39,245 nt of DNA, taken from contig JAFZWQ010000018.1 in NCBI GenBank assembly GCA_017617235.1, forward strand, positions 1 to 39,245. The letters are read 5' to 3'. Made by a program: the position numbers and the translations under genes. Under the pieces are notes generated by a model, which saw nothing but the letters and a program-made list of their open reading frames with translations, had not been told where the DNA came from and searched no databases. Positions within the stretch are counted from its first letter, which is position 1. The number at the start of each line of letters is the position of its first letter. Source of the stretch: Bacteroidaceae bacterium. GTDB lineage: Bacteria > Bacteroidota > Bacteroidia > Bacteroidales > Bacteroidaceae. Positions 1 to 39,245 of the stretch are shown piece by piece.

Positions 1-50
1 AGTAAAAATTATTATTTAGTAATAGATATCCTTGCTACGTCGGATTGTGC

Positions 51-86
51 GTGACACGGTGACACGGCGGTACGGCGGTACGGCGC
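51..86. repeat. Degenerate GACACGG/GGTACGG tandem tract
   Basis: Short GC-rich units (TGACACGG, then GGCGGTAC) repeat in direct order upstream of the first gene. It is one of several different short-unit tracts found between genes in this window. No coding potential is seen here. Confidence 0.6.
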
Positions 87-109
87 CACGTCGTGCGTCA
101 TCAGCCTAT

Positions 110-155
110 AATCTGAAATAATCTGAGAATAATCTGAGATTATGTGCCTCAGATT
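110..155. repeat. AATCTGA tandem tract with an inverted copy
   Basis: AATCTGA occurs three times at about 10-base steps, followed by CCTCAGATT in the opposite orientation, so the end of the tract can fold on itself. A separate perfect inverted repeat, AGTCCA-GATT-TGGACT, lies at 217-232. Function unknown. Confidence 0.6.
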
Positions 156-240
156 TGCACAGTTCTTCGGATTATGCTCCATCCGTAACATGGAACCTGC
201 GTGGAAGAAAACACTCAGTCCAGATTTGGACTCAGTAAAG

Positions 241-271
241 TTGCTTCGTAAATAAAAAATGCGTAAATTTG
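241..271 (+). promoter_or_regulatory. Bacteroidetes-type promoter for the 84-residue gene
   Basis: TTGC at 241-244 and TAAATTTG at 264-271 are separated by 19 bases, close to the TTTG-N19-21-TAnnTTTG form of Bacteroidetes. The start codon at 316 is about 40 bases after the expected transcription start. Confidence 0.6.
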
Positions 272-315
272 CACCATGAAGGAATGATTATCCAGTAACA
301 TGGAATCGACGCGAT

Positions 316-570
316 ATGGAAAAGAACAGGAAATATAAGAAGGATTACGACGAGGTGTTCCGCGACGAACACATCCAGTGGTTCGAGGAAAGGATGGACA
401 AGTTGCCCGAATCGATGCATTTGGATGCAGCAGTCTATATGCCCGACCTGCGGCTGTCTGTGACGAACCTGATTCGGACACTGCGCAGGAACAAGACGAA
501 TGCAACCTTTTCCGGTTACATGGAAACGTTGCTGAGGATTCGCGAAAAGTTGGAGGCCGAGGGGCTATAG
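316..570 (+). CDS. Small conserved-looking protein of unknown function (84 aa)
   Basis: A short soluble protein without signal peptide or membrane segment, rich in charged residues, with likely alpha-helices (residues 10-30 and 45-80). I do not recognise the family. It is supported as a gene by its own promoter 45 bases upstream, a clean ATG, and a stop that lies two bases before the end of the convergent CapA gene. The arginine/lysine-rich middle (around RTLRRNK) could bind nucleic acid or another charged partner, but nothing specific shows this. Confidence 0.6.
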   Translation: MEKNRKYKKDYDEVFRDEHIQWFEERMDKLPESMHLDAAVYMPDLRLSVTNLIRTLRRNKTNATFSGYMETLLRIREKLEAEGL

Positions 571-572
571 CC

Positions 573-1610
573 TTATTTCAAGCGGATGACTCCCGTCCGG
601 TCGATGCGGGCTTGACTGTTGGGCACATCGGCTTCGGAAAGGGATTTCATCTCCAATGCGGCACTGTTTGCACGGTCCTTTCGCGGTCCTACGCCACGCT
701 GTTGTAACATGGAATAAATCTGGCCACTGAGGAATTGTCCTTGGTGGTCGATTTTTATTTCCACCAGTGGGGCATAGCCTGATATACCGGTCAGATTTAC
801 ATTGTATGGAGTGCAGAAGTTACCTAGGCTGTAGGCGATGAAACGGTCTTTGTACACCTCGATGGCACGGGTTACGTGAGGACCGTGTCCGTAAACCACA
901 TCGGCTCCATGGTCGATGCAGAAATGAGCCAGTTGCCGAACAGAACCGCGGTTTTCGCCCAGGAAGGTTTCGCTGCCCTGGGGCAGGTGATTACGCGTGC
1001 GTCCTTCGGCTCCACCGTGGAATGACACGATGACCAGGTCGGTTTCTTTTACGAGTTGGTCAACGATGCGGCCCACGGTTTCCAGGTCGGTATGCTTCAG
1101 CGTGTAGGAATTATGGCCAAAGGCACAGATGCCGATGCGCAGTCCCTGGCGTTCGATGACAACACTTTCCACCCTGCCTGCAATGCCGGAATACAGGATG
1201 CCCATACTGTCCAGACAGTGTTCGGTGGACTGTATGCCCTCCATGCCGAAGTCGTTGGCGTGGTTGTTGGCCATGCTCAGGTAATCGAACCCCACCTCGC
1301 GCAACAGGTGGGCATAGCTGGTAGGAGTGCGGAACGAATAGCTGTTAGGACCGTTGCCCTTGGTGCTGCGACCGCCATCGCACAACGTGCCTTCCAGATT
1401 CCCTACGGCCAGGTCGGCTCGACGCAGGATGTCCTTGGCATCGCGAAACAGGTCGCTTCCTTGGTTGGCCGGCAACATAGTGCTGGGGAAGGTGGTTCCC
1501 ATCATGACATCGCCCACCATGGCTATCGTCAAAGTGTCTTGGGCGTGGGCCAAATGGAAAATTGAAAATGGAAAATTGAAAATTAATAGAAGTAGAGCTA
1601 TCCGTTTCAT
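573..1610 (-). CDS. Exported CapA-family metallophosphatase-like protein
   Basis: A 345-residue protein of the CapA/PGA_cap family, named after poly-gamma-glutamate capsule synthesis; most members have unknown substrates. Family motifs are present in order: MVGDVMMG (31-38), GNLEG (70-74), NNHANDFG (115-122), a FHGG motif and GHGPHV further on, then YSLGNF. A signal peptide ends near AHAQ (residues 21-24), so it acts outside the cytoplasm. Its hydrophobic core (residues 8-20) is encoded by an AT-rich degenerate repeat. It is the last of three exported proteins (C11 peptidase, NlpC/P60, CapA) read in one direction, separated from the NlpC gene by a 65-base repeat tract. The family call is firm; the capsule role is only inherited from the family name. 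Confidence 0.85.
   Translation of the reverse strand: MKRIALLLLIFNFPFSIFHLAHAQDTLTIAMVGDVMMGTTFPSTMLPANQGSDLFRDAKDILRRADLAVGNLEGTLCDGGRSTKGNGPNSYSFRTPTSYAHLLREVGFDYLSMANNHANDFGMEGIQSTEHCLDSMGILYSGIAGRVESVVIERQGLRIGICAFGHNSYTLKHTDLETVGRIVDQLVKETDLVIVSFHGGAEGRTRNHLPQGSETFLGENRGSVRQLAHFCIDHGADVVYGHGPHVTRAIEVYKDRFIAYSLGNFCTPYNVNLTGISGYAPLVEIKIDHQGQFLSGQIYSMLQQRGVGPRKDRANSAALEMKSLSEADVPNSQARIDRTGVIRLK
1556..1590. repeat. Degenerate GAAAATTGAAAATGG tract inside the CapA signal peptide
   Basis: A 14-base unit (AATGGAAAATTGAA) occurs twice and then decays. On the minus strand it codes for the hydrophobic core of the CapA signal peptide (residues about 8-19). Related tracts lie at 2194-2221, 2278-2312, 11592-11636 and 12313-12350. 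Confidence 0.75.
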
Positions 1611-1614
1611 GTCT

Positions 1615-1680
1615 TAGCCTTTTGTCTTTTGTCCTTAGCCGTTAGCCCTTAGCCTTTAGCCTTTTGCCCTTAGCCGTTAA
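1615..1680. repeat. Degenerate CCTTAGCC tract between the NlpC and CapA genes
   Basis: Roughly eight copies of TTAGCC/TTTTGCC-like units fill the whole spacer between the NlpC/P60 stop and the CapA start. No terminator or promoter is obvious inside it. Confidence 0.7.
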
Positions 1681-2288
1681 AACACTCGTCGAACACCGAC
1701 GTAGCGACGGGCATAGCCGGAGTCTGTGGACCGATTGATGCGTATGCCGTAATTCGTGCTGGCGTGGATGAAGGTAAACGTGTCGGTGTCGGGGTCTACA
1801 TCGATGACAATGCCCACGTGCCCCACGTTGCGACCCGAACGCGGACTGGTGAAGAATACCAAGTCGCCTCGTTGCATTTCGCTGCGTTTAATGGGTTTGT
1901 TCTTGGCATATTGGTCGCGCGAAGAAGCCCCGATAATGTAGTTGAACTGTTTAAAGACATAGCCTGTAAAACCCGAGCAGTCGAATACCGTAGGGCCTTT
2001 GCCGCCACTGCGGTAGCGTTTGCCTAGATGCGAATAAGCCTCCTCGATAAGGGTATTGATGAGGGCCAGTCCGCCCACTGAAGCCTGTTCCGTTCCAATG
2101 GGTACCAGAAAGTGGGTGGCCACGGTGTCGATGTGCTGCAAACGTCGGCTGACAGGAGCATGGCGTGCATACTGGTCCTGCGCATAGGCAGAGCCAATTG
2201 ATAATTGAAAATGGAAAATGGACATTTGGGCTACGCCAATTAGCATAGTCAACAAAACAAATAGCCTTTTGTAATTAACAATCTTCAA
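1677..2288 (-). CDS. Exported NlpC/P60 (C40) cell-wall peptidase
   Basis: A 203-residue protein with an N-terminal export signal and a C-terminal NlpC/P60 domain (about 75-203). These are cysteine peptidases that usually cut the stem peptides of peptidoglycan. The catalytic Cys is C104 in FDCSGF, the His is H157 in NVGHVG, and the third polar residue is probably H175 in FIHAS. The best start is TTG at 2288: it overlaps the stop of the upstream C11 gene as TTGA, and the frame then gives a basic NYKRLF end followed by a hydrophobic stretch. ATG at residue 15 is an alternative. Part of the signal region (QMSIFHFQLSI) is encoded by an AT-rich repeat. It is translated in the same unit as the C11 peptidase. 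Confidence 0.85.
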   Translation of the reverse strand: MKIVNYKRLFVLLTMLIGVAQMSIFHFQLSIGSAYAQDQYARHAPVSRRLQHIDTVATHFLVPIGTEQASVGGLALINTLIEEAYSHLGKRYRSGGKGPTVFDCSGFTGYVFKQFNYIIGASSRDQYAKNKPIKRSEMQRGDLVFFTSPRSGRNVGHVGIVIDVDPDTDTFTFIHASTNYGIRINRSTDSGYARRYVGVRRVF

Positions 2289-2312
2289 TCTTCAATTTTC
2301 AATTTTTCAATT
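2194..2312. repeat. Two AT-rich degenerate tracts at the ends of the NlpC and C11 genes
   Basis: ATTGAAAATGG-type units at 2194-2221 code for part of the NlpC signal region. TTCAATTTTCAATTT-type units at 2278-2312 code for the last residues of the C11 protein (EIEKLKIED) and run into the NlpC start. The same repeat family is thus read in opposite senses at a C-terminus and at an N-terminus. Confidence 0.75.
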
Positions 2313-3445
2313 TCCTTCCACCATGACGTCTGACCGTAGTAATCGTTCCATTTATGCCCTTCGACGGGAATGTACATGGACATGCTGACAACGTGTTCGG
2401 GGTCGATAATGACGGGGTTGAAGTAGTCGGTAAAAATAGAGAGCCAGCGGTTGGAGGCATACCTGTGAGGAACAGCCCGTTCCAGTGCCTGGAGCCAGGT
2501 GGCATACTGCTCGGCCGAGAACCATTGTCCAATGGCACTGCCCATGTCGAAGTATTCGGGTTTCCACACCGAGGCACTGTTGTAGACCAGATATTGCTGG
2601 ATACCGCTGGTGGAGGGGAACTCGGGCAGTGTGGCCAACAGGGGTGCTGTGGCCTGTGCCAGACCTTCCAGTTCGCTGGTCTTCATGGCAGAAATCACCA
2701 ACCCCTCCTTGTAGCGGTAGTAGTCGAAGTAGGTCTGGGCAATATGCCAGGCATCGTCTCCTTCGCTACACAGGTCGGTAATGAGTTGGGTGTATGGTGC
2801 TCCAAATCCAGGAATTTCGGCTGGCGAAGCGATGCACCAGTCCGTCACGTCGCGCAGTTCGTAGCCCACCTCAACACACTGCATGAAGCAAGCGTCGAAG
2901 AACACATAGTCCCAATGTTGCTTGGTCTTCTTCAATACATTGGCCAGGGTGGTTATTTCCATTTCCTGACCCGAGTTCAAGATGGCATTCCTGCCATTGT
3001 CCTGACCGATGGTACGCCGTGGAGCCTTGTTCTGGGGTATCCAGCCCGAACCATGGGACCAAAGGGTAAGCCCGTAGTGATGGGCAGGGAATTTGTCGAT
3101 AATCACCTTCAAGGCCTGTTGCATAGCGGCGCTGTCTGTGCTGATAGGGTCGTTGCGATATTGGTAAACAAGTTTTTCGCCTTCCTTGTTGTCGTAACTG
3201 AGGATTTGCGGCTGCTGGTCGGTCCGGCTGTTATCGAAATACACCACCACCTTGCAACTGTCGGGAATGCTGGCAGCGCCCAGTCTGATTTCGTTCAAAT
3301 CCTCGACTGCAAAGGGCGTGGACAGCTCGTTTTCTGCGATGATATATACCACCGCCACGTGTTTCAACGGGGTGGGAGGAAGCTTTAAATCGTCGTGGCA
3401 GGCAACGGCGAACAGAGCAAAAAATACTATCCACCAATGTTTCAT
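2285..3445 (-). CDS. Clostripain-type (C11) cysteine peptidase lipoprotein
   Basis: A 386-residue exported peptidase of family C11, which cleaves after Arg or Lys. The start is the ATG at 3445, giving a short basic end, a hydrophobic stretch and a lipobox ending in Cys16 (FAVAC). An earlier in-frame start at 3484 would place 13 non-signal residues in front and overlap the promoter, so it is rejected. The catalytic pair is visible as His131 in SHGSGW and Cys186 in DACFM. It heads the C11-NlpC-CapA group. The TACCTTTG promoter element ends only five bases before the ATG, so the mRNA is probably leaderless or nearly so. Confidence 0.87.
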   Translation of the reverse strand: MKHWWIVFFALFAVACHDDLKLPPTPLKHVAVVYIIAENELSTPFAVEDLNEIRLGAASIPDSCKVVVYFDNSRTDQQPQILSYDNKEGEKLVYQYRNDPISTDSAAMQQALKVIIDKFPAHHYGLTLWSHGSGWIPQNKAPRRTIGQDNGRNAILNSGQEMEITTLANVLKKTKQHWDYVFFDACFMQCVEVGYELRDVTDWCIASPAEIPGFGAPYTQLITDLCSEGDDAWHIAQTYFDYYRYKEGLVISAMKTSELEGLAQATAPLLATLPEFPSTSGIQQYLVYNSASVWKPEYFDMGSAIGQWFSAEQYATWLQALERAVPHRYASNRWLSIFTDYFNPVIIDPEHVVSMSMYIPVEGHKWNDYYGQTSWWKEIEKLKIED

Positions 3446-3450
3446 GCCTG

Positions 3451-3458
3451 CAAAGGTA
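3451..3458 (-). promoter_or_regulatory. -7 element TACCTTTG for the C11 peptidase gene
   Basis: On the minus strand TACCTTTG is followed by five bases and then ATG. The -33 region about 20 bases upstream is only weakly like TTTG. Expected transcription start is at or within a few bases of the start codon. Confidence 0.65.
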
Positions 3459-3507
3459 CGACTTTTTATGCAATAAAATACCATAATGCGCGTTAATTAT
3501 ATATAAT

Positions 3508-4668
3508 ATGGTATGGACTGATAGAGTTAGGCAGGTGAAAATCCTGCTGGTTTTGACTGCCGTGGTCATTGCTGTGGCATCGCTGGCTGTCTCGAACTTC
3601 CTGGTGCGCGACCTATTGGAGGAGGAGCGTAACAATGTGGATGTTTGGGCCGAAGCCATGCGTTCGTTCAACAATGCCGACGAGACTACCGACCTGTCGC
3701 TTGTGCTGAAAGTGTTGGGCAGCAACAACAATATCCCCGTTGTGATTGTCGATGACGAAGGACAGGTTCAGGACTATCGTAACCTGACGGTACACGCCAA
3801 GACGGCTGCCGATTCACTCGACTACATCAGTCGGCGTGCCCGTTCTATGAAGGCGGCCGGAAACTACTTCCACATCTATCTCGACAATACGGGCGAATAC
3901 ATTGATGTTTGTTTCGGTGAGAGTCTGATGCTCAAGCGCTTAGCTTACTACCCTTATGTACAATTAGGTGTAGTGCTCATCTTCGTAGTGGTGGCCATAT
4001 TCGCCTTGCTCAGCAGCAAACGAGCCGAACAGAACAAAGTGTGGGTGGGACTGTCGAAGGAAACGGCTCACCAGCTGGGAACTCCAATTAGTAGTTTGAT
4101 GGCATGGGTCGAGGTCCTGCGCGAGACCTATCCGCAGGATGAGTTGATACCCGAGATGGACAAAGATGTGAAACGCCTGCAACGTATTGCCGAGCGTTTC
4201 TCGAAGATAGGTTCGCTGCCTGAACCGAAACCCGAGAACCTGAACGATGTCATCGGTAATGTGGTGGAATACATCCGGCGGCGTACGTCAAATAAGGTAA
4301 GCCTGAAGGTAGACATGCCCGATCATCCGCTTATTGTAAAGATGTCGGCACCGCTGTTCGAATGGGTAGTGGAGAATCTTTGTAAAAATGCTATCGACGC
4401 AATGGAAGGGCAAGGCAGTATAACCCTGACGGCACGCGAGGAGCAGGACCGCTTCGCCGTGGAGGTTTCCGACACGGGAAAGGGCATTCCCAAGAACAAG
4501 TTCAGCGATGTGTTTATGCCCGGCTTCACCACCAAGAGTCGTGGTTGGGGGTTGGGACTGTCGTTGGCTAAACGTATTGTCGAGGAATATCATCACGGCC
4601 GCATTTTTGTCAAGAACAGCGAATTGGGACATGGTACAACCTTCCGAATTGAGTTGAAAAAGTATTAA
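3508..4668 (+). CDS. Membrane sensor histidine kinase, orphan
   Basis: A 386-residue kinase with two membrane spans (about 11-32 and 151-168) around a roughly 115-residue extracytoplasmic sensor region. The phosphoacceptor is His188 in KETAHQLGTP, a form common in Bacteroidetes kinases. The ATPase part shows the N box (N294 in CKNAID), the G1 box DTGKG (322-326) and the G2 region GWGLGLSLAK (from 346). No HAMP domain is evident between TM2 and the H box, and no response regulator is adjacent, so its partner must be encoded elsewhere. It is divergent from the C11 gene. The signal sensed cannot be read from the sequence. Confidence 0.9.
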   Translation: MVWTDRVRQVKILLVLTAVVIAVASLAVSNFLVRDLLEEERNNVDVWAEAMRSFNNADETTDLSLVLKVLGSNNNIPVVIVDDEGQVQDYRNLTVHAKTAADSLDYISRRARSMKAAGNYFHIYLDNTGEYIDVCFGESLMLKRLAYYPYVQLGVVLIFVVVAIFALLSSKRAEQNKVWVGLSKETAHQLGTPISSLMAWVEVLRETYPQDELIPEMDKDVKRLQRIAERFSKIGSLPEPKPENLNDVIGNVVEYIRRRTSNKVSLKVDMPDHPLIVKMSAPLFEWVVENLCKNAIDAMEGQGSITLTAREEQDRFAVEVSDTGKGIPKNKFSDVFMPGFTTKSRGWGLGLSLAKRIVEEYHHGRIFVKNSELGHGTTFRIELKKY

Positions 4669-4703
4669 ATTCATATATAAGGTATTAATTTTTTCACTTT
4701 TAA

Positions 4704-4735
4704 TTTTTCACTTTTAATTTTTATTCGTACCTTTG
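4704..4735 (+). promoter_or_regulatory. Promoter of rpmF
   Basis: TTTT at 4704-4707, 20 bases, then TACCTTTG at 4728-4735. The -33 side lies in an AT-rich degenerate repeat (TTTTTCACTTTTAA, about 4688-4723). The transcript should begin near 4741, leaving a leader of about 95 bases. Confidence 0.65.
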
Positions 4736-4744
4736 CAGTCCGTT

Positions 4745-4793
4745 AGGTGCAATGCGCCTCGATTTGACGTGAAAATAGAATACGGCTTTGCCG
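4745..4793 (+). promoter_or_regulatory. Structured leader of rpmF (two small hairpins)
   Basis: AGGTGC-AAT-GCGCCT (4745-4759) forms a six-pair stem with one G-U pair, and CGGC-TTT-GCCG (4783-4793) a four-pair stem. The leader is long for this genome, where several genes start within 10 bases of the promoter. It could be a binding site for autoregulation by a ribosomal protein; this is a guess. Confidence 0.35.
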
Positions 4794-4835
4794 CTTAACT
4801 CGTTTAAGAAATATTAAATAAATAGTAAATAAAAA

Positions 4836-5015
4836 ATGGCACATCCTAAAAGAAGACAGTCCAAAACCAGGACTCTCAAGAGAAGAACACACGATGGAGC
4901 AGTAGCTCCTACGCTGGCCGTTTGCCCTAACTGCGGCGAGTATTACATCTACCACACTGTATGCCCCGCTTGCGGTTACTATCGCGGCAAGGTCGCTATC
5001 GAAAAAGAAGCTTAA
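4836..5015 (+). CDS. rpmF: 50S ribosomal protein L32
   Basis: A 59-residue protein with the L32 start MAHPKRRQSKTR and two CxxC pairs (CPNC at 30-33, CPAC at 43-46), typical of the zinc-binding form. It is part of the large ribosomal subunit. It precedes fabH, the usual bacterial linkage of rpmF with fatty acid synthesis. The DUF177 (YceD) gene that commonly lies just before rpmF is not present: only 166 non-coding bases separate it from the kinase gene. Confidence 0.95.
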   Translation: MAHPKRRQSKTRTLKRRTHDGAVAPTLAVCPNCGEYYIYHTVCPACGYYRGKVAIEKEA

Positions 5016-5038
5016 TCAAGCAATTGCGAGATTGAAAG

Positions 5039-5086
5039 AATGAGAAAATGAGAAACACGGGGCTACCCTCTTCTCATTCTCTCATT
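5039..5086 (+). terminator. Hairpin between rpmF and fabH, possible attenuator
   Basis: AATGAGAAAATGAGAA (5039-5054) pairs with TTCTCATTCTCTCATT (5071-5086) with a single mismatch, loop 16 bases, followed by a T-rich run (5085-5097). The arms belong to the AT-rich gene-border repeat family, here in inverted orientation. It could end part of the rpmF transcripts and lower fabH expression. Confidence 0.5.
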
Positions 5087-5111
5087 TTTTCATTTTTCAA
5101 ATATCCAAGTT

Positions 5112-6194
5112 ATGGAAAAAATAAATGCAATGATAACGGGTGTTGGCGGCTATGTGCCCGACTATATTCTCGACAACGAGGAAATGTCGCGTATCGTTGA
5201 CACCAGTGACGAGTGGATTATGGAGCGTATCGGCGTGAAAACACGCCACATCCTGAAGCCCGAACAGGGAACGGGTGTAAGCTATCTGTTCACTCGTGCA
5301 ATCCGCCAGTTGCTGGACAAGACACAGGTTGACCCTGCAAGCATTGAGTGTTTGGTCTGTGCGACTACCACACCCGACTATCATTTCCCCTCAACTGCAT
5401 CTATCCTCATTGGTAGACTGGGACTCACCAATGCCTATGGTTTCGATATGGAGTCGGCCTGTGCCGGTTTCCTGCTTGCCCTGGAGACGGGAGCAAACTT
5501 CATCCGTTCGGGTCGTTACAAGCGCATTATCGTTTGTGGTGGCGAGCACATGTCTTCCATGACGAATTATCAGGACCGTAACACCTGTCCCATCTTTGCC
5601 GATGGTGCTGCATGTGTCATGCTGGAGGCCACTACCGAGGAGGTGGGCCTGTTGGATGGCGTTTATCATGTTGAGGCTGATTTCGAACATTTGCACATGA
5701 AGGCTGGAGGTTCTGCCCGTATGCCGAGTCACGAGACGGTGGACAACCGCGAACATTTCGTATATCAAGAAGGTCGCGCCGTATTCAAACATGCCGTAAC
5801 GAAAATGTCGGATGCCGTAGAGACTGTCATGAAGCGCAATGGACTGACAGGCAATGATGTGACCTGGCTGGTGCCTCATCAGGCCAACATACGCATTGAA
5901 AGTGCCGTAGCCCGTCGTGTGGAAATCAGTGAGGACCACGTGATGATTAACATCGACCACATGGGTAACACCTCCAGCGGTACGCTACCCCTTTGCCTTT
6001 GGGAGTATGAACCGAAGCTGAAGAAAGGTGACAAGATTGTCTTCACTGCCTTTGGCGCAGGTTTCGCCTGGGGTGCTTCGTATCTGGTTTGGGGCTACGA
6101 TGGTGCCAAGGAGGCTGCCAAGTCGCCGGCCCAATTCTACAAAGAAGGCGAGATTTCGAGGGAAGAGTGGTATAGGATTAGGAAATCGGAATAA
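5112..6194 (+). CDS. fabH: 3-oxoacyl-ACP synthase III
   Basis: A 360-residue KAS III that condenses acetyl-CoA with malonyl-ACP to start fatty acid synthesis in the cytoplasm. The catalytic triad is visible: Cys117 in ESACAGF, His256 in PHQAN and Asn286 in MGNTSSGT. The glycine-rich end GAGFAWGASY (314-323) is followed by about 30 extra charged residues (YKEGEISREEWYRIRKSE at the end), longer than the E. coli enzyme. It sits between rpmF and era, 23 bases before the latter, probably in one operon. Confidence 0.93.
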   Translation: MEKINAMITGVGGYVPDYILDNEEMSRIVDTSDEWIMERIGVKTRHILKPEQGTGVSYLFTRAIRQLLDKTQVDPASIECLVCATTTPDYHFPSTASILIGRLGLTNAYGFDMESACAGFLLALETGANFIRSGRYKRIIVCGGEHMSSMTNYQDRNTCPIFADGAACVMLEATTEEVGLLDGVYHVEADFEHLHMKAGGSARMPSHETVDNREHFVYQEGRAVFKHAVTKMSDAVETVMKRNGLTGNDVTWLVPHQANIRIESAVARRVEISEDHVMINIDHMGNTSSGTLPLCLWEYEPKLKKGDKIVFTAFGAGFAWGASYLVWGYDGAKEAAKSPAQFYKEGEISREEWYRIRKSE

Positions 6195-6223
6195 TCGGAG
6201 TACTCAGAGTAATCAGAATGAGT
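6185..6223. repeat. Degenerate TCGGAGTA/TCAGAGTAA tract between fabH and era
   Basis: Units ATCGGAATA, ATCGGAGTA, CTCAGAGTA and ATCAGAATG follow each other at about 9-base steps. The first units code for the last fabH residues (KSE) and the last unit contains the era start codon. Confidence 0.65.
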
Positions 6224-7102
6224 CATAAATCGGGTTTTGTAAATATCGTCGGGAATCCTAATGTTGGGAAAAGCACCCTCATGAACTTGCTGGTGGGTGA
6301 ACGTATTTCCATTGCAACCTTCAAGGCACAGACTACGCGTCATCGCATCATGGGTATCCTGAACACTCCGGAGATGCAGATTTGTTTCTCCGACACCCCT
6401 GGCGTATTGAAACCCAACTATAAATTACAGGAATCGATGCTTCAGTTTTCGGAGAGCGCACTGGTGGATGCCGATGTGTTGCTCTACGTTACTGATATGG
6501 TAGAGACTCCCGACAAGAATGCGGAATTTCTGGAGAAAGTCAGTCGGCTGAAGGTGCCCATTCTGGTGCTTATCAACAAGATAGACCTCTCCAACCAAGG
6601 GGAGCTGGAGCAGAAGGTCGCCTTGTGGCACGAAGCATTGCCGCAGGCCGAAATCTTCCCCATCTCGGCTCTCCACCGCTTCAATGTCGATAACGTGCTG
6701 GCTCGCATTCGCGAACTGTTGCCCGACGGACCAGCCTATTTCGACAAGGACCAGTGGACCGACAAACCCGCTCGTTTCTTTGTTACCGAAATCATCCGCG
6801 AGAAGATTCTGCTTTATTACGACAAGGAGATACCCTATTCTTGCGAGGTGGTTGTTGAGTCTTTCAAGGAATCCGACCGCAACATCCACATCAATACCGT
6901 TATTTACGTCGAGCGCGAGAGCCAGAAAGGCATTATCATCGGGCATCAGGGAGTGGCCCTGAAGCGCGTGTCGACAGAGGCCCGCAAGAGCCTGGAGAAG
7001 TTCTTCGGCAAAAGCATTTACCTCGAGATTTTCGTGAAGGTAGATCGCGATTGGCGTAACAGCGACCGTTCCCTGCGCAACTACGGTTACAACCCGGAAT
7101 AA
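6218..7102 (+). CDS. era: GTPase Era
   Basis: A 294-residue GTPase needed for maturation of 16S rRNA and assembly of the small ribosomal subunit. Motifs: Walker A GNPNVGKS (12-19), switch motif DTPG, NKID for guanine recognition, and a C-terminal KH domain with the GHQG loop (IIIGHQGVALKRV) that binds the 3' end of 16S rRNA. In related Bacteroidales, as I recall, era is followed by der; here der is about 19 kb away on the other strand. Confidence 0.95.
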   Translation: MSHKSGFVNIVGNPNVGKSTLMNLLVGERISIATFKAQTTRHRIMGILNTPEMQICFSDTPGVLKPNYKLQESMLQFSESALVDADVLLYVTDMVETPDKNAEFLEKVSRLKVPILVLINKIDLSNQGELEQKVALWHEALPQAEIFPISALHRFNVDNVLARIRELLPDGPAYFDKDQWTDKPARFFVTEIIREKILLYYDKEIPYSCEVVVESFKESDRNIHINTVIYVERESQKGIIIGHQGVALKRVSTEARKSLEKFFGKSIYLEIFVKVDRDWRNSDRSLRNYGYNPE

Positions 7103-7121
7103 TCCCGGTTTCCCCTCACAC

Positions 7122-8081
7122 TTATTTGGTTGATTTCTTGTTTCGTACCGCGTTCAGGAAGTCAACCATTTTTTGTAGATTTTCCTTACTGTACATGCCC
7201 ATGCCGTGACCGCCTTCGGGTACAAAGGTTGCTTGTGTGGTTACGCCGGCAGCCTTCAATTTTTCATAGAAACTCTTGCCTTGGCAACAGGGCACCACAT
7301 TATCACGTTCGCCATGGAAGATAATGATGGGTGGGTCATTGGCATCAATGTATGTAGTGGCGCTCAGACTCAGATACTTATCAGGTGATTCCGTTAGTTT
7401 TGCGTCGAGCAGGACGTCCTCGGGACTATTTGCACCCATCGTCATGTGGTCGCCACAATCCATTGCCATCAGGTCTATGGGACCGGACCAGTCGCAGGCA
7501 GCATTCACCCGACTGCTCTTTTTGGTAAAGGAACCCAGCGAGCCTTCCAGGTCAATATCGACAGTTCCCACCTGAGTCCGTTTTGTACCACTGGTAGTGG
7601 CAGTTATGGAGGCTAGGTGACCACCCGACGAGAATCCACTGGTGGCGATGAACGATTTGTCAAACTTATATTGTTTGGCCTTTCCGCGTACAAAGCGGAC
7701 TACAGCCTTGATGTCGTGAATCTGTGCCGGCCATTTGGCATCACCGCTGGAACGATGGTTGGGGCAAACAACTGCGTAACCGGCATCGAGCAGAGCTTTG
7801 ACGATGGTTCCCAAATCTGCAACTCCCTTACTGTTGTTGCTGAACCACGCGCTGCCATAAATATGAATGACAACGGGATAGGCTTTCTTCTTTTCCTTGG
7901 GCAGATAGATATCGCAGGTATGGTAGGCTTTGTCGTCGCCTGCATAGTTCACATCTTTCCATTCCTGGGAGGTTTCCAGTTTTGTCTGCATTTGGAATCC
8001 GCCGAAGCCGCCTGCGGGCTGTGCCTGTGCTGTTAACAAACCAAAGACTGTCAACAATCCGGTAAAAAGTGCTTTTTTCAT
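7122..8081 (-). CDS. Secreted alpha/beta-hydrolase, esterase (BD-FAE/COG0657-like)
   Basis: A 319-residue protein with a clear signal peptide (ends near AQAQ, residue 21). Start ATG at 8081; the frame is open further upstream but that part lies inside the next gene. The fold markers are an oxyanion region HIYGSAW (73-79), the nucleophile elbow GFSSG (Ser151), Asp260 in HGERD and His292 in GGHGMG. Such enzymes remove acetyl or feruloyl groups from plant polysaccharides in gut Bacteroidales; the substrate here is not shown. No clear promoter lies in the 46 bases before it, so it may be read from the upstream CcsBA-PBP4 transcript. Confidence 0.8.
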   Translation of the reverse strand: MKKALFTGLLTVFGLLTAQAQPAGGFGGFQMQTKLETSQEWKDVNYAGDDKAYHTCDIYLPKEKKKAYPVVIHIYGSAWFSNNSKGVADLGTIVKALLDAGYAVVCPNHRSSGDAKWPAQIHDIKAVVRFVRGKAKQYKFDKSFIATSGFSSGGHLASITATTSGTKRTQVGTVDIDLEGSLGSFTKKSSRVNAACDWSGPIDLMAMDCGDHMTMGANSPEDVLLDAKLTESPDKYLSLSATTYIDANDPPIIIFHGERDNVVPCCQGKSFYEKLKAAGVTTQATFVPEGGHGMGMYSKENLQKMVDFLNAVRNKKSTK

Positions 8082-8127
8082 ATTTGTATGGTTTAGAATT
8101 GTGCTAAAATTGCGGATGGAATCAGTA

Positions 8128-10416
8128 TTATTGGACGAGAATTCGACAAACCGCGTCTTGGAAAATGCGACTTTCGGCCACGGGGGAGTTCTCATTCACA
8201 ATGGCAAAAGCCATCCAATGTCCATCGCGCCCTTGGGCATATCCTGCGAGCGAGGATAACGCTTTGGTCGTGAGTGTTCCAGTTTTTACAAAGATTTTTC
8301 CTTGACAGGGGGAACCCGTCATGCGGTAAAGTAACGAACCGTAGCGAACGGGATGGCCAGGTGTAGCTAACGCCTCTTCGATGAAATAGTGACGTATGGG
8401 TTCGTCTGTCCAGGTATAGCGAAGCAGTTCGGTCAGAAAATGTGCCGAAAGCCGGTTGTCGGGCGATAGACCGCTACCATCGTTGATGACAAACTCGTTG
8501 TTGGGCGCTATCAGGTTGGCCTGTGCCTTCATGCATTCGGCAGGTGTAACGGATAGGAAAGGATAGCGGTTGCAGGTCTGTGCGATGTGATGGAACAGAG
8601 CGTCGGCCTTGATATTGCTGCTGTGGATAAGCATGGGAGTAACGACATCGGTCAGGGGTGTCTGGTGACGGAAGATGACGCGTTCTTCGCCCTCGCTCTG
8701 AATTGTGGACTCCTTCTTTACCGTAATTCCCTTGGCTGCCATCAGGTATCGGAGGTCTTGTTCGATGCGCTGACGCCCCTTTAGCAATATGGGTAGTTTG
8801 TTGTAGGGGATGTCCCAAGAAGCGGCTGTGGCATGGGCCTTCAGGGTGTCTTCGCGAGTCAGGTCGAACTGCAGGTCGCCATGAATCTGACGTATGCCTT
8901 GCTGCCGGATGGCATCCACTATGGGTTCGAGACTTTCCAGCATGGGGTCGTCATCGAGTTCGAAGCGGATGATGCCGTTGAACGTGTCGTCCTGCTGGTT
9001 CCCACAAACCACCACCCGACTGCTGTAGGCGTGGTCGATGCCCAAAAGATTCAGGGCGGTGACGGCTGTGAGCAGCTTCATACAGGAGGCTGTCGGCACT
9101 AAGCGATGGGCATTACGGCTGTAGAGCAGGGTATCGGAGTCTATGTCGTAAACCTCAATGGCGATGTCGGCCGTGTCTAACCGCAGCGACTGAGTGTAGA
9201 GACGGTCGAGTGCAGCAATGATGTGGTCTTGGTTGCCGGAAAATGAAGGTTGGGATGTGTTGACCTGTTCGATTGGTTCGGACGACTGGGTGTAGCTGTG
9301 CATGCCACCCAAATAGTTCACGCCAAAGTAGGTCATAATCAGCGAAGCCAGCGCAACAATCGAGTATATCCTGTAGTGACGTTTGGATTGGAACCAGGGC
9401 AGACTCTTTTGGTGCAGGGGCAGGCTGTATATGAATAAGGTAACCAGAGCCCAACTTTCTTTAGGGTCCCAACTCCAGTAGGTTCCCCACGATACATTGG
9501 CCCATACGGCCCCCAGGAAGATGCCGGTTGCCAACAGGAATACAGCAGGACGAAGCACATTGCGACGAACGATGCTGACGACCAACAGGATGTAACTAAG
9601 CAGAATGGTGCCCACGTGCAGGAAGAGGTATGGCGAACGCAGTACGGGTACCAGCGGCCGCATGCAAATGGCGATTACCATATACGATGCCATTGCCGTT
9701 CCGCAAACGGCTAGCACAATGGTGGGCAGCCACGATGCGGGTTTATCCTGATTGGCCTTTTGCTTCCGTTTTCTTAGGGATATCCATACCATGCTCAGGG
9801 CCAGTAACAGGTATCCGGCATATGTGATGGCCGTTCCCCATGGGTCGTAGCTGATGGTGAAGACGCTACCCGCCTCGTCATCGTCATAGGATGTCTGATA
9901 AATGCGATACCCCTTGACCTTACCGATGTTGTTCATCGAGATGGTGGTCTCCTCTTCACGGTCTTTGGTCGCAATCACCACTTGGCTGATGTAGTCGCTA
10001 GGCGTGGTTCCGTCGGCATCGTATGTAATATGGAAATCCTTGAGTGCCAAATAGAAAGGCATCTCCTGCATGATGGTATATGTCCCCTGTTCGTCTTTTA
10101 TCCAATAGGAACGGGTGGCCTCGCCTTCGCGCAGATGAAGCATTCCCTTCCGACTGGTGACATGCGTGGTGAGTGCCCCTGCCAGAATGAGCAACAGGCT
10201 GATGTGCAACGACAGGACGGATGGTCTTCTCCGCATTTTTTGTTTCCGAAGAAGCAAACAGCCAGTCAGCGCAGTCAACGCCCATAACATGATGAACCAC
10301 CATGCTCCGTAAATGTGTTGGTGCACATACAGCGTTCCCTGTCGGCTTTCAACGAACGTAGCCATGGCAATCACAATGGCCACGATTCCCAACAGGATGA
10401 AAGGCACTTTCTTCAT
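8128..10416 (-). CDS. Fusion of cytochrome c assembly protein CcsBA with a PBP4-type D,D-carboxypeptidase
   Basis: A single 762-residue frame joins two systems. Residues 1-215 are ResB/CcsB-like (membrane spans near 5-21, 38-56, 67-85 and 196-214 around an extracytoplasmic domain). Residues 229-375 are CcsA/ResC-like with the haem-binding WWD motif WGTYWSWDPKE (310-320), a His at 267 and the terminal His373 in GMHSY. A polar linker (376-398) follows. Residues about 398-762 are an S13 (DacB/PBP4) domain with all three active-site motifs: SCMK (Ser444, Lys447), SSN (599-601) and KTG (711-713), plus DGSGLS (646-651). CcsA normally ends just after HSY on the outer face, so the peptidase would lie in the periplasm without its own signal peptide. 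ATG at 10416 shares one base with the stop of the upstream gene (TAATG). Confidence 0.88.
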   Translation of the reverse strand: MKKVPFILLGIVAIVIAMATFVESRQGTLYVHQHIYGAWWFIMLWALTALTGCLLLRKQKMRRRPSVLSLHISLLLILAGALTTHVTSRKGMLHLREGEATRSYWIKDEQGTYTIMQEMPFYLALKDFHITYDADGTTPSDYISQVVIATKDREEETTISMNNIGKVKGYRIYQTSYDDDEAGSVFTISYDPWGTAITYAGYLLLALSMVWISLRKRKQKANQDKPASWLPTIVLAVCGTAMASYMVIAICMRPLVPVLRSPYLFLHVGTILLSYILLVVSIVRRNVLRPAVFLLATGIFLGAVWANVSWGTYWSWDPKESWALVTLFIYSLPLHQKSLPWFQSKRHYRIYSIVALASLIMTYFGVNYLGGMHSYTQSSEPIEQVNTSQPSFSGNQDHIIAALDRLYTQSLRLDTADIAIEVYDIDSDTLLYSRNAHRLVPTASCMKLLTAVTALNLLGIDHAYSSRVVVCGNQQDDTFNGIIRFELDDDPMLESLEPIVDAIRQQGIRQIHGDLQFDLTREDTLKAHATAASWDIPYNKLPILLKGRQRIEQDLRYLMAAKGITVKKESTIQSEGEERVIFRHQTPLTDVVTPMLIHSSNIKADALFHHIAQTCNRYPFLSVTPAECMKAQANLIAPNNEFVINDGSGLSPDNRLSAHFLTELLRYTWTDEPIRHYFIEEALATPGHPVRYGSLLYRMTGSPCQGKIFVKTGTLTTKALSSLAGYAQGRDGHWMAFAIVNENSPVAESRIFQDAVCRILVQ

Positions 10417-11555
10417 TATAATGCCCGATATTTCGGATTGTTGTTTTTGCGGACGGCGATGCACTCCATTTCTATGAGCCATGCAGGCCTGCATACGGGG
10501 GCCAGCGTGATGACGGTGGGAATGTCAGGGAAGCGTTCGCGGAACATCTCGCTCACCACCTCGTAGTCGCCTGTGTCTCGCAAGTAAACCACCAGGTGCA
10601 TGACGTCGCTGAACTCCATCCCTCCCTCGTGCAACAGGGCCTCCACATTCTCCCACATGCGTCGTGTCTGCTGACGGACATCACCCACATGCACCACCTC
10701 GCCGCGGTTGTTGATGCTGGCCGTGCCTGAAATCAGTACATGCGTACGGTCGCCATATTCCATGCAGGTGCCGCGTTCGAAGGTTACACCGTATTCATAG
10801 GTGGGGTTCAGGTGTGTCTTGGCATAGAGGTAACGCTGCTGTCCGGGCTCGAATCCCGTGATGGCATACGTTCCCATCTGCACAAGTGCCTTGGTGTCGG
10901 CCGGTCCGCCACCGATGCCTGTCGAGGCAATGTAGTGGGTCTCGGGTGTCAGTCCCTGCCGTTCGAAGTTCTCCCGTCTGGCCCGTACCATACCTGCATA
11001 CTGGGTATCGACATCGCGGACGAAGAACCACGTGCGCAGGCAGTTGCCGGCCAGTGTGGCACCGAACTTCCCGAGCAGCTCTTCGTACTGGTTCAACAGG
11101 GTCTCTGTCTGCTGGGCCGAATCGCCCTGGTTGCATACAAATCCCATGTGCCAGATATGGCGGTATCCGTTGCTGCTGGCCACCACGGTTCCATGTTCGG
11201 TGGTAATCTCTTGTCCGCTGGTCAGATAGAGCCAGACAGCCACCTTGGAACCGTCCAAAGGCTGTTGCTGGATGACGGAAAGGGCCACTTCGGGCTCTTG
11301 CCGCATGAGGGACTGCTGGTTGGTGCTGTCGGAAAGGAAGTATCGTTTCAGAATGTATCGTGCCCCCTCGAATCCTTCCATCCCGGGCAGGCGGTCCTCG
11401 GCTTCATAGATGCGATGGAGCTGGCCTTCGAAACCCTCGTGGCGCGAGTCGACGTGCAGCATCACGTGCCACTCGCCAACACCCTCCCTGGGGCAAAACG
11501 ATGCAACTTCAACACTTACTCCTAATTCCTCTATATATAGGGTCTTAAAATTCAT
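10416..11555 (-). CDS. Rid/YjgF-family protein, chorismatase-like
   Basis: A 379-residue cytoplasmic protein. The C-terminal third looks like a RidA/YjgF domain (ISGTASI, then a long helix and VVYLRDTGDY); the middle (NCLRTWFFVRDVD, ARRENF, ASTGIGG) resembles the FkbO/Hyg5 chorismatase group, which has the same tandem fold. Rid proteins hydrolyse reactive enamines and imines; chorismatases cleave chorismate to pyruvate and a diene or hydroxybenzoate. I cannot decide between them. The ATG at 11555 is preferred over a TTG nine bases earlier, which lies against the promoter. It is coupled to the CcsBA-PBP4 gene by a one-base overlap. Confidence 0.7.
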   Translation of the reverse strand: MNFKTLYIEELGVSVEVASFCPREGVGEWHVMLHVDSRHEGFEGQLHRIYEAEDRLPGMEGFEGARYILKRYFLSDSTNQQSLMRQEPEVALSVIQQQPLDGSKVAVWLYLTSGQEITTEHGTVVASSNGYRHIWHMGFVCNQGDSAQQTETLLNQYEELLGKFGATLAGNCLRTWFFVRDVDTQYAGMVRARRENFERQGLTPETHYIASTGIGGGPADTKALVQMGTYAITGFEPGQQRYLYAKTHLNPTYEYGVTFERGTCMEYGDRTHVLISGTASINNRGEVVHVGDVRQQTRRMWENVEALLHEGGMEFSDVMHLVVYLRDTGDYEVVSEMFRERFPDIPTVITLAPVCRPAWLIEMECIAVRKNNNPKYRAL

Positions 11556-11561
11556 AGCATG

Positions 11562-11569
11562 CAAAGATA
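11562..11569 (-). promoter_or_regulatory. -7 element TATCTTTG for the Rid-CcsBA-PBP4 operon
   Basis: TATCTTTG on the minus strand is followed by six bases and the ATG at 11555, implying a leader of at most a few bases. The -33 region is AT-rich with no clear TTTG at the usual distance. It separates this operon from the cytochrome lipoprotein gene that ends at 11611. Confidence 0.6.
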
Positions 11570-11591
11570 CAATAAATAAATCAAAATTTAA

Positions 11592-11636
11592 ATATTAAAA
11601 ATTAAAAATGTCAGTTTTCAATTTCCAATTTGTTTA
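11592..11636. repeat. AT-rich degenerate tract at the end of the cytochrome lipoprotein gene
   Basis: ATTAAAAATTAAAAATG-like units followed by TTTTCAATTTCCAATTTG. On the minus strand the latter codes for the last residues NKLEIEN of the cytochrome lipoprotein, much like the KLKIED end of the C11 peptidase. Confidence 0.7.
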
Positions 11637-12375
11637 TCCAGTCATCAATGAAGGTACGAACGGCAGAAACATCGTCCTTGAACTGACTGCTCAACACTTC
11701 GGTATGGTTGTAATGAAGAATCTCCTCACCGCCTTCTGCCAGTATCTGATGAATTAGCGACTGTGAAGCATTCCCGCTCACCACACGATACATGCCTTCC
11801 TTGCGAGTGCTGGGTATGTCAACGAGGTTGTGGTATGCTTTTCCCTCCGTCAGGTTCAGGTTGGCTGCCCCATTGCCCCCGTTGCCTCCGTGACACTGGA
11901 TACACGACTGGTTGAAGACGTTATGTTGGATAACGTTGAACATGCCGACGTCTACTGTTCCCACATTCAAAAGGATGGTGTCCGTCGTCTGGGTATAATC
12001 GTCCATTCGAACGCTGGCTAGGGTAATGACACGCTGTCGCAGACGGTTTATAATAGCCAGTTCCACTGTGCTGACATTGCTGCCTACGTTGGGCATAACT
12101 AAACTGATTAGGCTGCTGTCGTCCGTTTGGGGTAGAGCATAAGTCGTAAGGGCATAGCTATTCCCACTTTCGAAGGCTGCCAATGTGAGGGCGTATTTAT
12201 CCGAAAGGTCGGACATTCCTGAGACTATAGCTGCCAGTTTTACCGTATGGCCGTTAGTCTCTTGACTAATGGTTTTCTCCACGATGTCGCCAGAGTCACA
12301 CGATGAGAGAGAAAATAAAAGTGGAAAATGAAAAATGAAAAATTGAAAGAGTTTACGTTGCATGGCAGTATGCAT
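11611..12375 (-). CDS. c-type cytochrome lipoprotein (one CxxCH)
   Basis: A 254-residue lipoprotein: hydrophobic stretch (residues 9-24) and lipobox SLSSC, then a beta-rich domain and a single haem-attachment site CIQCH followed by GGNGGNGAANLNL, the form seen in planctomycete-type cytochrome c domains. It is probably an electron carrier on the outer membrane or periplasmic face. ATG at 12375 overlaps the porin stop by one base (TAATG); ATG at 12363 is an alternative. The hydrophobic part of the signal (FIFHFPLLFS) comes from an AT-rich repeat (12313-12350). It is the last gene of imelysin-DHOR-porin-cytochrome. Confidence 0.8.
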   Translation of the reverse strand: MHTAMQRKLFQFFIFHFPLLFSLSSCDSGDIVEKTISQETNGHTVKLAAIVSGMSDLSDKYALTLAAFESGNSYALTTYALPQTDDSSLISLVMPNVGSNVSTVELAIINRLRQRVITLASVRMDDYTQTTDTILLNVGTVDVGMFNVIQHNVFNQSCIQCHGGNGGNGAANLNLTEGKAYHNLVDIPSTRKEGMYRVVSGNASQSLIHQILAEGGEEILHYNHTEVLSSQFKDDVSAVRTFIDDWINKLEIEN

Positions 12376-13622
12376 TAAAAACTGAATTGAAGTTGCAGCG
12401 AGGCGTGATGGGTGCTTATACCCAGGTCATCGTTGTCGCGATCTAGCTGTGTTGCATGACCATATCTGCCTGTAAACTGGTACATAGCCGACAGTTTCAG
12501 GTGAACCTTCGGAATGTAGTAGTTGCAGACCACTGCAGGCATGTTCAGGAAGCCGTCCCTGCTGGTTCCATTGCGATCCATGAAATCGTAGCGCGCACCC
12601 AATTGTACCGCTTTGGTAACAAAATAGCCCAGTTGGGCATAGGCTCCCCAGTAATTGAATGTACGGTCGATTTTCATTCGATTTGTGAACCCAACGTGCA
12701 TCCAGTATGCTTCTGCTCCTACATACCAGCGGTTATATAACATCGAGAATTCGCCACCCAGACGGGCATCGTTGGTGCTTTCGCTTTCGCTCTCTACATT
12801 CAGTCCTCCACTCACACCGAATTGCATGTGCCGTCCCTTGAGCATGCGGCTGTTGCCTTGTGTCATGGGCATTTTGCCCCAAGGCATGAAGGTGAGTCTT
12901 CCTGCATACAGGAGTGAGGGAATGTGCCAATCATCGCTGAAAGTCTTCGTGGCACCGTTCACTACAGAACCGCTGCCGTTCCACAAGCCTGCCTCATAAC
13001 CTATGAGCCAGCTGTCCAACTTTTGGTTCAGTTTTGCAGTACCATGAAACTGGACACCCACATCGAAACCCGTGGCTATCTGTGGCGTTACGGCATTCAG
13101 CGTGTAGGGCATGATGGTGCTTGCCGTGAGCGAGGTTGGTACGATGGGAAAGAGCGTTTCACCCAAAGTGGTCAGGTAGGCGTGAGTGAAGGGAGTTTTG
13201 AACTTACCCACGCGAAAACGTGCGGCAGGACTGATGCTATAGTCAATCCACGCCTGCTGCAGGACATTAGCTCCCGTTGCCGCTGCATTGATGGAGAGGT
13301 TGTAATCCAGTTTGCCGAATGTCTTACCCGTGAAACCAAGTATTGCATAAGGAAGTGCAAAGCCAGAATTTGCTACATTGTCTTGATTATAGGCTTTGTC
13401 CAATCCCTCATCGTCGTAGTAATTTACCTGTCCGCGTGCCTGTAGCATCAGATAGGGCTTGAAGACAAATTTGCCGTTTTTCGATTGCAAGGTAAATCCA
13501 CGATTATCGGCAATACCCAGCACTCCATTTTCCATATCGATGCCCAGCGAATCCTGCGACATTGCATTGAAAATGAGAGATTGAGAAAATGAGAAAATGA
13601 GAAATAGAAAGATTCGTTTCAT
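12375..13622 (-). CDS. Outer-membrane porin, OprO/OprP-like
   Basis: A 415-residue beta-barrel with a signal peptide, the pattern of alternating hydrophobic strands, and a terminal aromatic residue (LQLQFSF) as used for outer-membrane insertion. Features typical of the phosphate-selective porin group: FKPYLMLQARGQ near the start, FRVGKFKTPFTHAY and a barrel ending in Phe. The solute is not shown; in this setting iron, haem or an organic acid complex is possible. The signal-peptide core (LFLIFSFSQSLIF) is encoded by a TTTTCTCATT repeat. It lies 16 bases after the di-haem oxidoreductase. Confidence 0.8.
   Translation of the reverse strand: MKRIFLFLIFSFSQSLIFNAMSQDSLGIDMENGVLGIADNRGFTLQSKNGKFVFKPYLMLQARGQVNYYDDEGLDKAYNQDNVANSGFALPYAILGFTGKTFGKLDYNLSINAAATGANVLQQAWIDYSISPAARFRVGKFKTPFTHAYLTTLGETLFPIVPTSLTASTIMPYTLNAVTPQIATGFDVGVQFHGTAKLNQKLDSWLIGYEAGLWNGSGSVVNGATKTFSDDWHIPSLLYAGRLTFMPWGKMPMTQGNSRMLKGRHMQFGVSGGLNVESESESTNDARLGGEFSMLYNRWYVGAEAYWMHVGFTNRMKIDRTFNYWGAYAQLGYFVTKAVQLGARYDFMDRNGTSRDGFLNMPAVVCNYYIPKVHLKLSAMYQFTGRYGHATQLDRDNDDLGISTHHASLQLQFSF
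13568..13612. repeat. TGAGAAAA tract in the porin signal peptide
   Basis: GAGAAAATGAGAAAATGAGA-like units with about 10-base spacing. The same unit, in a different reading phase, forms the signal peptide of the lipoprotein at 25812-26234 (tract 26156-26190). Confidence 0.7.
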
Positions 13623-13638
13623 TGTAAATTGTGAATTG

Positions 13639-15132
13639 TCAAAGAGATTTTAGGAATTTGATAAGTGCCGAGCGGTCGGACTTTGACATGCGGGCGAAGA
13701 GATTCTTTGATGCTTCTGCTTCGCCACCATGCCACATGATGGCTTCTGTAAAGTTACGTGCCCGTCCGTCGTGCAGAAAATAGGTATGTCCGTTTACTGT
13801 TTGCTGCAGTCCGATGCCCCACAACGGAGTGGTGCGCCATTCGTTGCCTCGGGCCAGACCGCTGACATAGTTGTCGTTCAGTCCCACACCCATAATTTCG
13901 CTGCCCATGTCGTGCAGCAGAAAGTCGCTGTAGGGGTGTATGGTCTGGTTGCCCAGCTGGGGCACTTCCGTTCCGTTCAGCAGTGTGGCGCCTCGTGGCT
14001 TGGTGTGTAGGGTAGTCACGTGACACAGGTGACACTTCGCCTCGAAAAACATCTGTTCGCCACGTTTCACCATGCTGTTGTTCACATTTCTTCGGGCAGG
14101 AACTCCCAAGGAATGTAAATACAGGTCCACGTTCTCCATATCCTCCGTTGAAATCTCCAACTGGTCGTATAGCAGACCCATCATCGAACCCTGCTGTATC
14201 TGCCTTTGTCCCTCGCAGATTTCCTCAGGATATCGGCTGTTGGTCACGCCCATATCGCTCGAAAATCCCAGTTCCACGGTCAGGTCGGCATGTTGGGCTT
14301 TGTTGCCAGAAAGTCCCAACTGCAATTGGCCGCGTTCGTTGATGTAGTTAGCACGTCCTGATATTCCATATTCTGGATAGTTCGAACGACGGGCCAGTTC
14401 TTCGATTTCGTTGCGGTCGATAGCCATCACCTGTCCCATACCCACATGACGGAGGGGAATCCTGACAGTACAGAATAGGTCTTCTGGACGGATGGGTTCG
14501 CCCGAGTCTCGATACGTTGGTTTGTACCAGTCGGTAATGGTATATTCGGGGTAAGCCAATTCATAGGATGTTCCGTCTGGGAACTGGAACTGCTGGGTGT
14601 GCCAGCGGCATTCCAATTTACCCTCTGCAGTTACTCCATAGATGCTTTGGTCGTGGATGACACGCCCATAGTCTTGGAAAAAGGCTCCGTTCTTGCGTGT
14701 CACATACACCAGCATCGACGAGAAACCATACGAACCGCTACCGTAGACAGGAGTGCCGTCTGGATCGGTGCCTGTCTGTGTCCACAGGGCTGGTTTCGTA
14801 CGTCCGGCATTGCGATGACACGAACCACAGGAATAGCCTGCATAGACAGGTCCCAGCCCGCCACCGTAGCTATTTCCGCTGGTACGTGCATCGTCATAGA
14901 GCTTGTCGCCACGGATGAATCGTCGTTTCAGGTCACCCGTCACCCAGTCGGCTTCCGTGTCGTAGGCAAACGACGAACTGCTGTAAATGGTGGATGTTCC
15001 TGCCGACAGGGCGTAACCCTTGGGAATAGTCAAATCGCTCTCGCCTATGCCTTCGTCATCAGAACAGCCAACGACGGCCATTACTATGACCGTCGTCAGC
15101 ACCATTTTCAGATAGTGTCTCACACTTATCAT
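13639..15132 (-). CDS. Di-haem oxidoreductase lipoprotein (COG3488, DHOR)
   Basis: A 497-residue lipoprotein (lipobox VVGC, Cys23) with two covalent haem sites, CGSCH (102-106) and CHLCH (367-371), and the family tail EWRTTPLWGIGL followed by FLHDGRARNFTEAI. COG3488 proteins were named thiol oxidoreductases but are related to di-haem peroxidases; their substrate is not settled. They are often encoded next to imelysins, as here (three bases after the imelysin stop). Haem attachment would need a Ccs system, which lies about 3 kb downstream. It probably acts on the periplasmic or outer membrane surface in iron or redox metabolism. Confidence 0.88.
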   Translation of the reverse strand: MISVRHYLKMVLTTVIVMAVVGCSDDEGIGESDLTIPKGYALSAGTSTIYSSSSFAYDTEADWVTGDLKRRFIRGDKLYDDARTSGNSYGGGLGPVYAGYSCGSCHRNAGRTKPALWTQTGTDPDGTPVYGSGSYGFSSMLVYVTRKNGAFFQDYGRVIHDQSIYGVTAEGKLECRWHTQQFQFPDGTSYELAYPEYTITDWYKPTYRDSGEPIRPEDLFCTVRIPLRHVGMGQVMAIDRNEIEELARRSNYPEYGISGRANYINERGQLQLGLSGNKAQHADLTVELGFSSDMGVTNSRYPEEICEGQRQIQQGSMMGLLYDQLEISTEDMENVDLYLHSLGVPARRNVNNSMVKRGEQMFFEAKCHLCHVTTLHTKPRGATLLNGTEVPQLGNQTIHPYSDFLLHDMGSEIMGVGLNDNYVSGLARGNEWRTTPLWGIGLQQTVNGHTYFLHDGRARNFTEAIMWHGGEAEASKNLFARMSKSDRSALIKFLKSL

Positions 15133-15135
15133 TTT

Positions 15136-16311
15136 TTACTCTTCTTCGTCGCTTTCGATATCATGACTCAGGAATAAATCCTTATAGGCTTTTCCACCCT
15201 CGTAGCTCTTGGTCCATGCATTGTAGAGTTCCGTTGCATCCTGTTGCAGCAGTTTTCCCACTTGCACCATATAGTTGCCCCAACTTTGTGCATTGGCTGT
15301 GGTGTAGTCCAGATTAGCTGCATCGGTGCTGGTTCCTCCATTGATGGTGCGAGTCTGTCCGTCCTTGAAGATGAGGAACTCCATCGTGTGGAACCCACGA
15401 ACACCCTGTTTGGCCTCTACAGTCTCGTCGTCATCGCCGTCGCCCCATATCATATTGTCAAACTCTCCAGAGTTCAGAATGTTCACGATGGCTTCCTGAT
15501 CCAGAGGCCATGAGTCCATGTTGGGGTCGAGTCCCAGTGCATCTACAGGCCCAAAGAGGAAAGCCTCGCTCGTTTCCCACGGGGTACGGGCTTCGAGCCA
15601 TGCGTTGCAGCATTTCTGGAAATTCTCGTCCGATGGTGCTGTGGCAAAAGTCTTTGCAGTTTCGTAAAGGGCAGTATTCTTTTCCATCAGTTCCTTGTAG
15701 GTGGGCAATACCACATCGTTGACGTAAGTTACCAAGATGGGCTGCAGAACTTCGTCGCTGTTCACAGCTTCGTTACGCTGCAGGTAAGCCTTCAGCGATT
15801 TCAGCGTTTCCTCCAGCTCATTACAAGCCTCCACGGCTATCGTTACTTGGAGTGCATTGATGTTGTTGCGGAAGGGGGCAGGAATATTCAAAATAGTCTG
15901 GTGTGCCTTCTGGATAGCATCGTCTACCGTCTGGAACAATTCCGCATTATTCCCTTTCAACAAGGTGGCCAGCGAGTTGGCGGCAATCTGTCCGTTACGT
16001 GTGCCATAGAAGGCATTGCGGATGGACAGGATGTTGTTCGAGTAGTCCTCGCGACTATGCCAGCTGTACCACGATTCCACAGCATACAGCGCCTTTGTCT
16101 GTTCGCCGTTGTTCCACAGGTCCAGCGGGTCGCCAATCTTGGCATTGCCCACCTCGTTGGCAATGTCCATACATCCGTCGATAATCTGTTCTACACTCAC
16201 CAATGCGGGTTGTGCATCGTCGTCCCCACCGTTGTAGGGAGTTGGGTCGTCGTTACCACAGGCTGCGAAAGCCATTGTGCCCATCACGAGGGCCATTGTC
16301 TTGATATTCAT
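15136..16311 (-). CDS. Imelysin-family lipoprotein (M75, EfeO/IrpA-like)
   Basis: A 391-residue lipoprotein (lipobox AFAAC, Cys18) of the imelysin superfamily, associated with iron uptake. The signature GxHxxE is present as GFHTME (Gly306, His308, Glu311), and WLEARTPWETSEAFLFGP (238-255) is the other conserved region. An Asp/Glu-rich stretch (WGDGDDDETVEAKQ) precedes the signature and the C-terminus ends in ESDEEE, both of which could bind metal. These proteins were first called peptidases but most have no shown peptidase activity. It starts the tight imelysin-DHOR-porin-cytochrome group. Confidence 0.88.
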   Translation of the reverse strand: MNIKTMALVMGTMAFAACGNDDPTPYNGGDDDAQPALVSVEQIIDGCMDIANEVGNAKIGDPLDLWNNGEQTKALYAVESWYSWHSREDYSNNILSIRNAFYGTRNGQIAANSLATLLKGNNAELFQTVDDAIQKAHQTILNIPAPFRNNINALQVTIAVEACNELEETLKSLKAYLQRNEAVNSDEVLQPILVTYVNDVVLPTYKELMEKNTALYETAKTFATAPSDENFQKCCNAWLEARTPWETSEAFLFGPVDALGLDPNMDSWPLDQEAIVNILNSGEFDNMIWGDGDDDETVEAKQGVRGFHTMEFLIFKDGQTRTINGGTSTDAANLDYTTANAQSWGNYMVQVGKLLQQDATELYNAWTKSYEGGKAYKDLFLSHDIESDEEE

Positions 16312-16315
16312 ATCT

Positions 16316-16420
16316 TTAAAAGATTAAAAGTTCAAAAGTTTAAAAGTTCAAAAGTTTAAGCGTTTAAAGGTGATTTTTTGTTCTAAACTACTAAGCTATT
16401 AAGCTACTAAGCCACTAAAC
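16316..16420. repeat. Two unrelated degenerate tracts between the porin and imelysin genes
   Basis: 16316-16372 holds AAAAGTTC/AAAAGTTT units; 16384-16420 holds CTAAGCTA/CTAAGCCA units. Together they fill nearly the entire spacer. I see no clear TAnnTTTG promoter here. Confidence 0.7.
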
Positions 16421-16423
16421 TCT

Positions 16424-16446
16424 CCCCTCTGGGAGGCTGGGAGGGG
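16424..16446 (-). terminator. GC hairpin just after the first porin stop
   Basis: CCCCTC (16424-16429) and GAGGGG (16441-16446) form a stem one base after the stop codon on the minus strand. No T run follows, so it may slow polymerase or protect the mRNA end rather than end all transcripts. Confidence 0.4.
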
Positions 16447-16447
16447 G

Positions 16448-17764
16448 TCATTTTCTCCAGAACCATCCCGTGTAGGCAATGGACAGCGAAAACTCGTTCT
16501 CGCGATTGTAGCGTCCACCTCCAAAGACGCGTTGTGTGCCTATGCGACGGGTGTTCCAGTCGGCCTTTACCACCAGATAGGGCAATGGGAAATAATTGAC
16601 ACCGCCTACCCACTTGCTTACCTGACAGCGGGCATCCATCGTCTGTCCGGCTTCGCCTTTCTGTTGGGGATTAAAGTATTCATAGCGGGCAAAGGGATAG
16701 AGCACGGGCATGTGTTTCTTGCGAATCAGCGCCTTCATATTCAGTCCTGCTTCCACACCATATGCTAAAGCGTTTTGGGCAATGCGATGCATGGCTCCGT
16801 GGTGGTAGTTCGATTTGTTCGACAAGTTAACGGCACTCATGGCACGGGCATTCTGCAGTTGTCCCCAAATGATGTTGGCGCGTGCCGTTACATATTTATT
16901 GCGATACTGGGCATCGGCATTCAGTATATTCAGATGCGAACGTCCGACACTCGAATATTTATAGCGTTTGTCGGCATTGGCCGTAACGTCGTTACAGAAG
17001 TAGTACGATGTACCCAGTCGCAATCCGGGGATACCTGCGTATTCCAGTCGCGCGGTGTAGGCAGGACTGGTAAAGTTGTCTGTCTCAAACAGCCCTTGCT
17101 TGCCATCGGCTACCCAGTGGTCGCGTCCAAAGCCATCGGCATTCAAACCAGCTGTCACGTAGGCTTCGTACGACAGTTTCGAATAGCCCTTGCCTACGCT
17201 TCCGAACAAGGAAACACCCGTTTCGTGCCACGTGCTGGGCAGTATGGTGGTTTCGCTTTCGGGTCGGACGGTTCCGAAGAACAGGATGGGTTCGTGGTGG
17301 GCGTTAGTCAGTCCCACGGGCAGCACCATGTGACCCACCCTTACGTTGAACGTCCGATTATAGGTATAGGTCAGGTGAAACTGCTCCAGAGCTACTTCGC
17401 CGCCCTTTTCCATTTCCGTCTCGTATTCGCCATTCTCCGAGGCTTCCATCTCTGTTTCCACACCTACGCCACCAGCTTCGAACTCAATTTCGGCACCCAG
17501 GTTCCAATGTTTATTGAACCTGTAGTCGCCAGCGACGACGAAACGCGGAATTGCGATGCTGTTGCGACGTTCGTAGGTGTTGCCCGTTGTGGTGCCGTTG
17601 AAACGACTGGTACCATATCCCATGAACGAGGCCAGCACTTCACCATATCCGCCAATACGGAACTTCTGGTATTCGGCTACCTGGGTGGAATCTTTATTCA
17701 CTTTGGCAACGGCCAATCCGGTCGTTCCCATCAGCAATATCAATGTCAGTAATGCTTTTTTCAT
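16448..17764 (-). CDS. Outer-membrane porin of the iron/cytochrome locus
   Basis: A 438-residue beta-barrel with a signal peptide ending near LAVAK (residue 20). The start is ATG at 17764; an earlier in-frame start at 17818 would add 18 basic residues before the signal and overlap the promoter. It opens with FRIGGYGEV, then shows repeated amphipathic strands such as FNVRVGHMVLPVGLTN, as in OprO/OprP-like or Bacteroidetes porins. An acidic loop (EMEASENGEYETEMEKGGE, about 107-125) could attract cations. It is the gene next to the divergent RIC-LuxR regulator and so its most likely direct target. Confidence 0.78.
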   Translation of the reverse strand: MKKALLTLILLMGTTGLAVAKVNKDSTQVAEYQKFRIGGYGEVLASFMGYGTSRFNGTTTGNTYERRNSIAIPRFVVAGDYRFNKHWNLGAEIEFEAGGVGVETEMEASENGEYETEMEKGGEVALEQFHLTYTYNRTFNVRVGHMVLPVGLTNAHHEPILFFGTVRPESETTILPSTWHETGVSLFGSVGKGYSKLSYEAYVTAGLNADGFGRDHWVADGKQGLFETDNFTSPAYTARLEYAGIPGLRLGTSYYFCNDVTANADKRYKYSSVGRSHLNILNADAQYRNKYVTARANIIWGQLQNARAMSAVNLSNKSNYHHGAMHRIAQNALAYGVEAGLNMKALIRKKHMPVLYPFARYEYFNPQQKGEAGQTMDARCQVSKWVGGVNYFPLPYLVVKADWNTRRIGTQRVFGGGRYNRENEFSLSIAYTGWFWRK

Positions 17765-17787
17765 ACTCGATTTTTTTAATTTGGCTG

Positions 17788-17818
17788 CGAAATTACGTGC
17801 TTTCCATCGAATGTGCAA
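17788..17818 (-). promoter_or_regulatory. Likely promoter of the porin gene
   Basis: On the minus strand TTGC (17815-17818), 19 bases, then TAATTTCG (17788-17795), one base away from TAnnTTTG. The leader would be about 18-20 bases. Confidence 0.5.
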
Positions 17819-17846
17819 TACCCAAATCGTGTGGTTCTTTTGTGGT

Positions 17847-17916
17847 GGGTAAAGGCTGTTGTACCCGTTTGTGGTTACTCGGATACCTTATTCTTGTGAC
17901 GCGGAATGTTGTTCCG
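17847..17916. promoter_or_regulatory. Palindromes in the divergent regulator/porin spacer, candidate operators
   Basis: GGGTA...TACCC (17847-17851 and 17862-17866) and CGGAA-TGTTG-TTCCG (17902-17916). The second is a perfect five-base inverted repeat centred about 57 bases before the regulator's -7 element. TTTGTGGT also occurs twice as a direct repeat (about 17839 and 17868). A LuxR-type regulator that acts on its own divergent spacer would bind such a site. Confidence 0.4.
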
Positions 17917-17941
17917 AAAATAGGAATACTTACAAATAGTG

Positions 17942-17973
17942 ATTGCGCGTGTCTGGGAAAAAACGTAACTTTG
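17942..17973 (+). promoter_or_regulatory. Promoter of the RIC-LuxR regulator
   Basis: ATTG (17942-17945), 20 bases, TAACTTTG (17966-17973), followed by 22 bases to the ATG at 17996. Confidence 0.6.
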
Positions 17974-17995
17974 CAGTCGAAATAAAAAAGTAACG

Positions 17996-18949
17996 ATGAA
18001 ACGAATGAAATTGTACGAGGCCGAGGATAAGATGATAGACCTCATCAGCGACAACCACAGTATGTTGCAGGGCCTGGGTGCCTTCGGAATCCGCCTGGGG
18101 TTTGGCGACAAAACTGTCAGCGAGATTTGCCACGAACAGGGTGTCGACTGTTACACCTTTCTTACCGTTGTGAACTTTCTGATAAACGGATATACTCCCA
18201 AGGAGACGGACGACAAGATTTCCGTGCAGACGTTGCTCGACTATCTGCGTGCCTCGCATCGCTATTTTCTGGACTTCCAGTTGCCTTCCATCCGCAAGAA
18301 ACTGGAGGAATCCCTCAGCCAGAGCGATAAGCTCGTAGTGCTGATACTGCGTCTCTACGACGAATATGCCCACGACATCCGTCTGCACATGAAGTACGAG
18401 GAGAAGACGCTGTTCCCATACGTCGAGGCCCTGCTCAAAGGGGAACAGAAGACAGACTACAATGTCGATATTTTCTCGAAACACCACAGTGACACGACGG
18501 GTAAGTTCCACGAACTGAAGAATATCATCATCAAATACCTGCCTCACGACGGATTGGCCAACAACCAGTTGACGGCCACCCTCTTCGATATTTACAACAA
18601 CGAGGAATGGCTCTCGAACCACAGCAATGTCGAGGAGGTGCTGTTCGTGCCCGCCATACGTATTCTGGAACAGCAACTGAAGACCGACGATGTGTCTGCT
18701 CGCATTTCCAACATGATTAGCAATGCCGACAGCCAGGAGGCCATCTCCGAACGCGAGAAGGAGATTATCATGTGCCTGGTACAGGGCATGTCGAACAAGG
18801 AAATTGCCAACCAACTATTCATTTCCGTCAACACCGTCATCACCCATCGCCGCAATATCGTCCGCAAGTTGCAAATCCATTCGCTTGCTGGCCTCACCAT
18901 CTACGCCATTGCCAACAACCTCATAGACAAGCGTTGTTTCACGGCGTAA
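17996..18949 (+). CDS. RIC/YtfE-like di-iron (hemerythrin-type) sensor fused to a LuxR-type HTH
   Basis: A 317-residue regulator. Residues about 25-65 resemble the N-terminal ScdA/YtfE domain (GFGDKTVSEIC), with Cys45 and Cys52 but not the double Cys of YtfE. Residues 80-225 are a hemerythrin-type four-helix domain with likely iron ligands His88, His131, Glu135, His163 or His164, His209 and Glu213. Their spacing matches the E. coli YtfE ligands as I recall them (84, 129, 133, 160, 204, 208). Residues 250-310 are a LuxR/GerE helix-turn-helix (ISEREKEII, SNKEIANQLFIS, NTVITHRRNIVRKL). It would sense oxygen, NO or iron and control transcription, most simply of the divergent porin/iron locus. Confidence 0.88.
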   Translation: MKRMKLYEAEDKMIDLISDNHSMLQGLGAFGIRLGFGDKTVSEICHEQGVDCYTFLTVVNFLINGYTPKETDDKISVQTLLDYLRASHRYFLDFQLPSIRKKLEESLSQSDKLVVLILRLYDEYAHDIRLHMKYEEKTLFPYVEALLKGEQKTDYNVDIFSKHHSDTTGKFHELKNIIIKYLPHDGLANNQLTATLFDIYNNEEWLSNHSNVEEVLFVPAIRILEQQLKTDDVSARISNMISNADSQEAISEREKEIIMCLVQGMSNKEIANQLFISVNTVITHRRNIVRKLQIHSLAGLTIYAIANNLIDKRCFTA

Positions 18950-19031
18950 ATGCAAGTTTAGACGAAGTTTTAGCCAAAAATCAAGCATATTTTATGCCTT
19001 TAGGTATAAAAAATGCACTCCTGTGAATGCC

Positions 19032-19059
19032 AAAAGCCTCGATGAAATGGCGCTTTTTT
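19032..19059 (+). terminator. Probable terminator of the regulator gene
   Basis: AAAAGCC and GGCGCTTTTTT form a short imperfect stem followed by T6, about 80 bases after the stop at 18949. Confidence 0.5.
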
Positions 19060-19095
19060 GCATTTTTGCATTACACATTTCCCATTAATCACTCT

Positions 19096-19258
19096 CGTTG
19101 ATAACAACTGTTTTCGACTTGTAGATAGAACCAGTGTCGCGAATCGCGACGGTGGTTTTGTCTTTTCCATTAACGAGTCCTCATTTCGGGGACTCATCTT
19201 ATCCCCTGCTGATGAGGTAACGAATCGTTACCCCAGTCTCTCGCCTCATCCATCAACG
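19096..19258. other. Nested multi-stem element, possible structured RNA
   Basis: Several inverted repeats nest in order. CGTTGAT (19096-19102) pairs with ATCAACG (19252-19258) and encloses three hairpins: AACCA/TGGTT plus GTCGCG-AAT-CGCGAC (19129-19157), GAGTCC/GGACTC (19175-19195), and GATGA plus GGTAACG-AAT-CGTTACC with TCATC (19211-19250). Two of the hairpins share the CG-AAT-CG tip. There is no supported gene here; an open frame of about 70 codons overlaps it but lacks features. It could be an RNA with a multi-way junction or a DNA-level recombination site. Confidence 0.45.
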
Positions 19259-19292
19259 TGTTATTATATTGATTTATAGGTGTGTACATGAG

Positions 19293-19353
19293 CTTGGAAG
19301 GGGGCTGAATTATGACAATGACAGTGACAAAGTGACATTAAGCACCTTCCAAG
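19293..19353. repeat. CTTGGAAGG inverted repeat
   Basis: CTTGGAAGG (19293-19301) and CCTTCCAAG (19345-19353) are a perfect nine-base inverted pair that encloses the left arm of the larger inverted repeat at 19313-19472. Confidence 0.6.
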
Positions 19354-19472
19354 CATTCACGAGACGCAATTTTGAATAAAGAGATAATAAATTATAATTA
19401 TTATATTAGTATAACCATTGAAGTCCGACGTGTCGAAACCACCTTAATGTCATAATGTCACTGTCATTGTCA
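19313..19472. repeat. 30-base inverted repeat with a 100-base loop
   Basis: The arms are 19313-19342 and 19443-19472. They match over 17 and 10 bases with a 3x3 mismatch between, and contain GACAATGACAGTGACA-type units. The loop is very AT-rich (around 19371-19410). It has the size and shape of a MITE-like element or a large RNA hairpin, but no target-site duplication is evident. Confidence 0.7.
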
Positions 19473-19597
19473 CGATTTTCGACACGCCTAAAATACAAAA
19501 AATAATAGTGTTCAAACACATTGTGTTTGGTATACTGTTTGTAATATGTACTGCAGATGCAAACGGGAACGACAGGTGCACATATTGGGCTCGTCCC

Positions 19598-19678
19598 AAC
19601 GCTACCGCCGGAGCGTTACAACGCTAAGCGCCTCGCGATACTATCGCTCCCCACCTAGCGTTGAGTAGCGTCTTTTTT
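19598..19678 (+). ncRNA. Nested hairpin element ending in T6, possible small RNA or terminator
   Basis: AACGCT/AGCGTT (19598-19617) forms a first hairpin. CAACGCTA (19619-19626) pairs with TAGCGTTG (19656-19663) around an inner GCGATA-C-TATCGC palindrome (19635-19647). A further TAGCGT and six T residues (19673-19678) follow. It lies about 50 bases before the first of the two duplicated promoters. The T run suggests transcription on the plus strand; no promoter for it is clear. Confidence 0.4.
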
Positions 19679-19731
19679 ACTAACGTCAACCTGCGGTTTA
19701 GAATACTCTCGCTCGAAAATACTCAAATACT

Positions 19732-19763
19732 TTTGGTATTTTGCTCACTTAATCGTATCTTTG
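19732..19763 (+). promoter_or_regulatory. Promoter P1 (first copy)
   Basis: TTTG (19732-19735), 20 bases, TATCTTTG (19756-19763). The spacer contains GCTCACTTAATCG, identical in the second copy 72 bases further on. CGTGTCGAA begins two bases after it (19765-19773). Confidence 0.65.
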
Positions 19764-19803
19764 ACGTGTCGAAGATACTCACATTCGGATAATTGCAAAT
19801 AAA

Positions 19804-19835
19804 TTTGCATTTTCGCTCACTTAATCGTATCTTTG
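19804..19835 (+). promoter_or_regulatory. Promoter P2 of the metallopeptidase-GH2 operon
   Basis: TTTG (19804-19807), 20 bases, TATCTTTG (19828-19835), with the GCTCACTTAATCG spacer block. Six bases after it lies a five-codon upstream frame (19842-19856, M-S-K-T-stop) that ends two bases before the ATG at 19859. Confidence 0.7.
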
Positions 19836-19858
19836 CAGCAGATGAGTAAAACTTAAAT

Positions 19859-22315
19859 ATGATTAATACTATGAAAATGTTAAGATTATGCGGGCTTATG
19901 CTACTGAGCGTGGTGCTGGGCCTGGGTATGACAGCCTGTAGCGACAAGGACGATGTTACAGACCCCAAAGACCAAACTGTCGATCCTACTGCAATCATCA
20001 AGCCGGAGGACTATGTTACGGTTTCCTCGTTAGGCGGAACGGTTACAAAAGATGATGTTACTGTAACCTTCCCTGTTGGTACTTATACGGGTGATACCAG
20101 GGTAGCAGTCTCGGAGGTTAAGGAAGGCGATGTGCTGGGCGATGACGAGATTTCAAACTTCTACCAGCTGTATCTCCCCACATCGACCAAGGAGCCTACG
20201 GCCGTAAAGATAAAGTGCGAGAATGCCGACCCGGATGCAAATGTTGTGGCACATATTCCGGCCTATTACCTGTCGATGGACCAGCCGACTTATAACGACA
20301 TTGTGCTGGAGTCGACCTACGAGAATGGTGAATATACGGTAACCCTGCCGCCAAGTGGAAATGTTGGCATAGACAAGGACGAATATGTGGACATCAGCAT
20401 TGGTGTGGCGCACAGGGAATATAGTGGTACAACGGCTCCTGTGGCAACAAAGGCCGCGCGTGCCCAAATCTTCGACGAGGTGTTCAAAGAAGGCAATGTT
20501 TCCTGGCACTTCGAATTTTCGCCGTTCCAAAAGGCTGCATACGCAGATATTCTGTTTGTGCGTTGGGATGAAATCAACGAAACCATTCGCGAGGCTATCA
20601 AGCTTTTGCACGGCTTGGGCTTGGCAGTAACGGAGCGCAATATTGCTTTTTCGTTCGAAACCTATTACAAATATGTAACAGACCCGAAAACCAAGAAAGA
20701 TAAGAAGGTGATTGACAGCGAAACGGACGGAGAGTTTTCTCAGAGTTCATGGAGTGATGAATCCAGCACGGTTTCGTTTAATTATCTGATTCTCGAGAAT
20801 TTCGAGGGCAGGAAAACAGGTTTCCGCAGTGCTGCTATTCATGAACTGATGCACGTCTTCCAGGCCGATTACGACCCACGTTGGGCATATACAAAGGCAA
20901 AATCTTTGAATCAGAAGTATCAGATAACCTATGAATCTGGTGCTGTGTGGGCAGAACAATTAATGACTGGAGAGTTTTCTAAGGGATTTGTGAACGGCTA
21001 TATCAAAGAGTTTGTGAGAGGTTTGGACAACGCTACGGATATCTATAGCGGCTCTGGGAAATCGTCTGCTCAAATGTATTCTGCTCATGGTTATGCAGCT
21101 TCCACATTGTTGCAATACATATTTAATAATATGAGCGAATATGGGTTTAACAACAATTCCATTAAGGACCTGTACGAGATTTGGAAGAAGACCGGCAACT
21201 ATTTCAAGGAACTTGTCAATGAACTGACCGCGAAAAAGGGTTACGCCCTATTCTCCTATGGCCGTTACGACGAATTCCTTCTTAGCCTGATGAAAGGTGA
21301 TGTTGTATCCGCTTTCTCTTTCCCCAATTTCTGCCCCTCTCCCGATGCCATAATTAAGGACAAGAAGTTCGCGGTGACGGTAAAAAGTGAAGCCTATCCC
21401 TTTGGCTGCGATGTGAGAATGATTGCAGTTGACCTGCCTGGCACCACGGAACTGGATGGCAAGGAACTGGTGCTCCAGCACAAGAAACCTGGTGTAAAAA
21501 CGAGTTTCTATGTATACAACGAGGGATACTACGACCATCATGCATACATCAGCGAATATTCTACCGACACCATTTCGGGCAAGGAACTGAAGAATTTCTA
21601 TAATCCCACGACCAAGAAATACACGGTTCGCTTCTATGCCTTTACGACGACTGCGGATAACAAAAAACTTATGCCGTATGAGATTAGTGCGGAACTGAAG
21701 GATACCGTTGCTGTGCCACAGGATTTGTCGGAAATCGAGATTGACTACTTCAGCTTCGATGCGGAACTGAAGGCGAAATATACGTGGACTTACGATGGTG
21801 CGGACCATCCTCAGGACGTTGGTACAAGCTATTTTGCATTTGGCTCGACATTGGGTTACGGACAAGACCCGAATACGTTGAAGATTACCTCGAAAATGAA
21901 CGGAACGACCCTGCACGTCGAGGGCAAGGAGGAATATGACCATGAGTCGGGTGGCAAGTACAGCAAGACATTCTCCTTCGACATCGTAAACTTTACGGGC
22001 GACTTCAAGAAGGCCAAGCTCACGAACCTCGTCACGAAATACAGCGACTACTATACTGCCGACGAGCATAGTGAGAGTGAACTGCATCTGACTGATGTCG
22101 GCTACAAGTCCTTCTCGCCCAAGAATGCCTATTATAAATACAATTATCTGACACTGAAGAGTACCGTTGGAACGGGCTTGAGAGTAACTTCGGCCAGCGC
22201 TTCCTCTTGTTGGCAGTTCAGCGACGGAACGCCAGTTTCCAGCAAGGCTACGTTTATACCCGACGATTCGGACTATGCCGAGTTCGAAATATCCTTCAGA
22301 CCTAAAGAGAAATAA
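19859..22315 (+). CDS. Exported lipoprotein with HExxH zinc metallopeptidase motif
   Basis: An 818-residue lipoprotein (lipobox MTAC, Cys27). Residues about 55-185 are beta-rich and open with SSLGGTVTKDDVTVTFPVG, resembling a ZU5-like domain. The catalytic region shows AAIHELMHVFQ (His328, Glu329, His332) and, 27 residues later, YESGAVWAEQ, with Glu359 as a likely third zinc ligand, as in gluzincins. The C-terminal half (about 500-818) is beta-rich and unrecognised. I do not know a named family. It is expressed from a duplicated promoter and lies 12 bases before the GH2 gene, so a protease and a glycosidase may act together on glycoproteins. The gene looks more AT-rich than its neighbour. Confidence 0.75.
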   Translation: MINTMKMLRLCGLMLLSVVLGLGMTACSDKDDVTDPKDQTVDPTAIIKPEDYVTVSSLGGTVTKDDVTVTFPVGTYTGDTRVAVSEVKEGDVLGDDEISNFYQLYLPTSTKEPTAVKIKCENADPDANVVAHIPAYYLSMDQPTYNDIVLESTYENGEYTVTLPPSGNVGIDKDEYVDISIGVAHREYSGTTAPVATKAARAQIFDEVFKEGNVSWHFEFSPFQKAAYADILFVRWDEINETIREAIKLLHGLGLAVTERNIAFSFETYYKYVTDPKTKKDKKVIDSETDGEFSQSSWSDESSTVSFNYLILENFEGRKTGFRSAAIHELMHVFQADYDPRWAYTKAKSLNQKYQITYESGAVWAEQLMTGEFSKGFVNGYIKEFVRGLDNATDIYSGSGKSSAQMYSAHGYAASTLLQYIFNNMSEYGFNNNSIKDLYEIWKKTGNYFKELVNELTAKKGYALFSYGRYDEFLLSLMKGDVVSAFSFPNFCPSPDAIIKDKKFAVTVKSEAYPFGCDVRMIAVDLPGTTELDGKELVLQHKKPGVKTSFYVYNEGYYDHHAYISEYSTDTISGKELKNFYNPTTKKYTVRFYAFTTTADNKKLMPYEISAELKDTVAVPQDLSEIEIDYFSFDAELKAKYTWTYDGADHPQDVGTSYFAFGSTLGYGQDPNTLKITSKMNGTTLHVEGKEEYDHESGGKYSKTFSFDIVNFTGDFKKAKLTNLVTKYSDYYTADEHSESELHLTDVGYKSFSPKNAYYKYNYLTLKSTVGTGLRVTSASASSCWQFSDGTPVSSKATFIPDDSDYAEFEISFRPKEK

Positions 22316-22327
22316 AACACATTTGCT

Positions 22328-25300
22328 ATGAAAATCAAAAGGTATTGCATGTTGGCTGCAATGGCGGTGACCATGGGAATGGTGGCGCAGGCAGCAAAGT
22401 GGGAACGCAAGCAGGCAGCCCTGATGACTACCTGGGGTGAGAACATCGACCCGGAACAGACGTGGCAGGAATATCCCCGTCCGCAACTGGTGCGCCAGGA
22501 TTGGATGAACCTGAACGGCGTGTGGGAGTATTTCCGTCGCGACAACACCATCAAGCTGGATGCCGAAACATCTACCAGCCGCTTCACCAAGCACATTCTG
22601 GTGCCCTTTGGTGTGGAGTCGGCGCTGTCCGGCATCATGCATACCGACTTGGGGACAACGGCCAATTCCACGCTGATGTATCGCCGCACGTTCACCCTGA
22701 CGGATGCCTTCAAGGACAAGCGTACGCTGCTGCATTTCGGAGCAGTGGATTGGCGCTGTGCCGTCTATGTGAACCGCACGCTGGTAGGTCAGCACGATGG
22801 TGGCAGCGACCCCTTTACGTTCGACATCACTAACTGCCTGAAGGCCGATGGCGAGCAGGAGATTCAGGTGGCCGTTTACGACCCCAGTAGTCGTGGCGGA
22901 CAGCCCACGGGCAAGCAGACCACCAGTCCGGGCAGCATTTGGTACACCAGTTGCAGTGGTATCTGGCAGACCGTTTGGCTGGAGCCTGTGAACGACTGTC
23001 ACATCGAGCGCTACGAGGTAGTTCCCGATGCGGCTACGGGTTCGGCCCGCATCCGTGTCATTGCCAGCGACCCCACGTGCAAGTTCTATCTGGTGGCTCG
23101 CGATGGCGAGGAGATTGTGGCTACAACGGAAAAGACAAAGGTGGGGCAGGAGGTTACTGTTACAATCCCCAATGCCAAACTTTGGTCGCCCGACAGCCCC
23201 TTCCTCTATAATCTGGACATCTATCTGTGTCGCGACAATTGCGAGGAATGCGACCGTGCTCGCGGCTACTTCGGACTGCGCACCCTGTCGATGGGTATGG
23301 TAGATGGGCATCCCGCCTTTCTGCTCAACGGCAAGCCGCTGTTCATGTATGGCCCGTTGGATCAGGGATGGTGGCCCGACGGCCTGCTAACTCCCCCTTC
23401 CTACGAAGCCATGATTTACGACCTGCAGACCATCAAGTCACTGGGTATGAATATGGTACGCAAGCACATCAAGGTGGAGAACGACCTGTGGTACGAATGG
23501 TGCGACCGTAATGGACTCGTCGTGTGGCAGGATATGCCCAGCGGTGGCGACAGCGGTAACCTGGGTACCAAGGAAGAGATTCACCAGAATTTCTACGAGG
23601 AGTGCGAACGCATCGTAACTGCCCTGAAACAGCATCCCAGCATCTGCGTGTGGGTGCCCTACAACGAGGGTTGGGGACAGGATGCCGGCTCGGGTGCCGG
23701 ACACACCAAGCGTGGATTCATGGTGGTGCGCAATGCCGATGCCGACACGGGCCGACTGATGAATGCCGCTTCCGGATGGCACGACTTCGAGATTGGCGAC
23801 ATCACGGATGCACACAGCTATCCGTCGCCCAGTGGAACGGGTAATCCGGGCAACAAACGTGTGAATGTGTGTGGCGAATTTGGTGGCATCACCTACCTCA
23901 TCGACGGGCATCTGTGGGGTGGAAACGACCAGGTGTACACATCGGTGGACAACAGCGAGGACTATACCGACCGCTTCATCCAATACACATCGGCGCTGCA
24001 GGGCTTGCAACTCGACAAGGGTCTGTGGGCAGGCGTATATACGCAGATTACTGATGTAGAGAAGGAGGTGAACGGCATCCTGACCTACGACCGCAAGGTA
24101 CTGAAAGTAAACCAGGAACAGTTAGCCGCCATCCGCGAAAGTATCGAACGCACCATAAACCAGCGCGTGAGTGGTGCCAAGAGTGTGGTGAAGGCTGGTG
24201 ACAATGCTACCGACATCATCTGGCACTACACCACCACCCAGCCTGCCGAGGGTTGGGAACAGCCTGAATTCGACGACAGCACTTGGAAGACGGGCGCAGC
24301 AGGCTTTGGCGAAATCAGTCAGCCTGCCGCTAGGGTACATACCAAGTGGACCACGTCGGACATCTGGATTCGCCGCACGTTCCAACTCACGGGACTCTCG
24401 GCCGAGGACCTGCCGAACCTGTGCCTGCGCCTGTTCTACGACGAGGACAGCGAGGTGTACATCAACGGCGTGCTGGCCATGAGTATTACGGGCTACAACA
24501 CCAGCTACCAGCTGTTCGGTATCTCCGAATCGGCCCGCAGAACCCTGAAACTGGACGGCGACAACGTCATTGCCATACATACCCACCAAACCAACGGCGG
24601 ACAGTATATTGATGCGGGATTCAGCGTACGTTCCTTCAAAGACAACACCACGCTGACGGCCGAACCTATGGAGGTGCAGGCGCTGGCGCCACAGCCCACC
24701 GACGACGGACAGCGGGCCTATCTGATGTCCTATTCGCGGACCGACGACGACCGCCTCTACTATGCCTACAGCTACGACGGACTGCGCTGGCAGGAACTCT
24801 TCGACGGGCAGAGCATTTATGGCGGAAACGGGCAGCCACCTGTACGCCGCCCTTTCATCTATAGGCTGGAGGGCGAGGACGGAGGGCAGACCTTCCATCT
24901 CGTTTTCGGAGGCGACGACGATGCCCCCGGCCTGTACCACCTCACCAGCTCCGACATGGCCACATGGAAACCCCTGGAGGGTCTAGATGCCAAGGTTATC
25001 GACGCCCCTGCCATAGCCCCGGAAATAGGCTACGACCCAGAAAGCCAGTCCTTCATCTATTACTGGCTGAAGTATTCGCGCGGCAAGTATTCCACCCAGT
25101 ACAGCCGCACATCCGACCTGGCTACATTCACCAAGGCGGCCCTCTACTTCAACCCTGGATACTCGGCTGCCGACCTGCACATCTTCCGTGCCAAGGACAA
25201 GTACGTGGCCCTCTTCACCGACCCTGAGGAACAGGGACTCTGCACGGCCAGCAGCTCCAGCCTGAACCCCTCGAATGGTCGCTTCGGCGGCTTCGCCAGC

Positions 25301-25681
25301 GCCCTCGATGATGTGGGATGTAAGGTGATGTCCCCCGTTGTCTTCGAATCCTTCGACGGACAGGGATGGCTGCTCATGGGTATCGAGGACGGACGGGCGC
25401 GTCTCTTCGGCTCGTTGACGGCCAACGCAGCCAACATCCAGTGGTGGGAATTCCCCACCAAACAGCCTCAGCTGCCCGTTGGAGCCGATGGTGGTAAGGT
25501 GCTCGTCGTAACCCGTTCCGAACTCGACCGCCTGCAGCAGACACTGGCCGATGCCGTCGCCAGCCCTGCCGCCCGGCCCGCGGGTTCCACGGCCCTCTAC
25601 GACCTCTCCGGCCGTCGCATCGTTGGTCAGCCCACCCGTGGTCTCTACATCCAGGGCGGCCGCACCTTCCTCGTGAAATAA
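22328..25681 (+). CDS. Secreted GH2 enzyme with C-terminal GH43-like propeller and tail
   Basis: A 1117-residue exported protein. Signal peptide 1-22; GH2 sugar-binding and sandwich domains about 45-320; TIM barrel about 325-610 with acid/base Glu447 in VPYNEGWG and nucleophile Glu517 in CGEFGG; a galactose-binding-like sandwich about 635-775 (FDDSTWKTG, DEDSEVYING); then about 790-1060 a beta-propeller with GH43-like repeats (YAYSYDGLRWQEL, HLTSSDMATWKPL). The last 29 residues (YDLSGRR...GLYIQGGRTFLVK) match the tails of two other proteins here. GH2 covers beta-galactosidase, glucuronidase, mannosidase and others; specificity is not shown. It is cotranscribed with the HExxH lipoprotein. Confidence 0.88.
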   Translation: MKIKRYCMLAAMAVTMGMVAQAAKWERKQAALMTTWGENIDPEQTWQEYPRPQLVRQDWMNLNGVWEYFRRDNTIKLDAETSTSRFTKHILVPFGVESALSGIMHTDLGTTANSTLMYRRTFTLTDAFKDKRTLLHFGAVDWRCAVYVNRTLVGQHDGGSDPFTFDITNCLKADGEQEIQVAVYDPSSRGGQPTGKQTTSPGSIWYTSCSGIWQTVWLEPVNDCHIERYEVVPDAATGSARIRVIASDPTCKFYLVARDGEEIVATTEKTKVGQEVTVTIPNAKLWSPDSPFLYNLDIYLCRDNCEECDRARGYFGLRTLSMGMVDGHPAFLLNGKPLFMYGPLDQGWWPDGLLTPPSYEAMIYDLQTIKSLGMNMVRKHIKVENDLWYEWCDRNGLVVWQDMPSGGDSGNLGTKEEIHQNFYEECERIVTALKQHPSICVWVPYNEGWGQDAGSGAGHTKRGFMVVRNADADTGRLMNAASGWHDFEIGDITDAHSYPSPSGTGNPGNKRVNVCGEFGGITYLIDGHLWGGNDQVYTSVDNSEDYTDRFIQYTSALQGLQLDKGLWAGVYTQITDVEKEVNGILTYDRKVLKVNQEQLAAIRESIERTINQRVSGAKSVVKAGDNATDIIWHYTTTQPAEGWEQPEFDDSTWKTGAAGFGEISQPAARVHTKWTTSDIWIRRTFQLTGLSAEDLPNLCLRLFYDEDSEVYINGVLAMSITGYNTSYQLFGISESARRTLKLDGDNVIAIHTHQTNGGQYIDAGFSVRSFKDNTTLTAEPMEVQALAPQPTDDGQRAYLMSYSRTDDDRLYYAYSYDGLRWQELFDGQSIYGGNGQPPVRRPFIYRLEGEDGGQTFHLVFGGDDDAPGLYHLTSSDMATWKPLEGLDAKVIDAPAIAPEIGYDPESQSFIYYWLKYSRGKYSTQYSRTSDLATFTKAALYFNPGYSAADLHIFRAKDKYVALFTDPEEQGLCTASSSSLNPSNGRFGGFASALDDVGCKVMSPVVFESFDGQGWLLMGIEDGRARLFGSLTANAANIQWWEFPTKQPQLPVGADGGKVLVVTRSELDRLQQTLADAVASPAARPAGSTALYDLSGRRIVGQPTRGLYIQGGRTFLVK

Positions 25682-25702
25682 TCCACCCCTACACCATACA
25701 GA

Positions 25703-25735
25703 AAGACCCAGAGGCGCATGTCCCTGGGTCTTTTG
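25703..25735 (+). terminator. Rho-independent terminator after the GH2 gene
   Basis: AAGACCCAG (25703-25711) and CTGGGTCTT (25724-25732) form a perfect nine-pair stem followed by T-rich sequence. It may work on both strands, but the converging lipoprotein gene ends about 75 bases away. Confidence 0.8.
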
Positions 25736-25811
25736 TTGTTTGAAAAGGAAAGGGATGACCAATTGGGCACCCCTCACGCGAAACTGTTTACATTTTTGGG
25801 GGATGTTTCCG

Positions 25812-26234
25812 TTAGCGGAGTCGCCAGCCCTGCGGCGTGAGTACAAGGGGCAGGCTGACTTGTTCGCATGTGCTGTCGCCATACTGCAGTTCCATGAAGA
25901 CGTAGGCACGGCTTTCGTCGAGGACGGTGTCGCGCAGGGCGTGGGCCGATACCAGTCCGCCACGCAACTTCTGTTCGTTGTCCAGGAACTGCAGGTGCAT
26001 GTCGTGAAGCTGCAAACGATAATCCTCGGGCAGGCTGTCGTAATCTGCCATTCCCTGCAGGTAATGGTCCACATCGCCCTTCACCAGATAGTTGTAGTAA
26101 TGTTCTGCCGCTTCGATGGGCGACTTCGGCTCTTGCTTACAAGCTATCAGAAATGTAGAAAATGAGAGAATGAGAAAATGAGAAAGCAGGATGAGCCCTA
26201 CATTCCTATGCTGTAGTTTATTTATAATTTTCAT
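25812..26234 (-). CDS. Small lipoprotein, DUF4878-like
   Basis: A 140-residue lipoprotein (lipobox FLIAC, Cys32) with a compact alpha/beta domain (SPIEAAEHYYNYLVKGDVDHYLQ...) like NTF2-fold DUF4878 proteins; the family call is tentative. Residues about 17-28 (LSHFLILSFSTF) are encoded by TTTTCTCATT-type repeats. It follows der by 15 bases and is probably in the same transcript. Confidence 0.65.
   Translation of the reverse strand: MKIINKLQHRNVGLILLSHFLILSFSTFLIACKQEPKSPIEAAEHYYNYLVKGDVDHYLQGMADYDSLPEDYRLQLHDMHLQFLDNEQKLRGGLVSAHALRDTVLDESRAYVFMELQYGDSTCEQVSLPLVLTPQGWRLR
26156..26190. repeat. GAGAAAATGAGA tract in the small lipoprotein signal peptide
   Basis: GAAAATGAGAGAATGAGA-like units. 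They match the tract in the porin signal peptide at 13568-13612 but are read in another phase, still giving a hydrophobic helix. Confidence 0.7.
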
Positions 26235-26249
26235 AATCGGGAGAGGGCT

Positions 26250-27563
26250 TTATTTCTGACGGATGAAGATGTTGATGGGGCAACCGCAGAAATCCCAGCG
26301 TTCGCGAATCTTGTTCTCGAGGAAACGGCGATAGGGTTCGCGGACGTACTGGGGCAGGTTGGCATAGAACACAAACGTGGGAACGTGGGTTTCGGGCACC
26401 TGCATGCAGTACTTTATCTTGATGTACTTGCCCTTTATCGATGGGGGCGGGAAGGCCTCGATGAGGGGCAGCATCTCCTCATTCAACTTGGCTGTCGATA
26501 CCCGTCGGCAACGTGCCTCATAGACCTGCTTGGCAGCCTCCAGTATGCGGAAGATGCGCTGTTTGGTCATGGCCGATGCAAAGATGATGGGGAAGTCGTC
26601 GAACGGAGCCAGGCGTTCGCGAATGGCATCGATGAAGGTGTCCATCACGCGCTGGTCCTTGTCGGGCATCAGATCCCATTTGTTCACCACCACCACCAGA
26701 CTCTTCTGGTTCTTCTGGATGATCTGGAAGATGTTCATGTCCTGTCCCTCGATGCCTCGTGTGGCGTCAATCATCAGGATGCACACGTCCGAGTTTTCGA
26801 TGGCACGGATGCTGCGCATGACGCTGTAGAATTCCAGATCCTCGGAGACCTTGTTCTTGCGGCGAATGCCTGCGGTGTCCACCAGCAGGAAGTCCAGCCC
26901 GAACTTATTGAAACGGGTGTATATCGAGTCGCGTGTGGTGCCGGCAATGTCGGTAACGATGTTGCGGTCCTCGCCAATGAAGGCATTCACCAGGCTGCTC
27001 TTTCCCACGTTGGGACGGCCCACCACAGCAAAGCGCGGCAGTTGGTCGGTTCCCTCCTCTGCAATCTCCTTCGGCAGTCGTTCCACCACCAAATCCAGCA
27101 GGTCCCCCGTGCCGCTGCCCGTGGCTGCCGATATGCAATACGGCTCGCCCAGGCCCAATCCGTAGAACTCGGCTGCCAGATACTGCTGGTCGTTGTTGTC
27201 CGTCTTGTTCGCCACCAGGATTACGGGCTTCTTCGAGCGGCGCAGAATGCCGGCCACCTCCGCATCCAGGTCCGTAATGCCGTTGTTCACGTCCACCAGG
27301 AACAGGATTACGTCGGCCTCCTCTGTGGCCAGCGTCACCTGCTTGCGGATTTCCTCCTCGAAGATGTCGTCCGAGTTCACCACCCAGCCGCCAGTGTCCA
27401 CAACGGAAAACTCGTGGCCCGTCCATTCGCACTTGCCGTACTGGCGGTCGCGTGTGGTACCTGCCTCGTCGCTCACAATGGCGTGGCGTGTTTGTGTCAA
27501 ACGGTTGAAAAGGGTGCTTTTGCCCACATTCGGGCGCCCCACTATCGCTACCAAATTACTCAT
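26250..27563 (-). CDS. der: GTPase Der (EngA)
   Basis: A 437-residue protein with two consecutive GTPase domains, each with GRPNVGKS and DTAG/DTGG motifs and an NKxD motif (NKTD, NKWD), followed by a KH-like C-terminal domain. Der is needed for assembly of the large ribosomal subunit. The start is ATG at 27563, because [16 protein letters not shown] is the family's usual beginning and AGGAAG lies just before it. An earlier in-frame start at 27584 overlaps the promoter. Confidence 0.95.
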
Positions 27564-27581
27564 ACTTCCTATATTTGCCTG

Positions 27582-27613
27582 CAAAGGTACGATTAAGCGA
27601 GCGAAATGCCAAA
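27582..27613 (-). promoter_or_regulatory. Promoter of der
   Basis: On the minus strand TTTG (27610-27613), 20 bases, TACCTTTG (27582-27589), with a GCTCGCTTAATCG spacer nearly identical to those at 19732, 19804 and 37672. The leader is about 12-18 bases. The rest of the gap to 27716 holds nothing I can name. Confidence 0.7.
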
Positions 27614-27716
27614 TATATTTGAATATTTCCGAGCGGAAGTACCTAAAAACGCAGCATAAAGATACGTATTAAATTAAAGGTGAAAAAGGAAAAGTGAATT
27701 TATGTTTGGGAGGGGA

Positions 27717-30700
27717 TTATTTGCGGACGTATTTGCGGCCGTTGCTGATGACGATGCGGTGGCGGTCGGTGGCAGGACGGCCAGTGATGTCGAAGCGCGT
27801 TTCACTGGCCGATAGCGTAGGGACGTATTTGATGGGGCGCATGCCCGTGAGGTTGCCGAAATCGATTTCGTACCAGTGTCCGGCTTCCGTGGGAATGACG
27901 ATGGTGTTGGCGTTGATGATAGTTACGGCCACGGGCTGACCATTGCTATAGACGGCGTGCTGGGCAATGCCAGGATAGGTGACGGGACACTCTCTGCCAT
28001 TGCCCGAATAGATGACTGCGGATACCATCTTGCCCTGTTTCCATGCCTGGTTGACGGTGAAACCACCCACTGCGCACAGGCCGTTGGCGTGTCCGTCGGG
28101 CCATGTCGAGGGCAATGCGGGCAACAGTTGCAGGGTGTCGCTGTGGCTCTGGAGCAGCATCTCGGCAATACCTGCACAGCAACCGAAGTTACCGTCAATC
28201 TGGAAAGGTGCGTGGGCATCGTAGAGGTTGTAGTAAACACCTCCGGCATACTGGTTGGTGCCGTAGGCCGTAGAATGTTTCAGGGCGTTTTTCAGGATGA
28301 GGTGGGCGTGGTCGCCGTCGAGGGCACGTGCCCACAGATTTACCTTCCAACCCATCGACCAGCCGGTGGCCACATCGCCACGCAACTTCAGGCTGTTTAC
28401 AGCAGGTGCGAAGTAGGGGCTGGAGGGGTCGATTTCGCTCAGGGGATAGAGGGCCATCAGATGGCTCATGTGGCGATGACCAGGGTCGTCGCTGACGTCG
28501 TAGGGCGAGTATTTCCACTCGCGCAGGATGATGTCGCCCTTGTTGATTCCGTTACGCGGGTTGGTCCATCCGCTGTTGAGGGCGCTATTGGCCGTATAGG
28601 TCTCGGTATGCAGGCCGCGGTCGGTTTTCTCCAAATAGGTGTTCAGTTTCTCGATGTCCGCCTCGCCCAATCCGGTTACGGCAGGTCCCAGAACTTCGTA
28701 AGCCTCCTTCACGCTGGTGAACAGGGCGTAGATGAGCTGCTGGGCGTGGGCTGTTCCGTCTTCCTTGTTGTGAGCATTCTGCTCGGCCGAGTACTCGTCG
28801 GGTGCCACGAATGTGCCGTCGGGTTCGAACTTGTAGGCCGTTCCCTTGTAGCCCGAATTCTGGGTCTGACTGTCGTATCCGCGGTCCTCGATCATGCGCT
28901 CGAACCAGAACTGGGCGCAACTCCACATCACGGGGAAGGCACGGGCCAGGAACTCCTCGTCGCGGGTGAAGCGGAAGTGCTGCCATAGGTGGCTGCAGTA
29001 CCAGGCATTGGCCACGAAGTAGTTGTTGCCCCAGGTGCTCATGCCACCAAAGATGTTACTTTCCGTAAATACCGTCCAGCCGTTCTGTACCTTTCCGTAG
29101 GTGCGTGCTGCACTCTTGTAGTTGCTGCCCTGTGCCATCTTGATGATGAAGTTCAGGAAGGGCAGATGCATTTCCGACAGGTTCGTCACTTCGGCAGGCC
29201 AATAGTTCATCTGGATGTTGATGTTGGTGTGGATGTCGCTGTTCCAGGGGGCTTGCGACTTGTTGTTCCAGATGCCTTGCAGGTTGTTGGGCACATTGAT
29301 GCCGCGACTGCTGGAAATCTCGAGGTAACGTCCGTAGGCAAAGTAGAGCTGCTCCAGGAAGCGTGCCTCGTCGTTGTTCAGGTTGGACAGCGTGTTGTAG
29401 TAGTCGATGAGTGCTTTTGTCGTGCGCTTGCTGGCGGCATTGCCCAGTTGCAGGCTCACGCGGCCCGTCAGCGCCTCGAAGTCGCGGACGTGGTCGGCCA
29501 GAATGGCATCGAAGCCTTTCTCCTCGGCAGCTGTCAGATAACCGATGGCCGTGTTTTGCACATCCTTCATCTTGCCCGTGGTACATTTATAATTGGTGGG
29601 CGAATCGTCGTAACTGCTATTGATGGCAATCAGCAGCACAACTTCGTCGGCATCGCTGACGGTAATTTTCTTCCTGTCGGCTTCCTTGGTGCCTTTCGAG
29701 GGCAGCAGTACGCGAATGCGACCTTGATAGAGAACTGTGGCCAGCTGACCATAGCAGCGGATGTCGCCATCGTTAACGCCCGTCGTGGCATCGATGTCGT
29801 CGCCAGCGGTGAAGGAAATCTCCAGGTTCAGCAGGTCGTTTCCTTTGGCCTGATAGCGAACGGCAATCACCTGGTCGGGATCGCTGCTCAGGTAGGTACG
29901 TTCGTAGCTGGTATTGCCATCGGCACTGGTGTAGCGCACACCTGCCGTTCCGTTCTCGATGTCCAGATAGCGGCAATAGTCCTTGGCTCCCGTTTCTGCA
30001 TCGTAGCCGAACTTTTCCGACAGATCTTTCACGAAGACAGAGCCGAAGTTCTTGTATTGTCCATAGGACGAGCCCATGTCTGTGGGAGTTCCTGTCCAGA
30101 TGGTTTTCTCGTTCAGTTGTATCTCGTCCTCCTTGATGCCGCCGAACAGGCTGGCGCCCAGACGTCCGTTACCGATGGGCAGCGAATATTCCATCCAGAT
30201 GTTGGCCACTTCCGTGGAGGTGGCAGGTTGGTCGTACCATAGGGTCATGGGGTGTTCGGGCGTGAAGTTTCCTGCCCCGCTGGTATAGAATTCGGGATAG
30301 TCGGGATTGGTAGGGTCGATGATGACGAACTGGTTGTTCGTGTCGCCGCTGGTCCACAATCCCAGCGTGGTGCCGACACCCGTGCCGCCCCACTGGTTCA
30401 TGTAGGCCTGGGAGGCCGTTGTGCCCAGCCATTTCAGTTGCCAATAGGTGTCGTTGTTCGTCAACGTCCAACCTTTGGTGTCCTCACTGTCCTGTGCCTG
30501 TATGCGGCTGGCCGAAGTTGAGTAAACGGCATATTGTCCGGCTTTGTTCACCAGTTGGAACTTGCTCTGTGTGCCCACGAACGCCCACAGCTGCTTGTCG
30601 GTGGCCGTTTGCAGGGTACCGCTTTGGGTGGTCAGGTTGGCGTTGTCGTTTCCTGCTGTCAGCAGCAACTGGCTGTTGCTGAACTTTATGATGTAGAAGG

Positions 30701-30800
30701 TCTCACCGTTGAAGGCGGGCGTGGTCAATGCCTTTGCGGAATTCACGATGGCTAACTGCCAGCTAGCCAAAAGGGCCAGGATAAATGCAATGCGTCTCAT
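27717..30800 (-). CDS. Secreted GH95 alpha-L-fucosidase-type enzyme with N-terminal lectin-like domain
   Basis: A 1027-residue exported enzyme. Signal peptide 1-24; a ricin-like or related beta-trefoil domain about 28-163; GH95 N-terminal sandwich from [12 protein letters not shown] (182); (alpha/alpha)6 catalytic domain about 470-900. Likely active residues are Asn526 and Asn528 in HTNIN, Glu673 in YSAEQ and Asp869 in QIDGNFG; their spacing (145 and 196) is close to that of the Bifidobacterium AfcA residues as I recall them (421, 423, 566, 766). GH95 enzymes remove terminal alpha-1,2-fucose, or alpha-galactose in some members. The tail FDITGR...[11 protein letters not shown] resembles those of the GH2 and propeller proteins. 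It starts 12 bases after mlaF. Confidence 0.88.
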
Positions 30801-30812
30801 GGTATTCTGTTT

Positions 30813-31571
30813 TTATTCTTGGTTTGCTTCTTTCACTTTTCGGAACAGGTCGCTGGCGAAGATGAACGAGTTTAGCTTTTCGTTGGTCGAAGTCATGATT
30901 TCGTCCTTCGTTCCCGTCCAACCCAACGTGCCTTCGTGTATATAGATGATGTTTTCGCCAATGCCCATCACAGAGTTCATGTCGTGGGTGTTCATGATGG
31001 TGGTCATGTTGTACTCGTGGGTGATGCTGTGGATGAGGTCGTCGATGACTAGCGATGTCTTGGGGTCGAGACCCGAGTTGGGTTCGTCGCAAAACAGATA
31101 CTTGGGATTCAGGGCTATGGCACGGGCTATGGCCACACGTTTCTGCATACCTCCCGATATCTCGCCGGGCATCTTGCCCTCGGCTCCTTGCAGGTTCACA
31201 CGGTCCAGGCAGAACTTGGCACGCTTCACACGGTCTGCTTCGTTCATGTCCGAGAACATGTCCAGGGGGAACATTACATTCTCCAGTACCGTCATCGAGT
31301 CGAACAATGCAGCGCTTTGGAAAATCATACCCATTTCGCGACGCAGCATCACACGCTCCTTTTTCGACATGCCCACAAAGTCGCGACCGTCGTACAGAAT
31401 CTCGCCCTTCGTAGGTTCGAACAGGCCCACGATGTTCTTCATCAGCACTGTCTTTCCGCTACCGCTCTGTCCGATAATAAGGTTCGTCTTGCCATCCTCG
31501 AAGGTGGCATTGATGTCCTTCAGTACGTCCTTGTCCTCGAACGATTTATACAGATGTTTTATTTCAATCAT
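30813..31571 (-). CDS. mlaF: ABC transporter ATPase MlaF (lipid transport)
   Basis: A 252-residue ATPase with Walker A GQSGSGKT, signature ISGGMQKR, Walker B YLFCDEPNSGLDP and switch His in NTHD. With the permease MlaE it moves phospholipids between the inner and outer membranes. The SGGMQKR signature is typical of MlaF/TTG2A. The start ATG overlaps the mlaE stop by four bases (ATGA). Confidence 0.9.
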   Translation of the reverse strand: MIEIKHLYKSFEDKDVLKDINATFEDGKTNLIIGQSGSGKTVLMKNIVGLFEPTKGEILYDGRDFVGMSKKERVMLRREMGMIFQSAALFDSMTVLENVMFPLDMFSDMNEADRVKRAKFCLDRVNLQGAEGKMPGEISGGMQKRVAIARAIALNPKYLFCDEPNSGLDPKTSLVIDDLIHSITHEYNMTTIMNTHDMNSVMGIGENIIYIHEGTLGWTGTKDEIMTSTNEKLNSFIFASDLFRKVKEANQE

Positions 31572-32311
31572 GATAGCAGTTGCGTTAGGAAGATGTCGGC
31601 AAATAGAATGAGCATGCTGCTGGAAACCACAGCGTTGGTAGAGGCCTTTCCCACGTCGAAGGAACCTCCCTGCACGTTATAGCCGTAGTACGACGATACG
31701 CTGGCGATGATGAAGGCAAAGGCCACACTCTTGATGATGGACATCCAGACAAACCACGCGTTGAACGAGTGCAGCAGACCCACCGTTAGGTCGTCGGGCG
31801 TAATAATACCGGCATAGGCTGTGGCGTATGCTCCGATGAAACCTGCGGCAATGCTGAAAATGACGAGGAAGGGAATCATGGTCATCAGGCCCAGAATCTT
31901 GGGCAGGATAAGGAATGAGGCCGAATTAACACCCATAATCTCCAGCGCATCAATCTGTTGGGTTACGCGCATGGTGCCAATTTCCGAGGCGATGTTCGAC
32001 CCCACCTTACCAGCCAGAATCAGACACATGATGGACGAAGAGAACTCCAGTACCATGATTTCGCGGGTGGTGTATCCTGTGGTGAAGGCCGGCATCCAGG
32101 GGCTCTGGATGTTCAACTTGATTTGGATGCAGATAACGGCACCGATGAAGAAACTGATCAGCAGCACGATACCTATGGAATCCACTCCCAACTGCTCCAT
32201 TTCCTTGATGTATTGCTTCAAAAACATCCTCATGCGCTCTGGGATGGAGAATGTGCGTCCCATCAGGTCCAGGTATTTGCCGAATGCTGTAATATACTTA
32301 ACAATGAACAT
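31568..32311 (-). CDS. mlaE: Lipid transport permease MlaE
   Basis: A 247-residue inner-membrane protein with about five to six spans and the conserved MlaE region (ASEIGTMRVTQQIDALEIMG, PKILGLMTMIPFL). It is the permease partner of MlaF. No mlaD or outer-membrane partner is in the window on this side; the following gene is instead GH95. Confidence 0.9.
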   Translation of the reverse strand: MFIVKYITAFGKYLDLMGRTFSIPERMRMFLKQYIKEMEQLGVDSIGIVLLISFFIGAVICIQIKLNIQSPWMPAFTTGYTTREIMVLEFSSSIMCLILAGKVGSNIASEIGTMRVTQQIDALEIMGVNSASFLILPKILGLMTMIPFLVIFSIAAGFIGAYATAYAGIITPDDLTVGLLHSFNAWFVWMSIIKSVAFAFIIASVSSYYGYNVQGGSFDVGKASTNAVVSSSMLILFADIFLTQLLS

Positions 32312-32355
32312 CGATGTAATTTACGATTTTACAATTTATACTAATGTAGTGTGTG

Positions 32356-32363
32356 CAAAAATA
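32356..32363 (-). promoter_or_regulatory. -7 element TATTTTTG of the mlaEF operon
   Basis: On the minus strand TATTTTTG lies 44 bases before the mlaE ATG. The divergent lptB promoter lies 64 bases away, so the two lipid-export systems share a regulatory region. Confidence 0.55.
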
Positions 32364-32388
32364 CAAAATAATTCTTAAATCCCAATAA

Positions 32389-32421
32389 CTTTCAACTTTC
32401 AACTTTCAACTTTCAACTTTA
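32389..32421. repeat. Tandem CAACTTT repeat between mlaE and lptB
   Basis: Seven-base unit CAACTTT repeated four to five times nearly perfectly, ending six bases before the lptB -7 element, so it covers the -33 region of the lptB promoter. A change in copy number would alter that spacing. Confidence 0.8.
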
Positions 32422-32426
32422 TTTAG

Positions 32427-32434
32427 TAATTTTG
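32427..32434 (+). promoter_or_regulatory. -7 element TAATTTTG of lptB
   Basis: TAATTTTG is followed by only seven bases before the ATG at 32442, so the mRNA is likely leaderless or has a leader of a few bases. Confidence 0.6.
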
Positions 32435-32441
32435 TGCCGAA

Positions 32442-33248
32442 ATGGAAGAAAAGAAAGAACAATTAACGCTTCGCAGCGAGGGGCTGGTAAAGGTTTACGG
32501 CAAACGAACGGTGGTGAACAACGTTACGTTTCAGGTGTCGCAGGGCGAAATCGTGGGCCTGCTGGGACCAAACGGGGCGGGCAAGACCACCTCGTTCTAC
32601 ATGACTACCGGACTGGTAATCCCCAATGCGGGACATATCTATCTGGGTAACGAAGAAATCACCAAACTGCCTGTTTACAAGCGAGCCAACTTGGGTATTG
32701 GCTATCTGGCACAAGAGGCATCGGTCTTTCGCAAGATGTCGGTCGAGGATAACATCATGTCTGTCTTGGAAATGCGTCCGAAGGAAGAGGGATTCGAAGG
32801 GAGTACCAGCGAATACCGCCGTTGGAAACTGGAATCGCTGCTCGACGAGTTCAACCTGCAGAAGATTCGTCGCAACTATGGCGACCAATGCTCGGGTGGC
32901 GAACGCCGTCGTACCGAGATTGCACGATGTCTGGCCATCAACCCCAAGTTCATTATGCTCGATGAACCCTTTGCAGGTGTCGACCCAATTGCTGTCGAAG
33001 ACATTCAGTACATCGTATGGAAGCTGCGTAAGAAGAACATTGGCGTGCTCATTACTGACCACAATGTCGAGGATACCTTGTGCATCACCAATCGTGCCTA
33101 CATGCTTTTCGAAGGTCAGATTCTGTTCGAGGGCACTCCGCAGGAACTGGCCGCCAATCCCGTGGTGCGTGACAAGTACCTTACGAATAGTTTTGTCTTA
33201 CGTGATAAGGATTTCGAAAAGATGGCTGCCGAACGTGGCGACCAATGA
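32442..33248 (+). CDS. lptB: LPS export ABC ATPase LptB
   Basis: A 268-residue ATPase powering lipopolysaccharide transport to the outer membrane. It has Walker A GPNGAGKT, the Q loop (YLAQEASVFRKM) typical of LptB, signature CSGGERRR, Walker B FIMLDEPFAGVDP and the switch His in ITDHN. The C-terminus carries about 25 extra residues compared with the E. coli protein. It stands alone, without lptA/lptC or rpoN nearby, and is divergent from mlaEF. Confidence 0.93.
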   Translation: MEEKKEQLTLRSEGLVKVYGKRTVVNNVTFQVSQGEIVGLLGPNGAGKTTSFYMTTGLVIPNAGHIYLGNEEITKLPVYKRANLGIGYLAQEASVFRKMSVEDNIMSVLEMRPKEEGFEGSTSEYRRWKLESLLDEFNLQKIRRNYGDQCSGGERRRTEIARCLAINPKFIMLDEPFAGVDPIAVEDIQYIVWKLRKKNIGVLITDHNVEDTLCITNRAYMLFEGQILFEGTPQELAANPVVRDKYLTNSFVLRDKDFEKMAAERGDQ

Positions 33249-33294
33249 AATCGACACGTGGAAAGTACGCTTGCGTAATAAAATAGAGCAAGAA

Positions 33295-33326
33295 TTTTTA
33301 GATTCTAATTTTTTATCGTATCTTTG
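33295..33326 (+). promoter_or_regulatory. Promoter of tRNA-Leu and probably rlmN
   Basis: TTTT (33295-33298), 20 bases, TATCTTTG (33319-33326), 13 bases before the tRNA. No other promoter is seen before rlmN. Confidence 0.6.
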
Positions 33327-33339
33327 CAGTCGAAGATCT

Positions 33340-33421
33340 GCGCTTGTGGTGGAATTGGTAGACACGCCAGACTTAGGATCTGGTGCCTTCGGGCGTGTAA
33401 GTTCGAGTCTTATCAGGCGTA
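33340..33421 (+). tRNA. tRNA-Leu (anticodon TAG)
   Basis: Acceptor GCGCTTG pairs with CAGGCGT (two G-U pairs), discriminator A at 33421, no encoded CCA. Anticodon stem CCAGA/TCTGG holds loop CTTAGGA with anticodon TAG, which reads CUA and related Leu codons. A long variable arm (TGCCTTCGGGCG) and T arm with TTCGAGT complete the class II shape. Confidence 0.93.
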
Positions 33422-33439
33422 CTAAACTGTGAATTACGG

Positions 33440-34459
33440 ATGTTCCTACTCGGCAAGAACATGGAGGAACTGCGCGAAGTGGCCCGACAGGCGGGGCTTC
33501 CCGCATTTGCAGCCAAGCAAATGGCGCAGTGGGTGTACGAGCGTGGCGTCGCCGACATAGACGAGATGACAAACATCTCCAAAGCCGGGCGACAAAACTT
33601 GAAGGAACATTACCAGGTGGGTCGTATGGCACCTACTTTTTCCCAAACTTCAGTTGATGGTACCAAGAAGTATCTGTTCCCTACGGCGAGCGGACACCAT
33701 GTGGAATGTGTCTATATTCCTGATGGTGAGCGGGCTACGCTCTGTGTGTCGTCGCAAGTGGGGTGCAAAATGGGCTGTGCCTTCTGCATGACGGGCCGAC
33801 AGGGGTTCGACGGACAACTGACGGCTGCCGACATCCTGAACCAAATCTATTCGCTGCCTGAACGAGATACATTGACGAACATCGTATTCATGGGACAAGG
33901 GGAGCCCTTCGACAATCTGGATGCTGTGCTGCGAGCTACGGAACTGCTGACGGCCGACTATGGGTTGGCGTGGAGCCCGCGACGTATAACGGTGAGCACG
34001 GTGGGACTGCGCAAGGGTATGGAACGTTTCCTGCGCGAGAGCCAGTGCCATCTGGCTGTATCCCTACACAATCCCTTTCCCATGCAGCGGGCGGAGATGA
34101 TGCCTGCCGAGCGAGCTTGGTCGCTGACGGAGTTCTTGCCCATGTTGGCGCAGGAGGATTGGTCGCACCAGCGTCGGCTCTCTTTCGAATACATCGTATT
34201 CCAAGGATTGAACGATACGAAGGCACATGCCCGTGAATTGGTGCGATTGCTGTCGCCCCTGCATTGCCGTGTGAACTTGATACGATTCCATACGATTCCC
34301 GACACCCCGTTCCGTGGGGCTTCGGAGGAGACGATGGTGGAAATGCGCGACTACCTGACGCATCATGGTGTTACGGCCACCATCCGAGCCAGCAGGGGAG
34401 AGGATATTATGGCTGCCTGCGGGTTGTTGAATACTGCAAAAACGAATAACGAGATATGA
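33440..34459 (+). CDS. rlmN: 23S rRNA/tRNA adenine-2 methyltransferase RlmN
   Basis: A 339-residue radical-SAM enzyme that methylates A2503 of 23S rRNA and A37 of some tRNAs. The cluster motif CxxxCxxC is Cys109, Cys113 and Cys116 in VGCKMGCAFC; the C-terminal catalytic Cys is in IMAACGLL. The ATG at 33440 fits the family start (LLG..MEELREV). It begins 18 bases after tRNA-Leu without a promoter of its own, so the tRNA would be cut from a joint transcript. Its stop overlaps the next start (ATGA). Confidence 0.93.
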   Translation: MFLLGKNMEELREVARQAGLPAFAAKQMAQWVYERGVADIDEMTNISKAGRQNLKEHYQVGRMAPTFSQTSVDGTKKYLFPTASGHHVECVYIPDGERATLCVSSQVGCKMGCAFCMTGRQGFDGQLTAADILNQIYSLPERDTLTNIVFMGQGEPFDNLDAVLRATELLTADYGLAWSPRRITVSTVGLRKGMERFLRESQCHLAVSLHNPFPMQRAEMMPAERAWSLTEFLPMLAQEDWSHQRRLSFEYIVFQGLNDTKAHARELVRLLSPLHCRVNLIRFHTIPDTPFRGASEETMVEMRDYLTHHGVTATIRASRGEDIMAACGLLNTAKTNNEI

Positions 34460-35505
34460 AAAGGATAGGATTATTGCTTGTACTTGCGATGCTAGTGCTG
34501 ACAGGCTGCGAGAACGGACATTTGGCAACCCCGCGTGCAAGTGGACGGCCCTACGAGGTGCTGGTGGTGATGGATAAGCAGATGTGGGAGGCCCCAGTGG
34601 GGCGCGCCCTGTTCCAGGTGCTGGATACGGACATTCCCGGATTACCTCAACCTGAGCGCTCGTTCCACATTTCGCAGGTGGCTCCTAAGGACATGAACCG
34701 CACCCTGAGCATCTTCCGCAACATCATCGAGGTGGACATTAACCCCTCGATATACACTAAGACGAGCATGAAGTTCGTGCGCAATGTCTATGCCAACGAG
34801 CAAATAATCCTGCACATTCGCAGCAATTCCAACGAGTCGTTCATCGAATTTGTGAGCGAACATCGTCAGGATATCATAGATTTTTTCACGAAGATGGAGA
34901 TGAACCGCCTGTGTGTGGACCTGAACAAGAAGTATTCGAAACTAACCTACGACCTGGCGAAGGAAATCTTTGGTTGCGAACTGAAGGCACCCGAAGAACT
35001 GAAGAACTATAAGAAAGGTAAGGACTTTTTCTGGACTTCCAACAATACGGCCAGTGGTATGGTAAACATGATGATGTATGCCTATCCCTACGAAGGGCCT
35101 GAGACATTCAACAAGAAATACCTGCTGCACAAGCGCGACTCGGTGCTGTGTGTCAACATGCCGGGCAGCGAGCCGGATATGTACATGCAGACGGATACCG
35201 CATTCACGGATGTCAAGCCCATCGTCGTGCATCACAAGTATGCAATGGAGGCCCGTGGATTGTGGTATATGCGGCACGATGGCATGGGAGGTCCTTTCGT
35301 CAGTCATTCGCGAGTGGACACAGAGAACAACCGCGTGGTGGTGGTAGAGGGCTTTGTGTTTGCACCCGAGAAGATGAAACGTGGACTGATGCGACGTATG
35401 GAGGGCTCGCTTTACATGCTGCTCCTGCCCGAGGAACAACAGTCCGAAATAGATACTGCCCTAGAAGAAGAACCGAAGGAGGACGAATCCTCCCAGAAAT
35501 CATAA
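34456..35505 (+). CDS. DUF4837 lipoprotein
   Basis: A 349-residue lipoprotein (lipobox LTGC, Cys18) of the Bacteroidetes family DUF4837, recognised by GRPYEVLVVMDKQMWE near the start and ETFNKKYLLHKRDSVLC in the middle. Function unknown. The acidic C-terminus (EEEPKEDESSQKS) is probably flexible. It overlaps rlmN by four bases and precedes pdxA, a familiar order in Bacteroidales. Confidence 0.8.
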   Translation: MKRIGLLLVLAMLVLTGCENGHLATPRASGRPYEVLVVMDKQMWEAPVGRALFQVLDTDIPGLPQPERSFHISQVAPKDMNRTLSIFRNIIEVDINPSIYTKTSMKFVRNVYANEQIILHIRSNSNESFIEFVSEHRQDIIDFFTKMEMNRLCVDLNKKYSKLTYDLAKEIFGCELKAPEELKNYKKGKDFFWTSNNTASGMVNMMMYAYPYEGPETFNKKYLLHKRDSVLCVNMPGSEPDMYMQTDTAFTDVKPIVVHHKYAMEARGLWYMRHDGMGGPFVSHSRVDTENNRVVVVEGFVFAPEKMKRGLMRRMEGSLYMLLLPEEQQSEIDTALEEEPKEDESSQKS

Positions 35506-35539
35506 CTCACATATTACCCATTAGCTTACATTAATTCAC

Positions 35540-36664
35540 ATGGAACAGAACAAAAGAATCCGCATCGGAATCACCTCGGGTGATACCAACGGCATAGGCT
35601 ACGAAGTTATATTAAAGACCTTTGCAGAACCCACTATCTTCGAACTTTGTACACCCATTGTATATGGGAATCCCCGTGTGGCTACGTACCATCGCAAGGG
35701 ATTGAACCTAGCTACCAACTTCGCTTCGGTACAAGACGCAGCTGAGGCTGAACCTGACCGTCTGAACATGGTGGTGGTGGACGATGCCGAGGTGAAGGTG
35801 GAACTGGGGACACCATCCCAGGAGGCCGGAAAGCAGGCCCTGAAGTCGCTGGATCGTGCTCTGCAGGACTATCGTGATGGAAAACTGGATGCCATCGTCA
35901 CAGCTCCCATTAATAAAAACACCATTCAGAGCGATACGTTTAAATTCCCAGGTCATACCGAATATATCCAGGCCAATATGGGTGAGGGTAACGAGGCGCT
36001 GATGATTCTGATGAACGAACGTCTGCGTGTGGCATTGGTGACTACACATTTACCTATTGCAAAGGTAGCACAGGCCATTACGGAGGATAGCGTGTTGGCG
36101 AAACTTCGCATATTGCATCATTCGCTGTGCCGCGACTTTGCTTTGTCTATGCCGCGCATCGCTGTGTTGGCATTGAATCCTCATGCTGGCGAGAACGGAC
36201 TGCTGGGTAGCGAGGAACAACAGGTTATTCAACCAGCTATTGAAAAGGCCGTGGCCGAGGGTATTGCTGCCTTTGGACCATATCCAGCCGATGGCTTCTT
36301 CGGATCACGTGCCTATGAGCATTTCGATGCAGTGCTGGCTATGTATCACGATCAGGGACTGACGGCCTTCAAGGCATTGGCAATGGAGGATGGAGTGAAC
36401 TATACGGCAGGTTTGCCTATTGTACGTACAAGTCCGGCTCATGGTACTGCCTATGACATAGCTGGGCAGGGCGTTGCCGACGAGAATTCCTTCCGTCAGG
36501 CTATATTCACCGCAACAGATATTTGGAGGAATCGCGCATTCTACGACGAGGGACATCAGAATCCCTTACCCAAATTGTATCACGACCGTCGCGAGGATAT
36601 AGGCGGACCGCGTCCGCGTCGTGAGGGCGAACCAGAGCGCCGTCCGCAATCTACTCAGGAGTAG
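35540..36664 (+). CDS. pdxA: 4-hydroxythreonine-4-phosphate dehydrogenase PdxA
   Basis: A 374-residue enzyme of pyridoxal 5'-phosphate synthesis, using NAD and a divalent metal. Motifs: GDTNGIGYE near the start, APINK, GHTEY (metal His), NPHAGENG, YHDQGL and PIVRTSPAHGTAYDIAG. The last 25 residues (RREDIGGPRPRREGEPERR...) are a charged, proline-rich extension that most PdxA proteins lack and that looks disordered. Confidence 0.93.
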   Translation: MEQNKRIRIGITSGDTNGIGYEVILKTFAEPTIFELCTPIVYGNPRVATYHRKGLNLATNFASVQDAAEAEPDRLNMVVVDDAEVKVELGTPSQEAGKQALKSLDRALQDYRDGKLDAIVTAPINKNTIQSDTFKFPGHTEYIQANMGEGNEALMILMNERLRVALVTTHLPIAKVAQAITEDSVLAKLRILHHSLCRDFALSMPRIAVLALNPHAGENGLLGSEEQQVIQPAIEKAVAEGIAAFGPYPADGFFGSRAYEHFDAVLAMYHDQGLTAFKALAMEDGVNYTAGLPIVRTSPAHGTAYDIAGQGVADENSFRQAIFTATDIWRNRAFYDEGHQNPLPKLYHDRREDIGGPRPRREGEPERRPQSTQE

Positions 36665-36667
36665 GTC

Positions 36668-37666
36668 GTGAAAAACCGTTACCGCAATATCTTCCTGCTA
36701 ATTGGTTTGGCGGCTATTGTCGTCATGCTCTTGTCGTTCGATATGTCGTGGGCCGATGTCCTTGCCCACGTACGGCGGGCAGGTTTGTGGTTCCCTGCGG
36801 TAGTGGTGTTATGGCTATTCATCTATATTATTAATGCGCGCGCGTGGCAAATCATCATCAACGAGGGCGCAGACCATCCGCGAATGGGCTTCTGGCGTGT
36901 CTTGAAATACACGATTACGGGATATGCCCTGAACAGTATCACTCCCGTTGGTTTGTTGGGCGGAGAACCTTATCGCATTATGGAACTTACGCCTTATGTC
37001 GGTAAGGCGAAGGCTGCCAGCAGCGTCATCCTCTATGCCATGATGCACATCTTCTCGCACTTCTGTTTCTGGATTTTTTCGTTGGTGGTGTTCCTGGTTC
37101 GTTATGCCCATGCACTCTCCATGCCGATGTTGATGGTGTTGGGCATCATGCTACTGTTCTGTTTGGTTGGCGTGCAATTCTTCGTGATGGGCTATCGTGA
37201 CGGACTGGCGATGAAGACTGTTAGCCTTTTAGGACGTCTGCCTTGGGTGGGCAGCCGTATTCGTGCTGCAGCAGGCCGTCATGCTGACGGATTGCGAACC
37301 GTAGACCAACAGATAGCAGCCCTCCACACTGAACGTCCCACCGTTTTCTACCGTAGCTTGTTGCTCGAGTTTGTGGCACGAATGGTGGGTTGTTTCGAGT
37401 TGCAGTTTATCCTCTTTATCTTCACCCCTGATATTTCCTATTGGGATTGTCTGTTAATGCAGGCTTTCATCTCTCTCTTTGCCAACCTGTTTTTCTTTAT
37501 CCCCATGCAGATGGGCACCAAGGAGGGCGGTTTGGCAATTGTGACCAGTGTCTTACACATGAATGGGGCCTATGGCGTCCTTACGGGGCTTATCACCCGT
37601 TTGCGCGAACTCATATGGGTTGCTATTGGACTTCTCCTCATCCGTCTTGGGAACAAAAAAGTCTAA
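36668..37666 (+). CDS. Flippase-like/lysylphosphatidylglycerol-synthase-type membrane protein (UPF0104)
   Basis: A 332-residue integral membrane protein with about eight spans, resembling YbhN/AglD and the membrane half of MprF (ITGYALNSITPVGLLGGEPYR, and PMQMGTKEGGLA near the end). Such proteins may move lipid-linked molecules; function here is unknown. The start is GTG at 36668, supported by AGGAG six bases before it and a gap of three bases from the pdxA stop. Confidence 0.8.
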   Translation: MKNRYRNIFLLIGLAAIVVMLLSFDMSWADVLAHVRRAGLWFPAVVVLWLFIYIINARAWQIIINEGADHPRMGFWRVLKYTITGYALNSITPVGLLGGEPYRIMELTPYVGKAKAASSVILYAMMHIFSHFCFWIFSLVVFLVRYAHALSMPMLMVLGIMLLFCLVGVQFFVMGYRDGLAMKTVSLLGRLPWVGSRIRAAAGRHADGLRTVDQQIAALHTERPTVFYRSLLLEFVARMVGCFELQFILFIFTPDISYWDCLLMQAFISLFANLFFFIPMQMGTKEGGLAIVTSVLHMNGAYGVLTGLITRLRELIWVAIGLLLIRLGNKKV

Positions 37667-37671
37667 TAAAA

Positions 37672-37703
37672 TTTGCGTTTTTGCTCACTTATTCGTACCT
37701 TTG
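37672..37703 (+). promoter_or_regulatory. Promoter of tRNA-Ser
   Basis: TTTG (37672-37675), 20 bases, TACCTTTG (37696-37703), with GCTCACTTATTCG in the spacer. The leader to the tRNA is about 33 bases and contains a small CTTT-TCG-AAAG palindrome (37709-37719). Confidence 0.7.
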
Positions 37704-37742
37704 CAGCGCTTTTCGAAAGAAAGGCCTCTCGAAAGGGAGTCT

Positions 37743-37827
37743 GGAGAGATGGTAGAGTGGTCGATTACACCGGTCTTGAAAACCGGCGTGCTGAGAGGCA
37801 CCGGGGGTTCGAATCCCTCTCTCTCCG
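37743..37827 (+). tRNA. tRNA-Ser (anticodon TGA)
   Basis: Acceptor GGAGAGA pairs with TCTCTCC, discriminator G, no encoded CCA. Anticodon stem CCGGT/ACCGG with loop CTTGAAA gives TGA. A long variable arm (GTGCTGAGAGGCACC) and T loop TTCGAAT are typical of tRNA-Ser. Confidence 0.95.
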
Positions 37828-37836
37828 CTCACAAAG

Positions 37837-37868
37837 GAACTGGTTGAGAAATCAACCAGTTCTTATTT
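37837..37868 (+). terminator. Terminator after tRNA-Ser
   Basis: GAACTGGTTGA (37837-37847), loop GAAA, TCAACCAGTTC (37852-37862), then TTATTTTT: an 11-pair perfect stem with a T run. Confidence 0.9.
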
Positions 37869-37899
37869 TTATAGCATGTAGCCATAATAAATGGAGCAA

Positions 37900-39245
37900 C
37901 TATTCTTTCACGTATTTCTTCCCCTGCTTGATATAGATGCCCTTTGTGGGATTGGCGATATGCCTGCCGCTCAAATCATAGATAGTCGTGGGTGCCATAT
38001 TGGGAGCGGTAAGGGATTTGACGGCAGTATTGTGGCAGTTCATGCGGGCGACGGAGAGGCCGCTACCTGTGTCATGGGTGAGCCAGATAAGGTCGCGCTG
38101 GCTGTCGATGGTGATTCTGGTGACCTCGTTGAGGGCGATGCCGGAGTTGTCGACGTTGTAGGCGTGCCAGTCGGTGCCGTTGAAGCTTGCAATACCGACA
38201 TAGCCTGCGGTGGCCAGCCACTTGTTGTTGTCGGCATCGATTTTGATTTCATACAGGCAGTTGCTGGGTATGGGGGAGTTGCTGGTGTTGTAGGTGTTCC
38301 AACGTGTGCCGTCGAAGCGCGTGAGCCCGAAGCCGAATTCCAGTCCGTAATATTCGGGATAGCGAGGGTCGCGGCAATTCAGCCATAGGACGTCGTCGTT
38401 ATCAACGGCTACGAAGCCAACGTAATCGGAGGGGAGCTGTGAGTTCTTGGTGGTGTATTGCGTCCAATTGCTGCCATCGAAAAGGAAGATGCCGCCGCCG
38501 GAGGTGCCGCACCATACGCGGTCGTTGCTATCGAAAGCGAGGCAGGTGACGTTATTGAACAATAGGTCGGAGTTGTCCTTATTGTATGCAGTCCATGTCT
38601 GTCCATCACGGCGATAGATGCCCTTGGTAGTTGCTAGCCACAGACGGTTGTGGTGGTCGAACATCATTTGATTCATGTCGATTTCGCTAAAGGGGAAGTC
38701 GCTTTTACGATAGACATTCGTCGCAGTCGGCGTAATTTCCATCAGGCAGGTGTCAGTCGAGAACCAGTGCCACCTGACCCACACGTATCCTTCGCCATCG
38801 GTCTCTGTCTGCGCAGTTTGCGACATGGGTATCAGGGTAGCTTCGCCAGTCTCTATGTTGAAGGTCTGCAGGCCGTTCAATGTGGCTCCGTAGAAGATGC
38901 CGTTACGGTCGAGGCTACCAGTGAACAGTGTAAACGAGTTGTCAAGGAGTTGGCTGTCCTTTAAGGGAATGCTCTTCAGTCCCTCGCTGGTCAGACGGAA
39001 CAAGCCTTGAACGCGAGAACCTACATAGACATCGTTTCCATCAACGTCGATGCTTATCGGGAAGTCCACATCTGAACGTGATGGGTAGGGATAGTTCTCG
39101 AAATGGGTGCCGTCGAACTTAATAAGGTAATGCCTGCTCACCATCCAAAGATTGCCCTTGTCGTCTGCCTTCAAGTCGTATAGAATCGCTTCGGGCAGGT
39201 CGGAGTTTTCAGGAGTATAGGCTGTGAAGTCTGTGCCGTCGAACT
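37900..39245 (-). CDS. Secreted beta-propeller protein with C-terminal tail (N-terminus outside the window)
   Basis: At least 448 residues; the frame stays open to the right edge, so the start is missing. It consists of repeats of about 45 residues with FDGTxWxxYxxxNSxLP and WLATxxG motifs, like the two-component regulator propeller (Reg_prop) blades. No kinase or membrane part is seen, since the C-terminus ends in YDLSGRHIANPTKGIYI followed by KQGKKYVKE, the same tail type as in the GH2 protein. It is therefore likely a secreted or surface propeller rather than a hybrid sensor. Confidence 0.75.
   Translation of the reverse strand, partial: FDGTDFTAYTPENSDLPEAILYDLKADDKGNLWMVSRHYLIKFDGTHFENYPYPSRSDVDFPISIDVDGNDVYVGSRVQGLFRLTSEGLKSIPLKDSQLLDNSFTLFTGSLDRNGIFYGATLNGLQTFNIETGEATLIPMSQTAQTETDGEGYVWVRWHWFSTDTCLMEITPTATNVYRKSDFPFSEIDMNQMMFDHHNRLWLATTKGIYRRDGQTWTAYNKDNSDLLFNNVTCLAFDSNDRVWCGTSGGGIFLFDGSNWTQYTTKNSQLPSDYVGFVAVDNDDVLWLNCRDPRYPEYYGLEFGFGLTRFDGTRWNTYNTSNSPIPSNCLYEIKIDADNNKWLATAGYVGIASFNGTDWHAYNVDNSGIALNEVTRITIDSQRDLIWLTHDTGSGLSVARMNCHNTAVKSLTAPNMAPTTIYDLSGRHIANPTKGIYIKQGKKYVKE

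Follow-up and report, generated by a model that had tools for sequence, protein, structure and literature searches.

The window analysed here, the whole stretch of 39,245 nucleotides (positions 1-39,245) of contig JAFZWQ010000018.1, comes from assembly GCA_017617235.1 of a Bacteroidaceae bacterium, a genome of 85.5% completeness in 50 contigs. On its minus strand lies a fused ccsBA-pbp4 gene (8128..10416) of 762 codons plus a stop. Its ATG at 10416 overlaps the end of a Rid-like gene, and the frame runs to the stop at 8128-8130 with no internal stop. Three Pfam families follow one another along the 762-residue protein, ResB (79 bits, cut-off 24.6), Cytochrom_C_asm (88 bits, cut-off 29.9) and Peptidase_S13 (PF02113; 166.8 bits, cut-off 22.8), and all three scores are far beyond chance. 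The open frame, the three families and the presence of every named motif bear out an earlier sequence-only reading, in which one frame carries CcsBA together with a PBP4/S13 peptidase. The same reading called both halves complete-looking. This holds for their motifs but overstates the case for CcsBA, which scores 98.5 bits against a cut-off of 187.6 for the NCBIfam equivalog TIGR03144 (cytochr_II_ccsB) and lacks large parts of the CcsBA of PDB entry 7s9y.

A second PBP4-like gene, at 28% identity, lies elsewhere in the source genome. A scan of positions 8000-11700 found 3 promoters and 1 terminator, against 3.3 and 2.9 in shuffled sequence, and no promoter-like site of the type scanned inside the fusion. 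A plasmid-borne or mobile origin was considered and rejected: 72,556 plasmid records held no near match, and at the protein level zero records had a single place covering 80% of the query.

The two halves of the fused protein

The CcsB (ResB-like) half (residues 1-218; 9763..10416, minus strand) was delimited by the Pfam ResB match at residues 63-185, by alignment to 7s9y and 25vk and by hydropathy. It consists of three helices, a periplasmic domain with a beta-cap region (approximately residues 88-192) and a fourth helix. The CcsA half (residues 219-375; 9292..9762, minus strand) is marked by the periplasmic histidine (P-His) H267, the WWD motif, the membrane histidine H335 and the P-His H373. 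The WWD motif, WGTYWSWDPKE, begins at residue 310 (9457-9489), and the terminal HSY contains H373. The membrane histidines H71 (in CcsB) and H335 (in CcsA) align with histidines of 7s9y, and the periplasmic H267 and H373 align with their 7s9y counterparts. The naming of H71, H267, H335 and H373 as haem ligands is based on the haem-ligand numbers of the 7s9y histidines, which we take as given. The available part of PMC10663686 describes two membrane histidines in CcsBA, one each in CcsB and CcsA, as well as a conserved Phe and Tyr in the CcsB beta cap. In the fused protein F128 lies opposite Phe240, and Tyr132 is one place off Tyr245 in the alignment.

The fusion shares with the Helicobacter hepaticus CcsBA of 7s9y the four haem-ligand histidines, the WWD motif, the first periplasmic domain of CcsB and the single chain. 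The two differ in length, 378 residues in the CcsBA half versus 942 in 7s9y, and only the fusion has a peptidase at its C-terminus. In the alignment, residues ~114-230 and ~332-747 of 7s9y have no counterpart in the fused protein, and hydropathy gives no sign of an extended loop separating the fourth helix from the WWD loop. Fused CcsBA proteins have been described with a second periplasmic domain, PD2 (PMC10663686, section 10). No PD2 was found in the fused protein by the 7s9y alignment and hydropathy, so the CcsBA half is classed as a compact variant. The best PDB sequence match, the 828-residue CcsA of 25vk (3.4e-59), has its parts in the same order; unlike the fusion it has a longer middle part, and the match stops at its residue 778 of 828 with no peptidase matched. 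The compact form is not peculiar to the window. In 80 named loci whole ccsBA frames span 344-830 residues (the broken rows L071, L089 and L122 left out), and 12 of the 80 (L063-L068, L070 and L075-L079) hold compact proteins that, at 344-405 residues, are roughly half as long as most others. Judged from these features, the CcsBA half is most likely a system II cytochrome c synthase with a predicted role in haem attachment.

The PBP4 (peptidase S13) domain (residues 396-762; 8131..9231, minus strand) carries its motifs in the order SCMK from S444, SSN from S599 and KTG from K711. It scores 123.4 for TIGR00666, above the cut-off of 107.8, and 100.6 for the narrower PRK11113, below the threshold of 527. 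The last ~360 residues align with PBP4 enzymes of solved structure, and the order SxxK, SxN, KTG is that of the S13 family members PBP4, DacB and DacC (1w5d, 2ex2). Unlike those enzymes, the fused PBP4 has no signal sequence of its own and is tethered to a polytopic membrane protein. The domain is also compact: between SxxK and SxN it is ~90 residues shorter than Bacillus subtilis PBP4a (1w5d), a segment of ~20 residues taking the place of ~110 there. Hydropathy of residues 376-438, together with inspection of the joint by eye, revealed no export signal or anchor belonging to the PBP4 half. The half is most likely a DD-peptidase, predicted to trim peptidoglycan peptides near the inner membrane.

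Hydropathy predicts membrane helices at about residues 4-22, 38-56, 66-84, 196-214, 233-251, 265-283, 287-305 and 353-371, and a further helix at ~322-340, below the hydropathy threshold, is assumed from homology. Basic loops occur at residues 57-65 and 215-232. Placing these loops inside would put the CcsA end and the PBP4 domain outside, as PBP4 requires, and the hydropathy profile thus points to a periplasmic peptidase.

The joint and the separate genes of relatives

The joint and linker (residues 376-395; 9232..9291, minus strand) were delimited by comparison with relatives in which the two genes adjoin. At the place of 9232-9291 these relatives have a ccsBA stop followed by the basic N-terminus and the membrane helix of PBP4. 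In all the ccsBA ends compared, the stop comes directly or 1-2 codons after the residue following HSY, which confirms the earlier placement of the joint at the normal end of CcsA. Of 36 free PBP4 frames, 35 have a basic stretch of type KKKRRRLKKSVRRGC at the N-terminus. In all 23 rows whose assigned start included the stretch, the next feature is a membrane helix that lacks a lipobox; rows with an assigned start behind the basic motif are left out of the 23. This stretch is strikingly constant, though the free PBP4s are only ~35-60% identical to the PBP4 of the fusion.

The fusion lacks the ccsBA stop, the basic stretch and the PBP4 membrane helix, and it keeps a hydrophilic linker of ~20 residues between the CcsA end and the PBP4 domain. 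Inspection by eye of all three minus-strand frames at the joint found no relic of the PBP4 anchor, and a frameshift relic was rejected since the other frames hold nothing of the kind. Because the basic N-terminus and helix of free PBP4 are missing, the last helix of CcsA would serve as the anchor. A working fusion needs the loss of just the stop and the anchor, and exactly these parts are absent. These data fit the earlier suggestion that CcsBA acts simply as a membrane anchor, given that the free orthologues have a basic N-terminus and helix of their own.

An unbroken match over residues 1-762 occurred only in the source genome among the matches listed for 418 family and genus genomes (a family sample of 301 and a genus sample of 139, with 22 common to both). 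When residues 290-560 were used as a joint query, there was no other unbroken match among the matches listed for 393 order genomes or for 395 phylum genomes; some genomes occur in more than one of the genus, family, order and phylum samples. In a named genome collection, none of the best 80 of 587 relatives was fused. Several candidates were examined and rejected. Four loci with matches spanning nearly the whole query (L063, L068, L069 and L074) have two separate genes each, ccsBA stops just after HSY in the long frames of G010, G359 and G311, and a 729-residue frame at G031 (L027) consists of an open stretch without a ccsBA match followed by a PBP4 that has its own N-terminus. For frames of ~1,000-1,100 residues in other families, the matches listed end at the CcsA end. 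A conserved system was likewise rejected, as no second fusion was present among the matches listed in the genus, family, order and phylum samples; the idea that the domain pair might recur across Bacteroidales thus found no support. The sequence-only reading had also taken separate genes with a stop at the joint in close relatives as a sign against the fusion. Such genes were indeed found, but they do not imply an artefact and instead show where the fusion came from. Since the close relatives examined keep the genes separate, the data argue for a local gene fusion and not a conserved new system.

Gene order was tallied in 60 regions picked from the best matches and not at random: 41 with ccsBA, 9 with Rid and PBP4 without ccsBA, and 10 with PBP4 only. 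A separate PBP4 lies directly after ccsBA on the same strand in 11 of the 41 loci; in 26 no PBP4 follows, in 3 it is on the opposite strand within 5 kb, and for 1 the end is out of view. Where ccsBA is absent, PBP4 directly follows Rid in 6 of the 9 regions. In 10 measured pairs, with starts picked by eye, the PBP4 start lies -8 to +41 bases from the ccsBA stop; in G399 both are in one frame, separated by 12 bases. Three loci, L165 (G078), L166 (G316) and L167 (G349), have no ccsBA between Rid and PBP4, and elsewhere these genomes have separate frames that match ccsB and ccsA distantly. In G383, Rid-ccsBA and Rid-PBP4 lie on different contigs; its two Rid copies (L145, L164) could reflect duplication or mixed strains.

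The order DHOR, porin, cytochrome, Rid, ccsBA is found in 26 of the 41 ccsBA loci, with imelysin in front in 22. Among the 15 loci without the whole upstream cluster, 9 have less than 5 kb upstream in the fetched stretch, G405 lacks Rid, and the remaining 5 have Rid but no cytochrome genes. The window has the same order as the 26, which speaks against a misjoined contig. This bears on the possibility of an error of assembly or binning that merged two genes. The fusion is known from one incomplete, fragmented genome and from no other among the matches listed, as such an error would produce. Against this, the reading frame continues across the joint, precisely the stop and the anchor are missing while the hydrophilic linker remains, the surrounding gene order is that of relatives, and GC content is even across the joint (0.55, 0.53 and 0.53 in successive windows). 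An assembly error is therefore unlikely.

Trees were built from loci with a complete ORF in the length range, giving 39 ccsBA rows and 37 PBP4 rows with the fusion halves included. In the ccsBA tree the fusion falls in an unresolved group of ten rows (support 89/91). None of its nine group-mates has a PBP4 adjoining ccsBA, and in two of them, G383 and G407, the PBP4 orthologue is on another contig. The adjacent pairs of G399, G347, G322 and G324 form a neighbouring ccsBA group (88/93) at the same unresolved fork. Adjoining genes are thus confined to other groups within the genus, and any order of loss, retention and fusion is a tentative reconstruction. The PBP4 tree groups the fusion with G399, G316, G383 and G407 (92/91, unresolved).

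The trees also bear on whether the fusion is a by-product of deletion in a decaying gene, with one half no longer working. The end branch of the fused PBP4 is long (0.5 versus a median of 0.2; 0.48 in its neighbour G399), and the CcsA end has one residue fewer ahead of the last GGMHSY than the relatives' ends compared, both of which would suit decay. For ccsBA the branch has the median length. No catalytic or haem-ligand residue has been lost, and differences by codon position resemble those between free relatives: 0.23/0.11/0.53 versus 0.22/0.13/0.49 for the ccsBA half and 0.30/0.22/0.57 versus 0.34/0.25/0.55 for the PBP4 half, in a comparison where about one codon in two differs at its third position. 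On this evidence neither half looks decayed, and we consider a decaying gene very unlikely.

Neighbouring genes and iron

Directly upstream of the fusion is the Rid or FkbO-Hyg5 chorismatase-like gene (10416..11564, minus strand); a Rid-like gene is found near ccsBA in 39 of the 41 relatives' loci. Further upstream, on the same strand, lie a probable small c-type cytochrome with one CxxCH, CIQCH (11611..12375; Cytochrome_CBB3 at 20.3 bits, below the cut-off of 27), a Porin_O_P outer-membrane porin (12375..13622; Pfam), a DHOR di-haem oxidoreductase with two CxxCH (13639..15132; Pfam and motif) and an imelysin of the peptidase M75 family (15136..16311; Pfam). Upstream of the imelysin, 16448-17764 encodes a 438-residue protein without a Pfam match that appears outer-membrane-like by eye. 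At the far end of the cluster and divergent from it, a LuxR-type regulator with a hemerythrin domain (17996-18949) is a candidate oxygen or iron sensor. Downstream of the fusion lies a BD-FAE esterase (7122-8081), with no match in the relatives' regions searched.

DHOR and the small cytochrome are likely clients of CcsBA. The fusion is the sole gene found above the Cytochrom_C_asm cut-off in the source genome (85.5% complete) and both proteins carry CxxCH; for these reasons it probably matures the two, if the genome makes c-type cytochromes. This argument is weakened by five loci (G095, G208, G357, G358 and G400) in which Rid is present with no cytochrome genes in 5.9-7.6 kb.

A possible role in iron acquisition is suggested by comparison with described loci. 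According to the available part of PMC10434189, B. thetaiotaomicron BT2473-BT2482 encodes a fimbrillin, CcsA, hypothetical proteins, a porin, a thiol oxidoreductase, an M75 peptidase and an HTH regulator, and is upregulated in low iron by 62.7- to 323.7-fold in its table and 69.4- to 323.7-fold in its text. Compared by annotation only, this locus and the window share the order regulator, M75 peptidase, oxidoreductase, porin, hypothetical protein, CcsA. They differ in that the same part of PMC10434189 names neither PBP4 nor a Rid-like protein, and in the regulator, which is of HTH type there and LuxR-type with a hemerythrin domain in the window. Imelysins and di-haem peroxidases have been tied to iron uptake in the portion of PMC3143127 available; the EfeUOB/imelysin operons it describes resemble the window in placing imelysin beside a di-haem peroxidase, and differ in that CcsBA or PBP4 is not named there. 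By analogy of annotation, the window locus may answer to iron.

Coupling between the fused halves is possible in principle: the fusion might have been selected because wall trimming beside the site of haem attachment aids the assembly or export of iron-uptake cytochromes. PBP4 directly follows ccsBA in 11 of 41 loci and Rid in 6 of 9, in keeping with such a role, although these counts were not set against chance. The fused CcsBA leaves no room for PD2, and the PBP4 domain starts ~20 residues past the P-His2 loop, which the available part of PMC10663686 describes as mobile. On the other hand, PBP4 does not adjoin ccsBA in 26 of the 41 loci and is on the opposite strand in 3, with the end of 1 unseen, PBP4 remains beside Rid where ccsBA is missing, and compact CcsBA also occurs in relatives without the fusion. 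We regard selection for coupling as doubtful. The earlier proposal that the fusion ties wall trimming to redox state has only gene neighbourhood in its favour, and the matches listed for 139 genus genomes include no further fusion. In a further version, PBP4 on the mobile P-His2 loop would partly take the place of PD2 over the active site, making one machine for cytochrome maturation and local wall opening under iron starvation; this is highly improbable.

Origin and significance

No description of a ccsBA-PBP4 fusion was found among the papers listed from an open-access full-text library, as judged by title and the start of the abstract. StoA is related to the cytochrome-maturation protein ResA and is linked to cytochrome c maturation. 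In Bacillus subtilis, dacB presumably lies in the neighbourhood of resABC. The part of PMC3097244 available is silent on that neighbourhood, which is consequently not counted as evidence. The claim that no link between the two systems had been described was not quite right, since reference titles in PMC3906833 name the penicillin-binding protein SpoVD as the target of the thiol-disulphide oxidoreductase StoA.

The data are best explained by a real, lineage-specific fusion of neighbouring genes in which one membrane anchor was swapped for another, and we consider this probable. The ancestor would have carried Rid, ccsBA and pbp4 in this order, ccsBA and pbp4 being near neighbours on the same strand. 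A joint loss of the stop that ended ccsBA and of PBP4's N-terminal signal anchor would have left the last helix of CcsA, ending outside the membrane just before H373, to carry the peptidase into the periplasm. Each half has most likely kept its former job. CcsBA would move haem out and attach it to the cytochromes of the locus, putatively the small cytochrome and the di-haem peroxidase; the locus itself looks like one for uptake under iron starvation. The tethered PBP4 would trim peptidoglycan peptides near the inner membrane. Interpretation is complicated by the fact that a single genome, 85.5% complete in 50 contigs, has the fusion. An origin from genes lying side by side is further challenged by the possibility that PBP4 rejoined ccsBA from elsewhere, as hinted by the separate contigs of G383.

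The fusion therefore looks genuine, though it is so far a single case, and is best read as the merging of two ordinary neighbouring genes in which one anchor replaced another. Other species of the genus still have its likely parts as separate adjacent genes, which makes it possible to follow how a gene pair became a fusion. The more general question is posed by the repeated presence of a small PBP4 in this iron-starvation-like locus.
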